Shown here: piece after piece, positions 1-64,000 of the stretch | Numbering within the stretch: the stretch's first letter is position 1 | How the letters are laid out: each line of letters begins with the position of its first letter | Assembly (NCBI RefSeq): GCF_900104535.1 | Contig: NZ_LT629710.1 | Coordinates: forward strand, 248,001 to 312,000 | Source: Nakamurella panacisegetis | GTDB lineage: Bacteria > Actinomycetota > Actinomycetes > Mycobacteriales > Nakamurellaceae | DNA length: 64,000 nt | Direction: 5' to 3' | Notes under the pieces: model-generated | Databases searched by the model: none | What the model was told of the DNA's origin: nothing | The model's input: the letters and a program-made list of their open reading frames with translations, nothing else | Position numbers and translations under genes: made by a program

Positions 1-299
1 CCCGGCCGGATGGAGGCGAAGCCGATGACGTCACGGCCGCGGACGGCCGCGACGGCCCGGACCCGACCGGACCGCAGATCCTCGATCACGGTGGCCACCG
101 CTCCCCCGACCGCCACCCGGTCGACCGGCGGCGTGAAGCCCACTGCCCCGCCGGCCTCGGAGACGGAGTGCCAGAGGTTCAGCAGGGCCAGGGCGAAAGC
201 GTTGTCGGAGGCCATCTCGCCGCCGGGACCGACCCGGCGGATCTCGACCGGTTGGTCACTCGCCCGGTGTCCGGCCGCGAGCAACGGGTGTTCGCTCAC
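1..299 (-). CDS. GNAT-family acetyltransferase, N-terminal part (runs off the left edge)
   Basis: This is the first ~99 codons of a minus-strand gene that continues beyond base 1. It starts with GTG at 297-299, and that start overlaps the ndk stop in the four bases GTGA, so the two are translationally coupled. The visible part has a helix-rich start containing [17 protein letters not shown], followed by residues such as [20 protein letters not shown] that look like the first beta strands of a GNAT fold. The acetyl-CoA loop lies outside the window, so the substrate cannot be inferred. The family call rests on overall pattern and is moderate. Confidence 0.6.
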
Positions 300-706
300 A
301 GGCCGGGGAACCAGAGGCCGATCTCGCGCTCGGCCGACTCGGGCGAATCGGAGCCGTGCACCAGGTTCAGCTGGGTCTCGAGGCCGAAGTCTCCGCGGAT
401 GGTGCCGGGGGTGGCCTTCTCGACCGGATCGGTGCCGCCGGCCAGCTGACGGAAGGCGGGGATGGCCCGCTCGCCCTCGACCACCATGGCCACGACCGGG
501 CCGGAGGTGATGAACTCGATCAACGATGGGAAGAACGGGCGCTCGACGTGCTCGGCGTAGTGCGCCTTGGCCGTCTCCTCGCTGACCGTCCGCAGCTCGA
601 GGGCGGCAAGGGTCAGGCCCTTGCGTTCGATGCGGGAGATGACCTCACCGACCAGAGCACGGGCGACGCCGTCGGGCTTGACCAGGACGAGGGTGCGTTC
701 GGACAC
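296..706 (-). CDS. ndk: nucleoside diphosphate kinase
   Basis: Ndk transfers the gamma phosphate from NTPs to NDPs through a phosphohistidine. The 136-residue product has the standard length and begins [20 protein letters not shown]. The active-site histidine lies in the typical [16 protein letters not shown] segment near the C-terminus. A longer reading frame extends to 751, but the GTG at 704-706 has an AGGAG ribosome site nine bases upstream and gives the family length. It follows the DUF4233 gene after 52 bases and is coupled to the downstream acetyltransferase. The order valS-folC-DUF4233-ndk is the same as in mycobacteria. Confidence 0.97.
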
Positions 707-758
707 GACGATGAACTCCTTGGTTGATGAGAGGTGGTACTGCCCCGACACGGGATCG

Positions 759-1157
759 TCAGGCTGGTGGTCTGGGGAGCGTACCGGCCGCCAGACGGCG
801 CCGGAACTCGTTGCGGAACCAGATGATCAACGCCCAGACGAGCGCGAACACGATGCCCATCACGCCCAGCGAGGGGGTGACGAACCAGCCGGCGATCATC
901 AGGGCCTGCAACGTCAGGGCTGCCGGGACGAACCAAGGGCGGCGTACGAACCCGCACAGGGCGACCAGCGCCGCGGCCAGGACACAGATCGCGACGACGC
1001 CGAGGCCGCTCGTCCCGGAGCCCGTGTTCCGGGCCACCGGGATGGACAGCAGCACCACGACCACCTCGAGGATGAGCGTGGCCGACATGACGCCGCGCAG
1101 ACCCCGCTCCGGGTCGTACGGTCGGGTCAGGGGGGTCGGCTGGTCGGGCTCCGTCAT
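759..1157 (-). CDS. DUF4233 membrane protein
   Basis: A 132-residue protein with four hydrophobic stretches (about residues 23-42, 52-70, 77-92 and 97-113) and a basic C-terminal tail, so a small integral membrane protein. It starts [11 protein letters not shown] after a proline-rich lead, which is typical of the actinobacterial DUF4233 family (Rv2446c in M. tuberculosis). Its start overlaps the folC stop by four bases (ATGA), so it is translationally coupled to folC. The family is conserved between folC and ndk across actinomycetes but its function is unknown. The coupling suggests co-expression with folate and nucleotide genes, not a direct role. Confidence 0.85.
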
Positions 1158-2869
1158 GCCGGGAGCAATCCGGCCAGGCTCCGGCCGTCGCCGGCCGACA
1201 CGACCGAGCCGGTCACCACGACGCCGGTCCCGGCGGCGCCCTCCCCCGGCTCGGCGCCGCTCTCGGCCAGGTCGACGGCCAGGGCGATGGCGCTGTCCAT
1301 CCGGTCGGCCGTGTGCACCTTCTCCTCGCCGAAGATGTCGACGGCCAGATCGCGGAGGTCGGCCACCGGCATCGACCGGTGCGACGAGTTGACCGTGATG
1401 ACGACCTCGTCGAACGAGTCGGCCAGGGCGGTCAGGATGCCGGCGGCGTCCTTGTCCGCCATGACGGCCAGCACCCCGACCAGCCGGGCGAAGGAGAACT
1501 CGGCGGCCAGCGCGGCGGCCAGCGCGGTCGCGCCGTCCGGGTTGTGCGCGGCGTCGACCAGGACGGTCGGTGACGTCCGGACCCGTTCCAGCCGGCCCGG
1601 GGACGCCGAGGCGGCGAAGCCGTCCTGCACCGCATCCAGGTCGAGCGCGCGCCCGGCACCGGCGCCGAAGAACGCCTCCACCGCGGCCAGCGCGACGCTG
1701 GCGTTGCCGGCCTGATGTTCACCGGCCAGCGGCAGGAAGATGTCGTCGTAGACCCCACCGAGTCCCTGCAGGCTCAGCCGCTGGCCGCCGACGGCGAACG
1801 AGCGCTCCAGCACGTCGAACTCACTGCCCTGCCGGGCCACTGCCACATCCACCTCGACCGTGCGACGCAGGATGGAGTCCATCGCCTCCGGCAGTTGGCG
1901 GGCCACGATGGCCACCGCATCGGGTTTGATGATGCCCGCCTTGACCTTGGCGATGTCGGCCACGTTGTCGCCCAGGAAGTCCATGTGGTCCAACCCGATC
2001 GGCGTCACCACGGCGATCTTGGCGTCGGCCACGTTGGTCGAGTCCCAGGTACCGCCGAGACCCACCTCGACGACGGCCACGTCGACCGGTGCCTCGGCGA
2101 ACGCCGCGAACGCCATCGCCGTGAGGATCTCGAACTTCGAGAGCGCCAGGCCGCCGGTGCGTGCGCTGGCCGCGTCGACCAGGTCGACGTAGGGAGCGAT
2201 GTCGCTGTAGGCCGAGACGTACTGCTCCGGCGAGATCGGCACCCCGTCGATGCTGATCCGCTCGGTCACCGACTGCAGGTGCGGTGAGGTGAACCGGCCG
2301 GTGCGCAGACCGATCCGGGTGATGAGCGCGTCGATCATCCGGGCGGTGGAGGTCTTGCCGTTGGTGCCGGCCACCTGGATCACCGGGTAGGCCTGCTGCG
2401 GATTCCCGATCAGGTCCATCAGCGCGACCATGCGCTCGATGGTCGGAGAGATCTGCGTCTCGGCGCGCCGGCTGTTCAGCAGGTGCTCCACCGCGGCCAG
2501 GGTCAGCGGCGGCGAGTCGGGCACGATCATGCCTGCGTCCTCGTCGAGGTCCGCGGTGGCCGCGGCGATCTCGGCCTCGTGGTCGGCGACCGCGCCGAGG
2601 CGGGCCGGGGGCCGCCCGTCCGGGTTGTCCTCGTCCCAGTCGTCGTCGTGCTCGGCCGGCGGGATCGGCGTGCCGCCGCCCGGCGCTTCCGGCCGGTCCT
2701 CCGGGTTCACGTCGTCCGGGTTGTCGCCCGGTTCGATGTCACCCTTGGCCCGGCGTCCGCGATCGTCCCGGCCGAAAGCGTCCCGTTCCACCCCGGACTG
2801 GTCGTCGTTCACGAACGGCCGGAACGCTCCGTCGGCCTGCTCGTCGTCCCACTCTTCGCGTTCAGTCAT
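1154..2869 (-). CDS. folC: folylpolyglutamate synthase / dihydrofolate synthase with long acidic N-terminal extension
   Basis: FolC joins glutamate to dihydropteroate and extends the polyglutamate tail of folates, using ATP. The catalytic part runs from about residue 120: [13 protein letters not shown] (P-loop, ~167-178), [13 protein letters not shown], and [13 protein letters not shown]. Before it lie about 115 residues rich in Asp, Glu, Gly and Pro that look disordered. The whole protein is 571 residues, against roughly 430-490 for most family members. The ATG at 2867-2869 has an AAAGG ribosome site and overlaps the valS stop by eight bases, which supports the long form. An internal start near the core is possible. 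Confidence 0.95.
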
Positions 2870-5525
2870 TGGTGTCGCCTTTCAGTTCCTTCAGGCGAGA
2901 GGTCAACCGCGCCACGTCGGCGGCCGCCTTGGCCGCCCTGGTCCTGATCTTGTCGACCACCGGAGCCGGGGCCTTGCCCATGAACGACTCGTTCCCGAGC
3001 TTCTTGTCGGTGTCCTCGATCTCCTTCCGCGCCACAGCGAGATCCTTTTCCAGACGGGCGATCTCGGCCGGGATGTCAACCGCGGTCGAGGTGTCCAGCT
3101 CGACGTGGACGCTGCCGGTGGCCAAGGCCGCCTCGATCGACGCGGTGGCGCCGAAGCCGTCACCGGCGGCGGTCAAGCGGGTCAGGGCGGCAGCGAAGTC
3201 GTTGACCGACCGGTCCCCACCGACCAGCCGGGCCGGCACCTTCTTGCTCGGGGCCAGGCCCTGGTCGGAGCGGAACCGCCGGATCTCAGTGGTCAGCGTC
3301 TGAACGTCGGCCACCCAGGCCGCCGCCGCGGGTTCGGCGGTGCGGCCCGAGCCGGCCGGCCAGGGCGCGATGACCAGCGATTCGCCTCCGGTGAGGGCGG
3401 TCCAGAGCGTCTCGGTGACGAACGGGACGAACGGGTGCAGCAGCTTGAGCACCGAATCCAGGACGTTCCCGAGCACACCCCGGGTGGTGGCCAGACGGGC
3501 CGGGTCGTCGCCGGCCGACGTGATCTGGACCTTGGCCAGCTCCAGGTACCAGTCGCACAGCTCGTCCCAGGCGAAGTGGTAGAGCCCCTCGGCGGCCTTT
3601 CCGAACTGGAAATCGCCCAGCAGATCGGTCGTCTCGGTGATCACCTGGTCGAGCCGGTCCAGCACCCAGCGGTCGGCCGGGGTCAGTTCCTCCGCGGCCA
3701 GCGGGGCCTCCGGCAGCACGGCCCCGTTCATCATGGCGAACCTGGTGGCGTTGAACAGCTTGGTGCAGAAGTTGCGCGACCCGCCGACCCAGTCTTCGGC
3801 GATCGCCTGGTCGGCCCCCGGGTTGGCCCCGCGGGCCAGGGTGAACCGCACCGCGTCGGCCCCGAACTTGTCGATCCAGGCCAGCGGGTCGACCCCGTTG
3901 CCCTTCGACTTGGACATCTTCTTGCCGAACTGGTCGCGGACGAGCCCGTGCAAGGCGACGGTCTGGAACGGCACGGAGGGCACGTCGGCTTCGGTGGTGC
4001 CCAGGTAGGTGCCGAACATCATCATCCGGGCCACCCAGAAGAACAGGATGTCGTACCCGGTGACGAGCACCGACGTCGGGTAGAAGGCCTTGAGGGTGTC
4101 GGTGTGCTCGGGCCAGCCCATGGTGGAGAACGGCCACAGCCCGGAGGAGAACCAGGTGTCGAGCACGTCCGGATCCTGCGTCCAGCCCTCGCCCGGCAGT
4201 TCCTCGTTCGGCCCGACACAACGGATCTCGCCCTCGGGGCCGTACCAGACCGGGATCCGGTGCCCCCACCAGAGCTGACGGGAGATGGTCCAGTCGTGCA
4301 TGTTGTCGACCCAGTCGAAGAACCGCGGCGCCAACTCCGGCGGGTGGATCAACGTCCGGCCGTCCCGGACGGCGTCACCGGCCGCCTTGGCCAAGGGGGC
4401 CACGTTGACGAACCACTGCAGGCTCAGCCGCGGTTCGACCACATCGGCCGACCGTGAGCAGTGCCCGACGGCGTGCACATACGGCTTCTTCTCACCGACG
4501 ATGCGGCCCTGCCCACGCAGCACCTCCTTGATCGCGATACGCGCCTCGAACCGGTTCATCCCGTCGAACGGGGTTCCGGTGCCGACGATGTCCGCCGCCT
4601 CGGTGAGGACGGTGATGGCCGGCAGGCCGTGCCGCTGCCCGATCTCGAAGTCGTTGGGGTCGTGCGCCGGGGTGACCTTCACCGCTCCGGTGCCGAACTT
4701 GGGGTCGACGTGGGCGTCGGCGACGATGCGGATCGCTCGACCCACGAGCGGGAGCTCGACGGTCGTGCCGACCAGGTGCGCGTAGCGCTCGTCGTCCGGG
4801 TGCACCGCGATCCCGGTGTCGCCGAGCATCGTCTCCACCCGCGTGGTGGCCACCACGATGGCCGAATCGCCGTCCCCGTAACGGATCGAGACCAGTTCGC
4901 CCTCGTCGTCGGAGTGGTCGACCTCGATGTCGGACAGCGCGGTCAGACAACCGGGGCACCAGTTGATGATGCGCTCGGCCCGGTAGATGAGGCCGTCGTC
5001 GAACATGCGCTTGAAGATGGTCTGGACCGCGTCGGAGAGACCCTGGTCGAGGGTGAACCGCTCGCGGCTCCAGTCGACCGAGTCGCCCAGGCGCTTCATC
5101 TGGCCCAGGATCGCCCCGCCGGATTCGTGCTTCCAGTCCCAGACCTTCTCGACGAACAGTTCGCGGCCGAAGTCGTGACGGGTCTTGCCGTCCACGGCCA
5201 GCTTCTTCTCCACCAGGTTCTGGGTGGCGATCCCCGCGTGGTCCATGCCCGGGAGCCACAGCACCTCGTCGCCGGACATCCGGTGCCAGCGGGACAGAAC
5301 GTCCATCAGGGTGTGGTCGAGGGCGTGCCCGACGTGCAGATCGCCGGTGACGTTCGGCGGGGGCAGCACGATCGAGAACGGTTTGCGCTCACCGGAGAGC
5401 ACGCGCTTCTCGTCGGCGGTGAAGTAACCGGCCTGCAGCCACCGCTGGTACAGCGGTACCTCGACGGCCGCCGGGTCGTACTGGGCGGGGAGGTCGATGG
5501 TCGTCTGCGGGGTCGAATGCGTCAC
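2862..5525 (-). CDS. valS: valyl-tRNA synthetase
   Basis: Class I aminoacyl-tRNA synthetase that charges tRNA-Val. The 887 residues have the expected order: HIGH-type motif HVGH at 64-67 in [18 protein letters not shown]1 editing domain with [13 protein letters not shown] near 225-236, second catalytic half with [12 protein letters not shown] near 490-501, KMSKS at 536-540, anticodon-binding domain, and the C-terminal coiled coil starting near [14 protein letters not shown]. The coiled-coil arm is typical of ValRS. It is the first gene of the run valS, folC, DUF4233, ndk. I saw no leader or T-box element in the 78 bases upstream. Confidence 0.98.
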
Positions 5526-5603
5526 CGTCCCAGTTTAGTTGTCGCCGCGAACGCGTTCTCCCAGCGCGCAACGGCGCACCGGGCTCGACGGCGCACCGGG
5601 AGG

Positions 5604-6761
5604 TCAGTAGGACCGGGGCAGGCGCAGTGTGTGGTGAGCCACGTAGTTGAGCAGCATCTCCCGGCTCACCGGTGCGATCTGCAGCAGGCGGGCCATACCC
5701 CAGAGCGGGATGAGCCCGTACTCGACCGACATGCCGTTGCCGCCGTGGGTCTGGATGGCGGCGTCGACCGCGGCCACCGCGGCCTCCGCGGCCGCGTACT
5801 TGGCCATGTTGGACGCCTCGCCGGCGGGCAGCCCGCGGTCGTGCAGCCAGGCCGCCTTGGCCGTCATCAACGCGGCCAGCTCGACCTCGATCTTGGCCTT
5901 GGCCAGTGGGTGGGCCACTCCCTGGTGAGCGCCTATCGGCGTTCCCCAGACCTCACGTCCGGTGGCGTACCGGCTGGCCAGCTCGACCGCGTAGCGCCCG
6001 ATGCCCACGCCGAGGGCGGCACCGGCGATGCGCTCCGGGTTGAGCCCGTCGAACAGCGGCTTCAGCCCCTCGCCCTCGACCCCGATCAGGGCCGAGGCCG
6101 GTACCCGGACCTGGTCGTAAAACACGGTGAACTGCTTGTCCGGGATCTGCGCGGCCACCGGCAGCGGATTCCACGACAGGCCGGGTGCCGACGTCGGCAC
6201 CATGAACAGGGAGATCCTGGCCTTGCCGGTGGTCTCGTCCACTCCGGTCCGGGCGACGGTCAGGATGGCGGCGCTGTCGTCGACCCCGGAGATGTAGTAC
6301 TTGCTGCCGGAGAGCAGATAGTCGTCGCCGTCCCGGACGGCGGCGGTGATGATGTGGTGCGAGTTCGAACCGGCGTCGGGCTCGGTGATCGCGAAGGCGA
6401 CCTTGACGCTGCCGTCGGCCAGCCGCGTCAGCCACTCCTGCTTCTGCTGCTCCGAACCGTGTTTGGCCAGCACCTCGACGGCAATGGCGCTGGAGACCAG
6501 GAGGAGCAGCAGCGGGCTGCCGCCGGCGGCCGATTCCTCGGCCACCACCACCAGTTCGCTCATGCCGGCGCCACCCCCGCCGTACTGCGCCGGAACGTTG
6601 ATGCCGATGAAGCCGGCCCGGCCGAGATCGGCCCAGAGACCCGACTGCGGGATGCCGGCGCGCCCATGTTCGGCGAACTCGGCGGGGCCGTGGGCGGCCG
6701 TGATCTCCCGGACCGCGGCCCGCAGGTCGGCGTATTCGGTCGGATCGGAGAAGTCGGCCAT
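5604..6761 (-). CDS. acyl-CoA dehydrogenase family protein
   Basis: A 385-residue FAD-dependent acyl-CoA dehydrogenase. The FAD/substrate motif AFAITEPDAGSNSH lies near residues 123-136 and the flavin segment IQTHGGNGMSVEYGL near 336-350. The usual C-terminal YEG motif with the catalytic glutamate is replaced by IAPVSREMLLNYVAHH, which I recall from one actinobacterial subfamily; the base may sit elsewhere, as in isovaleryl-CoA dehydrogenase. The ATG at 6761 has a GAGAGGA ribosome site, and reading further upstream gives non-family sequence. It probably works in fatty-acid or branched-chain acyl-CoA breakdown, but the substrate is not predictable. Confidence 0.88.
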   Translation of the reverse strand: MADFSDPTEYADLRAAVREITAAHGPAEFAEHGRAGIPQSGLWADLGRAGFIGINVPAQYGGGGAGMSELVVVAEESAAGGSPLLLLLVSSAIAVEVLAKHGSEQQKQEWLTRLADGSVKVAFAITEPDAGSNSHHIITAAVRDGDDYLLSGSKYYISGVDDSAAILTVARTGVDETTGKARISLFMVPTSAPGLSWNPLPVAAQIPDKQFTVFYDQVRVPASALIGVEGEGLKPLFDGLNPERIAGAALGVGIGRYAVELASRYATGREVWGTPIGAHQGVAHPLAKAKIEVELAALMTAKAAWLHDRGLPAGEASNMAKYAAAEAAVAAVDAAIQTHGGNGMSVEYGLIPLWGMARLLQIAPVSREMLLNYVAHHTLRLPRSY

Positions 6762-6858
6762 CCGGGGTTCCTCTCGGGCTTCGCCACCAGCGACGTTGCG
6801 GTCGACGATCCGTCCAGCATGCCAGACGTGAACCGCGGTTAACAACCGTTCACGAGGC

Positions 6859-7137
6859 TCAGAACTCGGCCTCCGCCGACTGTCCGCCGCCCTCGGGCGT
6901 CAGATACATCGGGCCGTACACCGCGTGCTCGCCGTCCATCAGGGTCACCGTCGCGATTCCGTCCTCGGCGAGGGTCTCGAAGTGGTCGCGGAGCCACTGC
7001 TCGGCCTCGTCCTGGTCGGTGAACGCGATGTCGGGCTCGGAGACCGCGATCCCGGCCTGGTCGGCGAACAGCCAGCGCCAGGCCAGACCCTCACCCGGAT
7101 CGGTGGCGGAGCCGTCGAACGGACCGAGGTCAGTCAT
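6859..7137 (-). CDS. small conserved actinobacterial protein
   Basis: A 92-residue acidic protein, soluble, with no signal peptide. It begins MTDLGPFDGSATDPGEGLAW and contains ADQAGIAVSEPDIAFTDQDEAEQWL followed by VTLMDGEHAVYGPMYLTPEG. The F-x-x-Q-x-E-A-E-x-W-L and VYGPM patterns recur in small hypothetical proteins of Streptomyces and mycobacteria as far as I remember, so it is probably a real family, but no function is known. It ends 97 bases upstream of the acyl-CoA dehydrogenase start and is divergent from the CobT-like gene. The start at 7137 was chosen because upstream in-frame sequence is low-complexity and Arg-rich. Confidence 0.72.
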   Translation of the reverse strand: MTDLGPFDGSATDPGEGLAWRWLFADQAGIAVSEPDIAFTDQDEAEQWLRDHFETLAEDGIATVTLMDGEHAVYGPMYLTPEGGGQSAEAEF

Positions 7138-7268
7138 GAGTGTTCCTTCGATAGATCTTCGGCGGTGGTACGGGCGGGCACGTAAGGCGGCAGGAGAACC
7201 GGGCGCGCTACTGGCGACGGTAGCGTGAGCCACGCCGCATCGGCGCCACGGCAAGAGGAGCTACTGAA

Positions 7269-8312
7269 GTGACAGTCGAATTCGGTTCGGTCACCCCCCC
7301 GCACCGCGGGGAGACGATGGAGCCGCACCCGTTGCTGGGAACGTTCGGACCGCTGGTCCGACTGTTGAAGGCCTGCACCCTCCCCGATCGCCGGGTGCTG
7401 GAGCGGCCTCGACTGGTCGTCCTGGCCGGGGATCACGGCATTGCCGCCCGGCGCGTGTCGGCCCATCCGGCGACCGAAACCGCCCGCCGCGCGACGGATC
7501 TCGCCGCCGGCCGCGGTCCCGTCGCCGAGGTCGCGGCGGCGTCCGGGGTGGGGGTGCGGGTGGTCGACGTCGCCGTCGATGCCGACCTGTCGGACACCGG
7601 AGTGGACACCACGGTCAAGGTCCGCCGCTCGTCCGGGCCGATCGACGTCGAGGATGCGCTGAGCCACGAGGAGATCGACGCCGCCCTCGAGGCCGGCCGC
7701 CGGATCGCCGACGAGGAGATCGACGCCGGCGCCGACCTGTTGATCGGGTCCCTCTGCGGGGTCGCGTCCAGCACCGCCACGGCGGTGGTGGTCGCCGGTC
7801 TCACCGGGGTGGAACCGATCGAGGCCACGTCCCGCGGTTCCGGCATCAACGACACCGCCTGGATCCGCAAGGCGGCCGCGGTCCGCGACGCGTTGTACCG
7901 GGTGCGGCTGGCCGGCACCGACGCCCACAGCATGTTGCGGGTGGCCGGAGGGGCCGACCTGGCTGCCCTGACCGGCTTCATCGCGCAGGCGGCCGTGCGC
8001 GGCGTGCCGGTGCTGGTCGACGACGTCGCCAGCAGTGCCGCGGCGCTGCTGGCGAACCGCCTGGCGCCGGGGGCCGAGGCCTACATCGTGATCACGTCGT
8101 TGTCGTCCGACCGCACTCATCGACGGCTGCTCGACCTGTTGGGCCGGGATCCGTTGACCGCCTGGAGCTTGCGGCTCGGCGTCGGGGCGGGCGCCGTGCT
8201 GCTGGTGCCGACCATCCGAGCGGTGGCCCGCTCGGAGGACACCGGCGACCCGGACGGCGGCGGCGTCCGCACCGAGGACGCTATCGACGTCTGGGATCCG
8301 AACCTGTTCTGA
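7269..8312 (+). CDS. CobT-like protein lacking catalytic residues
   Basis: The 347 residues align end to end with nicotinate-nucleotide:dimethylbenzimidazole phosphoribosyltransferase (CobT). Shared segments include VVLAGDHGIA, a long match around RKAAAVRDALYRVR, LRVAGGADLAALTGFIAQAAVR and LLANRLAPGAEA. However the family motif GDMGIGNTT reads GSLCGVASST, the SSEPGH motif reads SSDRTH, the early KPxGSLG motif reads PLLGTFG, and RLGEGTGA reads RLGVGAGA, so the general-base glutamate (Glu317 in the Salmonella enzyme) is valine. It is likely catalytically dead as a CobT or has a different activity. GTG start at 7269 with AAGAGGAG upstream. No other cobT is in the window. Confidence 0.85.
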   Translation: MTVEFGSVTPPHRGETMEPHPLLGTFGPLVRLLKACTLPDRRVLERPRLVVLAGDHGIAARRVSAHPATETARRATDLAAGRGPVAEVAAASGVGVRVVDVAVDADLSDTGVDTTVKVRRSSGPIDVEDALSHEEIDAALEAGRRIADEEIDAGADLLIGSLCGVASSTATAVVVAGLTGVEPIEATSRGSGINDTAWIRKAAAVRDALYRVRLAGTDAHSMLRVAGGADLAALTGFIAQAAVRGVPVLVDDVASSAAALLANRLAPGAEAYIVITSLSSDRTHRRLLDLLGRDPLTAWSLRLGVGAGAVLLVPTIRAVARSEDTGDPDGGGVRTEDAIDVWDPNLF

Positions 8313-8316
8313 GATT

Positions 8317-8333
8317 CGGCGGCCGGCCCGCCG
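8317..8333. terminator. weak hairpin between convergent genes
   Basis: The 65 bases between the convergent CobT-like and DUF2071 genes hold a six-base-pair stem (CGGCGG/CCGCCG, loop CCGGC) without a T run. It may help end transcription from either side, but in DNA this GC-rich such a stem can occur by chance. Confidence 0.3.
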
Positions 8334-8377
8334 CCGGGCCCGCGGTCGCCGGTGGCGGCGGTCCGGGTCCGGTCGGG

Positions 8378-9103
8378 TCAGCGCACCCGCTGCGGCCACC
8401 CGAACGTGGTCCGGACCCCGGGCGAGAACAGCGGCCGGAGCATGTCCCCGGCCACCGGCACCCCGACCCCGGCGACGAGATCGTCATCCAGATCGACGAT
8501 CTCGGCCGACCGGAGCGGCCACGGCCCGTGCTCGTTGGGCACCCACACGGTGCGGCCGGCCAGCCGGGTGTGCAGCCCCCAGCGGGACGTGAGCCAGGTC
8601 TCGAGCGGGGTCGGCCGGACCGGATCCCCGACCCGGACGGTGACCAGGTTCCGCAACGGATGCGGCGCGACCCGGGGCCAGCGCCGCGCCGATCGGTACC
8701 GCCACAGGTCGGCCGTGTGCGTGACCCGCATCGCCGACCAGGTGTAGGGCAGCCCCAGGCTCCATCGGGCCAGCAGGACGGTGGACAGCCGCGACGCTTC
8801 CAGGGTGCGGAAGACGATGCCGCTGCGGCCTTCGTCATCGACGGAGTACAGCCGGACGTTGGTCTCGGCGAAGTCGCCGAAATACGGCACCGGCAGCCGG
8901 CCGCCCGGCCCGGCCCCGCGCATCTGGAACGGCACCAGCCCGACGTAGCTGAGCCCGTCGATGACGTCGGGCCGGACACCAGCGGGCAGGAACTCCTGCA
9001 CTGCGGCCGGTTCCACCGGCCAGTGCAGAAAAGTCAGGTTGGCCCATCGCTGCGCGGACAACCGCGGCCCGGAGAGTGGCGGCGCGGACTCGGTCACCGC
9101 CAT
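8378..9103 (-). CDS. DUF2071 (YqjF-type) protein
   Basis: A 241-residue soluble protein of the DUF2071 family, which is distantly related in fold to acetoacetate decarboxylase. Family marks are QRWANLTFLHWPVEPAAVQEF near the start, GLSYVGLVPFQMRG, PYFGDFAETNVRLY, and the GIVFRTLEASRL segment. It starts immediately after the stop of the molybdopterin oxidoreductase (TAGATG), so the two share a message. The family has no established biochemical role. Its coupling to the molybdenum enzyme may be operon convenience only; DUF2071 genes occur in many contexts in actinomycetes. Confidence 0.85.
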   Translation of the reverse strand: MAVTESAPPLSGPRLSAQRWANLTFLHWPVEPAAVQEFLPAGVRPDVIDGLSYVGLVPFQMRGAGPGGRLPVPYFGDFAETNVRLYSVDDEGRSGIVFRTLEASRLSTVLLARWSLGLPYTWSAMRVTHTADLWRYRSARRWPRVAPHPLRNLVTVRVGDPVRPTPLETWLTSRWGLHTRLAGRTVWVPNEHGPWPLRSAEIVDLDDDLVAGVGVPVAGDMLRPLFSPGVRTTFGWPQRVR

Positions 9104-11458
9104 CTATTCCGGCCCGCCCGACGACGGCTGGGCGCTCCGGTCCGGCGGCCCGGGCATCGGGCCGAACACGGTGATGTCGGGCACCGGGCCCGACCACAGC
9201 TCGACCTGCACCAGAGCGGTGTGCGCGCTGGGGCCCTGCGCGAGCGCCGACGTGCCGTGGTCGGGGGTCAGCACATTCGGATTGCCGTGCACGTCCAGCC
9301 CGCCCGGGGTCAACGGGTCGTACCAGGCGCCGGTGGACAGCCGCACCACGCCCGGGCGGATGTCCGCCGAGAGCACGGCTCCGGCCAGGCAGGCCCCGCG
9401 GTTGTTGAACAACCGCACCACGCAGCCGTCGGCGATACCCCGGACGGCGGCATCGGCCGGGTTGATGAGCACCGGTTCCCGTCCGTTGATCTTCCCGGCC
9501 CTGGAGTACGCCCCGTTGTCGAACTGGGAGTGCAGTCGGCGTTCCGGCTGGCCCGACACCAGGGCCAGCGGAAAGCGCTGCGCCAACGGCGATCCCAGCC
9601 ATTCCGACGGCTCCAGCCAGGTCGGGTGGGGTGGGCAGTCGGCGTAGCCGAACCCGGCGATGGTGGTCGAGTAGATCTCCAGCCGGCCCGATGGGGTGGC
9701 CACGGGATGGGCCTCCGGGTTGGCCCGCAGGGCGGCGTAGGGCTTCTCCGGACGGTCCAGGTCGGGCAACCGGACACGGCCCCGCTCGACCAGTTCGGCC
9801 CATTCCGGCAGTTGGACGTCCAGGGTGGCCGCGCGTTTGCGGGTCCGTTCGTAGAGTTCGTCGACCCATTCGGCGGCGGTGCGGTTCTCGGTGAACTTCT
9901 CCTCAAGGCCGAGCTTCTCGGCGATCCGGGCGAAGATCTCGTAGTCGGTCAGGACGTCGCCCGGCGGCGGCGAGGCGGCCACCATGGCCATCAGGAACGG
10001 ATCCTCCCGACCGGCGGCGAAGTCGGTGCGTTCGGCGAAAGTGGCCGCCGGCAGCACGATGTCGGCGTGACGGGCCAGGGCGTTGGCGAAGTGCTCGTGC
10101 ACGATCACCGTGTCCGGCCGCTGCCACGCCGCGGCCAGGCGGTTCAGGTCCTGGTGATGGTGGAACGGGTTCCCGCCGACCCAGTACACCAGCCGGATGT
10201 CGGGGTAGGTGTAGCGGCCGCCGTCGTAGTCGAACTCGCGCCCCGGTCGGGTCAGCAGGTCGGAGATCCGGGCCACCGGGATGAAATCGGCGACCCCGTT
10301 CACCCCCTGCGGGAACGACGCGGCCGGCACGCGGTTCAGCCGCATCCCGTTGCGGTGCAGGGCGCCCAACCCGCAGCCGAATCCACCGCCGGGCCGGCCC
10401 ATCGACCCGGACAGGGCGGCCAGGGTGAGGGCCATCCACGGAGCCTGCTCGCCGTGGTCGGCCCGCTGCACGGAGTACGAGGTGGAGATGACGGTGCGTT
10501 CGGTGGCGATCCGCACCGCGAGCGTTCGCAGGGTGTCGGCGTCGATCCCGGAGATCGCGGCCGCCCAGCCGGCGGTCTTGGCCACGCCGTCGGAACGGCC
10601 CATCAAGTAGTCCTCGAACACGTCCCACCCGGTGGTGCAGCGGGCCAGGAAGTCCTGGTCGTGCCGGCCGGCGGCGACGATCTCGTGGGCCAGACCGAGC
10701 ATGATGGCCACGTCGGTGCCCGGCCGGGCCGGGAGCCAGGTGGCGTTCAGGAACTCGGCTGCGTCGGTTCGCAGCGGCGAGACGGAGACGAAGTCGACGC
10801 CGGCCCGGGCCGCGGTGCGCTGGGCTCCCGGAGACAGATGCGCGCCCAGGCCGCCGTCGTTGACCTGCGTGTTGCGCAGCGCGAGGCCGCCGAAGGCGAC
10901 CACCAGGGAACCGTGCTCGGCGATCTCCTCGAACGTCGGGGTCGAGTCCATCGCGGTCTGCCACCCGCCGGCCACGCGCCGCAGGATGACGGTGATCGCG
11001 GCCGAGGAATAGGTGTCGACCGATCGGGTGTAGCCGCCGGCCAGGTTCAGGAAGCGATGCACCTGGGACTGCGGGTGGTGGAACCGGCCGGCGGATCCCC
11101 AGCCGTAGGAGCCGCCGTAGATCGCGCGGTTGCCGTGCTGTGCCCGAACCCGGGTGATCTCGTCCGCCACCAGCGAGGCGGCGGTGTCCCAATCGACCGC
11201 GACGTACTCGTCGTCCCCGCGGCGGCGGCTTCCCGGCCGGTCGGCCGGGCCGGGCCCGTCCTCCAGCCAGCCCCGCCGGACCAGCGGGGTCCTGAGCCGG
11301 CCGACGCCGGACGAGGCGTCGGCCACGGACTCGCCGATCCGGGTCGGGTCCGGGTCGTCCGGGTGCGGGTCGAGCGCCAGCAGCCGGGAACCGTTGGTGC
11401 GGGCCAGGTAGGTTCCCCAGTGGGTGGTGGTCGGCACCGTCCGGATCTGCTCGGTCAT
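9104..11458 (-). CDS. cytoplasmic molybdopterin oxidoreductase, BisC/TorA-like
   Basis: A 784-residue molybdopterin-guanine-dinucleotide enzyme of the DMSO-reductase family. The N-terminal part contains [20 protein letters not shown], the segment that in biotin-sulfoxide and TMAO reductases carries the serine ligand to molybdenum, followed by [18 protein letters not shown]. The dinucleotide-binding domain is C-terminal ([16 protein letters not shown]). There is no twin-arginine signal peptide and no N-terminal Fe-S cysteine motif, so it should be cytoplasmic and BisC-like, reducing S- or N-oxides. It overlaps the ung stop by ATGA and abuts the DUF2071 gene. The true substrate is unknown. Confidence 0.88.
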
Positions 11459-12129
11459 GTGATGGTCCAGTCGACCGGCGCGGCACCCTGTTCGGCCAGC
11501 AGGGCATTGGCCCGGGAGAACGGCCGGGACCCGAAGAACCCGCGGTCGGCCGACAGCGGCGAGGGGTGGGCGGTGGCCACGTACGGGACGCCGCCGAGCA
11601 TCGGGATCAGGTTCTGCGCGTCCCGCCCCCACAGGATGGCCACCAGCGGTCGGTTCCGGGCGGCCAGGGCGGTGATCGCCTGGGCGGTCACCGGCTCCCA
11701 CCCCTTGGCCTTGTGCGCCGCCGGCCGGCCCGGCTCGACCGTCAGTACCCGGTTCAGCAGCAGCACCCCGGCCCGGGTCCAGGACGTCAGGTCGCCGTGC
11801 GGCGGCGGGGTGAGACCCAGGTCGGAGCGGAACTCTCGGTAGATGTTGGCCAGCGACCGGGGCAGCGGCCGGACGTCACGGTCGACCGCGAACGACAGAC
11901 CGATCGGGTGGCCGGGCGTCGGGTACGGGTCCTGGCCGACGATCAGCACCTTCACCTCGTCGAACGGCTGCTGGAAGGCCCGGAGCACGTTCGGGCCGGC
12001 CGGCAGGTAGGTCCGTCCCTGCGCCAGTTCGGCGCGCAGGAAGTCCCCCATGACGGTGATCTGGTCGGCCACCGGCTCCAGGGCCAGGGCCCAGCCCGGG
12101 TCCATCGTCTCGGCAAGGGATGCTGGCAT
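11455..12129 (-). CDS. ung: uracil-DNA glycosylase, family 1
   Basis: Ung removes uracil from DNA at the start of base-excision repair. The 224 residues carry the catalytic motif [17 protein letters not shown] (Asp water-activating residue near position 67) and the C-terminal minor-groove loop [19 protein letters not shown]. The length matches the family. The gene lies 57 bases after thiL on the same strand and its stop overlaps the start of the molybdopterin oxidoreductase by ATGA. thiL-ung adjacency is the same as in M. tuberculosis (Rv2977c-Rv2976c), while the two genes after it are not part of that arrangement. Confidence 0.97.
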
Positions 12130-12186
12130 GGTCGCGACGCTACCGCGCGACCGGTCCGGCCGGCCCTTCCCCCGGGCCGGATCCGG

Positions 12187-13122
12187 TCAGCGGAAGTGGT
12201 CCCAGCCTCCCGGGCCCTCGTGCCTGGAACCGTCGACGGTCACCGTCGGACCGTCGTCGCCGGCGACACCGACGGTACCGATCGGTTGCCACCCGGGCGG
12301 GAGCGAGGCCCCGTGCGGGAAGGTCGCCACCAGCGGATGGTCGTCTCCGCCGGAGAGGACCCACTCCATCGGGTCCTTGCCCAGAGCGGACGCGACCTCG
12401 ACCAGACGGGGATTCACGTCCAGGGCGGCCCGGCGGATGTTGATCGAAACGCCGGAGGCCTCGGCGATGTGACCGAGGTCGGCCAGCAGCCCGTCGGAGA
12501 CGTCGATCATCGACGTGGCCCCGGAGGCGGCGGCGGTGATGCCGGCCGACAAGGGCGGCTCCGGAACGCGGTAGGCATTGACCAGGGCCGCCGGCGAGCG
12601 GAAGCCCCGGGACAGGATGGTCAGCCCGGCCGCGGCCCAGCCCAGCCGTCCGGTCACCGCCACCTCGTCCCCGGGACGGGCCCCGGATCGGCGGACCGGG
12701 GGCGCGCCCCGCAGGTCACCGAGCACGGTGACGGAGATGGTCAGCGTCTCGGACCGGGTCGTGTCACCGCCGACCACGGCCGCGCCGGCCTCGACGGCGG
12801 CTTCCCGCAGACCCTTGGCGATACCCAGCAGCAGGTCGGTCGGGGTGGTCCCGGGCGCCGAGACGGCCACGACCAACGACGTCGGGGCGGCGCCCATGGC
12901 GGCGATGTCGGCCATCGCGGCGAGCGCGGCCCGTCGTCCGATCTGTTCGCCGTTGGCCCAGTCGGAACGGAAGTGGACCCCGTCCACCAGCATGTCGACG
13001 CTGACCACCACACGCCCGTCGGGCGCGGCCACCACCGCGGCATCGTCACCCGGCCCGACGCTGGTGTCCTCGCGCTGCGGCTGGTCCTGGTTGATCGCCG
13101 CGATCAGCTCGAACTCGCCCAT
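12187..13122 (-). CDS. thiL: thiamine-monophosphate kinase
   Basis: ThiL phosphorylates thiamine monophosphate to the active cofactor thiamine diphosphate. Family motifs are present: VGPGDDAAVV, VVSVDMLVDGVHFR, AALAAMADIAAMGA, VVGGDTTRSE, MIDVSDGLLADLGHIAEASGV and LSGGDDHPLVA. The ATG at 13122 gives 311 residues, but the ribosome site there is poor, and similarity to the mycobacterial enzyme (TL..LGEF) extends about five residues upstream. The next in-frame ATG/GTG is at 13293 and would add 57 unlikely residues. A good GGAGG sits about 97 bases upstream of the chosen start, nine bases before an ATC codon in frame. The start is therefore uncertain. Confidence 0.93.
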   Translation of the reverse strand: MGEFELIAAINQDQPQREDTSVGPGDDAAVVAAPDGRVVVSVDMLVDGVHFRSDWANGEQIGRRAALAAMADIAAMGAAPTSLVVAVSAPGTTPTDLLLGIAKGLREAAVEAGAAVVGGDTTRSETLTISVTVLGDLRGAPPVRRSGARPGDEVAVTGRLGWAAAGLTILSRGFRSPAALVNAYRVPEPPLSAGITAAASGATSMIDVSDGLLADLGHIAEASGVSINIRRAALDVNPRLVEVASALGKDPMEWVLSGGDDHPLVATFPHGASLPPGWQPIGTVGVAGDDGPTVTVDGSRHEGPGGWDHFR

Positions 13123-13469
13123 CGCGGCCAGCGTGCCGGCCTCGGGAGCGGCTCCGCTGCGTCCTTCGGTTCGTCCATGCGCGGTACTGATGGGGAAACA
13201 CCTCCGGGTCGGGCCGGGCTGCGCCGGCTGATACCCGGGAACGTCGCACCGGGCGGGTTGAACGGACCGGCACTCGCATCGGTCCCTGGCCATGGTGCCC
13301 CATCGGGGCCGGGCCGCCGGGGATCGCCGCGCAGGAATGCGGGATCGGACGGCGTCCGGGCCGCGGCGACCACTCGGATAAACTCCGGGATGAACTCCGC
13401 GGGAGTCCCAGCGCGACCCTCCTCTCCGGCGCAGTCCGGGGGTTGATCAAGAAATCGAAGGAGCACACC
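13123..13469. other. intergenic region between thiL and the RAM-domain gene
   Basis: About 350 bases between divergent genes. On the minus strand it holds a GGAGG at about 13214-13218 that probably belongs to thiL (see thiL). On the plus strand it holds the AAGGAG ribosome site of the RAM-domain gene at 13458-13463. A GATAAACT segment near 13376-13383 resembles a -10 element for the plus strand, but no matching -35 was found. No RNA gene or convincing small ORF is seen. Confidence 0.4.
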
Positions 13470-13703
13470 GTGGTGCAGGCGTTCATCCTCATCCAGACCG
13501 AGGTCGGCCAGGCGGCCGCGGTTGCCTCCGCGATCGGCGTCATCCCCGGCGTCACCAGCGCCGAGGACGTGACCGGCCCCTATGACGTCATCGTCCGGGC
13601 CGAGGCCGAGACCGTGGACGAGCTCGGCAAGCTCGTGGTCGCCCGGGTGCAGGGTGTGCCCGGGATCACCCGCACCCTGACCTGCCCGGTCATCCGGCTC
13701 TGA
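13470..13703 (+). CDS. stand-alone Lrp/AsnC ligand-binding (RAM/SAM) domain protein
   Basis: A 77-residue protein consisting only of the ACT-like effector domain of Lrp/AsnC regulators, with no helix-turn-helix. Characteristic parts are VQAFILIQTEVGQAAAVA, VIPGVTSAEDVTGPYDVIVRAEAE and ITRTLTCPVIRL. Such stand-alone domains bind amino acids and form dimers or decamers; they may modulate full-length Lrp proteins. GTG at 13470 has AAGGAG six bases upstream; a second GTG follows directly. It precedes the DUF3515 gene by seven bases, so the two form a small operon. Its ligand cannot be told from sequence. Confidence 0.9.
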   Translation: MVQAFILIQTEVGQAAAVASAIGVIPGVTSAEDVTGPYDVIVRAEAETVDELGKLVVARVQGVPGITRTLTCPVIRL

Positions 13704-13710
13704 CCGGCCC

Positions 13711-14289
13711 GTGGTGACCGTGACCAGGGCGAAACCGGCGACAGACGCTGGTCGGTCCGGTCAGCCCTGGTCGGTATACGCGGCCCTGACGGTGGTCGTC
13801 CTGGCCATCGGGGTGGCCGTCACCCTGGGTGTGATCAAGAAGAACAACCCGGTGGTCGACACCGGCCCACTGCCGGTCTCCACGGTGGGCCAGCCCGGCG
13901 CCGACTCGGCGGCCTGCAAGTCGCTGATGCCGCATCTGCCGTCCGAACTGGCCGGTTCGCCCCGCCGCACCATCGAAGGCGGCGGCGACGGCGTGGCCGC
14001 GTGGGGTGATCCGGCCGTCATCCTCCGCTGCGGGATGGAGACGCCGGCCGAGCTGACCTGCAGTTCGGAGCTGACCGAGATCAACAGCGTGAAGTGGCTG
14101 CAGTTGCCCGACGACGGGCTGGACGCCACCACCTACATCGCCGCCGACCGCACCGTGCGGATCGCCGTGACCGTCCCGACCGGAACGGGGACGGCGGCCA
14201 TGGGCGACCTCTCCAGCATCGTCGGGACCACCTTGGCCGCGCGTCAGCCCTGCCGGAACGGCCTCCTGCTGCCGACCGACGTCGAGTAG
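13711..14289 (+). CDS. DUF3515 membrane-anchored protein
   Basis: A 192-residue protein with one N-terminal membrane segment (about residues 22-41, VYAALTVVVLAIGVAVTLGV) and an extracytoplasmic domain with conserved cysteines (SAACKSLMPHLP, VILRCGMETP, LTCSSELT, ARQPCRNG), probably two disulfides. It matches the DUF3515 family, Rv2980 in M. tuberculosis, which also sits beside ddl. Function is unknown; the location and conservation next to D-alanine ligase hint at the cell envelope. Starts with GTG at 13711. It is convergent with ddl, with 20 bases between the stops. Confidence 0.87.
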   Translation: MVTVTRAKPATDAGRSGQPWSVYAALTVVVLAIGVAVTLGVIKKNNPVVDTGPLPVSTVGQPGADSAACKSLMPHLPSELAGSPRRTIEGGGDGVAAWGDPAVILRCGMETPAELTCSSELTEINSVKWLQLPDDGLDATTYIAADRTVRIAVTVPTGTGTAAMGDLSSIVGTTLAARQPCRNGLLLPTDVE

Positions 14290-14309
14290 CCGCCGGCGGC
14301 TCGGCCCGC

Positions 14310-15389
14310 TCAGCGCAAGCCGGTCCCCCTGGCGATGGCCGTGCGGATGAGCACGGTGAGCAGTTCCGGATAGGTCAGCCCGGCGGCGCCCCACATCCGG
14401 GGGTACATGGAGATGGGGGTGAACCCGGGCATCGTGTTGACCTCGTTGATCACCACCCGGCCCTCGTCCGTGACGAAGAAGTCGACGCGGGCCAGACCCT
14501 GGGCGTCCAGGGCCCCGAAGGCGCGGACGGCGAGGTCCTGGATCTGAGCCGTCACGTCGTCGTCCAGCCGGGCCGGGATGTCGAAGGTGGCGACGTCATC
14601 GAGGTACTTGGCGCTGAAGTCGTAGAAGTCGTACCCGGCGGCCACATGGATCTCGGCCGTCGGCGACGCCTCGATCCGCCCGTCCGGGAATTCCAGCACC
14701 CCGCATTCGATCTCCCGGCCGATCATCGCCGCCTCCACGAGCACCTTCGGGTCGGCTTGCCGGGCCAGGGCGATGGCGGCGTCCAGGTCGGCCCAGTCGT
14801 CGACCCGGCTGACCCCGAGCGAGGAGCCGGCCCGCGCGGGCTTGACGAACACCGGGAGCCCGAGGCGTTCCCGCTCGTCGACCGTGAGGGTGGCCCGGCC
14901 CCGCCGCAGCACCACGTAGTCGCCCTGGGGCAGCCCTTCGGCCGCGAGCAGCTTCTTGGTGAACTCCTTGTCCATCCCGGCCGCCGAGGCCAGGACGCCC
15001 GGACCCACGTAGGGCAGGTCCGCCAGCTCCAGCAGGCCTTGGATGGTGCCGTCCTCACCGAACGGGCCGTGCAGCACCGGGAAGACCACGTCCACGTCCA
15101 GCGAGGGGCCGGGAACGCCCAGCGGGACCAACGACGCGGACGTGGGGTCGGCCGGCAACACGACGGCCGTACCGCCGGACACCGCCGGGAGCTCGCGTCC
15201 CTGCTTCTCCAGCACCTGGTCCGGGTCGACCTGCACCCACGCGCCGGCCGGGGTGATCCCGATGGCGGTGGCGGCGAACAGTTCCGGATCCAGGTGGCCC
15301 AGCACACTCCCGGCCGAGATGCAGGAAACCGCATGCTCGCCGCTGCGCCCACCGAAAACCACCGCGACCCTGATCCGCTGCTCGTTCAT
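14310..15389 (-). CDS. ddl: D-alanine--D-alanine ligase
   Basis: Ddl makes the D-Ala-D-Ala dipeptide for peptidoglycan, using ATP-grasp chemistry. The 359-residue protein shows [20 protein letters not shown] at the start, [17 protein letters not shown], the ATP-grasp segment [25 protein letters not shown], and the metal-binding end [24 protein letters not shown] (no more than short parts quoted here as landmarks). The length and motif order are those of actinobacterial DdlA. It lies 64 bases downstream of gpsA on the same strand, as in mycobacteria (Rv2981c-Rv2982c). Confidence 0.97.
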
Positions 15390-15453
15390 GGGGGCAACCC
15401 TACGGTCGCCCGGGCCGCCCTCCGGACACGGACACGGACACCGGCGCGGACGG

Positions 15454-16479
15454 TTATTCCGGCGTGTGCGGCCGGTCCATCAAAGAACGGATCATGTCGG
15501 CCGGCGCCATGTGCCGGTAGCACACGTTGAAGACGGCCTCGGTGATCGGCATGTCGATACCGTGGCGGTGAGCCAGATCGCGCATCGAACGGCAGCTGAC
15601 CACACCTTCGGCCACCTGTCCCCCGGCCGCCGCGACCGCCGCGTCCAGGCCCATGCCGACCGCCAGCCGGCCGCCGAGTGTGCGGTTGCGGGACAACGGC
15701 GACGAGCACGTCGCGACCAGGTCACCCAGTCCGGCCAGGCCGGCGAACGTCGCCGGATCAGCCCCCAACGCCTGCCCCAGCCGGGACAACTCGTTGAGCC
15801 CGCGCGTCATCAGCGACGCCGCCGTGTTCAGTCCGAGCTGCAGTCCGTCGGCGATACCGCAGGCCAGGGCGATGACGTTCTTGCCGGTGCCGGCGATCTC
15901 CGCGCCGATCACGTCGGTGATCGTGTACGGCCGGAAATATCCGGTGGCACAGGCTTTCTGGACCTGCACCGCGATGGCGTGATCAACGCAGGCCAGCACC
16001 GAGGCGGTCGGACGGTTCTGGGCGATCTCGACGGCGAGATTCGGACCGGTCAGCACGACCACCCGCGGCTCCTCGATGTGTCCGACCCGCGAGATCACCT
16101 CGCTCATCCGCAGTCCGGTGCCGATCTCCACCCCCTTGGCCAGCGAGATGACCGGCACCCCAACCGGAATGGAATCACGGAAGACGGTCAGGTTCTCCCG
16201 CATGGACTGGCTCGGCACTCCGAGCGCCACCGCGTCGACCCCGTCCAGCGCCTCGTCGACGTCCGACGTGGCGTACAGGTTGTCCGGCAGGACGATGCCA
16301 CGCAGGTACGCCTCGTTCGTCCGGGACGCCCGGATACCGGCCGCGACCGATTCGCGGCGGGCCCAGAGCACGACGTCCCGGCCGGCGTCGGCCAACACCT
16401 TGGCATAGGTGGTGCCCCACGATCCGGCACCGAGCACCGCGATCCGGTCCAGTGCGGGTCGGGCGGCGAGCGGACTCAA
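15454..16479 (-). CDS. gpsA: NAD(P)-dependent glycerol-3-phosphate dehydrogenase
   Basis: GpsA reduces dihydroxyacetone phosphate to sn-glycerol 3-phosphate for phospholipid synthesis. The 341 residues have the Rossmann motif [17 protein letters not shown] near 13-29, [22 protein letters not shown], the catalytic lysine in [16 protein letters not shown], and [19 protein letters not shown]. Its ATG overlaps the plsC stop by four bases, so acyltransferase and G3P synthesis are translationally coupled. The order plsC-gpsA-ddl on one strand links membrane lipid and peptidoglycan precursors. Confidence 0.97.
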
Positions 16480-17264
16480 CGCTCCGGAGTTTCTGGCGCG
16501 GAGGTCGCCCCCGCTTCGGCGGCCGCGGCCGCGGCCCGCAGGCGTTCGGCCTTCTTCTGGTCGTAGAAGTCCTTCGGGGCCGGGACCCCGCGCACCTGCG
16601 CCAGCAGGTCCCGCACCGCACCCTGGATGACGTAGGAGACGTCGCGGATCAGGCGCGCATCGACGGCCTGACCGCGGAACGCGGACAGGTCGATCGGCGG
16701 TCCGGCGACGATCCGGATCTTCTTGCGGGGAAAGGGATGGAAGCCCTTGCCGAGATACGGGAGCACCTCCTGCGTACCCCAGTGCACCACCGGCACGACC
16801 GGGAAATCACCGGCCAGGGCCATCGCGGCGACGCCCGGCCGTGGCTTCATCGGCCAGTGGTCGGGGTCTCGCGAGCAGGTGCCGTCGGGGTAGATCAGGA
16901 CGACCCGGCCCGCCTGGAGCGAGTCGATGGCCGCCTGCAGACCGACCTGCCCCTGACCGCCGCCACGTTCGACCGGGATCATCTCGGTGCCGGTCAGGAT
17001 CCTGCCGACCACCGGGACCTTCCAGAGCGACGCCTTGGCCATGATGTGCGGAATCCGTCCGGACTTGCGGAGGTAGACCGCGGTGTAGACCGGATCGAGC
17101 TCGGAGATGTGGTTGCCGACCACCAGGACCGGGCCGGGGACGGCGATGTGCTCCAGCCCCTCGAAGCTGGGACGGCCCAGCATCCGGGTCAACGGGAACA
17201 TCACGATCTCGCACAACCGGATCCACTTGTTGGCCGTTTCGAACACCGGGCCGCGACGACGCAC
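16476..17264 (-). CDS. plsC: 1-acyl-sn-glycerol-3-phosphate acyltransferase family protein
   Basis: A 262-residue PlsC-type acyltransferase that probably acylates lysophosphatidic acid to phosphatidic acid at the membrane. It has the catalytic motif NHISELDP (HX4D), the lysophospholipid motif VERGGGQGQ, and YPDGTCSRD in place of the usual FPEGT. I chose GTG at 17264 because GAGAGGAG precedes it by about six bases; reading from 17321 would add 19 unlikely residues. In M. tuberculosis the corresponding position between gpsA and ppk1 holds the F420 gene fbiD instead. An inverted repeat lies just upstream (17288-17308). Confidence 0.9.
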
Positions 17265-17624
17265 GCCGACTCCTCTCGCGGGGCCGCGGCCGATCATCAG
17301 GATCGGCCGGACCCGGCCCATGGTGGGCTCGGATCCACCCTAAGCCGTTCCCCCTCCGGCGAGGGAAGCGGACGCGGCCAACCGGTGACGTCGTCGCGCC
17401 GGGTGGCCCCGACCCGCAGCAGGCAGCGTGACCGGCGCAACCGGAACCCGTGCGGTGCCGGTGGGCTTCCGCGCCCGGATCACCGAACCGGCCGACCCGG
17501 CCGCGTGATGGTCGGCAATTTCACTCTTTCGAGGCGCGAGACGGCCGGTCGTCCGAGGTCGTCACCGATGCGTTGCCGTTCGTTAACCGCCCTCGGTCGC
17601 CGGGCCCCGTCGCGGCGCGGAACA
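17265..17624. other. intergenic region between plsC and ppk1
   Basis: 360 bases between divergent genes. Seen here: an inverted repeat with eight-base arms GGCCGATC/GATCGGCC and a five-base spacer at 17288-17308, just 24 bases upstream of the plsC start; and a minus-strand TAGGGT hexamer at 17337-17342 that could be a -10 element for plsC. No confident ppk1 promoter and no convincing small ORF or RNA were found. Confidence 0.4.
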
Positions 17625-19922
17625 ATGTCGGGCGTGACCACCACGAGAAAGCCGACTCCGGCCCGCCGACGACCGTCCATCAGCGCGCTCACGGCGGAGG
17701 CGCCGGCCACACCGGCCGCCCGCCCTGCGGTCAAGGCCGTGTCAAGGGCCGAGCCGAGAACGCCGCGGACCAAGGTCGCGGAGCCCGAAGCCGAGACCGT
17801 GCTGATCGAAGCACCGGCGGTGGAACCGTTCCACATGGCCGAGGCCGAGCCCCCGGCGATCATCCACGACGACGAGCCGCTGCCGGCCGACCGGTTCTAC
17901 AACCGCGAGCTGAGCTGGCTGGACTTCAACGAGCGGGTGCTGGCCCTGGCCGAGGATCCCGACCAGCCGCTGCTGGAGCGGGCCAAGTTCCTGGCCATCT
18001 TCGCCTCCAACCTGGACGAGTTCTACATGGTGCGGGTGGCCGGCCTGATGCGCCGCCGCGACATGGGGCTCGCGGTGGCCAGCACGGACGGACTGACCCA
18101 GTCCGAGCAGTTGGCGCTGATCTCGGCCCGTACCCAGGAACTCGTGGAGCGGCAGGGCCGCTGTTTCACCGACGAGGTGATGCCGGCTCTGCAGGACGCC
18201 GGGATCCGCATCGTCCGATGGAATTCCATCGAGGACGAGGACAAGATCCGGCTCGCCGAGTACTTCACCGCGCAGATCTTCCCGGTCCTGACGCCGCTGG
18301 CCGTCGACCCGGCCCACCCGTTCCCGTACATCTCGGGACTGAGCCTGAACATGGCGATCATCGTCCGGGACCCGGAGACCGGGGCCGAGCGGTTCGCCCG
18401 GGTCAAGGTGCCCAACAACGTCGATCGTTTCATCCGCGTCCGTCGCGGGGTGCTGGACTTCCTGCCCCTGGAGGACCTGCTGGCGGCTCACCTGGCCGAG
18501 TTGTTCCCGGGCATGGAAGTGATGGAGCACCAGATCTTCCGGGTCACCCGCAACGCCGACCTGGACGTGGAGGAGGACCGCGACGAGGACCTGCTGCAGG
18601 CCCTGGAGCGCGAACTGGCCCGGCGTCGGTTCGGGCCGCCGGTCCGCCTGGAGATCACCGACACCACCAGCGAACGCATCCTCGACCTGCTCATCACCGA
18701 ACTGGACGTCGACCCGTCGGACGCGGTGGAAGTCCCCGGTCTGCTTGACCTTTCCAGCCTGTGGCAGCTGTACGGGCTGGACCGGCCGACCCTGAAGGAC
18801 CCGCCGTTCGTACCGGCCACCAATCCGGCCTTCACCGAAGGCGAGAAGCCAAGGAGCGTGTTCGCCCGGCTCCGCGACTCTGATGTGTTGCTGCACCACC
18901 CCTACGAGTCGTTCGCGACCACGGTGCAGCGTTTCATCGAGCAGGCCGCCGCCGACCCGAACGTGCTGGCCATCAAGCAGACCCTGTACCGGACGTCGGG
19001 CGATTCCCCCATCGTCGACGCGCTGATCTCGGCCGCCGCGGCCGGCAAGCAGGTGGTCGCTCTGGTCGAGATCAAGGCGCGTTTCGACGAGCAGGCCAAC
19101 ATCACCTGGGCCAAGGCGCTGGAACGGGCTGGGGTCCACGTGGTCTACGGCCTGGTCGGTCTCAAGACGCACTGCAAGACCGCTCTGGTGATCCGCCAGG
19201 AGGGAAACACCCTGCGGCGCTACTGCCACATCGGCACCGGCAACTACAACCCCAAGACGGCCCGGATCTACGAGGACCTCGGGCTGCTCACCGCCGACCC
19301 GGACATCGGGGCCGATCTGACCGACCTGTTCAACGTGCTCACCGGCTATTCCCGCCAGGTGGAGTACCGGAACCTGTTGGTGGCTCCGCATTCCATCCGG
19401 ACCGGGATCGTCGAGCGCATCGAGCGGGAGATCGAGCACTTCCGGGCCGGGCGCGGCGGCCTGGTCCGGCTGAAGATGAATTCGATCGTGGACGAGGGCG
19501 TCATCGATGCCCTTTACCGGGCCTCCAGGGCCGGTGTGACGGTCGATCTCACCGTGCGGGGCATCTGTGCCCTGCGCGCCGGTGTGCCGGGCCTCAGCGA
19601 GAACATCACCGTCCGGTCGATCGTCGGGCGCTTCCTGGAGCATTCCCGGATCTTCTATTTCGGCGGCGGCGGCCAGGAGGAGTACTGGATCGGCAGCGCG
19701 GACATGATGCACCGCAACCTCGATCGCCGGGTCGAGGCGTTGGTCCGGATCACCGACAAGGCGGCCACGGACCGGATGAGCGCCCTGCTGGCCGCCATCG
19801 CCCGGCCGGACACGCGCTGTTGGCTGCTCGGTCCCGACGGCTGGACGAAATCGCCGGTCGACGGTCCGGGCCGGGATCTGCAGGCCGAACTGCTGCGTCG
19901 GGGCGTCGCCGGTGCGGAATGA
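17625..19922 (+). CDS. ppk1: polyphosphate kinase 1
   Basis: PPK1 reversibly polymerises the gamma phosphate of ATP into polyphosphate. The 765 residues show the N-terminal domain ([37 protein letters not shown]), the [24 protein letters not shown] middle (quoted in part), and two phospholipase-D-like catalytic domains with the histidines of [12 protein letters not shown] and [13 protein letters not shown], by analogy with the E. coli enzyme. About 85 N-terminal residues are Pro/Ala/Glu-rich and variable. ATG at 17625 or GTG at 17634 are both possible starts; neither has a strong ribosome site. It overlaps the following mutT1 by 11 bases. Confidence 0.96.
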
Positions 19923-20910
19923 CGCCTCGGCCGTCCGGGCGGCCGGAGCCGTCCTGTGGCGGCCGTCGGTCAAGCACGGCATCAGGATCGCTCTCGTCCA
20001 CCGCCCGCGGTACGACGACTGGTCGCTGCCCAAGGGCAAGGCCGACAGCGGCGAGAGCGCGCCGGTTACGGCCTGGCGAGAGGTCTGGGAGGAGACGGGT
20101 TTTCGATCGGTCCTGGGCCGCGCCCTGACCACGGTCTCCTACGCGGTCGCCGGTGGCCCGAAGACGGTGCAGTACTTCGCCGCCCGGGCTCTGGGTGGCT
20201 CGTTCACGGCCAACAAGGAGGTCGACCGGCTGGAATGGCTGTCGCCCGGCGCCGCCCGGGCCCTGATGTCCTACGACTTCGACAAGGCGGTGCTGGACAC
20301 CTTCGGCCTGGAACGGCCCGACCTGCGCGGTGTTCTCCTGGTCCGGCACGCTCGGGCCGGGCACCGCGAATCGTTCGACGGGCAGGACATCCTGCGTCCA
20401 CTGGATGCCAAGGGACGGAGGCAGGCCCAGGCTCTGGTGGCCGAACTGCTGCCGTTCGGGCCGGGCCCGGTGCACAGCGCACCGGCCGAGCGGTGCCGGG
20501 CCACGGTGGCGCCGCTGGCCCGCACGCTCGGTCAGGCGGTGGCCATCGAGCCGCTGCTGGCCGAGGAGTCCTATCGTGACGACCCAGCGGCCGCCCGCCG
20601 GCGGCTGGTCGAACTGGCCGGGTCCGAAGCGGTCTGGCCGGAGCGCGGCGCACCGGTTCACCCCGCACGGCCGGCCGCCGGCGCGTCGATCCGCGGCTCC
20701 TTCGCTGGCGGCGTGCCGTCGGCGAAGGTCAGCGCGACCGTCGTCGCCTGCAGTCAGGGCGGTGTGATCCCGGGAGTGGTGAAGTCGCTGGCCGGTCGCT
20801 CGGACGTACCGCTACCACGCATCGGAACGCCCAAGGGGGCCTTCTGGTTCCTCAGTTTCGAGGGCCGGCGCCTGGTCCAGGCCGACGCCTATCCGAGCCC
20901 ACCGGTCTGA
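19912..20910 (+). CDS. mutT1: MutT1-type Nudix hydrolase with C-terminal histidine-phosphatase domain
   Basis: A 332-residue two-domain protein like mycobacterial MutT1 (Rv2985), which hydrolyses 8-oxo-dGTP and diadenosine polyphosphates. The N-terminal Nudix box is intact ([23 protein letters not shown]: the pattern G-x5-E-x7-RE-x2-EE-x-G, near residues 42-64). The C-terminal half has LLVRHARAG and [15 protein letters not shown], the histidine-phosphatase signature. A Gly/Ala-rich insertion near residues 248-272 is longer than I recall in mycobacteria. GTG start overlaps ppk1 by 11 bases, suggesting coupled expression of polyphosphate and nucleotide-sanitising enzymes. Confidence 0.93.
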
Positions 20911-20944
20911 GCCCGGGCACGGAGGTCTGAGCCCCGGTACGGAA

Positions 20945-20974
20945 AAGGCCCGGACCCCATCGGGTCCGGGCCTT
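20945..20974. terminator. bidirectional terminator between mutT1 and hupB
   Basis: A perfect 13-base-pair stem (AAGGCCCGGACCC/GGGTCCGGGCCTT) with a CATC loop lies between the convergent mutT1 and hupB stops. The minus-strand side is followed by TTTTCC, the plus-strand side by CTCGTATT, so it works best as the hupB terminator and probably also stops mutT1 transcripts. Confidence 0.85.
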
Positions 20975-21008
20975 CTCGTATTCGCCCGGCCGGAGCCGGG
21001 CGGACGGA

Positions 21009-21707
21009 CTACTTCTTCTTGGCCGGGGCGCGCCGAGCCGCCGGAGCCTTCGTGGCCGGGGCGGCCTTGGCGGCCGGAGCCGCCTTCGCCGGAGCGGCCT
21101 TGACCGGAGCGGCCTTGGCCGGAGCCGCCTTGGCCGCGGTGGCCCGCGGAGCCCGGGTGGCCGGAGCCGCCTTGGCCGGAGCGGCCTTTGCCGGAGCGGC
21201 CTTGGCCGCGGTGGCCCGCGGAGCCCGGGTGGCCGGAGCCGCGACCGCGGCCGGCTTGGCCGCGGCGGCGCGGGTCCGGGTGGCCGGCTTGGCCGCCACG
21301 GCCTCGGCCGGCTTGGCCGCGGCGGCGCGGGTGCGCGTCGCCGGTGCCGCCTTGGCGGCGGCCGGAGCCTTCGCGGCGGCGGCGGCGGCCCGGGCGGTGG
21401 TCGGCTTCCCGGTCACCTTGGGCAGCTTGACCGTTCCGGCGATGACGTCCTTGAAGTACTTGCCGGGCCGGAAGGCGGGCACGGTCGTCTTCTTGACCTT
21501 GACCGCCTGGCCGGTGCGCGGGTTCCGCGCCGTTCGGGCGGCGCGGGCGCGCTTCTCGAAAACGCCGAATCCGGAGATCGAGACGTTCTCGCCCTTCTGC
21601 ACCTCGCGCTGAATGAGGTCGATGATGCCCTCGACTGCCGTCTGAGACACCTTCTTGTCCCCATCGAGCCGCTGCGCGAGCTGGTTGATCAGATCGGTCT
21701 TGTTCAC
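21009..21707 (-). CDS. hupB: HU-family DNA-binding protein with long Lys/Ala/Pro tail
   Basis: Nucleoid-associated HU protein. The first ~90 residues form the HU fold (NKTDLINQLAQRLDGDKKVSQ, GENVSISGFGVFEKRARAAR, RNPRTGQAVKVKKTTVPAFRPG). The remaining ~140 residues are a basic low-complexity tail built from repeats such as KAAPA and RTRAAAAKPA, similar to the histone-H1-like tail of mycobacterial HupB. Total length is 232 residues, comparable to HupB of mycobacteria (about 205-215). The GTG at 21707 has GGGAGG six bases upstream. The tail presumably compacts DNA and may be acetylated. It lies next to leuD, as in M. tuberculosis. Confidence 0.96.
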   Translation of the reverse strand: MNKTDLINQLAQRLDGDKKVSQTAVEGIIDLIQREVQKGENVSISGFGVFEKRARAARTARNPRTGQAVKVKKTTVPAFRPGKYFKDVIAGTVKLPKVTGKPTTARAAAAAAKAPAAAKAAPATRTRAAAAKPAEAVAAKPATRTRAAAAKPAAVAAPATRAPRATAAKAAPAKAAPAKAAPATRAPRATAAKAAPAKAAPVKAAPAKAAPAAKAAPATKAPAARRAPAKKK

Positions 21708-21856
21708 TGTCCCTCCCAGGACTTTCCGGCCGTCGGGGATGATTGGGCCGACTGGTGGCACACGGTAGGCCCGAATCGCCCTCAATGCCAACCACCACGC
21801 CACGCCAATACCCGCTGCTGGAAGGGATTTCGGCCTCTCCGCGACCCCGGAGACGG

Positions 21857-21893
21857 CAGTGCCACCGACCGGCAGATCCGGTCGGTGGCACTG
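21857..21893. terminator. strong hairpin downstream of leuD
   Basis: A perfect 16-base-pair inverted repeat (CAGTGCCACCGACCGG and its complement) around a five-base loop lies between the end of leuD (minus) and the hupB start region. There is no T run. It most likely ends or protects the leuCD transcript. It is accompanied by a 12-base palindrome TGTTGCGCAACA at 21910-21921 and a small stem GGTCAGG/CCTGACC at 21943-21959, right after leuD. Confidence 0.55.
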
Positions 21894-21960
21894 GATTGTC
21901 TTGCATATGTGTTGCGCAACAAGCGCTTTCGCCGTTGCCCCAGGTCAGGGGCCCTGACCG

Positions 21961-22554
21961 TCAGACGGCCGTGGTCACCGGCTTGAAGGACGGCCGAGAT
22001 CTTTCAAAATTTGTGATCTCATCGGCATGTCGCAGGGTCAAAGAGATGTCGTCCCAACCCTCCAGCAGTCGCCACTTGGTGTAGGGATCGATCTCGAAGT
22101 CGATCACCAGGGCCCCCGCGGAGACCCGTTGCTCCGGCAGATCAACCGTCACCTGGGTGCCCGGTTCGTTCTCCAGCAGCTTCCACAGCAATTCGACGTC
22201 GGCCTCACTGACCACCGCGGCCAGCAAGCCTTCCTTGGAGCTGTTACCCCGGAATATGTCCGCGAATCGGGGCGAGATGACCACCCGGATCCCGTAGTTC
22301 ATCAGGGCCCAGACCGCGTGCTCGCGAGAGGATCCGGTGCCGAAATCGGGGCCGGCCACCAGTACGGAGCCGCCGGCGAAGGCCGGCTGGTTGATGACGA
22401 ACGTCGGATCGCTGCGCCAGGCGGCGAACAACCCGTCCTCGAAGCCGGTGCGGGTGATCCGCTTGAGGTACACGGCCGGGATGATCTGGTCGGTGTCGAC
22501 GTTGCTGCGGCGCAGCGGAATGCCGATGCCGGTGTGGGTGGTGAAGGCTTCCAT
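21961..22554 (-). CDS. leuD: 3-isopropylmalate dehydratase small subunit
   Basis: LeuD pairs with LeuC to isomerise 2-isopropylmalate to 3-isopropylmalate (and citramalate to 3-methylmalate in the CimA route). The 197 residues begin [27 protein letters not shown] and include [17 protein letters not shown] and [17 protein letters not shown], all standard. ATG at 22554 has AGGAG seven bases upstream. leuD starts 14 bases after the leuC stop, so they form one operon. The length and motifs fit the family closely. Confidence 0.97.
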
Positions 22555-22568
22555 GTCTGTTCTCCTGC

Positions 22569-23981
22569 TCAGCGTTCGGAGCCGACGAGATCGGCCGGGG
22601 ACGAAAGAGTTCCGCGCAGCGCGGTGGCCGCGGCCACCAGGGGCGACACCAGATGGGTGCGTCCGCCCTTGCCCTGCCGGCCTTCGAAGTTGCGGTTCGA
22701 CGTCGACGCGCTGCGCTCGCCCGGGGCCAGCTGGTCGGGATTCATGCCAAGGCACATCGAGCATCCGGCACTGCGCCACTCCGCCCCGGCGTCGGAGAAG
22801 ACCCGGTCCAGCCCTTCGGCTTCGGCCTGCGCCTTGACCCGCATCGAGCCGGGTACGACCAGCATGCGCAGGCCCGGATCGATCCGCTTGCCCTTGAGGA
22901 TGTCGGCCGCGGCCCGGAGGTCCTCGATCCGACCGTTGGTGCACGAGCCGAGAAACACCGTGTCGACCCGGATCTCGCGGAGCGGCGTACCGGCCGTGAG
23001 GCCCATGTACTCCAGCGCGCGCTCGGCCGCGGTGCGCTCGTTGTCGTCCACGATCAGCTCGGGATCAGGCACCGAGGCCGAGAGAGGCAGGCCCTGACCC
23101 GGGTTGGTGCCCCAGGTGACGAAGGGCGAGAGCTCCGCCGCGTCCAGGATCACCTCGGCATCGAAAACCGCGTCGTCGTCGGTGGTCAGGCTCGACCAGT
23201 AGGCGACGGCGGCGTCCCAGTCGGCCCCCTTCGGGGCGTGCGGACGACCTTGGATGTAGTCGTAGGTGGTCTGGTCGGGGGCGATCATCCCGGCCCGGGC
23301 GCCGGCTTCGATGGACATGTTGGCCACCGTCATCCTGGCTTCCATCGACAGGGCGCGGATGGCCGACCCTCGGTACTCCAGGACGTATCCCTGTCCGCCG
23401 CCGGTCCCGATCTTGGCGATGACGGCCAGGATGATGTCCTTGGCCGTGACGCCCGGCGCCAGCTCGCCGTCGACCGTGACCGCCATGGTCTTGAACGGCT
23501 TGAGCGGCAACGTCTGGGTGGCCATCACGTGCTCGACCTCACTGGTGCCGATGCCGAAGGCGAGCGCGCCGAACGCGCCGTGGGTCGAAGTGTGCGAGTC
23601 GCCGCAGACGATCGTCATACCGGGCTGGGTGATCCCCATCTGGGGGCCCACGACGTGGACGATGCCCTGCTCGAAGTCGCCCATCGGGAACAGCCGGACG
23701 CCGAACTCCGCGCAGTTGGACCGCAGCTTCTCGATCTGGGTGCGTGAGACCTCGTCGGCGATCGGGAGATTGATGCCGGTGGTCGGCACGTTGTGATCCT
23801 CGGTAGCCAGCGTCAGGTCGGGCCGGCGAACCGGGCGCCCGGCCAGCCGCAGGCCGTCGAAGGCCTGCGGACTGGTGACCTCGTGCACGAGATGGAGGTC
23901 GATGTAGAGCAGGTCGGGCTCACCCTCCGCTCGGTGCACCACGTGTGCTTCCCATACCTTCTCGGCGAGAGTGCGCCCCAT
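22569..23981 (-). CDS. leuC: 3-isopropylmalate dehydratase large subunit
   Basis: LeuC is the [4Fe-4S] large subunit of isopropylmalate isomerase. The 470 residues contain [13 protein letters not shown] at the start, [20 protein letters not shown], and the cluster cysteines in FLGSCTNGR and [16 protein letters not shown] at 23981 gives the usual length; upstream in-frame sequence is not family-like. It is divergent from an IclR regulator gene, whose orthologues control leuCD in other actinomycetes (LtbR in Corynebacterium, NdgR in Streptomyces). The 5' leader contains two small stems (24011-24027 and 24050-24068) but no leader peptide rich in leucine. Confidence 0.97.
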
Positions 23982-24097
23982 TGCGGCCTTTCCTTTCACG
24001 ATTACTTTCCCGCGCCTGAAGGGCGCGCGGCGTGGTGCCACAGCGAGCCGGTCCGGGCAAGCCGGACCCGGAAATCCCGGCACCGGCCGATATCGCG

Positions 24098-24127
24098 TGG
24101 ACATCTCAGCATGCGGGAATCTAGTAT
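24098..24127 (+). promoter_or_regulatory. promoter of the IclR gene, leaderless
   Basis: TGGACA at 24098-24103 (-35, five of six matches), an 18-base spacer, and TAGTAT at 24122-24127 (-10). The ATG of the regulator begins six bases later at 24134, so transcription should start at or next to the start codon and no ribosome site is present. This makes a leaderless mRNA likely. Confidence 0.65.
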
Positions 24128-24133
24128 CGCTGC

Positions 24134-24835
24134 ATGGGACAGTCTAGCGGCATCGGTGTGTTGGACAAAGCGGTTCAGGTACTGCGGGCGACCACCGCCG
24201 CCCCGAGCGGGCTGGCCGAACTGTGCGCCGCCACCGGACTCCCGCGGGCCACCGCCCACCGGCTGGCCGTCGGCCTCGAGGTACACGGCCTGCTGGCCCG
24301 TGACGCCTTTGGTCGCTGGCGCCCCGGCCCGATGCTGGCCGTCCTCGCCGCCGGCGCCCCCGACCTGCTGGTGGCGGCCGCCGCCGATGTGCTCCCCCGC
24401 CTCCGGGACCGCACCGGGGAGAGCGTGCAGATCTACCGACCCGACGGCTTCTCCCGCATCTGCATCGCCGTCGCCGAGCCGACGTCCGGGCTGCGGGACA
24501 CCGTGCCGCTGGGCACCCGGCTGCCGATGACGGCCGGGTCCGGGGCCAAGGTGCTCACCGCCTGGGCCGATCCGGCGACGTCCAGGGCGATCCTGGCCGA
24601 GGCCTCGTTCACCGAACGGGTGCTGGCCGAGGTACGCCGCCGCGGGTGGGCCCAGTCGGTGGCCGAGCGTGAGACCGGAGTGGCGTCGGTGTCGGCCCCG
24701 GTTCGCGACCGGGCGGGCCAGGTCATCGCCGCGGTCTCGGTGTCCGGACCGGTCGAGCGGATCGGTCGCCGCCCGGGCGAACGGTGGGCCGGTGATCTGA
24801 TCCAGGCGTCGGAAGCGCTGACCGCCCGGCTGTAG
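24134..24835 (+). CDS. IclR-family transcriptional regulator (LtbR/NdgR type)
   Basis: A 233-residue IclR regulator. An N-terminal winged helix-turn-helix (about residues 8-60, [43 protein letters not shown]) is followed by the effector domain with [22 protein letters not shown] and [22 protein letters not shown]. Position and sequence match LtbR of Corynebacterium glutamicum and NdgR of Streptomyces, which regulate leuCD and, in some species, leuB and other amino acid genes. It is divergent from leuC with 152 bases between starts and probably represses itself and leuCD. Its start looks leaderless (see promoter). Confidence 0.93.
24141..24168 (-). promoter_or_regulatory. candidate leuCD promoter inside the IclR coding start
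   Basis: On the minus strand TTGTCC (24163-24168) and TAGACT (24141-24146) are separated by 16 bases. A transcript starting near 24134 would have a ~150-base leader before leuC. The match is moderate and no better pair was found in the intergenic region. If right, the leuCD and regulator promoters face each other. Confidence 0.35.
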
Positions 24836-24847
24836 CCGGTAACGCAG

Positions 24848-24881
24848 AAGACCCCCGCAGACCGAAGTCCGCGGGGGTCTT
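24848..24881. terminator. bidirectional terminator between the IclR gene and tRNA-Glu
   Basis: An 11-base-pair stem AAGACCCCCGC/GCGGGGGTCTT, extended by an inner GAC/GTC stem closing a CGAA loop. It lies 12 bases after the regulator stop and four bases beyond the CCA end of tRNA-Glu on the other strand, so it probably serves both. Confidence 0.85.
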
Positions 24882-24885
24882 TCGC

Positions 24886-24961
24886 TGGTAGCCCCGAAGG
24901 GATTCGAACCCTCGCTACCGCCGTGAGAGGGCGGCGTCCTAGGCCGCTAGACGACGGGGCC
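24886..24961 (-). tRNA. tRNA-Glu, anticodon CTC
   Basis: The minus strand folds as a complete tRNA: seven-pair acceptor stem GGCCCCG/CGGGGCT (first pair G-U), D arm GTCTAGCGGCCTAGGAC, anticodon loop CTCTCAC with CTC at 34-36, and T loop TTCGAAT. The 3' CCA is encoded (complement of 24886-24888). It reads GAG codons. It lies close to gltX, as in mycobacteria. Confidence 0.96.
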
Positions 24962-25057
24962 CTAGGTGACACTCGGTCGCACTGCTCGTGACCGAAGAGA
25001 ATCATACCTGACCACGGGGGCCGGATCGGCCACTCGCGATCGCGTACTCGGATGTCG

Positions 25058-25129
25058 CTGGGGTACTAGGACTCGAACCTAGAATGAGGGAATCAGAATC
25101 CCTAGTGTTGCCAATTACACCATACCCCA
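25058..25129 (-). tRNA. tRNA-Gln, anticodon CTG
   Basis: 72 bases on the minus strand with acceptor stem TGGGGTA/TACCCCA, anticodon loop TTCTGAT carrying CTG, and T loop TTCGAGT. CCA is not encoded. In an organism using GltX plus GatCAB (both in this window), this tRNA is first charged with Glu and then amidated. Confidence 0.96.
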
Positions 25130-25237
25130 AAGCTGTTCCACTGCAGGCACTTTCAGGCGATCACTCACCGACGAAGGCACCGAGAGACCATCTTACAGGC
25201 CGATCGCGTCCCGACCAATTCGGCGCATCGGGCCAGC

Positions 25238-26017
25238 TCAGAGCATCCGTGACGCGGCCTGGCCGGTCAGCAGCTCTCGAGCCAGCGCCCCGTCCACGAC
25301 GTCCAGCCCGGTCACCTCGGCCAGCCGGGCTGACGCGCCCGGTATCGACGCCACCGCGTCCTGCGCTCCGTGCGGCCGACCGGCACCGTCGCGGTTCAAC
25401 CAGACTGCGGCCAACCCGGCCCGCAGGGCACCGATCGCGTCGGTGGCCCACCGGTCGCCGACGTAGACGACGCGCTCCGGCGGCAACCCGAGCGAGGCGG
25501 CCCCGGCCAGGAAGATCCCCGGGTCCGGCTTGGCCACGCCGAGGTCACCGGAGAACACGGCGCCGTCGATGAAGTCGGCCAGGCCGGCCGCGGCCATCTT
25601 GCGGCGCTGGTACGGCCCGTCCGCGTTGGACAGCACGGCGATGGCCGCCCCGTCCGCCCGGAAGCGCTCCAGCGCGGCCGCGACGTCGTCGAACTGCGCG
25701 TAGTGGGTGAAGATCGAGGTGTTGCGGAGTTCTTCCAGGGGCGCCGCGTCGAGTTCCAGGGTGCCCGCCGGATCCATCTCGTCAATGACGGCCGCCATCC
25801 GGGCCACCAGCATGTCGTCGAAGGTCAGTTCGCCCGACAGGAACCGCTCGTACTGCACGTCGCTGACCGCCGCCCACGAGAGGAGCATCCGCTCCCCCAC
25901 GTCCGGGGCGGACCCGAACGCGGCCGCGACGTCGAGCAGGGCGTTGCGAGCGGCCCCGCTGAAGTCGATCAGCGTGTCGTCGATGTCGAACAGCACGCCG
26001 TACGGGCCAGGATTCAT
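25238..26017 (-). CDS. HAD-superfamily hydrolase
   Basis: A 259-residue haloacid-dehalogenase-type phosphatase. Motif I is [14 protein letters not shown] near residues 8-21, motif [11 protein letters not shown], motif III the lysine of [10 protein letters not shown], and motif [17 protein letters not shown] helical cap lies between motifs I and II (C1 type). The substrate cannot be told; the family covers phosphoglycolate-, pyrimidine- and sugar-phosphate phosphatases. Its ATG overlaps the gltX stop by four bases, so it is co-translated with glutamyl-tRNA synthetase. The two tRNAs lie downstream on the same strand. Confidence 0.88.
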
Positions 26018-27582
26018 CGATCGGCGAGCTGCATCGCCGCCCGCAGCCGCATCATCGTGCGATCCCGGCCCAGCAACTCCAGCGACTCGTACAGCGGCGG
26101 GGAGATGGTCCGTCCGGTGGCCCCGACCCGGACCGGCGCGAAGGCCACCTTCGGCTTGAGGCCCAGTCCGTCGATCAGGGCCGCCTTCAGCGCCGACTCG
26201 ATGTCGGCGGCGACGAAGTGGTCCAGACTCTCCAGGGCGCTGACCGCGGCGGCCAGGACCGGCCCGGCCTCCGGCTTGAGAACCTTGACCGCGGCCGTCG
26301 GGTCGACCTCGAACGTGGTCTCGGCGACCAGCAGGAAGTCGATCATCTCGGCCGCGTCCTTGAGCAGGATGCAGCGCTCTTGGACCAAGGGCGCGGCCCG
26401 CTCGATCACGGCGTGCTGGGTCGCGGACAGTTCGGCCAGGCGGCCGGAGGACACGACGTAGGCCGACAGTCGCGCGGCGAAGTCGGCCGGCGCGAGCATC
26501 CGCAGGTGGGTCGAGTTGATGGCCTCGGCCTTCTTGCGGTCGAAACGGGCCGGGTTGCCGGAGATCCGCTTTCCGTCGAACGCGGCGACCAGCTCCTCGG
26601 GCGTGAAGATATCGCGGTCCTCGGCCAGCGACCAACCCAGCAGCGCCAGGTAGTTGATCATTCCCTCGGCGACGAAGCCGTCCTCCCGGTACTGGAAGAG
26701 GTTGGACTGCGGATCCCGTTTGGACAGCTTGCGGTTGCCCTCACCGGTGACGAACGGCATGTGCCCGAACTCCGGGGTGTACTGCGCCACGCCGATGTCG
26801 GCCAGCGCCTCGTAGAGCGCGATCTGCCGGGGGGTGGAAGGCAGCAGGTCCTCGCCGCGCAGCACGTGGGTGATGCCCATCAGCGCATCGTCGACCGGAT
26901 TCACCAACGTGTACAGCGGGTGCCCGTTTCCCCGGACCATCACCGGATCGGGCACCGTGCCGTTCGGGAAGGTCACCCGGCCCCGGACCAGGTCGTCGAA
27001 CGAGATGTCGCGGTCGGGCATCCGCAGGCGCAGCACCGGGGCCCGCCCGGCGCTCTTCGCCGCCAGGACGAGGGCTTCGTCGGGCACCCGGTCGTAATTG
27101 TCGTAGCCGAGCTTCGGGTCACGTCCGGCGGCCAGGTGGCGGGCGGTGTAGTCGTCGACCGTGGAGTAGGACTCGTAGAGGTGCCCGGCCTCGAGCAGCC
27201 GCCGCGCCACGTCGGCGTAGATGTCCTTGCGCTGGCTCTGCCGGTACGGGGCGTGCGGGCCGCCGACCAGCGGGCCCTCGTCCCAATCGATGCCGAGCCA
27301 GTTCAGCGCGTCGATCAGGGACTGGTAGGACTCCTCGGAGTCCCGAGCCGCATCGGTGTCCTCGATCCGGAACACCAGGGTGCCCCCGTAGTGCCGGGCG
27401 AAGGCCCAGTTGAACAGGGCGGTCCGGGCCAGCCCGACGTGTGGTGTGCCCGTCGGTGACGGGCAGAACCGGGCGCGGACCGGGCGGACCGGCGGTTCGG
27501 CTGGGCCGCCCGTCGGCGACGGACCGGGCCCGGGGTGGGAATCGGCGGCGGGCGGGACGGGGATGCTCAGCGAGTCAGTCAT
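26014..27582 (-). CDS. gltX: glutamyl-tRNA synthetase
   Basis: Class I synthetase charging tRNA-Glu and probably also tRNA-Gln, since gatCAB is present and no glnS is seen in the window. The 522 residues start with a Pro-rich lead of ~32 residues, then [24 protein letters not shown] (HIGH motif TPHVG), [10 protein letters not shown], the [20 protein letters not shown] segment and KLSKRDP (KMSKS equivalent). The C-terminal anticodon-binding domain is present. It is 34 bases downstream of an FAH-family gene and is coupled to the HAD gene. tRNA-Glu and tRNA-Gln follow within ~1 kb. Confidence 0.97.
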
Positions 27583-27616
27583 AGCCCGACCAGCCTATCC
27601 GGCCCGCGCCGACCGG

Positions 27617-28390
27617 CTAACGGTCGACGACCGGGTTGGTGAGCGTACCGATCCCCTCGACCGTGACCGACACGGTCTGCCCGGCCACCATGGGGCCGAC
27701 GCCGGCCGGGGTGCCGGTGAGGATCACATCACCGGGCAGCAGCGTCATGATCGCCGAGATGAACTCGATCTGGGCCGCCACGCTGTGCACCATGTCGGCG
27801 GTGTGGCCGTCCTGCTTGACCTCGTCGTCGAGCTCGGTGCGGATCTCGACGTCGCTCGGGTCGAGTTCGGTCTCGATCCACGGGCCGATCGGGCAGAACG
27901 AGTCGAAGCCCTTGCCGCGGGTGAACTGCACGTCGGCCCGCTGCAGGTCCCGCGCGGTGACGTCGTTGGCCACGGTGTAGCCCAGGATCACCGACGAGGC
28001 GTTCTCCGCCTTGACGTCTCGACACGGACGGCCGATCACCACGGCGAGCTCGCCCTCGAACTCCACCCGCGAGGACGACGGCGGGATCTGGATCGGGGCA
28101 CCGGGGCCAATCACGGAGGTGGAAGGCTTGATGAAGATCAGCGGCTCGTCCGGGACGGCGTTGCCCAGTTCAGCGGCGTGGTCGGCGTAGTTGCGGCCCA
28201 CCGCGACCACCTTCGACGGCAGGATCGGGGCCAGCAGCCGGGTCTGGCCCAGCGGCCATTCCCGGCCGGTGAATTCCGGTGTGCCGAAGGGGTGGTCGAC
28301 GATCTCCTTGGCCACCAGGTTGTCCTCGTCGGTGCCTTCCACCACGACGAAGGCAACCCCCGACGGGTGGGCGATCCGGGCCAGGCGCAT
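27617..28390 (-). CDS. fumarylacetoacetate hydrolase family protein
   Basis: A 257-residue FAH-family protein. It contains KVVAVGRNYADHAAELGN, LIFIKPSTSVIGPG, the metal-binding EFEGELAVVIGRPC (Glu residues), GYTVANDVTARDLQ (Asp) and TGTPAGVGPM. Members cleave C-C bonds of acylpyruvates or decarboxylate oxaloacetate-like acids; the substrate here is unknown. The orthologue in M. tuberculosis (Rv2993c) is also next to gltX. ATG at 28390 with AAGGAA upstream; the reading frame before it is not family-like. It lies 47 bases after cimA in the same direction. Confidence 0.93.
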   Translation of the reverse strand: MRLARIAHPSGVAFVVVEGTDEDNLVAKEIVDHPFGTPEFTGREWPLGQTRLLAPILPSKVVAVGRNYADHAAELGNAVPDEPLIFIKPSTSVIGPGAPIQIPPSSSRVEFEGELAVVIGRPCRDVKAENASSVILGYTVANDVTARDLQRADVQFTRGKGFDSFCPIGPWIETELDPSDVEIRTELDDEVKQDGHTADMVHSVAAQIEFISAIMTLLPGDVILTGTPAGVGPMVAGQTVSVTVEGIGTLTNPVVDR

Positions 28391-28437
28391 GAGAATTGAT
28401 TCCTTTTCGGGCGGGAGGGTGAGCGGATCGCCGGCCG

Positions 28438-30099
28438 TCAGGACGACGACTGGACGGTCGGCCCCAGGGCGTAGACGAGCGAGTCGACCAGAGCCTGCCA
28501 GGAGGCCTCGACGACGTTGGTGTGCACACCGACGGTGGTCCACTCGGGCGCGCCGGCGGCCTTGGTCGACGCGGACGCGACCAGCACGCGGGTGACCGAG
28601 TCGGTGCCGGCGTGACCGGCCAGGATCCGGACCTTGTAGTCGATCAGTTCGACTCCGTCCAGGGCCGGCAGGTGATCGGCCAGCGCGCTGCGCAGGGCGG
28701 AGTCCAGCGCGTTCACCGGACCATTGCCCTCGGCCGTCCGGATCACCCGCTCGCCGCCGACGTGCACCTTGACCGTGGCCTCGCTCTGCACCGCGTTCCC
28801 GGCCCTCTCCACGATCACCCGGTACGACTCGAGGGTGAACGGCGCGGTCACGGCCTCACCGCGGGCCGCGGCCAGTTCGTCGCGCAGCAGGAGCTCGAAG
28901 GACGCGTCGGCCGCCTCGTAGCTCCAGCCCGCCGCTTCCCGCGCCTTGACCGTGTCGACCACCTTCGACACGACCTCGGGCAGCCCGGCCAGGTCGAGAC
29001 CGAATTCCTTGGCCTTCAACTCGACCGACGCCCGTCCGGCCATCTCGGTGATCAGGATGTGCATGTCGTTGCCGACCACCTCGGGGTTCAGGTGGTTGTA
29101 GAGCTCCGGGTCGACCTTGATGGCCGACGCGTGCAGGCCGGCCTTGTGCGAGAAGGCCGACGAGCCGACGTAGGCCTGGTGGGCGTCCGGCGCGATGTTG
29201 GCCAATTCGGCCAGGGCGTGGGAAACGCGGACCATCTCGGGCAGCCGATCCGGCGGCAGCACGGGCAGGCCCAGCTTGACCACCAGGTTGCCCAGGACGG
29301 CGAACAGGTCGGCGTTGCCGGCGCGCTCGCCGTAACCGTTGGCCGTGCACTGCACGTGGGTGGCGCCGGCCTGGACGGCGGCGATGGTGTTCGCCACGGC
29401 ACAGCCGGTGTCGTCCTGGCAGTGGATGCCCAGTCGGAACCCGGTGCGCTCCTTGACCTGTGCGACCACCTCGTGCAGACCGATCGGCATCATGCCGCCG
29501 TTCGTGTCGCACATGACGACGACGTCGGCCCCGGCTGTCACCGCGGCCTCGGCCACGCGAAGGCCGTAGTCGCGATCGGCCCGGTACCCGTCGAAGAAGT
29601 GCTCGCAGTCCAGGAACACGCGGCGGCCCTCGGCGACCAGGAAGGCGACCGTGTCGCCCACCATCCTCAGGTTCTCCTCCAGGGTGGTGCGCAGCGCCCG
29701 CTCGACGTGCCGGACGTCGGACTTCGCCACCAGGGTGACGATCGGCGCCCGCGAGTCGAGCAGCGCCCTGACCTGCAGGTCGTCCTGCGCCCGGACCCCG
29801 GCCTTGCGGGTGGAGCCGAACGCGACCAGCTGGGCCGAACCGAGCTTGAGTTCGCCGGCCGCGGCGCGGGCGAAGAACTCGGTGTCCTTGGGCATGGCGC
29901 CGGGCCAGCCGCCTTCGATGAACCCGACGCCGAGCTCGTCGAGAAGGGTGGCGGCGGCGATCTTGTCGGCCACCGAGTAGGTGATGCCCTCGCGTTGGGC
30001 GCCGTCGCGCAACGTGGTGTCGAACACGTGAAAAGCATCACCCAGCGGCGAGAGCTGCAGCAGTTCCGACCGCGGCGACGCGGGTGCGGTGGTGGTCAT
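28438..30099 (-). CDS. cimA: citramalate synthase
   Basis: CimA condenses pyruvate and acetyl-CoA to (R)-citramalate, the entry to threonine-independent isoleucine synthesis. The 553 residues have the DRE-TIM metallolyase core (FDTTLRDGAQREGITYS, metal-ligand region GIHCQDDTGCAVANT, CTANGYGERAGNADL) and a C-terminal LeuA-type allosteric dimer domain from about residue 400 (LDGVELIDYKVRIL). The form FDTTLRDGAQ and ~530-residue length separate it from LeuA and homocitrate synthase. It starts seven bases after leuB, with no Shine-Dalgarno match, so it is probably translated by coupling. Feedback by isoleucine is expected from the family. Confidence 0.92.
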   Translation of the reverse strand: MTTTAPASPRSELLQLSPLGDAFHVFDTTLRDGAQREGITYSVADKIAAATLLDELGVGFIEGGWPGAMPKDTEFFARAAAGELKLGSAQLVAFGSTRKAGVRAQDDLQVRALLDSRAPIVTLVAKSDVRHVERALRTTLEENLRMVGDTVAFLVAEGRRVFLDCEHFFDGYRADRDYGLRVAEAAVTAGADVVVMCDTNGGMMPIGLHEVVAQVKERTGFRLGIHCQDDTGCAVANTIAAVQAGATHVQCTANGYGERAGNADLFAVLGNLVVKLGLPVLPPDRLPEMVRVSHALAELANIAPDAHQAYVGSSAFSHKAGLHASAIKVDPELYNHLNPEVVGNDMHILITEMAGRASVELKAKEFGLDLAGLPEVVSKVVDTVKAREAAGWSYEAADASFELLLRDELAAARGEAVTAPFTLESYRVIVERAGNAVQSEATVKVHVGGERVIRTAEGNGPVNALDSALRSALADHLPALDGVELIDYKVRILAGHAGTDSVTRVLVASASTKAAGAPEWTTVGVHTNVVEASWQALVDSLVYALGPTVQSSS

Positions 30100-30106
30100 C
30101 GGAGGA

Positions 30107-31129
30107 TCAGCTCGACGCCAGAGCGGCGAGGCGGTCACCGATGGCGGTGGTCTTGCCGGCCGAGCCGGGCTGGCGGGTGGCCAGGTCGAAGGCGACCGCG
30201 GCCTCGACGCGTCGGGCCGCGTCCGGCAGTCCCAGGTGGTCCAGCAGCAACGCCACCGACAGCACGGTGGCCGTCGGGTCGGCCGTCCCGGCCCCGGCGA
30301 TGTCCGGAGCGGACCCGTGGACCGGCTCGAACATGCTCGGGTTGGCCCCCGAGACGTCCAGGTTCGCCGAGGCGGCCAGCCCGATGCCACCGGACACCGC
30401 GGCCGCCAGGTCGGTGAGGATGTCCCCGAAGAGGTTGTCGGTGACGATGACGTCGAAACGGCCCGGGTCGGTGACGAGGTAGATCATCGCCGCGTCGACG
30501 TGGGCGTAGGCGACCGTGACGTCGGGGAACTCCATCGAGACCTCTTCGACGACACGGCTCCACAGCTGACCGGCGTGCACCAGGACGTTCGTCTTGTGCA
30601 CCAGGGTCAGGTGCTTGCGGGGGCGCCGGGCGGCGCGCCGGAAGGCGTCCCGCACCACGCGCTCCACCCCGAAGTACGTGTTCAGGGAGACCTCGGTGGC
30701 AATCTCGTGCGGCGTGTCCTTGCGCAGCAGGCCGCCGTTGCCCACATACGGACCCTCGGTGCCCTCACGGAGCACCAACAGGTCGATGGCCTGGTCCCCG
30801 GCCAACGGACCGACCACCCCTGGGTACAGCCGGGCCGGGCGCAGGTTGACGTGGTGGTCCAGTTCGAAGCGGATGCGCAGCAGCAGGCCTCGCTCGAGGA
30901 TTCCGGACGGAACGGTCGGGTCGCCGACCGCGCCGAGCAGGATCGCGTCGTGGTCGCGCAGTTCCCGCAGGACCGAATCGGGGAGCAGTTCCCCGGTCCG
31001 GTGCCACCGGGCGGCACCGAGGTCGTAGGTGGTCGTCTCGACGGAGGGCACGACGCCCTTCAGGACCTTCAGGCCCTCCGCGACGACCTCGGGGCCGATG
31101 CCGTCACCGGGAATGACCGCGAGCTTCAT
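30107..31129 (-). CDS. leuB: 3-isopropylmalate dehydrogenase
   Basis: LeuB oxidises and decarboxylates 3-isopropylmalate (leucine route) and 3-methylmalate (citramalate route). The 340 residues start [20 protein letters not shown] and contain [53 protein letters not shown] and [20 protein letters not shown] at 31129 matches the MKLA start of mycobacterial LeuB; a TTG two codons earlier is less likely. It heads the run leuB, cimA, FAH, gltX, HAD, tRNA-Gln and tRNA-Glu. An inverted repeat upstream (31260-31277) may be an operator. Confidence 0.97.
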
Positions 31130-31259
31130 GTTCAACCGTTTCTACTCTGACGCCGACGGGCCGCGATCGACCCTGGTCGGACACGCCAAGTGGGGCGGGG
31201 TGGGGGTGGAGGTTCCGTTCCCGAACGAGCGGACTCGACCGGACCGGTGCTGCGCAATA

Positions 31260-31277
31260 GTTACTGCGAAGAGTAAC
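31260..31277. promoter_or_regulatory. inverted repeat upstream of leuB, possible operator
   Basis: GTTACT-GCGAAG-AGTAAC, two six-base arms with a six-base spacer, in an unusually AT-rich patch 131 bases upstream of leuB. A regulator of the IclR type encoded near leuC could bind here, since its orthologues also control leuB in some actinomycetes. No direct evidence. Confidence 0.3.
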
Positions 31278-31308
31278 CATATCGGTCCAATAGGTGGATA
31301 CCGGCGTC

Positions 31309-31348
31309 CAGGTGCGTGCGGAGCGAACATTTCCGCTCCGCACACCTG
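31309..31348 (-). terminator. hairpin downstream of the subtilase gene
   Basis: CAGGTG-CG-TGCGGAGCG pairs with CGCTCCGCACACCTG around an eight-base AACATTTC loop: 15 pairs with one two-base bulge. It lies 38 bases after the subtilase stop on the minus strand and has no T run. It probably separates the protease transcript from leuB. Confidence 0.6.
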
Positions 31349-31385
31349 CCCTTGGACGGCCGACCGAGGGAACAGCGGCCGCGGG

Positions 31386-34300
31386 TCAGCCCGTCCCGGT
31401 CAGCGTGACCACCTCAGCGCGGGCACCGTCGCGGCCGTGCAGATGCAGGACGAGCGCGTCCGCGGCCGAGGTACCGGCGGCCAGCCGGTACGGGATGCCG
31501 GTGTCGCCCTGGTCCTGCCAGAGCGGGGCACCGGTGGTGATGGCCGGACGCGCCACGTCGAAGTCGATGGCCGGCGTGGTATCGACCGTGCCCCCGTTCT
31601 GCGGCGAGCCGTAGGCGGCATAGGTGGCCACCGAGTACCGGATCGGGAACGTGGCATCGCCCGGCCGGTAGCCGATGGCCGTCGGGTCGATCGGGATCAG
31701 CATCACATTCGTGTCGAACACGTTCGTGTCCACCGCCCCCAGGTTGAAGTTGACCGGATAGATGCCGATCAGCGATCCGGCCCCGGCGTCGTCGAACAAC
31801 AAGGCGTACAACAGGTCCGAGGTACCGGCGGACGTCGGGTCACCGACCGTCTGGACCTGGACGCTGTAGTCGGCGGTGTTGTCCCCGTTGGTGTCGATGT
31901 TGACCGTCGGGAACATGTTCTTGCCCGCGCTCGCCCAGTTGCCGTAGGTGGACAGGCCGAACCAGAGGTAGCCGGGGTCACCGGCGTCGCCGGAGGTGCG
32001 GCCCGCGCCGACCGCCTGCAGATCGGCCGAGCGGTCCGCGTCGGTCGAGCAGGCGGCGCTGGTCCCCACCGCGGCCGGGGCGGGGGGCGAGGAGGTGATG
32101 GCGGCCGGCCCCGCCGTCGCGGTCCGAGCCGTACAGGCCGGAGCGCGGTTGCTGCGGTACCCGAGATTGAGCACCGAGGTCAGCGAGTTGTAGGCGACGC
32201 TGGCCGAGTCGGCCGGAGAGGACAGGGAGAATCCGGTGCCGGTCAGCACCACGGCCGGCTGGCCGTCGACGGTGCCGTCGGCGGCCGTGGTGGACGACAC
32301 CGGCTCCGCCCCCCCGGAGACCGGGACCCGCAGATCGGGGTGCCCGGCCGAGGTGAGGAGCAGTCGCCCGGACGCGACCGCGAGGTACTGGCGAGCCTCG
32401 TCCAGTCCGGTCAGGGCGTTGGTCTGCTGCGCCGGGGTGCCGGCCTCCAACGTGTGCCGGAGGTCGGAGGGGGTGATGTCCATGGTCACGGCGACCGAGG
32501 AGGTGCTGCCGGGCGCGACCGTCAAGGTCGACGGGTTGACCTGATAGGTGACGCCGGGCTGGTCCGTGACCGCCTGGTAGGTCAGCGCGACCTGGGCCGC
32601 CGCGGTACCGGTGTTCTGGACCACCACGGTGGTGGTCCGGGTCACGGTGGCGACTCCCGGGTCGGCCCCGACCACCCCGAAGTTCACCGAGACGCCACCG
32701 GCGGTGCCCGAGTTGTAGGCCAGGAGCGTCGTCTCCAGGGCCGATTGCGCGTCGATGCGCCCCGACCCGACCCGGTTCGGCCCGAGCGCCGGACCGGACC
32801 GGTCGGCCGCGCCGTAGACGTCGTGGTCGGCGGTGTTGATCACGGCCGCCTTGACCTGCTCGGGGGTCCAGTCCGGCCGCTGCTGGCGCACCAGCGCAGC
32901 GATCCCGGCCACCTCGGCCGCGGCCATCGACGTGCCGGAGCGCAGGCCACCGCCGGTCCCGCTGCCCATCAAGGCGGAGGTGACGGTGTCCCCGGGGGCG
33001 GCCACGTCGGGTTTGACCGCCGCCGCGTCGTGCGGCCCACGAGCCGTCGAGGGCTCGACCAGATCGGTGATCTGATCGTCGATCTCGGGCTTCTGACCGG
33101 CCAGGCTCCCGGTGAAGGTGACGCTGATCCCGCCGTCCAGATACGGCTGGAGGGCGGCCGTCGCGGCCGGCGTCAGTTGGAACACCGGCAGATACGCGTC
33201 GCCGGCCACCGGACCCGAGAAGATCGGAGCGGCGCTGGTCAGCAGGATGCCGCGGCCGCCCGCGGCCCGGATGTTCGCAGCCCGCTGGGCCGACCCGCAG
33301 GATCGGGTGGAGTTGTCGTCGTCCCAGGTCAACCAGGCGATCTTCCCGGTCACCAGTTCCTTGTCGGCCGCGGACAGCGGGGCACACCCGTCCGCGTCGG
33401 CCGCCGAAAGGGCGACGACCTCACCGCTCACGTCGGCGGCCAGGGTCCAGGGATAGGCGGTCGACATCTGGCCGGCGACGCTCGTCGGCGGTTGCCCCGC
33501 GACGGTCACCGACAGGCCGTCGAGTTGCTGGGAGGCATCGACGGAGGAAGCCACCACCAACGACCTCGTCGAGGTGGCGAGCGAGCCGGCGGAGTCGGTC
33601 TCGTCACCGCCGTTGCCCGCCGCCACCACGGGCAGCACACCGTGCCGGGCCACCGCGTCCAGCACCGTCGTTTCCGGATCCTGGACCGCCGCCGGACCGG
33701 ACAGCGACAGGTCGACGACGTCCAGGCGATCGCGGAAGTCACCGTCGCCGTTCGGGTCGAGCGCCCGGTCCAGAGCGGGGATGACGGCATCGGTCGTGCC
33801 CGAGCATCCGAAGACCTTGAACGCGTACAGCGAAGCCTGCGGAGCCATCCCCGGGCCGACCTTCATCCCGTACAGGTCGGCTCCGGTCAGTTGTCCGTAG
33901 TCACCGGTGAACGTCTGCCCGTCCGCCGTGACCCCGGCCCCGGCGATGGTGCCGGCGACGTGGGTTCCGTGACCGTTGCAGTCGATCGGGTTGGCGTCCG
34001 GATGCGGCACCGACCGGGCGGCGGTGCCGGCGCCGGAGACGGCGGAGGAGTCGTAGTCGTCGCCCACGAAGTCGTAACCTCCGACCACCCGCGCGGTCGG
34101 CGACCAGGTGTTCGTGTGGCGTGCTGCCTGGTAGACCGCGGCGGTGCCGGCGCCCCCGAAATCGGCGTGGGTGTAGTCGATCCCGGTGTCGATGACGCCG
34201 ATCCGCACGCCGCGGCCGGTGACTCCCAGATCGGTCCATGACGCGAGTGCCCTGGTCAGCTGGGCGGCCCCGGCGTTGGCCGGGGACTTCGGGACGATCT

Positions 34301-34820
34301 CGGAGACTTGCACCACGTCGCTACGGGCGGCCACGGCTCGGAGTGCGGCCGGGTCGGCGGTCAGTCCCAGTCCGGGCACTGCGTTCGTGACGACGAACGT
34401 GGTGACCGCGTCGGGATCGGCCGCCGCGGCGGTGGCCGAGACCGATGCGGCGAGCGCGGAGATGGCCGATCGCGCTCCGGCCACGGCCACGCTGACCTGC
34501 GCCGTCGACTCACCCCGGGCGCGGGCCGAGTCGTACACGTCGGCCGCCCCGGCCATCGGCAACTGCACGAACACGGTGTGCTCGCCCGATCCAGCGGCGA
34601 GCGTCGGCTGGAGAACGGCGTTGCGGGCGGTCAGGTTGCTGTAGCCCGGTTTCATCGGCCCGGGTTGGGCCGGCGCATCGGCGACGGGGCGGCTGTCCGT
34701 CGGGTCGGTGGCCGACGCGGCCGGACCCGACGGTGCGGCCAGCCCGGCGGCCATCAGCAGCGCCGCCAGGCCGGCGGTCCGCATGCTCCGGACGGTCGAT
34801 CGGCTCCGGTGTCGAGCCAC
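31386..34820 (-). CDS. secreted subtilisin-like serine protease with PA insert
   Basis: A 1144-residue S8 peptidase. A signal peptide covers about residues 1-37 (basic start, AGLAALLMAAGLAAPSGPAAS). An inhibitor_I9-like propeptide follows to about 180. The catalytic triad is intact: Asp211 in GVIDTGIDYTHADF, His284 in CNGHGTHVAGTIAG, Ser631 in SGTSMAAAEVAGIAAL, with oxyanion Asn403 in AAGNGG. A protease-associated insert lies near 430-575. The C-terminal ~450 residues are beta-rich (fibronectin-like part near 675-760, then a Ser/Thr/Ala-rich region). Starts GTG at 34820. It resembles actinobacterial extracellular subtilases, but its target and role next to leuB are unknown. Confidence 0.93.
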   Translation of the reverse strand: MARHRSRSTVRSMRTAGLAALLMAAGLAAPSGPAASATDPTDSRPVADAPAQPGPMKPGYSNLTARNAVLQPTLAAGSGEHTVFVQLPMAGAADVYDSARARGESTAQVSVAVAGARSAISALAASVSATAAAADPDAVTTFVVTNAVPGLGLTADPAALRAVAARSDVVQVSEIVPKSPANAGAAQLTRALASWTDLGVTGRGVRIGVIDTGIDYTHADFGGAGTAAVYQAARHTNTWSPTARVVGGYDFVGDDYDSSAVSGAGTAARSVPHPDANPIDCNGHGTHVAGTIAGAGVTADGQTFTGDYGQLTGADLYGMKVGPGMAPQASLYAFKVFGCSGTTDAVIPALDRALDPNGDGDFRDRLDVVDLSLSGPAAVQDPETTVLDAVARHGVLPVVAAGNGGDETDSAGSLATSTRSLVVASSVDASQQLDGLSVTVAGQPPTSVAGQMSTAYPWTLAADVSGEVVALSAADADGCAPLSAADKELVTGKIAWLTWDDDNSTRSCGSAQRAANIRAAGGRGILLTSAAPIFSGPVAGDAYLPVFQLTPAATAALQPYLDGGISVTFTGSLAGQKPEIDDQITDLVEPSTARGPHDAAAVKPDVAAPGDTVTSALMGSGTGGGLRSGTSMAAAEVAGIAALVRQQRPDWTPEQVKAAVINTADHDVYGAADRSGPALGPNRVGSGRIDAQSALETTLLAYNSGTAGGVSVNFGVVGADPGVATVTRTTTVVVQNTGTAAAQVALTYQAVTDQPGVTYQVNPSTLTVAPGSTSSVAVTMDITPSDLRHTLEAGTPAQQTNALTGLDEARQYLAVASGRLLLTSAGHPDLRVPVSGGAEPVSSTTAADGTVDGQPAVVLTGTGFSLSSPADSASVAYNSLTSVLNLGYRSNRAPACTARTATAGPAAITSSPPAPAAVGTSAACSTDADRSADLQAVGAGRTSGDAGDPGYLWFGLSTYGNWASAGKNMFPTVNIDTNGDNTADYSVQVQTVGDPTSAGTSDLLYALLFDDAGAGSLIGIYPVNFNLGAVDTNVFDTNVMLIPIDPTAIGYRPGDATFPIRYSVATYAAYGSPQNGGTVDTTPAIDFDVARPAITTGAPLWQDQGDTGIPYRLAAGTSAADALVLHLHGRDGARAEVVTLTGTG

Positions 34821-34999
34821 ACCTCACCGTCCTGTCTGATCCCGCCGATCCAGGCCCTTCCGCGGCCGCCTCCGCCGGGCGGAAGCAGCCGCGGAGGCCC
34901 GGTTCTCACATTGTCCCAGCGGCTGCACCAGGAGATGACGGTAGGGCCTGCCGAGGTCCGGCGCCAGAGGCCCACGGCTGGGCCGGCGCCGGACGTCGG

Positions 35000-36601
35000 T
35001 CAGTCGGCCGCGATCCCGCGGATCGCGCTGGCCGAGACGGCCGCGCCGATCGTCTCCAGCAGGCCCGCGTCGGGCAGGCCGTCGACCCGCAGCACCATGA
35101 TCGAGGCGTGTCCGGAGATCTCCTGGGAGATCTGCGCGGCCAGGATGTTCACGCCGGCGTCCCCGAGCAGCCGACCGACGGTGCCCATCACGCCGGGGCG
35201 GTCGGCATAGGCGACGACCAGCAGGTCTCCTTCGGCCCGCAGGTCGAAGTGCCGGTTGTTGATCTCCACCAGTTTGGCGACCTGGTTCTCGCCGGACAGC
35301 GTCCCGGAGACCGAGCGGGTCGACCCGTCGGACATCGCCGCTCTCAGGGTCACCGACGACCGGTAGTCGCCGGTCTCCTTGGTGCTCGTCCCGGCCAGGG
35401 ACAGGCCGTGTTCGGCGGCCAGGGCCGGCGCATTGACGAAGGTGACGGCTTCGGTGATCACCGGCCCGAAGATGCCCCGGACCGCGGCCAGCTGCAGGAT
35501 CGTGGTGTCGGAGTCGGCCAGGTCGCCTCGCACCTCGACCACCACCTTGGCCGGCACACTGCCGGCGACGGCGGTCAGGATGGTGCCCAGCCGGGACGCG
35601 AGCGGGATCCACGGGCGGACCTCGTCGGCCACCGGACCGGCCGCCTGGACGTTGACCGCGTCGGGCACGAAGTCGCCTCGCAGGGCGAGCTTCACCGAGC
35701 GGGCGACCGCCGTCCCGGCCTTGTCCTGTGCTTCTTCGGTCGATGCACCGAGATGCGGGGTGAGCACGATGTTCGGTGCGCTGCGCAGTGGGTTGTCGGG
35801 TGCGGCCGGTTCCTTGACGTAGACGTCGATACCTGCTGCGGCGACCCGGCCCTCCGTCAGCGCGTCGGCCAGCGCCTGCTCGTCGACCAGACCGCCGCGG
35901 GCCGCGTTGATGATGATCACGTTCGGCTTGACCGTGGCCAGCTCGGCCGCCCCGATCAACCCGAGGGTCTCCGGGGTCTTGGGCAGGTGGATGGAGATGA
36001 TGTCGGCCTCGCGCAGCAGGGTCGGCAGGTCCACCAGCGTCACCCCGAGCGCGGCCGCGCGGGCCGGCTGGAGGTACGGGTCGTAGGCGATGACGTGGGT
36101 GCCGAACGCGGCGATCCGGGCCGCGAACAGCTGGCCGATCCGGCCCAGCCCGACGACACCGACCGTCTTGTCGGCGATCTCGACGCCCATGAACTTGCTG
36201 CGCTTCCACTCGCCCGCGACCATGGTGGCGTGGGCGGCTGGGATCTGGCGGGCCACCGACAGCAGCAGGGCGATCGCATGTTCGGCGGCCGTGATGATGT
36301 TCGACTGCGGGGCGTTGACCACCAGCACGCCACGGGCGGTGGCCGCCGGAACGTCCACGTTGTCCAACCCGATACCGGCGCGGGCGATCACCTTGAGCCG
36401 GGGAGCGGCGGCCAGTGCCTCGGCGTCGATGGTGGTGGCCGAGCGGATCAGCACGGCGTCGGCGTCGGCCAGCGCCGGCAGGAGGGCGGCTCGGTCGGCG
36501 CCGTCGACGTGGCGGATGTCGAAGTCCGAACCGAGGGCCTGCATCGCCGAAGGGGCGAGCGTCTCGGCGATCAGGACTACCGGTGTGGCGGGAGTGGGCA
36601 C
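35000..36601 (-). CDS. serA: D-3-phosphoglycerate dehydrogenase (long form)
   Basis: SerA commits 3-phosphoglycerate to serine. The 533 residues have the substrate and NAD domains (LIRSATTIDAEAL, VARAGIGLDNVDVPAA in part, VVGLGRIGQLFAARI, NAARGGLVDEQALADAL, catalytic His in LTPHLGAST), then the allosteric-substrate-binding domain and a C-terminal ACT domain (VVAYADRPGVMGTVGRLLGDAG), as in the mycobacterial type 1 enzyme of 528 residues. GTG at 36601 gives this length; a GGAG lies 11 bases upstream. Serine feedback through the ACT domain is expected. It lies upstream of the subtilase gene, 179 bases apart. Confidence 0.97.
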   Translation of the reverse strand: MPTPATPVVLIAETLAPSAMQALGSDFDIRHVDGADRAALLPALADADAVLIRSATTIDAEALAAAPRLKVIARAGIGLDNVDVPAATARGVLVVNAPQSNIITAAEHAIALLLSVARQIPAAHATMVAGEWKRSKFMGVEIADKTVGVVGLGRIGQLFAARIAAFGTHVIAYDPYLQPARAAALGVTLVDLPTLLREADIISIHLPKTPETLGLIGAAELATVKPNVIIINAARGGLVDEQALADALTEGRVAAAGIDVYVKEPAAPDNPLRSAPNIVLTPHLGASTEEAQDKAGTAVARSVKLALRGDFVPDAVNVQAAGPVADEVRPWIPLASRLGTILTAVAGSVPAKVVVEVRGDLADSDTTILQLAAVRGIFGPVITEAVTFVNAPALAAEHGLSLAGTSTKETGDYRSSVTLRAAMSDGSTRSVSGTLSGENQVAKLVEINNRHFDLRAEGDLLVVAYADRPGVMGTVGRLLGDAGVNILAAQISQEISGHASIMVLRVDGLPDAGLLETIGAAVSASAIRGIAAD

Positions 36602-36908
36602 GCTTTGTTCATCTCCGTCTTGCTGTCCTCGGCCGTGAGTCGATCCCCTGGCCGCGTTCGGTGGGTTCGGGCAGGCGGCGAGATGCCGCCCATCGGCCCG
36701 TCCGGTTCGGGTGCATCGGTGCGCCCGGGGGGCCATCGTATCGAGGTCGACCGGGCCGGTCGGGACGGGTCCGGCCGTCAGGGCCCGGCGCCGTCGCCCC
36801 GGCACCGCGATTGGTAAAGATCTGTGGGCGAATTCATCGTTCGCCGATGCGGGAGCTCACGCGGGCCCTACAGTGATCTCGAATTCTCCGCCACCGAAAG
36901 GAACGACA
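36602..36908. other. intergenic region between serA and a membrane-protein gene
   Basis: 307 bases between divergent genes. It holds a short inverted repeat GGCGGC-GAGAT-GCCGCC at 36674-36690 in the probable serA leader, and the AAAGGAA ribosome site of the plus-strand gene at 36897-36903. A TACAGT hexamer near 36869 is a possible -10 for the plus strand, without a clear -35. No RNA gene or leader peptide was recognised. Confidence 0.4.
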
Positions 36909-37613
36909 GTGACGACTCCCCCGCCCTACGGCTCTGTGCCGAGCCAGCCCCAGGGTTACCCCCCGCCGGGTCAGCCGGCCCCGGGCGCCTACCCGAACAC
37001 GGGCGCGACCCCGGCGCCGGGGTACGGGCAGCCGCAGTACGGTCAGCAGCCGCCGGCCTACGGTCAGCAGCCGGGGTACGCGCAGCCGGCCTACCCCGCC
37101 GCGCCGGGCTTCGCCCCCGCCGGCTACGGAGCGCCGATGGCCGCCCGGCGACCGGGCATGGTGACCGCGGCCGCCGTTCTCGCCTTCATCTGGGGCGCCT
37201 TCGCCATCATCGGTGGCCTGATCATCATGGCCGCCAGCTCCATCGTCTCCTCGGCCTCCGCCTACTGCAACTCCCTGACCACCACGGACGCCACCACCGT
37301 GGCCGACTGCAACACCGTCAGTGGCTACAGCGGAACCTTCAAGGCGATCGCCGGTGCGCTCGCGGTCGTGGCCATCCTGCTGATCTGGGGCGGCGTGGTT
37401 GCTCTGACCGGGAAGAACGCACAGATCCTGGTGATCGGCGCGGCGGTCTTCATCCTGCTGCAGATCGTCGAACTGATCATCAGCGCCACGTCCAGCGGCA
37501 GCTTCTACGGCACCGGCATCATCGGCATCGTCGCCCCCGTGCTGATGCTGATCTTCATGCTCAACCCGGCCTCCAAGGCCTGGTTCAGGTCCAAGGGCGC
37601 CAAGACGTTCTAG
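36909..37613 (+). CDS. proline/tyrosine-rich four-helix membrane protein
   Basis: A 234-residue protein. The first ~75 residues are rich in Pro, Gly, Gln and Tyr (PPPYGSVPSQPQGYPPPG, repeated GQQP units) and should be a disordered cytoplasmic tail. Four hydrophobic helices follow (about 83-105, 135-160, 168-190, 198-215), with two cysteines in a Thr-rich loop between helices 1 and 2. The layout is common in uncharacterised actinobacterial envelope proteins (DUF4064/DUF4190-like). GTG at 36909 with AAAGGAA upstream. It is convergent with ilvC. No function can be assigned. Confidence 0.8.
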   Translation: MTTPPPYGSVPSQPQGYPPPGQPAPGAYPNTGATPAPGYGQPQYGQQPPAYGQQPGYAQPAYPAAPGFAPAGYGAPMAARRPGMVTAAAVLAFIWGAFAIIGGLIIMAASSIVSSASAYCNSLTTTDATTVADCNTVSGYSGTFKAIAGALAVVAILLIWGGVVALTGKNAQILVIGAAVFILLQIVELIISATSSGSFYGTGIIGIVAPVLMLIFMLNPASKAWFRSKGAKTF

Positions 37614-37653
37614 ACCCCACCCGACCCGGGTCTCGACCCGGGGAACGTGACAC

Positions 37654-37704
37654 GACGCCGAACGGCCCGCCTCCCAGCGTCTGGGAGGCGGGCCGTTCGG
37701 CGTC
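37654..37704. terminator. 24-base-pair bidirectional terminator between membrane-protein gene and ilvC
   Basis: A perfect 24-base-pair inverted repeat with a three-base CGT loop; the arms start GACGCCGAACGG and end at CTCCCAG. It is placed exactly between the convergent stops at 37613 and 37712. No T tract follows on either side. It is the longest perfect hairpin I noticed in the window. Confidence 0.8.
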
Positions 37705-37711
37705 AGGACCG

Positions 37712-38926
<1,215 letters not shown>

Positions 38927-38940
38927 AAGTGGTGGGCGCC

Positions 38941-39456
38941 CTAGTCTGCGCGCTGGCGTTCGGAAGTGATGGACTTGGCCCCTCGCCCCAGCGCGACCAT
39001 GCCGGACTGCACCAGCTCACGGACGCCGAACGGCTCGAGCATCCGGACCAGGGCCTCCAGCTTGTCGGTGGTCCCGGCGGCCTCGATCGTCATCGAGTCG
39101 GGGGTGACGTCGATGACGTGGGCGCGGAACATGTCGACGATGGTGACGACCTGGGCCCGCACCGCCGAATCGGCCCGCAGCTTGATCAGCAGCAATTCGC
39201 GGTGCACCGAGGCCGACGCCGACAGCTCGACGATCTTGAGCACGTTGATCAGCTTGTTGAGCTGCTTGGTGACCTGCTCCAGCGGGAGACCCTCGACCGC
39301 GACGACGATCGTCATCCGCGAGACGTCCGGGTTCTCGGTCGGGCCGACGGCCAGGGAGTGGATGTTGAACTGCCGGCGGGAGAAGAGCGACGAAACCCGA
39401 GCCAGGACACCGGGTTTGTTCTCGACCAGCACCGAAAGGGTGTGTGTACTCATCAT
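38941..39456 (-). CDS. ilvN: acetolactate synthase small (regulatory) subunit
   Basis: IlvN binds valine and other branched-chain amino acids and regulates IlvB. The 171 residues contain the ACT domain THTLSVLVENKPGVLARVSSLF, RRQFNIHSLAVGPTE, QLNKLINVLKIVEL and the C-terminal ALS-like domain DSMTIEAAGTTDKLEALVRML. Two adjacent ATG codons (39456 and 39453) could start it; the GAGGA ribosome site is very close to either. It begins 81 bases after ilvB and is almost certainly in the same message, controlled by the attenuator upstream of ilvB. Confidence 0.97.
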   Translation of the reverse strand: MMSTHTLSVLVENKPGVLARVSSLFSRRQFNIHSLAVGPTENPDVSRMTIVVAVEGLPLEQVTKQLNKLINVLKIVELSASASVHRELLLIKLRADSAVRAQVVTIVDMFRAHVIDVTPDSMTIEAAGTTDKLEALVRMLEPFGVRELVQSGMVALGRGAKSITSERQRAD

Positions 39457-39537
39457 TCCTCGTCGAACGGTGCGGTAGTGGCCGACGTCGTCATGCGGCG
39501 ACGAAGGCAGTGGACCTGCGGTCTGGACACTGTCGCC

Positions 39538-41355
39538 TCATTCCTCGTCGAACAGCGGCCGGATGCCGCGGGCGGCCATGATGTGGTCGTTGCCGGTGCC
39601 GGCGGCCACCATCGGCCACACCTGGGCGTCCGGACCGACGGTGAAGTCGACCACGACCGGGCGGTCGTTGATGGCCATCGCAGCTTCGATGGTCCGATCG
39701 ACGTCCTCCTTGGACTCGCACCGCAGCCCGACGCAGCCGTAGGCCTCGGCCAGCATCTTGAAGTCCGGGATCCGCAACTTGTGGGTGCCCAGGTCGGTCT
39801 GGCTGTACCGCTCGCCGTAGAAGAGCGTCTGCCACTGCCGGACCATGCCCAGGTTGCCGTTGTTGATGATGGCGACCTTGATCGGGATGCCCTCGATGGC
39901 GCAGGTGGCCAGCTCCTGGTTGGTCATCTGGAAGCAACCGTCACCGTCGATGGCCCACACCACCTTGTCGGGAGCGCCCATCTTGGCGCCCATGGCGGCC
40001 GGAACGGCATAACCCATGGTGCCCAGGCCGCCGGAATTGAGCCAGGTGTAGGGCTTCTCGTAGGAGATGAACTGCGCCGCCCACATCTGGTGCTGCCCGA
40101 CCCCGGCCGCGAAGATGGTGTCCGGACCGCTGATCTTGCCCAGTCGTTCGATCACGTACTGGGGCGACAGGCTGCCGTCGGCCGGCCAGTCGTAGCCGAG
40201 CGGGAACGTCTCGCGGATCTCGTCGAGTTCGGCCCACCATGCGGTCAGATCGGCCACCACACCGTTGGTCTGCTCGATCGACACGGCGGCGATCAGCTCG
40301 GAGATGACCTCCTTGGCATCCCCGACGATCGGGACGTCGGCGTGCCGATTCTTCCCGATCTCGGCCGGGTCGATGTCGGCGTGGATCACCTTGGCGCCCT
40401 GCGCGAACGAGGACAGCTGACCGGTGACCCGGTCGTCGAACCGGGCCCCGAGGGCCACGATCAGGTCGGACCGCTGCATGGCGGCGACCGCGGCCACGGT
40501 GCCGTGCATGCCGGGCATGCCGAGGTGCTGGATGTGCGAGTCAGGGAAGGCGCCACGCGCCATCAGCGTGGTGACGACCGGGATGCCGGTCAGCTCGGCC
40601 AGCACCTTGAGCTGCTCGGTGGCGTGCGCCTTGAGCACCCCGCCGCCGACGTAGTAGACCGGGCGGCGGGCGGCGGCGATCAGCTTGGCCGCCGCGTTGA
40701 TCTGGCCCGAGTGTGGCTTGGACGCCGGGCGGTACCCCGGCAGGTGCACCTCGGTCGGCCACTTGAAGACGGTCTCGGCCTGCAGGATGTCCTTGGGGAT
40801 GTCGACCAGGACCGGTCCGGGGCGGCCGGACGAGGCCAGGTAGAAGGCCTGGGCGATGACGGTCGGGATCTCGGCCGCGTCGGTGACCATGAAGTTGTGC
40901 TTCGTGATCGGCATGGTGATGCCGCAGATGTCGGCCTCCTGGAAACCATCGGTGCCGATCAGTGACCGGGCCACCTGACCGGTGATGGCGACCAGCGGCA
41001 CCGAGTCCATGTGCGCGTCGGCCAGCGGGGTGACCAGGTTGGTGGCGCCGGGGCCGGAGGTCGCGATGCAGACCCCGACCTTGCCCGAGGCCTGCGCGTA
41101 CCCGGTGGCGGCGTGCCCGGCTCCCTGCTCGTGACGGACCAGGATGTGACGCACCCGCTTCGAGTCGAACAGCGGGTCGTAGACGGGCAGGACCGCCCCG
41201 CCGGGGATGCCGAAGACGATGTCCGCGCCCGCTTCCTCGAGGCTGCGCACGACCGACTTGGCGCCGGTCACGTGCTCCACGGGAGGCTGCGGTCGGGCGG
41301 CGGCCGGCGAGGCGGTCGGCGACGGCCGGCTGGGGGCCGTCGGTGTCTGGGTCAT
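39538..41355 (-). CDS. ilvB: acetolactate synthase large subunit
   Basis: IlvB is the thiamine-diphosphate enzyme making acetolactate and acetohydroxybutyrate, the first shared step of branched-chain synthesis. The 605 residues show a ~35-residue variable start, the catalytic Glu in [17 protein letters not shown], the [15 protein letters not shown] segment, and the ThDP-binding GDG in [20 protein letters not shown] chose ATG at 41355, with GAAGAGG eight bases upstream. A leader peptide, pause hairpin and T-tailed terminator lie between the promoter and this start. It matches Rv3003c in context. Confidence 0.98.
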
Positions 41356-41476
41356 GGGGAAGACCTCTTCGATCTCATCGGGCCTGGAGAACGGCCACAA
41401 AGGGTGGGTGTGTCTTCATCGTCCGCTGATTGGCCGGCCTCGCGGCCCGCCCGTCGCCCTGGTGTGGGCAATAAAA

Positions 41477-41513
41477 AACCCCTCGTCCACCGGTTAGCGG
41501 GGACCAAGGGGTT
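41477..41513 (-). terminator. transcription attenuator upstream of ilvB
   Basis: On the minus strand AACCCCT pairs with AGGGGTT, with a further GGTCC/GGAC stem inside and a ~12-base loop. The descending arm runs directly into six T residues (41473-41478), a typical intrinsic terminator. It lies 34 bases beyond the leader-peptide stop and ~120 bases before ilvB, so it can cut off ilvBN(C) transcription when branched-chain aminoacyl-tRNAs are plentiful. Confidence 0.85.
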
Positions 41514-41547
41514 GCGCGTCGGGTTCGGGGTGACCGAACGGACGCGC
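41514..41547 (-). promoter_or_regulatory. hairpin between leader peptide and attenuator
   Basis: GCGCGTC pairs with GACGCGC, with an inner stem GTTCGG/CCGAAC around TCACC. It begins at the leader-peptide stop codon and ends at the terminator's first arm. In classical attenuators this position holds the pause hairpin or a part of the antiterminator switch. The alternative pairing that would break the terminator was not worked out. Confidence 0.6.
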
Positions 41548-41573
41548 TAGCGGAGTACGAGAATCTGAGACAC
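41547..41573 (-). CDS. ilvB leader peptide (8 codons, Ile-Leu-Val-Leu)
   Basis: GTG TCT CAG ATT CTC GTA CTC CGC TAG encodes fMet-Ser-Gln-Ile-Leu-Val-Leu-Arg. Four consecutive codons for isoleucine, leucine, valine and leucine make a sensor of all three branched-chain aminoacyl-tRNAs. An ILVL-containing leader before ilvB is also what I recall for Streptomyces, and C. glutamicum ilvBNC is controlled by attenuation. The GTG lies seven bases after the -10 element, so the peptide is probably translated from a leaderless 5' end. Confidence 0.85.
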   Translation of the reverse strand: MSQILVLR

Positions 41574-41580
41574 GCTCCCG

Positions 41581-41610
41581 ACCTTACGGGCCGATCTTCG
41601 ACACTGTCAA
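41581..41610 (-). promoter_or_regulatory. ilvB promoter
   Basis: Minus-strand TTGACA (41605-41610, perfect -35), an 18-base spacer, and TAAGGT (41581-41586, -10). Transcription should start about seven bases on, at or within one or two bases of the leader-peptide GTG at 41573. It is the best sigma70-type promoter match in the window. Confidence 0.8.
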
Positions 41611-41675
41611 ACGCCATCGGGCCGGACCCGGCCGACCAGGCTCGACCATTCCTCGACGGATGGGACGATGGGTCC

Positions 41676-42200
41676 GTGACCAGCCCCTCCGTCAACCGCA
41701 AGGCCGTCTTCCGGCTGCCCGGTGTCTCGTTCCTGATCCCGTTCCTGTTCTTCATCGCGGTGACTCCCCTGGCCAATGCGGGAACCCACCACATCCTGCT
41801 GGTGCTGTACCTGTTCCCGTTGATCGGTCTGGTGTACATCCTCATCACCCGGACCGTGGCCGACGCCGTGCAGCTCCGCACGGTCGGCCTGCTCGGGGCC
41901 CGCACCATCGCGTGGTCGGAGCTGGACGGCCTGGAGTTCCACGGGCCGAGGTGGGCGATCGCCGTGGCCCTTGACGGGCGCCGGCTTCGCCTGCCGATGG
42001 TGCGCCCACGGGACCTACCCCGGCTGGCCGCCGTGTCCGGCGGTCGGCTGCTGCTCGGCCCGGACGCCCCCATGGCCGAGGACCTGGCCCCGGTTCTGCC
42101 GACCGGCCCGGCGACCGCGGACGGCACCGGCGCACCGCCCGACAAGCGCCTCACCGATCCGACATCGACCCCGGCCGGGAGCGCCACCGCCGACGAGTAA
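41676..42200 (+). CDS. PH-domain membrane protein (Cfp6-like)
   Basis: A 174-residue protein with two adjacent membrane helices (about residues 16-33 and 39-59, FLIPFLFFIAVTPLANAG and ILLVLYLFPLIGLVYILIT) and then a small beta-rich PH-like domain (VQLRTVGLLGARTIAWSELDGLEFHG, ALDGRRLRLPMVRPRDLPRL). The tail is Pro/Thr/Ala-rich. It matches M. tuberculosis Rv3004 (Cfp6) in layout and in position divergent from ilvB. GTG at 41676 gives the natural start; no clear ribosome site is visible. Function unknown. It is followed by ilvD after 60 bases. Confidence 0.85.
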   Translation: MTSPSVNRKAVFRLPGVSFLIPFLFFIAVTPLANAGTHHILLVLYLFPLIGLVYILITRTVADAVQLRTVGLLGARTIAWSELDGLEFHGPRWAIAVALDGRRLRLPMVRPRDLPRLAAVSGGRLLLGPDAPMAEDLAPVLPTGPATADGTGAPPDKRLTDPTSTPAGSATADE

Positions 42201-42260
42201 CGTCGGACTTCCGGTTCTTCGACTTCTCGTCCGACAAACACCGCCCAGCTGGAGTTCGCC

Positions 42261-44123
42261 ATGCCCGCGCTTCGTTCCAAGACGTCCACCCACGGCCGCA
42301 ACATGGCCGGCGCCCGCGCCCTGTGGCGGGCCACCGGCATGACGGACTCGGATTTCGGCAAGCCGATCATCGCGATCGCCAACTCCTACACCCAGTTCGT
42401 CCCCGGCCACGTGCACCTCAAGGACATGGGGGATCTGGTCGCCGGAGCGGTGCGGGAGGCCGGCGGGGTGAGCAAGGAGTTCAACACCATCGCCGTCGAC
42501 GACGGCATCGCGATGGGCCACGCGGGCATGCTCTACTCGTTGCCCAGCCGCGATCTGATCGCCGACTCGGTCGAGTACATGGTCAACGCTCACACCGCCG
42601 ACGCCCTGGTGTGCATCTCCAACTGCGACAAGATCACCCCCGGCATGCTGATGGCCGCCCTGCGGCTGAACATCCCGGTCGTCTTCGTCTCCGGCGGCCC
42701 GATGGAGGCCGGAAAGGCGGTCGTGGTCGACGGGGTGGCCCACGCCCCGACCGATCTGATCACGGCCATCTCCGCCTCGGCCTCCCCCGGCGTGGATCAG
42801 GCCGGCCTGGACGAGGTCGAGCGGTCGGCCTGTCCGACCTGCGGATCGTGCTCGGGCATGTTCACCGCCAACTCGATGAACTGCCTGGCCGAGGCGCTCG
42901 GACTGGCCCTGCCCGGCAACGGATCCACCCTGGCCACCCACGTCGCCCGCAAGGATCTGTTCCTGCGGGCCGGCTCGCTGATCGTCGAGCTGGCCCAGCG
43001 CTACTACCGCGACGACGACGAGTCGGTGCTGCCCCGGAACATCGCCAACAAGGCGGCGTTCGGCAACGCGATGGCCCTGGACGTCGCTATGGGCGGCTCC
43101 ACCAACACCGTCCTGCACATCCTGGCCGCCGCACTCGAGGGCGGGATCGACTTCACCCTCGAGGACATCGACAACATCTCCAAGCGGGTGCCATGCCTGT
43201 CCAAGGTCGCTCCGAACTCCGACTTCCACATGGAGGACGTGCACCGCGCCGGCGGCATCCCGGCCATTCTCGGCGAGCTGTACCGGGCCGGTCTGCTCGA
43301 CGAGACGGTGCACACCATCCACTCCCCCGATCTGGATTCCTGGCTCACCGAATGGGACGTCCGCTCGGCCGCCCCGTCGGCCGCCGCGCTCGAACTGTTC
43401 CACGCCGCTCCGGGCGGAGTCCGTACGGTGCAGGCGTTCTCGACCGCGAACCGGTGGGACTCGCTGGACACCGACGCGGCGAACGGGTGCATTCGCGACA
43501 AGGCCAACGCCTACACCGTCGAGGGCGGGCTGCAGGTGCTCTACGGCAACATCGCCGCCGACGGTGCCGTCATCAAGACGGCCGGCATCGACCCGTCCCT
43601 GTTCCATTTCACCGGGACCGCCATCGTGCTCGAATCCCAGGAGGAGGCCGTCGAGGCGATCCTGGGTAAGAAGGTGCAGCCGGGCCACGTCGTCGTCATC
43701 CGCTACGAGGGTCCGGCCGGCGGACCGGGCATGCAGGAGATGCTGCACCCGACGTCGTTCCTGAAGGGCCTTGGCCTGGGCAAGGTCTGCGCCCTGATCA
43801 CCGACGGCCGGTTCTCCGGCGGATCGTCCGGGATCTCGGTCGGGCACATCTCCCCCGAGGCCTGGGCCGGCGGCGCGATCGGACTGATCGAGGACGGCGA
43901 CGAGATCGAGATCGACGTGGACCACCGCGTCCTGCGGGTCAACGTCTCCGACGCCGCGCTGGCCGAGCGCCGGGCCAAGATGGAGGTCTCCGAGCGTCCC
44001 TGGGAACCCCGCAACCGCGACCGCGTCGTCTCCAAGGCGTTGCAGGCCTACGCCTCCATGGCCTCGTCGGCGTCCACCGGTGCCGTCCGCGTCGTCCCGG
44101 CCCGGCAGCACAAGAACTCCTGA
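42261..44123 (+). CDS. ilvD: dihydroxy-acid dehydratase
   Basis: IlvD dehydrates dihydroxyisovalerate and dihydroxymethylvalerate to the keto acids of valine and isoleucine, using an Fe-S cluster. The 620 residues begin with [22 protein letters not shown] and carry the cluster cysteines in [17 protein letters not shown] and [20 protein letters not shown], plus [20 protein letters not shown] near the end. The length is the long (E. coli-like, ~616) form. In M. tuberculosis ilvD is not in this cluster. It precedes a YdbS-like gene by four bases. A 7-pair stem with a 20-base loop lies upstream at 42202-42235. Confidence 0.97.
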
Positions 44124-44127
44124 TCGG

Positions 44128-44652
44128 GTGAGCGGCCCGTCGATCCCTCCGGACGGTACGGCCGACCCGCTGCCCGGCGACGCCCCGGCCGCCCGGCATC
44201 AGTTGCCGGTGCGGGTGCTGGCCTACTGGCGCGTGAGGGCCGCCGCCTTCGGTCTGCTGTCGGTCGGTCTCACCGCCTGGGGCGCGGCCGGCCTCGACTG
44301 GTTCACCGAGCCGATCCGGTGGGCCGTCGTCGGCGGGCTGTTCGTGTGGTTCTTCGTCATCGGGACGATGATCCGTCCGGTACTGCGGCGCCGGTTCCTC
44401 TGGTACTCGTTGTCCGACCGGGAGATCGACCTGCAGCATGGATGGCCGGTGCAGACCCGGACGGTCGTCCCGATGAGCCGCGTCCAGCATCTGAAGACCG
44501 AACAGGGCCTGCTGGCCCGGCGGTTCGGCCTGGCCGACCTGCACATCCACACGGCGGCCGGGACCGTCGTCATCGAAGGTCTCGACGGCGGGGAGGCGGC
44601 GCTGATCCGCACCCGCCTCGGCGAACTGGCCGGGCTCACCGATGACGTCTGA
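44128..44652 (+). CDS. bacterial PH-domain membrane protein, YdbS-like
   Basis: A 174-residue protein with two membrane helices (about 35-58 and 65-85, AAAFGLLSVGLTAWGAAGL and WAVVGGLFVWFFVIGTMI) followed by one bPH2 (DUF304) domain: LWYSLSDREIDLQHGW, TRTVVPMSRVQHLKTEQG, ADLHIHTAAGTVVIEGLD. Size and layout match YdbS of Bacillus, which is paired with YdbT. GTG at 44128 is four bases after the ilvD stop, and the stop overlaps the next gene by 11 bases, so ilvD, ydbS-like and ydbT-like share a message. Function in actinomycetes is unknown. Confidence 0.87.
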   Translation: MSGPSIPPDGTADPLPGDAPAARHQLPVRVLAYWRVRAAAFGLLSVGLTAWGAAGLDWFTEPIRWAVVGGLFVWFFVIGTMIRPVLRRRFLWYSLSDREIDLQHGWPVQTRTVVPMSRVQHLKTEQGLLARRFGLADLHIHTAAGTVVIEGLDGGEAALIRTRLGELAGLTDDV

Positions 44653-46108
44653 CCCCGCCGTCATCGCCGAGCGCCGGCTGCACCCGGCCTACCTGGTGAT
44701 CAGCCTGGGCCGATCGATCCGTACCCTCCTGCCGCTGATCGCGGTCGGCATCTGGAAGGCCCCCGGTTGGGCGGTCGCCGTGCTCGCCGGCCTGATCGCC
44801 TTGCGGGCGCTGGGCGAATGGTGGGCCCGTACCTACGCCGTGCAGGACGGCAGCCTGCGGGTCAGGTCGGGCCTGTTCAACCAGACCCGGCACACCATTG
44901 GCATCAACCGGATCACCGCGTTGGACGCCGAACGCGGTGTGGTGCAACGGATCTTCCGGGTGTGGGGCCTGAAGGTCCAGACTCCCGGCAACGATCACCG
45001 CTCGTCGGTCCACCTGGTCTGCCTGTCGGCCCCGGCGCTGGCGGCACTCCGCACCGCGCTGCGGCCGCCGGGCCTCGTGACCGAAACCCCGGTCCCGGAG
45101 GACCCGGCCGTGACACTGGCCGCGCTGGACACCCGGACGTTGCTGATCGCCGCGGTCACCGGGACGTCGGTTCCGCTGATCCTGGCCGGCGCCGCGGCCA
45201 CCTTCGGACGCGCCCGCGACCTGTTGCCGGAGCGGACGTTTCACCGGCTCACGCGCGAAGTGTTCGTCGGGGGCACCACCACGGCCCTGCTGTTGCTGGC
45301 CGCGGCCGCACTGGCCGTTCTGGCCGGCATCGGCCTCACCTCCTTGCGGCTGGCCCGGTTCTCGCTCGCACGGGACGGTGACCGGTTACGCATCAGCCGC
45401 GGGCTGATCGCCCAGCGGTCCGGGACCATCCCGGTCGACCGGGTGCAGGCGGTGCGGATCGTCCAGGGCTGGTGGCGACGAATGCTCGGCTACTGCGCGC
45501 TCGAGGTCGAGGTGGCCGGACTGAGCACGTCCGACGACACCGAGCGCAGCCTGTTCCCGTTGCTGCGCCTGGACGCCGCCCTCGACCTGGTCAGCCGGGC
45601 CCTCCCCGAACTGCGATGGACCCCGGGGCCGTTGACCCCGGTGCCCGGCCGGGCCCGCCGCCGCTATCTCAGCCTGCCGGTCCTGTGCGCTGCGCCGATC
45701 GCCTTCGGTCTGTACTGGCTCCCCGGCTGGGGCACCTACCTGGCCGTCGTTCCGGTCCCGCTGGCCCTACTGGTCGGTTGGGGCCAGGCCATGGATGCCG
45801 CCTGGTCGTTCGATGCCACCACGGTGACGTTCCGGTGGCGACGAGTGCTGGCCACCCACACCGTGATCGCCCGACGTTCGCGGGTGCAACTGCTGGAGGT
45901 GACCCGGACCCCGTTCCAGCGCCGCGTCGGCCTGGCCGGCGTCCGCCTGCTGCTGTCGTCCAAACGAAAGGCGCGACTGCGACATCTCGAAGCCGACGAC
46001 GCCCTCGTGCTGCTGCACCAGGTCGGGCGAGGCGCGCCGTCCCGGCCGGCGGCCGACGTGGTCGATACGTCACCCGGGGCCCCCGTCGCCACGTACCGTG
46101 AACGGTGA
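44642..46108 (+). CDS. three-PH-domain membrane protein, YdbT-like
   Basis: A 488-residue partner of the preceding protein. Layout: two N-terminal helices (19-60), first PH domain (YAVQDGSLRVRSGLFNQTRH), two helices (~165-190, 220-242), second PH domain (LRISRGLIAQRSGTIPVDRVQAV), two helices (~343-380), third PH domain (ATTVTFRWRRVLATHTVIAR). This is the three-copy bPH2/DUF304 arrangement of YdbT (493 residues in Bacillus). ATG at 44642 lies inside the end of the YdbS-like gene, and its stop overlaps the lipoprotein start. The pair probably forms a membrane complex; its role is unknown. Confidence 0.87.
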   Translation: MTSDPAVIAERRLHPAYLVISLGRSIRTLLPLIAVGIWKAPGWAVAVLAGLIALRALGEWWARTYAVQDGSLRVRSGLFNQTRHTIGINRITALDAERGVVQRIFRVWGLKVQTPGNDHRSSVHLVCLSAPALAALRTALRPPGLVTETPVPEDPAVTLAALDTRTLLIAAVTGTSVPLILAGAAATFGRARDLLPERTFHRLTREVFVGGTTTALLLLAAAALAVLAGIGLTSLRLARFSLARDGDRLRISRGLIAQRSGTIPVDRVQAVRIVQGWWRRMLGYCALEVEVAGLSTSDDTERSLFPLLRLDAALDLVSRALPELRWTPGPLTPVPGRARRRYLSLPVLCAAPIAFGLYWLPGWGTYLAVVPVPLALLVGWGQAMDAAWSFDATTVTFRWRRVLATHTVIARRSRVQLLEVTRTPFQRRVGLAGVRLLLSSKRKARLRHLEADDALVLLHQVGRGAPSRPAADVVDTSPGAPVATYRER

Positions 46109-47334
46109 TGGACGCCCGCCCCCGACGCCCCGCCACCTCCGGCCGGCGCCGTGCCCTGCGCCGACGAGGCATGTCGGCCCTGCTGCTGAGCCTGACCTGT
46201 GTGCTGGCCGCCTGTGCGAACTTCTCCGGTGCGGGCACCACTTTCACCGCGCAGCCCAGCCTGACGCCGGCCGAGGTGACGCCGGTCGTCCCGCAGCCGG
46301 CGGATGGCAGCACCACGGCGCGGTCGTCGCCTTCGCCGACCACCGGCAAGACCACGACCTCGACGACCAAGCCGGCCGATCCCTGCACGCCGACCGACCC
46401 GGCCGTCGTCGCGGCGTGCCTGTCCGCCCCCTGGGGCCTGGCTCCGCTGGCCGACGGCAGCGCCCTGGTCGGTGAACGGACGACCGGCCGGATCCTGAAG
46501 GTGGCCACCGGGAAGAAGCCGGTCCTGGTCACGACGATCGCCGGGCTCAACTCCGGCGGCGGCGGCGGGCTGCTCGGTGTGGCCGTGTCGCCGTCCTACG
46601 CCGAGGACGAACTGATCTACGCCTACGTCACCACCAAGACCGACAACCGGATCATCCGGATCGCCCCCGGTGACCAGCCCAAGGCCATCCTGACCGGCAT
46701 CCCCAAGGGCACCAAGGACAACGGCGGCGCGATCGCGTTCAACGCCGACGGGGTGCTGTACGTGGGCACCGGTGACGCCGGGAAGACGCAGAGCGCGACG
46801 TCGCTGGGCGGCAAGCTGCTGCGGATCGACGAGTTCGGCAAGCCCGCGCCCGGCAATCCGAAGAAGACCTCCCCGATCTTCTCCTCCGGGTTCACCCAGG
46901 TGACCGGGCTGTGTGTGCTGCCGACCGGCGTCATGGCGGCGGTCGACCATCGGGCCGCGGCCGATGTGCTGCTGGCCGCCCGGTCCGGGGCCGACTACAC
47001 GACCCTGAGCTCGGGCGACGCGATCTGGACCTGGAAGGCGGCCGACGGCGGCGCCGCCGACTGCGCGACGTCCGACGGAGTTCTGGCCAACACCTCGCTC
47101 GGAAAACAGCAGTTGGCCGGAGTGTCGATGTCGTCGACCGGGATATTTTCCGGTAGCCCGCGGGTCCTGCTCGGCCACACCTACGGTCGGTTGCTGACGG
47201 TGCAGACCGGCCTCAAGGGCGCCTTGTGGATGACGACGTCCAACAAGGACGGCCACGGCAAGCCCGTCGCCGCCGACGACCGCGTCATCGTGCTGCCCGA
47301 CGGGGGCGCCTCCGGCGGCAACGGCCCGGACTGA
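46108..47334 (+). CDS. LppZ-like lipoprotein, PQQ-dehydrogenase-type beta-propeller
   Basis: A 408-residue predicted lipoprotein. The signal peptide has an Arg-rich start, a hydrophobic core and lipobox LAAC (Cys36). A Thr/Ser/Pro-rich linker follows to ~95. The rest has repeats of a soluble glucose/sorbosone dehydrogenase-like propeller: LLGVAVSPSYAEDELIYAY, TDNRIIRIAPGDQPKAILTG, SLGGKLLRIDEFG. It matches M. tuberculosis LppZ (Rv3006) in sequence pattern and position. Whether it binds PQQ or is enzymatic is not shown. ATG at 46108 or GTG at 46105, both overlapping the previous stop. Confidence 0.88.
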   Translation: MDARPRRPATSGRRRALRRRGMSALLLSLTCVLAACANFSGAGTTFTAQPSLTPAEVTPVVPQPADGSTTARSSPSPTTGKTTTSTTKPADPCTPTDPAVVAACLSAPWGLAPLADGSALVGERTTGRILKVATGKKPVLVTTIAGLNSGGGGGLLGVAVSPSYAEDELIYAYVTTKTDNRIIRIAPGDQPKAILTGIPKGTKDNGGAIAFNADGVLYVGTGDAGKTQSATSLGGKLLRIDEFGKPAPGNPKKTSPIFSSGFTQVTGLCVLPTGVMAAVDHRAAADVLLAARSGADYTTLSSGDAIWTWKAADGGAADCATSDGVLANTSLGKQQLAGVSMSSTGIFSGSPRVLLGHTYGRLLTVQTGLKGALWMTTSNKDGHGKPVAADDRVIVLPDGGASGGNGPD

Positions 47335-47338
47335 GCCG

Positions 47339-47365
47339 GCGGACGCCGCCGCCGGCGGCGTCCGC
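47339..47365. terminator. bidirectional terminator between lppZ-like gene and gatB
   Basis: A perfect 12-base-pair stem GCGGACGCCGCC/GGCGGCGTCCGC with a three-base loop, located between the convergent stops at 47334 and 47374. No T run follows. Confidence 0.75.
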
Positions 47366-47373
47366 AGAGCGGA

Positions 47374-48903
47374 TCAGCCTTCGACGCCCAGGGTCACCAG
47401 GACCAGCCGGTTGACCTTGCCCGCATCGGCCTGCCCCTGGGTGGCCTTCATGACGGCGCCGACGATGGCGCCGACGGCCTTGATGTTGCCGCTGCGGATG
47501 CGTTCGGCCACCGCGGGCTGCGCGGCCAGGGCCTCGTCGATAGCGATCTGCAGGGCCGAGTCGTCCGAGACCACCGCCAACCCGCGCGCGGCGATGACGA
47601 CATCCGGTTCACCCTCCCCGGCCAGCACCCCGTCGATCACCTGGCGGGCGATCTTCGCGTTGAGGGTGCCCTCGGCCACCAGCGCGATCACCCGGGCCAA
47701 CTGCCCCGGGGTGATGGCCAGGACGCGCAATGACACGCCAAGGGCGTTCGCCCGCTGACCCAGATAGGCCGACCACCAGGAGCGCGCGTCGGCCGGAGCC
47801 GCTCCGGCCAGGACCGTCGCCTCGACCAGATCCACCGCATCGGCGGCCAGCAGGTCGCGCATCTCCAGGTCGGTCAGACCCCACGCGGCCTGCAGCCGCG
47901 CCCGGCGGACCCAGGGAAGTTCGGGCAGGGTCGCCCGGATCTCCTCCACCCACGCCGGATCAGGGGCGATCGGCACCAGGTCGGGTTCCGGGAAGTACCG
48001 GTAGTCCTCGGCAGTCTCCTTCGAGCGGCCGGGGCTGGTGGTCCCGGTCGACTCGTCGAAGTGCCGCGTCTCCTGCGTGATGTGCAGGCCGGCGGCCAGA
48101 CGCGCGCCCTGCCGGGTGATCTCGTAGCGGACGGCCCGCTCGACCGACCGCAGCGAGTTCACGTTCTTGGTCTCGGTCCTGGTACCCATCACCGGGTTGC
48201 CGGCCGGCGTCAGCGACAGGTTCGCGTCACACCGCAACGACCCCTGGTCCATCCGGACGTCGGAGACGTGGAGGGAGAGCAGCAGGTCCCGCAACGCGGC
48301 GACGTAGGCCCGGGCCACCGCCGGCGCCTTCTCCTTGGTCCCGAAGATCGGCTTGGTGACGATCTCGACCAGGGGGACGCCCGCCCGGTTGTAGTCCAGC
48401 AGGGAGTACTCGGCACCGTGGATGCGACCGGTGGATCCGCCGACGTGCAGCGACTTGCCGGTGTCCTCCTCCATGTGGGCCCGCTCGATCTCCACCCGGA
48501 CGGTCTCGCCGTCGACATCGACGTCGAGATATCCGTTGAACGCGATGGGCTCGTCATACTGGCTGATCTGATAGTTCTTCGGCATGTCGGGGTAGAAGTA
48601 GTTCTTCCGCGACATCCGGCACCAGGGCGCGATCTGACAGTTGAGGGCCAGACCGATCTTGATGGCGTACTCGACGGCCGCCTCGTTGAGGGTCGGCATC
48701 GCCCCCGGCAGGGCCAGGCAGACCGGGCACACCTGCGTGTTCGGCTCGGCGCCGAACTCCGTCGAGCACCCGCAGAACATCTTGGTGACGGTGCCGAGTT
48801 CCACGTGCACCTCGAGTCCCATGACGGGGTCGAACCGCTCGATCGCCTCGTCGTAGTCCATCAGGCCGGTGACCACCTCGGGCGCCGGGGCGGGGGCGTT
48901 CAT
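47374..48903 (-). CDS. gatB: aspartyl/glutamyl-tRNA amidotransferase subunit B
   Basis: GatB is the kinase/tRNA-binding subunit of GatCAB, which turns Glu-tRNA-Gln into Gln-tRNA-Gln (and Asp-tRNA-Asn where needed). The 509 residues show [20 protein letters not shown] with the zinc cysteines FCGC and [10 protein letters not shown], then [18 protein letters not shown], and the C-terminal tRNA-binding GatB/YqeY tail ([19 protein letters not shown]). ATG at 48903 overlaps the gatA stop by four bases. Length equals that of mycobacterial GatB. In M. tuberculosis pfkA lies between gatB and gatA; here it does not. Confidence 0.98.
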
Positions 48904-50432
48904 ACGGAAACCTCCAGTTCGGGCGCGGAATCGGCAACGGTCCGGCCGTTGGCCGCCACGTACATCTGCTCGAAGGCCGCGGCCACGCGGTACATCGGCT
49001 CTTCGCCGAGGGTCGGCCCCATGATCTGCAGCCCGACCGGGAGGCCGGTGTCGGACGCGATACCGCTGGGCACGCTCATCGCCGGGATGCCGGCCAGCGA
49101 ACCGGGGATGGTGGCCAGATCGTTGAGGTACATGGCCATCGGGTCGTTCACCTTCTCCCCCAACGCGAACGCCGTCACCGGCGACGCCGGGGAGATCAGC
49201 ACGTCGGCCGCCCCGTAGGCCTTCTCGAAGTCCTGACGGATCAGCGTCCTGACCTTCTGCGCGGAGCCGTAGTAGGCGTCGTAGTACCCGGCCGACAGCG
49301 CGTAGGTGCCCAGGATGATGCGGCGCTTCACCTCGGCCCCGAAACCCTGGCCGCGGGTCGCCGCCATCACGGCCTCGGCCGAGACCAGGTTCCCGCCGTC
49401 GGCGATGTCGCCGACCCGCAGTCCGTACCGCATGGCGTCGAACCGGGCCAGGTTGGACGAGCACTCGCTGGGCAGGATCAGGTAGTAGGCGGCCAGGGCG
49501 TACCGGAAGTGCGGACACGAGACCTCGACGATCTCGGCGCCGGCGTCGGTCAGCGCGGCCACCGCCGCGTCGAACGACTCCAGGACGCCGGCCTGGTAGC
49601 CCTCGCCGCCCAGCTCCTTGACGACACCGATCTTCATCCCGGCCACACCGTCGGACTGCCCGCGGCGGACCGCGTCGACCACCTTCGGTACCGGACGGTT
49701 GATCGACGTCGAGTCGCGCGGGTCGTGCCCGGCGATGACCTCGTGCAGCAGAGCGGTGTCCATGACGTTCCGCGCGCAGGGGCCGACCTGGTCGAGCGAG
49801 GAGGCCAGCGAGATGACGCCGTATCGCGAGACCCCGCCGTACGTCGGCTTGGCGCCGACCGTGCCGGTGACCGACGCCGGCTGCCGGATGGAGCCGCCGG
49901 TGTCGGTGCCGATGGCCAGCGGCGCCTCGAAGGCGGCCAGCGCCGCGGCGCTGCCGCCACCGGAACCACCGGGGATCCGGGTCAGGTCCCACGGGTTCCG
50001 GGTCGGGCCGTAGGCCGAGTTCTCGGTCGAGCTGCCCATGGCGAACTCGTCGAGGTTGGTCTTGCCCAGAATGACGATGCCCGCGTCCAGCAGCCGGTCG
50101 GTGACCGTCGCGTTGTACGGCGGGATCCACCCCTGGAGGATCTTGGATCCGGCGGTCGCCGGCGATCCCTTCTGCACCAGGATGTCCTTGAGCGCCAGCG
50201 GCACACCGGCCAACGCCGACGCGCCGGCCTCGCCGCGGGCGTGGGCGGCGTCGACCGTGCGGGCCTGGGCCAGGGCGGACTCGCCGGACACGTGCAGGAA
50301 GGCGTGGACGTCGCCGTCGACGGCGCCGATCCGGTCCAGGTGCGCCTGGGCCACCTCGACCGCGCTGACCTGGCCGGATGCGATCTGCCCGGCCAGCGTC
50401 TGCGCCGTCATGCGAGTCAGATCGTCGGTCAT
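48900..50432 (-). CDS. gatA: aspartyl/glutamyl-tRNA amidotransferase subunit A
   Basis: GatA is the glutaminase (amidase-signature) subunit that supplies ammonia for transamidation. The 510 residues contain the Ser-cisSer-Lys triad: Lys in [11 protein letters not shown], Ser residues in [15 protein letters not shown] and [16 protein letters not shown]. The rest is typical of the family ([20 protein letters not shown]). It begins 58 bases after gatC and is coupled to gatB. The operon gatC-gatA-gatB supports an organism that lacks glutaminyl-tRNA synthetase, in line with GltX and tRNA-Gln at 25-27 kb. Confidence 0.98.
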
Positions 50433-50490
50433 GCCCCCACCTCGCTCGTCCTGCCGTTTGCGGCACCGATTGTCGTCACGTGATGCCTGC

Positions 50491-50835
50491 TCACTGCTCT
50501 TCTCCCAGGATCTGCGGGACGCGGAACCGACCGTCCTGCGCTGACGGTGCCCCGGCCAACGCTTCGCGCTGACTCAATCCGGGTACCCGGACATCCGGCC
50601 GGAACACGTTGGTCGACGGGACCGCGTGGGTCGTCGGCTCGATCTCCTGCCCGGAGGTCACGGCCGTCACCTCCGACACCGCATCGAGGATCACCGACAA
50701 CTGCCCGACATAGGTGTCGAGTTCGGCGTCGGTCAGGTCCAACCGGGCCAGGTGGGCGAGGTGATCGACATCGTCACGAGTGAGCGTGGGGTGGCTCGAT
50801 CCGGCCACGCCGGTCGGCTCTGCGGAGCTGGACAC
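50491..50835 (-). CDS. gatC: aspartyl/glutamyl-tRNA amidotransferase subunit C
   Basis: GatC wraps around GatA and GatB to stabilise the complex. The 114 residues contain the family pattern [53 protein letters not shown] and the C-terminal [12 protein letters not shown]. It is first in the gatCAB operon. GTG at 50835 has GGAGG only about three bases upstream, which is tight; an alternative start a few codons inside is possible. A ~18-residue N-terminal lead precedes the conserved part. Confidence 0.96.
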
Positions 50836-51067
50836 GATCCTCCAAGGCAGTAGATACGTCGCCGGACGCTGGGCGCGCAGCGGTACTCAACGATCCTAGG
50901 TCGTGTCTCCGGGCCCACGGGACACGTCGGGCGGGGCCCACATCGGGCAGACTCACGCAGGACACCTGCCGGAAACCACTCTCGGCGATACTGGCCGTGG
51001 TTGCGGGGTGGCGGCGACGACGAACAGGACCCGACAAATCGACTCATCAGAATATGAAGGCGGTTCC

Positions 51068-51757
51068 ATGTCCTACGTGCTTCGGGTTGTACTGCCGGAC
51101 CGGCCGGGAAGCCTGGGGGCGGTGGCCAGTGCGCTCGGCCGGGTCGGCGCCGACATCCTGGCCATGGACATCGTCGAACGCTCCTACGAGAACGCCGTCG
51201 ACGATCTGGTCGTCGACCTGCCCAGCGGGCGGCAGCCCGACGTGCTGATCACCGCGGCTGAGACCGTACCCGGGGTCCGGGTGGAGTCGGTCCGTCCCGA
51301 CCCGGGGGTGGCCGACCGTCACCGCGAGTGGGAACTCGTCGAGGCGATCGCCGCCGAACCGGCCAAGGCCATCGAAGCCCTGGCCCGGATGCTGCCCAAG
51401 GTCCTCCGAGCCGGCTGGGCCATCGTCGTCCGGGTCGGCGACGACAAGGTCATTCATCTGCTCGCCGGCGGCGGCGGGGTTCCGAACCTGACCGGGGTGA
51501 CGCCCGGCTGGGCCCCGGTCGAGGAAGCCGGTGTGCTCGACCCGGAGGCCTACTGGGTGCCCGAGGACTGGAAGACCATCGGCACCGAGATGGCCGTCGC
51601 CCCGGTGGGCTCGCCCGAGATCGCGGTGATCGTCGGCCGGCCCGGAGGCCCCGCGCTGCGCGACTCCGAGGTCGCCCGTCTGGCCCACCTGGCCGGCCTG
51701 ACCGCGGTGGTGGCCGCCCGCGGCGGGCCGCACCCGCGCACCGCCGAGCCGCGCTGA
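51068..51757 (+). CDS. ACT-domain protein (Rv3013-like)
   Basis: A 229-residue protein with an N-terminal ACT domain (about 1-75: MSYVLRVVLPDRPGSLGAVAS, VGADILAMDIVERS, AVDDLVVDLPSG) and a C-terminal GAF-like part containing GSPEIAVIVGRPGGPALRDSE and ARLAHLAGLTAVVAA. It matches M. tuberculosis Rv3013, also beside gatC. The ACT domain suggests amino-acid binding; no enzymatic domain is present. ATG at 51068 has GAAGGCGG upstream and matches the family start. Function unknown. 71 bases separate it from cobK. Confidence 0.9.
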   Translation: MSYVLRVVLPDRPGSLGAVASALGRVGADILAMDIVERSYENAVDDLVVDLPSGRQPDVLITAAETVPGVRVESVRPDPGVADRHREWELVEAIAAEPAKAIEALARMLPKVLRAGWAIVVRVGDDKVIHLLAGGGGVPNLTGVTPGWAPVEEAGVLDPEAYWVPEDWKTIGTEMAVAPVGSPEIAVIVGRPGGPALRDSEVARLAHLAGLTAVVAARGGPHPRTAEPR

Positions 51758-51828
51758 CCGGACGGTAGCGCGGCCGCGCACCGCCGACGGCACAGCCCCG
51801 GGCGGACGCGGGCCGGGCCCCGGTCCGC

Positions 51829-52626
51829 GTGCCAGACTCGCGTGTGCCCACCGACTGGTCCCGACCACCCACCGGCCCGGCAGACGAACCGACCGTCCTC
51901 GTCCTGGGCGGCACGGCCGAGGCCAGGGCCCTGGCCGCGGCCCTGCAGGACAACGGCGTGACCGTGTTGTCGTCGCTGGCCGGGCGGGTGTCCGACCCGG
52001 CGCTGCCGGTCGGCGCGGTGCGGATCGGCGGCTTCGGCGGCACGGCCGGACTGATCGAGCACCTCCGGACTCATCGGTACGCCGCCGTCGTCGACGCGAC
52101 TCATCCGTTCACCGCCACCATGTCCGGCCACGCCGCCGCGGCGGTCCAGGTCACCGGTACGCCCCTGCTGCGCCTGGCCCGCCCGGGCTGGGGCACGCGC
52201 CCCGACGCGGGATCGTGGCGGTGGGTGGATTCGACGTCCGAAGCCGCAGTCGCGGCGCGGCAGGCCGGGCGCCGAGCGTTCCTGACCACCGGTCGGCAGA
52301 CCCTGGACGACTTCCGGGTGCTCGCCGACCGGGTCACCGTGGTGCGGGTGGTCGAGCCGCCGGAAGGGACGTTGCCGCAGCGCTGGGAGATCATCCGGGA
52401 CCGCGGGCCGTATCGATTGGCCGGAGAGATCGAGTTGATGACGACCCGGTCGCTCGACGTCCTGGTCACCAAGGACTCCGGCGGCGCCTACACGTCGGCG
52501 AAGCTGGACGCGGCGGCCCGGCTGGACATCCCGGTGATCGTCGTGCGCCGCCCGGCCACCCGGCCCGGAGTCAACGCCGTCGCCACGGTCGAGGACGCCG
52601 TCGCCTGGATCGGCGCGAGCCGATAG
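51829..52626 (+). CDS. cobK: precorrin-6A reductase
   Basis: CobK reduces precorrin-6A to dihydroprecorrin-6 with NADPH in the aerobic cobalamin route. The 265 residues contain VLVLGGTAEARALAAALQ near 22-39, AGRVSDPALPVGAVRIGGFGG, VVDATHPFTATMSGHAA, AFLTTGRQTLDDF and VTKDSGGAYTSAKLDAA. Start is uncertain: GTG at 51829 or 51841, neither with a ribosome site. Its last 56 bases overlap the end of cobD on the other strand. It is the first of the cob genes in this part of the window. Confidence 0.95.
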   Translation: MPDSRVPTDWSRPPTGPADEPTVLVLGGTAEARALAAALQDNGVTVLSSLAGRVSDPALPVGAVRIGGFGGTAGLIEHLRTHRYAAVVDATHPFTATMSGHAAAAVQVTGTPLLRLARPGWGTRPDAGSWRWVDSTSEAAVAARQAGRRAFLTTGRQTLDDFRVLADRVTVVRVVEPPEGTLPQRWEIIRDRGPYRLAGEIELMTTRSLDVLVTKDSGGAYTSAKLDAAARLDIPVIVVRRPATRPGVNAVATVEDAVAWIGASR

Positions 52627-53551
52627 CCGACCCGAGCATCGCGGCCGAGATCGAGGTGACCAGGGTGACCGCCGCCGACAACCGGGCCACCCGCGCGATG
52701 TCGGGTACCTCCGGCGGTGGGCCGTCGCCCAGGGTGCCGCGGTCCTCGACGCGGCCGGCGTAGACGTTGACCCCGCCCAGGGTGATGCCCAGCGCACCGG
52801 CGAACGCCGCCTCCACCGGCCCCGCGTTGGGGCTCGGATGTCCCGGCCCGTCGCGTCGCGCGGCCCGCAACGCGTCCATCGGACGGCCACCGACCACCGG
52901 GGCACACAGCGCGACCACGACGACGCAGAGCCGGGCCGGGACGAAGTTCAGGACGTCGTCGAGCCGGGCGGCGGCCCAGCCGTAGTTCTCGTAGCGCGGG
53001 CGGTGATGGCCGATCATCGCGTCCAACGTGTTCGCCGCCCGGTAGGCCAGCAGTCCCGGCATCCCGGCCATGGCTCCCCAGAACAAGGGCGAGACCACCG
53101 CGTCGGCCGTGTTCTCGGCCACCGACTCGATGGTGGCCCTGGTGATCTGCGCGGCGTCCAGCCGGGACGGGTCCCGGCCGACCAGGTGGGTGATCTGCAG
53201 CCGGGCGGCCTCCAGCTCCCCGGAGCGGAGCCGGCCGGAGATGGTCAGGGCCTCCCGTTGCAGCGAACGACCGCCGAGAACGGCGAAGGTGGCGGCGGCG
53301 GTGACCACGGCACGCGTCACCGGACGGGCGGCGGAGCGCTCGAGCGTGCGGCCCAGCAGCGCCGTCCCGCCGACCAGCAACCCCACGTGGAGGACGCCGG
53401 CCGTTCGCGCATCGCGGTAGTCGATCTGCTCAAGGCCGGCGGCCAGCCGCCCGAACCCGGCCACCGGGTGGAATCGCCGCGGATCGCCCAGCAGCCGGTC
53501 GGCCAGCACGCCGGCGAGCAGGCCGACACTGCGGGCGCGGGACGTCGTCAC
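52571..53551 (-). CDS. cobD: adenosylcobinamide-phosphate synthase (CobD/CbiB)
   Basis: CobD attaches the aminopropanol side chain to adenosylcobyrate; it is a polytopic membrane protein. The 326 residues contain GVLADRLLGDPRRFHPVAGFG, QITRATIESVAENTADAVVSPLFW, YRAANTLDAMIGHHRPRYENYGWAAARLDDVLNF (in parts) and GGVNVYAGRVEDRGTLGDG. The C-terminal ~18 residues are a string of Arg and Pro (GSRRSRRRRPRP) that exist only because the frame runs antisense through the end of cobK. GTG start at 53551. It is divergent from cobU, with 59 bases between. Confidence 0.95.
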   Translation of the reverse strand: MTTSRARSVGLLAGVLADRLLGDPRRFHPVAGFGRLAAGLEQIDYRDARTAGVLHVGLLVGGTALLGRTLERSAARPVTRAVVTAAATFAVLGGRSLQREALTISGRLRSGELEAARLQITHLVGRDPSRLDAAQITRATIESVAENTADAVVSPLFWGAMAGMPGLLAYRAANTLDAMIGHHRPRYENYGWAAARLDDVLNFVPARLCVVVVALCAPVVGGRPMDALRAARRDGPGHPSPNAGPVEAAFAGALGITLGGVNVYAGRVEDRGTLGDGPPPEVPDIARVARLSAAVTLVTSISAAMLGSAIGSRRSRRRRPRPWRRR

Positions 53552-53610
53552 GCCCGTCAGCGTACGGTGGCCCGGTCACCCCCGACCGCCCGAGAGGACC
53601 CCGAGAACCG

Positions 53611-54150
53611 ATGACGGTCCGCAGCACCCTGGTCACCGGCGGCGTCCGCTCCGGGAAGTCGGCCTACGCCGAATCCCTTCTGCAACACCAGCAATCCGTC
53701 ACCTACGTCGCCCCCGGCCCGATCCCCGACCCGGTCGCCGACCCGGACTGGGCGGAGCGGGTCGCGCTCCATCAGGCCCGCCGCCCGGCCCACTGGTCGA
53801 CGGTGGAGACGATCGACGTGGCCGCCGCGGTGCGCGCCGCCGACGGCGCCGTGCTGGTCGATTGCCTCGGCACTTGGGTGACCGCCCTGATGGACGACCT
53901 CCGGGGCTGGGACCGGCCGGCCGCCGACTGGCGTGACGAGTTCGACCACCGGGTCCAGGAGCTGACCCAGGCCTGGGTCGGCGCGAGCGGACCCCTGGTC
54001 GCCGTGACCAACGAGGTGGGGATGGGCATCCTCCCCGAGCACCGCTCCGGACGGCTGTTCCGGGACCTGCTGGGCACCGTCAATCAGGGCATCGCCGCGG
54101 TCAGCGACGACGTGCTGCTCGTCGTCGCGGGCCGCGTGCTCCGGCTCTAG
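53611..54150 (+). CDS. cobU: adenosylcobinamide kinase / adenosylcobinamide-phosphate guanylyltransferase
   Basis: CobU phosphorylates adenosylcobinamide and adds GMP for nucleotide-loop assembly. The 179 residues have the P-loop TLVTGGVRSGKSAYAE near 6-21, YVAPGPIPDPVADPDW, LVDCLGTWVTALM and AVTNEVGMGILPEHRSGRLFRD LLG in typical order. ATG at 53611 with GAGAGGA somewhat far upstream. Its TAG stop shares the palindrome CTAG (54147-54150) with the stop of cobS on the other strand. In several actinomycetes cobT sits between cobU and cobS; here nothing does. Confidence 0.96.
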   Translation: MTVRSTLVTGGVRSGKSAYAESLLQHQQSVTYVAPGPIPDPVADPDWAERVALHQARRPAHWSTVETIDVAAAVRAADGAVLVDCLGTWVTALMDDLRGWDRPAADWRDEFDHRVQELTQAWVGASGPLVAVTNEVGMGILPEHRSGRLFRDLLGTVNQGIAAVSDDVLLVVAGRVLRL

Positions 54151-54923
54151 CCGGCACCGGCCACCGCCAGGAGTGCGGCCGCGGCGACCTCGATCCCGGC
54201 GCCCACCACGTCGCCGGTGATGCCCCCGAACCGGCGGCGGCACCGCAGCACCAACGCCAGCACGGCCGCACCGGCCACGACGACCGCGGTCACGCCCTGC
54301 CACCAGGGTCGGCCGCTGAGCGGCAGCACCACCGCGGCGATCGCGGCGGCCACCGCCCCCAGGACGACGCCGGCCGGCCGCGGGATCACCCCGGCCACCG
54401 ACGCCCCGAGCCCGCCGGGTCGGGCCGCCGGAATGCCGGCCGCACAGGTGACCAGCAGCGACGACCGGGCCAGGCCGAGCAGCACCACCGCCACCAGCGG
54501 GCCCCAGGGCCGGGCCAGGATCGGCGTCAGCGCAGCGACCTGCAGCACGAGCACCAGCACCAGGGCGGCGGCGCCGGCCGGACCGGTGTTGCCCCGGCGC
54601 ATGATCTCCAGCGCCCGTTCGGCGTCGTAGGAGCCGGTCAGGCCGTCGGCCGTGTCGGCCAGACCGTCCAGGTGCAGGGCCCGGCTGCCCAGGGCGAAGG
54701 TCCCGAGCACGAGGACGGCGACAACGAGCGGCGAGATCGCGACCGCCCGGCCGAGTTCGGCGACCGCCCCGGCGATCACGGCCACCGGCAGCACGGCCAG
54801 CGGGGCGACCATCATGGCCACGCGAGCGCTGTCGCGGTCGACCACCACCGGCCCCGGTACCCGCAGCGCCGTCATGGTGCCCATCGCCAGACGGACTCCG
54901 TCCCGGACCGATCCGCTTTTCAC
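54147..54923 (-). CDS. cobS: adenosylcobinamide-GDP ribazoletransferase
   Basis: CobS joins alpha-ribazole (phosphate) to adenosylcobinamide-GDP in the membrane, the last step of cobalamin assembly. The 258 residues are mostly hydrophobic with about six helices and include the family signature RALHLDGLADTADGLTGS, RRGNTGPAGAAALV and FGGITGDVVGAG. Its stop overlaps the cobU stop in CTAG. A TTTTCACC-rich short segment precedes the ATG at 54923, with no strong ribosome site. It needs a CobT product as substrate, but the only CobT homologue in the window looks inactive. Confidence 0.95.
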   Translation of the reverse strand: MKSGSVRDGVRLAMGTMTALRVPGPVVVDRDSARVAMMVAPLAVLPVAVIAGAVAELGRAVAISPLVVAVLVLGTFALGSRALHLDGLADTADGLTGSYDAERALEIMRRGNTGPAGAAALVLVLVLQVAALTPILARPWGPLVAVVLLGLARSSLLVTCAAGIPAARPGGLGASVAGVIPRPAGVVLGAVAAAIAAVVLPLSGRPWWQGVTAVVVAGAAVLALVLRCRRRFGGITGDVVGAGIEVAAAALLAVAGAG

Positions 54924-54992
54924 CGGCCCAGTCTTTCAGGCGCGGCGCGGCTATCCTGCCACCACGACATCCGGCGGTGGGAGGGACATCCG

Positions 54993-55574
54993 ATGGCGGC
55001 ACGCCTGGTCTTCGTGGCCAACGCCCCGATCGACTCGACCCGCGCCGCGACGTTCCCGACGCCCGATTCGGCGGTCGTCGGCCGGGTCGAGCCGGCCCCG
55101 ATCCGGATGGTGGGATGTCTGCGCGGATCAGAACAACGCTGTGCCCAGACCGCGTCCGGTCTCGGCTGGCCGGCCGAGGTGGACCCGGCACTGGACGATC
55201 TGGATCTCGGGGCGTGGGCCGGCGCCGACCCGATGGATCTGCTGATGGCCGGCACACCCGAGTTGGCGGACTTCTTCCGCCGGCCAACGGTGCGCCCACC
55301 CGGCGGCGAGACCGTGTCCGAACTGATCGCCCGCGTCGGCCGGCGGTGCGACGGGGACTGGCCGGACGGCCGCACCGTTCTGGTCACGTCGCCGGCGGTG
55401 GTGCGCGCGGCCGTCGTCCACCTGCTGGGGCTGCCCGAATCGGCCTACTTCAACTTCGACGTCGCGCCGCTGGACGCGTTGAGCTGCAGCCGATCCGACG
55501 CCCGGTGGACCATGCGGTCGCTGATGCCGTTCGCCGCCTGGTCAGCCCTGTGGGCCCGGGACGAGAGCGCCTGA
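54993..55574 (+). CDS. degenerate histidine-phosphatase-fold protein in the cob cluster
   Basis: A 193-residue protein with the layout of the histidine phosphatase superfamily (SEQRCAQTASGLG, LDDLDLGAWAG, PPGGETVSELIARVGRR, AVVRAAVVHLLGLPESAYF). The catalytic RHG is replaced by ANA (LVFVANAPIDSTRAATFP) and the second catalytic His (usually SHG) by TSPAVVRA, so it should have no phosphatase activity. Similar His-less proteins occur beside cob genes in other actinomycetes, as I recall, so it is not just a broken gene. ATG at 54993 with GGGAGG upstream. Its end overlaps the intact phosphatase gene by 33 bases on the opposite strand. Confidence 0.82.
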   Translation: MAARLVFVANAPIDSTRAATFPTPDSAVVGRVEPAPIRMVGCLRGSEQRCAQTASGLGWPAEVDPALDDLDLGAWAGADPMDLLMAGTPELADFFRRPTVRPPGGETVSELIARVGRRCDGDWPDGRTVLVTSPAVVRAAVVHLLGLPESAYFNFDVAPLDALSCSRSDARWTMRSLMPFAAWSALWARDESA

Positions 55575-56189
55575 GCGGACGACGTACCGCACGGCTCCGT
55601 CATCGGTGCGGTGGACCGAGTGCACCTCGCCGTTGTCCACCCGCCGCCAGTCCAGGTCCTCGAACTCGTCCCCCAGGAGGTGGGCCAGCATCACCCGGAT
55701 GGTGTCACCGTGGGAGACCAGCACCACGTCCCCGGCCGCTTCGGTGATCCAGGGCGAGGCCAGCAGGGCGGTCACCCGGGCCAGCACGTCACGCAGCGAT
55801 TCACCGCCGCCCGGCCGGACGTCGACCGCTCCGATCGGATCCCCGTAGACGTCCAGCGCCTGTGCGGCCGCCTCCCAGGCCAGGGCCGCGTCGTCACTGG
55901 GCCGGCCTTCCAGGTCGCCGACGTCCTGCTCCCGCAGCAGGGCGGTCGCCTGCGGGCGGACACCGATTGCGGCCCCGATGATCTCGGCCGTCTGTGCCGC
56001 TCGGACCAGATCGGAGGTGAGCAGCCGGACGATCGGGAGGTCGGCCAACCGGGTGGCCGCCCGAACGGCCTGGTCCCGGCCGAGTTCGGTCAGCTCCGGA
56101 TGGGCGGTCTGCCCCTGGACCAGGCCGATGAGGTTCCATGTGGACTGCCCGTGCCGCACCAGGTGCAGGGCCGGGGCGGCCGGGTTCAT
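55542..56189 (-). CDS. histidine phosphatase family protein, candidate alpha-ribazole phosphatase
   Basis: A 215-residue phosphoglycerate-mutase-like phosphatase with all catalytic parts: LHLVRHGQSTWNLIGLVQGQ, SDLVRAAQTAEIIG, LREQDVGDLEGRP, GGGESLRDVLARV and VLVSHGDTIRVMLAHLLG. It is last in the operon chelatase-cobO-cobBC-cysG-phosphatase, with ATGA overlap to cysG. That context suggests alpha-ribazole-5'-phosphate phosphatase (CobC/CobZ-like role), which would also explain the missing cobC phosphatase elsewhere in the cluster. The sequence alone does not prove the substrate. Confidence 0.85.
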   Translation of the reverse strand: MNPAAPALHLVRHGQSTWNLIGLVQGQTAHPELTELGRDQAVRAATRLADLPIVRLLTSDLVRAAQTAEIIGAAIGVRPQATALLREQDVGDLEGRPSDDAALAWEAAAQALDVYGDPIGAVDVRPGGGESLRDVLARVTALLASPWITEAAGDVVLVSHGDTIRVMLAHLLGDEFEDLDWRRVDNGEVHSVHRTDDGAVRYVVRSGALVPGPQG

Positions 56190-57286
56190 TCCGGCTGCAT
56201 CGGGTCGAATCCGGCCACCGATCCGATGACGGTGACGGCTGGCGGGGCGAGCCCGGCATCGGTCGTCGCATCGGCGATGTCGGCCAGCCGGGCCCGAACC
56301 GTCCGTTGGCCGGGATGGCCGGCGTCGGCCACCGTGGCCGCCGGTGTGCCCGGATCCATGCCGGCGGCGATCAGCGTGGCCGCGATGGCCGCCAGATTGG
56401 CCACGCCCATCATCACGATCAGGGCAGTCCCGGTGTGCGCCAATGCATTCCAGTCCAGGGTGGACCGCGGGTCACCCGGCGGCACGTGCCCGGTGACCAC
56501 GGTGAAGCCCTGGTTCAGGCTGCGGTGCGTGACCGGGATGCCGGCCAGCGCCGGTCCGGCCAGCGCCGAGGACACCCCGGGTACCAGCTGCACCTCGATA
56601 CCCTCCGCGGCACAGGCCTGCCACTCCTCGCCGCCCCGGCCGAACACGAAACTGTCGCCGCCCTTGAGCCGCACCACGGACTTGCCGGCCTTGGCATGCG
56701 TGATCAGCAGCCGGTTGATCTCCTCCTGCGAGGTGAACTCACCCCGCGGAATCTTGGCCACGTCGATGATCTCGGCGCCGGGCCGGACGTACTGCAGCAC
56801 GGCCAGCGGCGCCAGCCGGTCGGCGATCACCACGTCGGCCTCCTGGATCGCCCGCATGCCGGTCAAGGTCAGCAGCCCGGGATCGCCCGGCCCACCGCCG
56901 ACCAGGACGACGCGGCCGCCGAGTTTGCGCCGGGTGTTCTCCGGTTCGGTCGCGGCCCGGCCGGAGCCGGTGAGGCAGAACCGGCCGACCGCCGCGGCCC
57001 GCTCGACCAGGGCGGCGTCGGCGTCGGCGTCGCCGGTGGCCGCGAAGACCAGCCAGGACGAGCGCAGGTCGTCCTCGTCGATGTCCCGCTGATGCAACGT
57101 GATCAGGTCGCGGTCGGCGAAGTCGGTCACCGAGGCCACCGGGTCGACGGCGAACACCACGACGTCGGCCCGAGCCGCCCGGAGGGCGGCGATCCGGCCC
57201 AATGCGGCCACGCCCCCGCCGACCACCACCACCTGACGGCCCCGCACCGGCAGGTCGATTCTCATGTCGCCCGCTGGGCCGGTCAT
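56186..57286 (-). CDS. cobA: uroporphyrinogen-III C-methyltransferase with N-terminal precorrin-2 dehydrogenase-like domain
   Basis: SUMT methylates uroporphyrinogen III at C2 and C7 to precorrin-2. The C-terminal two thirds carry VVLVGGGPGDPGLLTLTGMRAI, VIADRLAPLAVLQYV, VVRLKGGDSFVFGRGGEEWQA and VPGVSSALAGPALAGIPVTHR. The N-terminal ~110 residues form a Rossmann domain (VVVVGGGVAALGRIAALRAA) like Met8/SirC, so the layout is that of mycobacterial CysG (Rv2847c) without the middle ferrochelatase part. ATG at 57286 overlaps the cobB-cobC stop (ATGA), with AAGGTGA five bases upstream. Precorrin-2 may go to cobalamin or, after oxidation, siroheme. Confidence 0.95.
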   Translation of the reverse strand: MTGPAGDMRIDLPVRGRQVVVVGGGVAALGRIAALRAARADVVVFAVDPVASVTDFADRDLITLHQRDIDEDDLRSSWLVFAATGDADADAALVERAAAVGRFCLTGSGRAATEPENTRRKLGGRVVLVGGGPGDPGLLTLTGMRAIQEADVVIADRLAPLAVLQYVRPGAEIIDVAKIPRGEFTSQEEINRLLITHAKAGKSVVRLKGGDSFVFGRGGEEWQACAAEGIEVQLVPGVSSALAGPALAGIPVTHRSLNQGFTVVTGHVPPGDPRSTLDWNALAHTGTALIVMMGVANLAAIAATLIAAGMDPGTPAATVADAGHPGQRTVRARLADIADATTDAGLAPPAVTVIGSVAGFDPMQPE

Positions 57287-59877
57287 CCGTTCACCTTGTG
57301 CACAGCAGGCCATCCTGCCTCATCGGGACGGGCCGAGCGACGGGCCCGGTCGGGCGAGGCGCCCCCGGCGGCGCCGGTGGCCGCAATAGTGGCCAACGTC
57401 TCCAGCAGGCGGCGGGTGACGGCCGGTTCGCGTACGGCGATCCGGATCCACTGCGACCCCAGCCCGGGGAAGGTGTCGCCCCGGCGGACGGCGAATCCGT
57501 GGCCACGCAGCGCATCCCGCACGGCCCCGATCCGGGACGTGTCGACCAGCACGAACGGGGTGCTCGGCGACCCGGTCACCGGGATTCCCAACTCGGCCAG
57601 CCCGTCGACGAGCACCCGACGGTGGGCCGCGATGATTCTCGTCGCCGCGGCACCCTCGGCCACCGCCGCCGGTTGCAGACAGGCCACGATGGCTGCGAGC
57701 GCCGGGGTCGACACGGACCACGACGGTTGCTGCGCCGCCATCGCGGCGATCACCGACTCGTCGCCCACGGCATAGCCGGCCCGCAGCCCGGCGATCCCCC
57801 AGGTCTTGGTCAGGGACCGCAGCACGACCAGGCCGGGCACCAGGGCCTCAGCCAGCGACTGGGACTCACCCGGGACCGCGTCCATGAAGGCCTCGTCGAT
57901 GACCACCACCCGACCGGGCCGGACCAGAGAGCGCAGCGCCGCCGCCGGGTGCAGGACCCCGGTGGGATTGGTCGGGTTGCCGATCATCACCAGGTCCGCC
58001 TGGTCCGGGATCCGGTCCGCGTGCAGGACGAATCCGTCGGCCGGGTCCAGGATCACCCGATCCACCGTATGGCCGGCGGCCAGCAGGGCGGCCTCCGGTT
58101 CGGTGAACTGTGGATGCACGACCACGGCGTGCCGCGGGTGCAGGGCCCGGGCCAGCAGGGCGAACGCCTCGGCCCCGCCGCTGGTCGGCAGCACCTGACT
58201 ACGCGGTCGCTGATGACGGACGGCGATGGCCTCGGACGCGGCCTCCGGTCGCGGGTAGTGCGCGAGATCGACCACGGTGTCGGCGATCAGGGCAGCCAGC
58301 CAGGTCGGCGGCGCCGTGACGCGGACGTTGACGGCGAGATCGACCAATCCATCGGCGATGTCGGCGTCCCCGTGGTGGTGCAGATCGAACTCCGGGGCGG
58401 CGACGACCGGGCCGGTCCCGGCCGGTGCCACGGGCACGACGGGCGATCCGGTCGGGCGCACCGGCACCGCGGGAACCGGTACGGCGCCCTCGAAGTCGTG
58501 CACCGCCCGGGCGAAATTGGCCGCGAACAACGGATATCCGGCCCAGTGGCTGTGCAGATAGGAGGCATGCAAGGTCGGCTTGCCGGTCCCCGCCGGATCG
58601 ATCGAGAAACCGGCCGGGACGCCGTCGAGCAACCAGGCCGGCCGGCCGTCGTGTACCGGATCGACGGTGGTGCGGTGGAATTCGTGCCCGGTCGACCGGT
58701 GGCCGGCCGGGGCCAGCAAGGTGTCGGCCGGGCTGATGGCGCTGCGGTAGGACAACGTCAACTTCGGCGTCATGGCGGCGCTCGCCTCGATCGCGCCGAC
58801 CATGTCGGCGCCGTCGACGCTCCGGCAGAGGTAGAGCAGCCCGGCACATTCGGCGACCGTCGGCACGCCGGCATCGACGGCGGCCCGCAACGATGCGCGC
58901 ATCGACTCGTTGGCCGCCAGCCCGGCCGCGTGCACCTCGGGGAATCCGCCGCCCAGATAGATGCCGCGGGTTCCGGCGGGCAGGGCGTCGTCGGACACCG
59001 GGTCGAAGACGACCGGGTCGAGCCCGGCCGCGCGCAGCAACTCGTCGGTCTCGGCGTACCGGAAGGTGAACGCGCGACCTCCGGCCACCGCCACCACCGG
59101 TTTGACCGCCGACATCGGCCGGGAGAATCCGGCCAACTCCCGCTCCGGATCCCACGCCTGTCCGTCGAGATCACTTGCCCCCCAGGCGATCCGGAGGATC
59201 TCGTCGAGGTCGACCCCGGCCGCGATCTGCCCGGCCAGACGATCCAGGCCGGTCCGGGCGTCGTCGCGTTCCTGCGCCGGCACCAACCCCAGGTGCCGGG
59301 ACGGCGCCGAGATCCCGTCGTCGCGGTTCAGCACACCCAGCACCGGGATACCGGTGGCCTCCAGAGCGCTGGTCACCTCGCCGGAGTGCCGAGCCGACCC
59401 GGACTTGTTGAGGATGACCCCGGCGATCCGGGTCTCGGGTTCGAAGGTGGCCAGCCCGTGCACCACCGCGGCGATGGTCCGGGAGGCCGAGGAGATGTCG
59501 ACGACCAGAACGATCGGGGCCCGCAGGATCCCGGCGACGTGCGCGGTGGAGGCGAACCCGTCCCGGCCGATCGCCCCGTCGTAGAGGCCCATCACCCCTT
59601 CGACGACGGCGATGTCGGCCGGCTCCGGGGTGGCCGCGCCGTGCAGCAGCAGCGGCACCAGGCGGTGTTCACCGACCAGGTGCGGATCCAGATTGCGGCC
59701 CGGACGCCCGGTGGCCAGCGCGTGGTAGCCGGGATCGATGTAGTCCGGTCCCACCTTGTGCCCGGACACGCGATGTCCGGCCAGCCGCAACGCGGCCATC
59801 AGACCGGTTGCCACCGTGGTCTTCCCGTGTCCGGACGCCGGGGCGGCGATGACGATCCGGGGCAGGCGGGTCACCAT
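57283..59877 (-). CDS. cobB: fusion of cobyrinate a,c-diamide synthase (CobB) and CobC-type PLP aminotransferase/decarboxylase
   Basis: An 864-residue single frame. Residues 1-~460 are CobB: P-loop APASGHGKTT at 12-21, EGVMGLYDG, and the glutaminase-like Cys344 in VAECAGLLYLC. A Pro/Val/Ala-rich linker spans ~462-497. Residues ~498-850 are a fold-type I PLP enzyme: GGAEAFALLARAL, GNPTNPTGVL, VVIDEAFMDAVPG and Lys691 in LRSLTKTWGIAGLRAGYA, as in the Rv2231c/CobC family for aminopropanol or histidinol-phosphate-like substrates. It overlaps cobO by seven bases and cysG by four. CobB amidates hydrogenobyrinate/cobyrinate; CobC is linked to the aminopropanol arm, used by CobD. Confidence 0.92.
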   Translation of the reverse strand: MVTRLPRIVIAAPASGHGKTTVATGLMAALRLAGHRVSGHKVGPDYIDPGYHALATGRPGRNLDPHLVGEHRLVPLLLHGAATPEPADIAVVEGVMGLYDGAIGRDGFASTAHVAGILRAPIVLVVDISSASRTIAAVVHGLATFEPETRIAGVILNKSGSARHSGEVTSALEATGIPVLGVLNRDDGISAPSRHLGLVPAQERDDARTGLDRLAGQIAAGVDLDEILRIAWGASDLDGQAWDPERELAGFSRPMSAVKPVVAVAGGRAFTFRYAETDELLRAAGLDPVVFDPVSDDALPAGTRGIYLGGGFPEVHAAGLAANESMRASLRAAVDAGVPTVAECAGLLYLCRSVDGADMVGAIEASAAMTPKLTLSYRSAISPADTLLAPAGHRSTGHEFHRTTVDPVHDGRPAWLLDGVPAGFSIDPAGTGKPTLHASYLHSHWAGYPLFAANFARAVHDFEGAVPVPAVPVRPTGSPVVPVAPAGTGPVVAAPEFDLHHHGDADIADGLVDLAVNVRVTAPPTWLAALIADTVVDLAHYPRPEAASEAIAVRHQRPRSQVLPTSGGAEAFALLARALHPRHAVVVHPQFTEPEAALLAAGHTVDRVILDPADGFVLHADRIPDQADLVMIGNPTNPTGVLHPAAALRSLVRPGRVVVIDEAFMDAVPGESQSLAEALVPGLVVLRSLTKTWGIAGLRAGYAVGDESVIAAMAAQQPSWSVSTPALAAIVACLQPAAVAEGAAATRIIAAHRRVLVDGLAELGIPVTGSPSTPFVLVDTSRIGAVRDALRGHGFAVRRGDTFPGLGSQWIRIAVREPAVTRRLLETLATIAATGAAGGASPDRARRSARPDEAGWPAVHKVNG

Positions 59878-60485
59878 TCGATTCCCCGCTGGCCCTTCTG
59901 TCCGGCGTCCATCGGATGCTTGATCTTCGTCATCTCGGTCACCAGGTCGGCCGCTTCGATCAGTTTCGGGTCGGCCCGGCGCCCGGTGATCACCACGTGC
60001 TGGTGGCCGGCACGGGCGGCGAGAGTGGCGACCACGTCATCGATGTCGACCCAGCCCCAGTTGATCGGGTAGGTGAATTCATCCAGCACGTACAGACCGT
60101 GGGTCTGCGCCGCCAGGCGCCGCTTGATCTCTTCCCAGCCCTGCGCGGCCTGCTCGGCGTGGTCCGACTCGGACCCCGGTTGCCGGCTCCACGACCAGCC
60201 GGAGCCCATCTTGTGCCATTCCACCGAACCGCCGGTGCCCCGTTCGGTGTGCAGCGCGCCGAGGGTCTCGAACGCGGTCTCCTCGCCGATCCGCCACTTC
60301 GCGTTCTTGACGAACTGGAACACCCCGACCGACCAGCCCTGGTTCCAACCGCGCAACGCGAGGCCGAAGGCGGCCGTTGACTTTCCCTTGCCGTCGCCGG
60401 TGTGCACCATGAGCAGCGGGCGGTTGCGACGCTGGCGGGTGGTGAGCCCGTCCTGCGGGATCGATTCCGGTTGACCCTGCGGCAT
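59871..60485 (-). CDS. cobO: cob(I)yrinic acid a,c-diamide adenosyltransferase
   Basis: CobO adenosylates cob(I)yrinic acid diamide or later corrinoids. The 204 residues contain the P-loop LMVHTGDGKGKSTAAFGLAL near 25-44, GVFQFVKNAKWRIGEE, LYVLDEFTYPINWGWVD and VVITGRRADPKLIEAADLVTEM, all standard of the BtuR/CobO family. Its ATG overlaps the chelatase stop by one base (TAATG) and its stop overlaps the next gene. It is therefore co-translated within the riboswitch-controlled operon. Confidence 0.97.
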   Translation of the reverse strand: MPQGQPESIPQDGLTTRQRRNRPLLMVHTGDGKGKSTAAFGLALRGWNQGWSVGVFQFVKNAKWRIGEETAFETLGALHTERGTGGSVEWHKMGSGWSWSRQPGSESDHAEQAAQGWEEIKRRLAAQTHGLYVLDEFTYPINWGWVDIDDVVATLAARAGHQHVVITGRRADPKLIEAADLVTEMTKIKHPMDAGQKGQRGIEW

Positions 60486-62581
60486 TACGCGGCCCTCCCC
60501 CGGGAGTCGCGGACCGCCGCGGTCAGGGCTTGCGCCCCGACCTCGCCGAGCGGGACGTACTCGGCGGCCAGGCTCTGGGCCAACGCCGCGGCCAGGCCCA
60601 TCCGGAAACGTCCGGTCTCGCAGTCGATCACCAGGCTGGACACGTGCTCGGCGGCGAGCAGGGCGCCGGCCCGCCGCGATCGGATCAGCGCGTCCGGACC
60701 GGAAGTGGCCCGGCCGTCGGTGACCAGGACCAGCAGCGGGCGGCGGCGCGGATCGCGGATGCGTTCCAGCCGGAGCGTTTCCCGCGCGGTGAGCAGTCCT
60801 TCGGCCAGGGGCGTGCGCCCCCCGGCCGGCAGGTCGGCCAGGCGTCTGGCCGCCACTTCCACCGACGATGTCGGCGGCAGGGCGAGCACCGCGTCGTGCC
60901 CGCGGAAGGTGACCAGGCCGACCTTGTCGCGGCGTTGGTAGGCGTCCATCAGGAGTGAGAGCACGGCCGTCTTGACCTGTTCCATCCGAGTCCGGGCGGC
61001 CATCGAACCGGACGCATCGACGCAGAACAGCACCAGGTTGGATTCCCGGCCCTCCTTCACGGCCATACGCAAGTCGCTGTGCCGCAACAACAGACCGGCA
61101 CCGACCCGGCCCCGGCCGAGCTGGTAGGGCGCCGCCGCCCTGACCGTCGCGGTCAGGTGCACCGACCCGCCGGCCCCGCGGACCAGTGGGGTCGATCCGA
61201 CGGTCCGGCCGATGGAGGTGATGGCCCGCGAGCGTTTGCCGGCCTCCCCCTCCCCGCTGCCGGCGACGGTGAACAAGCGGGTCCGGAAGGCCCCTCCCGG
61301 GGTGGCGGTGCGGTGGGTCCCCGGGCCGGCGCCCGGAGTCTGGGGCCGGGCGTCCGGTGGCGGGTCGGCCGCGGCGTCGGGCCGGCTCTTTCCGGGCTCG
61401 TCGTCTGTCGTGTCCGGCAACGGGTCGTCACCGGCCGACTCGGCCCGCGGCTCCGACGAACCGTCGGCCGGGCCATCCAGGTCCGGGCCGTTCCCGTCGG
61501 CGTCGGGCTCGGTGGGATCAGGCTCGGTGGGATCAGGCTCCGTGGGGTCTGGTTGTTCGGGTGACGGCGGGTCGGGCTCCTGGTCGCCCAGGATCGCGTC
61601 GAGGAGTTCCTCGTCCAGCCCGGGGGCGTCGAACGGATTGCGCCGCCGTCGATGCGGCAGGGCGAGCCGGGCGGCGGCCCGGATGTCGGCCCGGGTCACG
61701 GTGGTCCGGCCGTGCCAGGCCGCGTGGGCCACCGCGGTGCGCGCGGTGACGATGTCCGCCCGCATTCCGTCGACCTCGAAGGCCGAGCACACCTCGGCGA
61801 TCTTGACCAGCGCGGCATCGGACAACCTCACCCCGCCGATCGCCTCCTGGGCCAGCCGGATCCGGTCCGCTATCTCGGTCTCGGCCGCCTGGTAGCGATG
61901 GCTGAAGGCGTCGGCGTCGGCGTCGAACGCGAGTCGGCGGCGGATCACCTCGGCCCGGAGGGCCGGGTCCCGCGGCGCGCTGATCTCCACGGTCAGCCCG
62001 AACCGGTCCAGCAGCTGCGGACGGAGCTCGCCCTCCTCCGGGTTCATGGTCCCGACCAGCACGAACCGCGCGGCGTGGGCGACCGAGACACCGTCCCGCT
62101 CGACCGTCGAGCGGCCCATCGCGGCCGCGTCGAGCAACAGGTCGACCAAGTGGTCGTGCAGCAGGTTGACCTCGTCCACGTAGAGCAGGCCACGGTGGGC
62201 CGCGGCCAGCAGCCCCGGCTCGTACTCGGTGATGCCGGCCGCCAGCGCCTTCTCCAGGTGCAGGGAGCCGATCACGCGGTCCTCGGTCGCGCCGACCGGG
62301 AGTTCGACCAGCCGGGCCGGCCGTCGCGCGGCGGCCGCGCTGTGCTGCGCGTGATCGGGACACCGCGGGTCGGGGTCGGCCGGGTCGCAGGAGAACCGGC
62401 ACCCCGCTATGACGTCGACGGCCGGCAGCAACGCGGCCAGGGCCCGCACCATGGTGGATTTGGCGGTGCCCTTCTCCCCGCGCACCAGTACCCCGCCGAT
62501 GGCCGGGGACACCGCGCAGAGGGCGAGCGCCAGGGCCATGTCGTCGGACCCGACGACGGCCGTGAAGGGGTAGGTACGCAT
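60485..62581 (-). CDS. ChlI-ChlD-type chelatase (putative cobaltochelatase partner)
   Basis: A 698-residue protein combining a ChlI-like AAA+ domain and a ChlD-like VWA domain. The AAA part has VRGEKGTAKSTMVRALAALL near 33-52, LLYVDEVNLLHDHLVDLLLDAA and GTMNPEEGELRPQLLDRFGL. A disordered linker contains three tandem TEPDP units and many Pro/Asp/Glu. The VWA part has the MIDAS-like VDASGSMAARTRM and LVTDGRATSG. Rv2850c in M. tuberculosis has the same layout and neighbours. Context argues for Co2+ insertion together with a CobN subunit, which is not in the window. ATG at 62581 with GAGGAG eight bases upstream. Confidence 0.9.
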   Translation of the reverse strand: MRTYPFTAVVGSDDMALALALCAVSPAIGGVLVRGEKGTAKSTMVRALAALLPAVDVIAGCRFSCDPADPDPRCPDHAQHSAAAARRPARLVELPVGATEDRVIGSLHLEKALAAGITEYEPGLLAAAHRGLLYVDEVNLLHDHLVDLLLDAAAMGRSTVERDGVSVAHAARFVLVGTMNPEEGELRPQLLDRFGLTVEISAPRDPALRAEVIRRRLAFDADADAFSHRYQAAETEIADRIRLAQEAIGGVRLSDAALVKIAEVCSAFEVDGMRADIVTARTAVAHAAWHGRTTVTRADIRAAARLALPHRRRRNPFDAPGLDEELLDAILGDQEPDPPSPEQPDPTEPDPTEPDPTEPDADGNGPDLDGPADGSSEPRAESAGDDPLPDTTDDEPGKSRPDAAADPPPDARPQTPGAGPGTHRTATPGGAFRTRLFTVAGSGEGEAGKRSRAITSIGRTVGSTPLVRGAGGSVHLTATVRAAAPYQLGRGRVGAGLLLRHSDLRMAVKEGRESNLVLFCVDASGSMAARTRMEQVKTAVLSLLMDAYQRRDKVGLVTFRGHDAVLALPPTSSVEVAARRLADLPAGGRTPLAEGLLTARETLRLERIRDPRRRPLLVLVTDGRATSGPDALIRSRRAGALLAAEHVSSLVIDCETGRFRMGLAAALAQSLAAEYVPLGEVGAQALTAAVRDSRGRAA

Positions 62582-62649
62582 CTGCGAGCTCCTCGTGCGG
62601 GTGTCCACGCCCGCGTTGACGGTCCGCCGCCCGGATGGTGGGCGGGCGG

Positions 62650-62770
62650 GACGACTCGAGACGTCCTGGCTTGCTGTTCGTCGGTGGGACGTCAGCTCAC
62701 AGTGGCGGGACCGCTCCGGATTCACCACGCCGGTGAGGGCGTGATCCACCGGGATTCCTCTCGAGGGGTC
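62650..62770 (-). promoter_or_regulatory. cobalamin (AdoCbl) riboswitch
   Basis: On the minus strand, upstream of the chelatase gene, the hallmark elements occur in order: GAGAGGAATCCCGGTG (62747-62762), GGTGAATCCGGAGCGG (62711-62726), TCCCGCCACTGTGAG (62696-62710), then AACAGCAAGCCAGGACGTC, the B12 box (62660-62678). CTCGAG at 62760-62765 and 62655-62660 can close the P1 stem. About 70 bases separate the B12 box from the chelatase ATG. They contain two short stems (CCGCCC/GGGCGG, GCGGG/CCCGC) but no T-tailed terminator, so control is probably at translation. Bound adenosylcobalamin should switch the operon off. Confidence 0.93.
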
Positions 62771-62850
62771 GCCCGAATGATCCCACAGTTGCCGGCGCAG
62801 CCGCACGCTCCGACCGGCGCCGCCGCCTCGAGCGGCTAGGGTCGGTGGCC

Positions 62851-64000
62851 GTGCCCTCCGATACACCCGTCCCCCCGGCCCGGGTCACCGTGATCGGGAT
62901 CGGGGCCGACGGCTGGGACGGCCTCGGACCGGCCGCGCGGGACGCCATCACGGCCGCCCCGCTGGTGATCGGCGGACATCGCCACCAGACCATGCTGCCG
63001 GACATCCCGGGCCAAGATCGCCGCCGGTGGCCGACGCCGATGCTGCCCAGCCTGTCCGCGTTGCTGGACGAGTACGCGGGCCGCGAGATCGTGGTGGTGG
63101 CCTCCGGCGATCCGATGGTGTCGGGTGTCGGCAGCACGCTGGTGGCCCGGCTCGGCGCGGAGAACGTCACCGTGGTGCCGGCGGTGTCGTCGGTCGCCCT
63201 GGCCCGGGCGGCGATGGGCTGGCCGGCCGAGTCGGTGGACGTGGTCACCGTGGTCGGCCGGGATCCGGCGGCGGTGCTGGCCCGGGTCGGGCCCGGGCGC
63301 CGGCTGATCGTGCTCTCCGCCGACGAGAACACCCCCTCACAGGTGGCGTCGCTGCTGGTCGGCGCCGGGTACGGGGCATCGGGCATGACGGTGCTGGGCG
63401 AGCTCGGTGGCCCGGCCGAATCCCGGATCGAGGGCACCGCGCGGGCCTGGGCGGCGGTGTCGCCCCGGCTGAATCTGATCTGCCTTTCCCTGGTCTCCGA
63501 CCCGGGCACGGTCCTGTTGGCGGGCGTTCCGGGCCTGCCTGACGAGGCGTTCGAGCACGACGGTCAGCTGACCAAACGCGACGTGCGGGCATCGGCCATG
63601 GCCCGGCTGGCTCCGGTGCCGGGCCAACTGCTCTGGGACGTCGGCGCCGGCGCCGGTTCGGTGGCCGTCGAATGGGCGCGCACCGATCCGCGGTGCGCCG
63701 CGATCGCGATCGAGCGGGATGCCGGGCGGGCCGAGCGGATCGGGCGGAACGCGTCGTCGCTCGGCGTTCCCGGTGTGCGGGTGGTCGTCGGTGGCGCTCC
63801 CGACGCGCTCCACGGCCTGCCGGAGCCGGACGCGGTCTTCGTCGGCGGCGGTGCGACGACGCCGGGAGTGCTGGACACCTGTTGGGCCGCACTGCGTCCG
63901 GGCGGTCGTCTGGTCGTCCACGCGGTGACCCTGGAGACCGAGGCGGCACTGTTCGAGCGGTACAAGGCCCTCGGCGGGGAATTGGTCCGGCTGTCGGTCG
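62851..64000 (+). CDS. cobL: precorrin-6Y C5,15-methyltransferase (decarboxylating), 3' end outside the window
   Basis: CobL methylates precorrin-6B at C5 and C15 and decarboxylates the C12 acetate. The visible 383 codons hold the N-terminal CbiE domain (VTVIGIGADGWDGLGPAA, VVVASGDPMVSGVGSTL, SVDVVTVVGRDP, VLSADENTPSQVA) and the C-terminal CbiT domain (LLWDVGAGAGSVAVEWAR, VFVGGGATTPGVLD). The family is about 390-420 residues, so only a few residues are missing at the right edge. GTG at 62851 or 62845 starts it; a TAGGGT lies eight bases before 62851, so it may be leaderless. It is divergent from the chelatase operon. Confidence 0.95.
   Translation, partial: MPSDTPVPPARVTVIGIGADGWDGLGPAARDAITAAPLVIGGHRHQTMLPDIPGQDRRRWPTPMLPSLSALLDEYAGREIVVVASGDPMVSGVGSTLVARLGAENVTVVPAVSSVALARAAMGWPAESVDVVTVVGRDPAAVLARVGPGRRLIVLSADENTPSQVASLLVGAGYGASGMTVLGELGGPAESRIEGTARAWAAVSPRLNLICLSLVSDPGTVLLAGVPGLPDEAFEHDGQLTKRDVRASAMARLAPVPGQLLWDVGAGAGSVAVEWARTDPRCAAIAIERDAGRAERIGRNASSLGVPGVRVVVGGAPDALHGLPEPDAVFVGGGATTPGVLDTCWAALRPGGRLVVHAVTLETEAALFERYKALGGELVRLSV

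Follow-up and report, generated by a model that had tools for sequence, protein, structure and literature searches.

The ilvBNC operon of Nakamurella panacisegetis is, with high probability, preceded by an ilvL attenuator that is leaderless, codon-sensed, and terminator-controlled. The leaderless ilv attenuator is well kept and already known in kind in actinobacteria (Streptomyces lividans and Corynebacterium glutamicum). The less expected feature is that the rare control codon GUA, a first hairpin (H1), and the terminator hairpin (T) hold a tight ruler while the leader stop codon wanders. The relevant features of the window, the whole 64,000-nt stretch of DNA that was analyzed, are as follows.

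41605..41610, minus strand: −35 box TTGACA (sequence; exact in 17 of 17 genus genomes)
41581..41586, minus strand: −10 box TAAGGT of the TANNNT class, separated from the −35 box by an 18-nt spacer (sequence)
41547..41573, minus strand: ilvL leader ORF, GTG to TAG, peptide MSQILVLR (sequence, spacing test, no Shine–Dalgarno enrichment)
41556..41558, minus strand: GUA control codon (rare Val codon in the window CDS)
41514..41547, minus strand: hairpin H1, outer stem GCGCGUC/GACGCGC (folding, genus covariation)
41477..41513, minus strand: terminator hairpin T, abutting H1 without a gap (folding)
41473..41478, minus strand: U6 tract of the terminator, followed by ATTG (sequence)
39538..41355, minus strand: ilvB, acetolactate synthase large subunit, the regulated gene (NCBIfam NF005860, 1120.7 bits; TIGR00118)
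38941..39456, minus strand: ilvN, acetolactate synthase small subunit (NCBIfam NF008864; TIGR00119)
37712..38737, minus strand: ilvC, ketol-acid reductoisomerase (NCBIfam NF004017; TIGR00465)
41676-42200, plus strand: 174-aa ORF, divergent from ilvB and adjoining ilvD (without an NCBIfam match)

The leader ORF (GTG TCT CAG ATT CTC GTA CTC CGC TAG; eight residues) is a short reading frame with a run of Ile, Leu, and Val codons directly before ilvB, and a U-tract intrinsic terminator sits between the two. The preliminary description had proposed a TTGACA-18-TAAGGT-7-GTG arrangement of promoter and leader, a hairpin at the peptide stop, and a six-T terminator before ilvB. Re-reading of the sequence reproduced this arrangement to the base, with 7 nt between the −10 box and the GTG on the minus strand. 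In the folded RNA, H1 begins at the G of the stop codon TAG, 11 nt downstream of the first GUA base, and hairpin T follows with its U6 at 41478–41473. The two abutting hairpins in the 107-nt RNA counted from the GTG showed −44.1 kcal/mol (z −3.96), and none of 200 shuffled sequences was equally stable. A scan of both strands of the 64 kb for the combined site (at least five of six positions of TTGACA, a 16–19-nt spacer, TANNNT, 6–8 nt, and RTG) returned two sites, of which the ilvB-leader site alone opens an ORF of <30 codons. A stock scan called neither a promoter nor a terminator at the leader; no promoter was called because TAAGGT fits the Escherichia coli −10 box at three of six positions and the limit of the tool is four, and actinobacterial −10 boxes are given as TANNNT in a study of S. 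lividans (PMC8079986). Rfam covariance models at their gathering cut-offs identified no T-box, riboswitch, or other cis-regulator at the leader site. At a lax threshold, the leader matched the Rhizobiales sRNA model Atu_C7 at 22.8 bits (E 0.0016), short of its cut-off of 45, and the match was not credible.

In the surroundings of the leader, GAAGAGG precedes the ilvB start at 41355, and ilvD is divergent from ilvB, past a small ORF. A near-perfect long inverted repeat (37654-37704) lies directly after the ilvC stop codon, with a convergent ORF (36711-37613, plus strand) beyond it, and is perhaps a terminator shared both ways. Elsewhere in the window, a cobalamin riboswitch aptamer (Rfam RF00174; 62641-62792, minus strand) scored 33.0 bits (cut-off 31.5), and a pair of adjacent tRNA genes for Glu (CTC) and Gln (CTG) was found at 24886-25129 (minus strand).

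Conservation of the leader was assessed in 223 ilvB upstream regions, comprising 17 genomes of the genus (the window included), 126 other genomes of the order, and 80 named actinobacterial loci. Seven of 150 order-level genomes had no ilvB match at E 1e-200; six of them were left out, and the genus genome among them (G003) was kept via a weaker split match. One genome whose ilvB match lay at a contig end (G091) and second ilvB-like copies were also left out, and two named loci with <200 nt of upstream DNA (L106 and L121) were counted as unanchored. Leaders were anchored on the T hairpin together with GTA having at least two Ile, Leu, or Val neighbors, a search that is blind to promoter and start codon; it replaced a first search that scored the −10 box and the ORF together, because the selection in the latter included the −10 box. 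Anchored leaders were found in 188 of the 223 regions (17/17 in the genus, 121/126 in the rest of the order, and 50/80 named loci), counts that ignore relatedness among the genomes, compared with 3/223 on the reverse strand and 1–3/223 in five sets of shuffled sequences. The 30 unanchored named loci were mostly from Microbacteriaceae, Arthrobacter, and other Micrococcales, and several of them still showed an ORF with a branched-chain run after NANNNT in the earlier search. Four leaders from the order (L044, L046, L142, and L157) form a divergent class with peptides such as MSSIRSLRVLT and a −10 box CAGGCT 7 nt before ATG. Directly after the U tract (41472-41469 in the window), 100 of the 187 leaders read GTTG, and a further 29 have ATTG or CTTG.

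The transcript is predicted from the −10 spacing to start on the G of the leader GTG, at 41573. We examined this spacing in 187 leaders, one of the 188 being too close to a sequence edge. TANNNT preceded an in-frame open ATG or GTG by 6, 7, and 8 nt in 18, 64, and 21 genomes, respectively; all other spacings from 0 to 30 nt gave 0–4, and neither of the other frames gave more than 3. The looser NANNNT peaked at the same three distances (70, 105, and 30) over an in-frame background of up to 33. Within the genus, exact TTGACA, TANNNT, and a distance of 6–7 nt to the start codon occurred in 17 of 17 genomes, the start having been picked using the promoter score. A count of 186 of 187 leaders with NANNNT 6–8 nt before the start was set aside as evidence because the start codons had been chosen with that score. 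Shine–Dalgarno-like words preceded 24 of 187 leaders, which corresponded to the background level (8–26 of 187 in six control windows). The window leader shows the layout of a leaderless mRNA, with a −10 box 6–8 nt before the start codon and without a Shine–Dalgarno site. Initiation by 70S ribosomes is generally inferred for leaderless mRNAs, and a spacing of one base between GGGAG and a start codon is too short for a normal ribosome site. The latter bears on the alternative that the transcript begins upstream of 41573 and that translation of the leader relies on a ribosome site: a GGGAG does lie one base ahead of the GTG, but it falls between the −10 box and the predicted +1, and both the unenriched Shine–Dalgarno-like words and the sharp peak of −10 spacings argue against such leadered translation, which we consider very improbable. 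On sequence and comparison together, the leaderless reading of the ilvB leader is very likely right.

Mapped relatives are consistent with the leaderless reading. According to the passages of the S. lividans study on RNA-seq and ilvL, the mean distance from the −10 box to the start site is 6.3 nt and the ilvL peptide MRTRILVLGKRVG is transcribed leaderless (PMC8079986); among the 50 anchored named loci, 9 have this same peptide as their leader. In C. glutamicum, the transcript start is placed one nt from the ilvL start codon in the passage concerned (PMC11857589). In the account of the Mycobacterium tuberculosis ilvB1 attenuator, the mapped start site lies 126 nt before the end of the U tract (PMC13236596), and in six mycobacterial loci, the U tract ended 113–137 nt after the leader start codon, which would fit a leaderless uORF there too. 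The claim that the leader peptide begins at the first base of the transcript is thus backed by the spacing peak, by the background level of Shine–Dalgarno-like words, and by these published relatives. The leaderless start of the ilvB attenuator, in which the preliminary description had seen the main interest, is already in print for S. lividans and C. glutamicum (passages of PMC8079986 and PMC11857589), as is the ilvBNC attenuation in actinobacteria that it had taken as known (C. glutamicum, M. tuberculosis, and S. lividans).

Next, we focused on the control codon and its distance to the hairpins. Of the 253 Val codons in six CDS of the window, one is GUA. In the alignment of the genus, GTA was invariant in 17 of 17 members, as were C13, T14, T20, and C21 on either side of it. 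GUA is also named as a regulatory codon in passages on M. tuberculosis (PMC13236596) and C. glutamicum (PMC11857589), and the sensitivity of attenuation to amino acid limitation is the subject of a theory paper (PMC1183508). At least two members of the order (L146 and L222) carry GTG or GTC in place of GTA, as judged by eye, and because the anchor required GTA, the conservation of GUA in the larger set is partly built in; GUA appears from these sequences to be strongly favored, not universal.

Distances were measured in 172 of 186 folded leaders (one further leader, L054, had been dropped for a poor leader call), namely those in which the last upstream helix starts 5–20 nt after GTA; the 14 leaders set aside by this filter mean that the spread of the GUA-to-H1 distance is trimmed. 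This distance was 10 or 11 nt in 127 and 13 or 14 nt in 31 of the 172 leaders, and in the genus, it was 11 nt in 15 of 17 and 10 nt in 2 of 17 members. H1 and T were separated by 0, 1, and 2 nt in 107, 54, and 11 of the 172 leaders, and by 0–2 nt in 181 of 186 without the GTA-distance filter. Other spans varied widely (standard deviations of 8.9 nt from start codon to GUA, 11 nt for the H1 span, and 9.7 nt from stop codon to H1, n = 172). In 15 of 17 genus members, the leader stop preceded H1 by 1–2 nt; it fell inside H1 in the other two (MSLILVLPERAG and MSQLLVLQRRVIARV) and in the Streptomyces locus L064, which has AAG where the window has TAG. Measured from the first base of the P site, the ribosome footprint extends about 15 nt downstream; with GUA in the A site, it would end on the first two bases of the window H1. 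No description of this ruler was found in the passages of open-licence PMC papers on leaderless attenuation and on stalled ribosomes and terminators. In four long leaders (L043, L041, L050, and L083), the last part of the control run was seen by eye to be able to base-pair with the RNA immediately downstream of the H1 5′ arm; the resulting small hairpin would be a competitor of H1.

The H1 outer stem was 99.2% paired over the 17 genus members, with changes on both sides at two of seven pairs. Both helices together had 7 both-side-change cells in the genus alignment, whereas shuffled alignments had a mean of 1.7 and slid controls had no more than 3. The count of further pair types in the genus alignment was no higher than in many shuffles (95/500), and for both-side-change pairs, one slid control version equaled the count of the genus alignment. 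An H1 covariation signal over the larger set was dropped because it looks like a one-nt shift of the H1 start, and the genus alignment was kept.

We then asked by folding whether the T 5′ arm is held by upstream RNA when the RNA is cut at the T loop, comparing a stalled ribosome with one at the stop codon; the test uses nested thermodynamic folding and assumed ribosome footprints. In E. coli leaders, which served as controls, occupancy of the arm was 0.64 stalled vs. 0.00 at the stop for thrL, 0.62 vs. 0.05 for trpL, and 0.46 vs. 0.01 for leuL, and the antiterminator appeared at 10 of 11, 2 of 2, and 4 of 4 stall codons, respectively. For E. coli ilvL, the stalled value ranged from 0.10 to 0.79 by stall codon vs. 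0.28 at the stop, and was clearly higher at 8 of 13 codons. The same test gave no antiterminator in the window, where occupancy was 0.03 stalled and 0.13 at the stop, and the means over 186 leaders were 0.12 stalled, 0.30 at the stop, and 0.38 without a ribosome. The stalled value exceeded the stop value by 0.1 in 12 of 186 leaders and the reverse held in 125, whereas a stalled value of at least 0.4 that also exceeded the stop value by 0.1 occurred in only 3 of 186. Sequestration of the T 5′ arm by an antiterminator on stalling, as in the classical trp type, was thus not found under thermodynamic folding with assumed footprints. When footprint and stall codon were varied in 50 of the 186 leaders, the stalled value exceeded the stop value by 0.1 in 1–15 leaders. 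With the longest footprint and the latest stall codon, the difference vanished (means of 0.31 stalled vs. 0.27 at the stop over the 50 leaders; 0.14 vs. 0.07 in the window).

In the full-length RNA, T of the window had a probability of 0.92 without a ribosome, with a stalled ribosome, and with a ribosome at the stop codon, and the means over 186 leaders were 0.92, 0.95 stalled, and 0.94 at the stop. T fell below 0.7 in some state in 15 of 186 leaders; in three mycobacterial-type leaders (L218, L061, and L062), T was stronger with a stalled ribosome than without one, contrary to what regulation requires. The E. coli controls also formed T in the full-length model (0.81–0.96), so that the full-length measure does not discriminate, whereas the cut-RNA measure does. 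Pairing of the H1 loop or the leader with the T 3′ arm was considered as another switch. Pairing of the H1 loop exceeded that in shuffles by a mean of 0.26 nt (sd 1.61; >1 nt in 38 of 172 leaders), with no excess in the window (6 vs. 6.3), and pairing of the leader exceeded it by 0.37 nt (sd 1.28; >1 nt in 54 of 172) and was larger in named loci (7.28 vs. 6.37). Both were rejected as a switch, the excess being too small to define one, though not nil.

In the proposed attenuator, transcription would start on the leader GTG, and ribosomes would enter the eight-codon leader without a Shine–Dalgarno site, as the spacing and the mapped relatives suggest. With ample charged branched-chain tRNAs, the ribosome would pass the Ile-Leu-Val-Leu run into the foot of H1 and leave, after which T would form and transcription would end near 41473. 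Under a shortage of Ile, Leu, or Val, the ribosome would halt within the run, the rare GUA being the most likely site; H1 would then fold ahead of it, and RNA polymerase may read into ilvB. The direction from stalling to read-through is taken from codon mutants: in the passages that report them, replacement of the three Val codons of the C. glutamicum leader by Ala (PMC11857589) and of the LVVI codons of M. tuberculosis by Ala (PMC13236596) abolished the response. Codon substitution in the Streptomyces coelicolor ilvB leader left regulation unaffected, which counts against this direction (Craster 1999, as told in a passage of PMC1262725).

The usual parts of classical trp-type attenuation (a leader with control codons, a pair of hairpins, and a U tract) are all in place, and an antiterminator model has been published for C. 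glutamicum and Corynebacterium ulcerans and drawn for M. tuberculosis. In the folding test, the longest footprint tried put the stalled value above the stop value by 0.1 in 11 of 50 and 15 of 50 leaders. The lower occupancy on stalling in the window and over the 186 leaders, obtained with a test that does detect the antiterminators of E. coli thrL, trpL, and leuL and, at 8 of 13 stall codons, that of ilvL, makes the trp-type mechanism doubtful here, and the near-background complementarity of the H1 loop to the T 3′ arm (the kind described for ilvB-II) points the same way. The leaderless layout and the branched-chain amino acid attenuation of the preliminary description were strongly supported by comparison and by mapped relatives; a classical switch was not visible in the folding test. 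The stability of T in the three modeled window states and the ineffective codon changes in S. coelicolor (passage of PMC1262725) would also agree with a constitutive T, H1 being a pause hairpin or RNA stabilizer and promoter strength, not the leader, setting ilvB. The rare GUA within a branched-chain run, its tight distance to H1, and the loss of response in leader-codon mutants of two other actinobacteria (passages of PMC11857589 and PMC13236596) render this distinctly improbable.

The geometry of the attenuator suggests another way in which stalling may act. H1 does not overlap T, and both GUA to H1 (mostly 10–11 nt) and H1 to T (0–2 nt) are tight, which together suggest ribosome parking: with H1 looped out, the leading edge of the stalled ribosome would stand at the foot of T, and the last base pairs of T would be hindered. 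A GUA-stalled ribosome would then block T from closing in the polymerase exit channel without a competing antiterminator, and might do so in many actinobacterial ilv operons, the position of the stop codon being unconstrained. On geometry alone, we rate this as unlikely, and because T formed in all three modeled states of the window, the parking step stays hypothetical.

The window leader can be set beside several described systems. In Streptomyces loci, the leader frame continues into H1 (..GKRVG), whereas the window has its TAG stop there. Morbach 2000 is said to be a further paper on C. glutamicum ilvL, and the polycysteine leaderless ORFs of mycobacteria, reportedly treated in Canestrari 2020 (cited in PMC13236596), are said to concern cysteine and a different downstream switch without this terminator type. 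These mycobacterial short ORFs are alike in that a leaderless leader ORF senses the amino acid of its operon (related work: PMC4633059). S. lividans ilvL (SLIV_10947, before ilvBHC) shares the Ile-Leu-Val-Leu run, the leaderless start by RNA-seq, the hairpins, the U-rich tract, and the operon, and differs in its peptide of 13 residues, compared with eight in the window, according to the passages on it (PMC8079986). C. glutamicum ilvL, as described in the passages concerned (PMC11857589), resembles the window in its near-leaderless start, branched-chain leader, terminator, and GUA and CUU control codons; it has 15 residues, and its antiterminator and terminator are reported to overlap, whereas H1 and T of the window share no nucleotides. 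The M. tuberculosis ilvB1 attenuator is alike in its LVVI uORF, regulatory GUA, intrinsic terminator, and short RNA in cells; an antiterminator is drawn for it, and its uORF is not termed leaderless in the passages on it (PMC13236596). The Corynebacterium ilvB-II motif likewise combines a uORF with two stem-loops, the second a terminator, but its antiterminator is described in the relevant section as the right shoulder of P2 with the loop of P1 (PMC10272879), a pairing that had a small mean excess here and none in the window.

These data point to leaderless ilv attenuation as the rule across the 17 genus genomes that were searched, and as widespread in the order, rather than an oddity of one species; they also indicate that its RNA geometry is kept within narrow limits. 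If parking were true, stalled ribosomes would have a further means of preventing intrinsic termination, which would help to explain the poor fit of published leader mutation data to the trp model.
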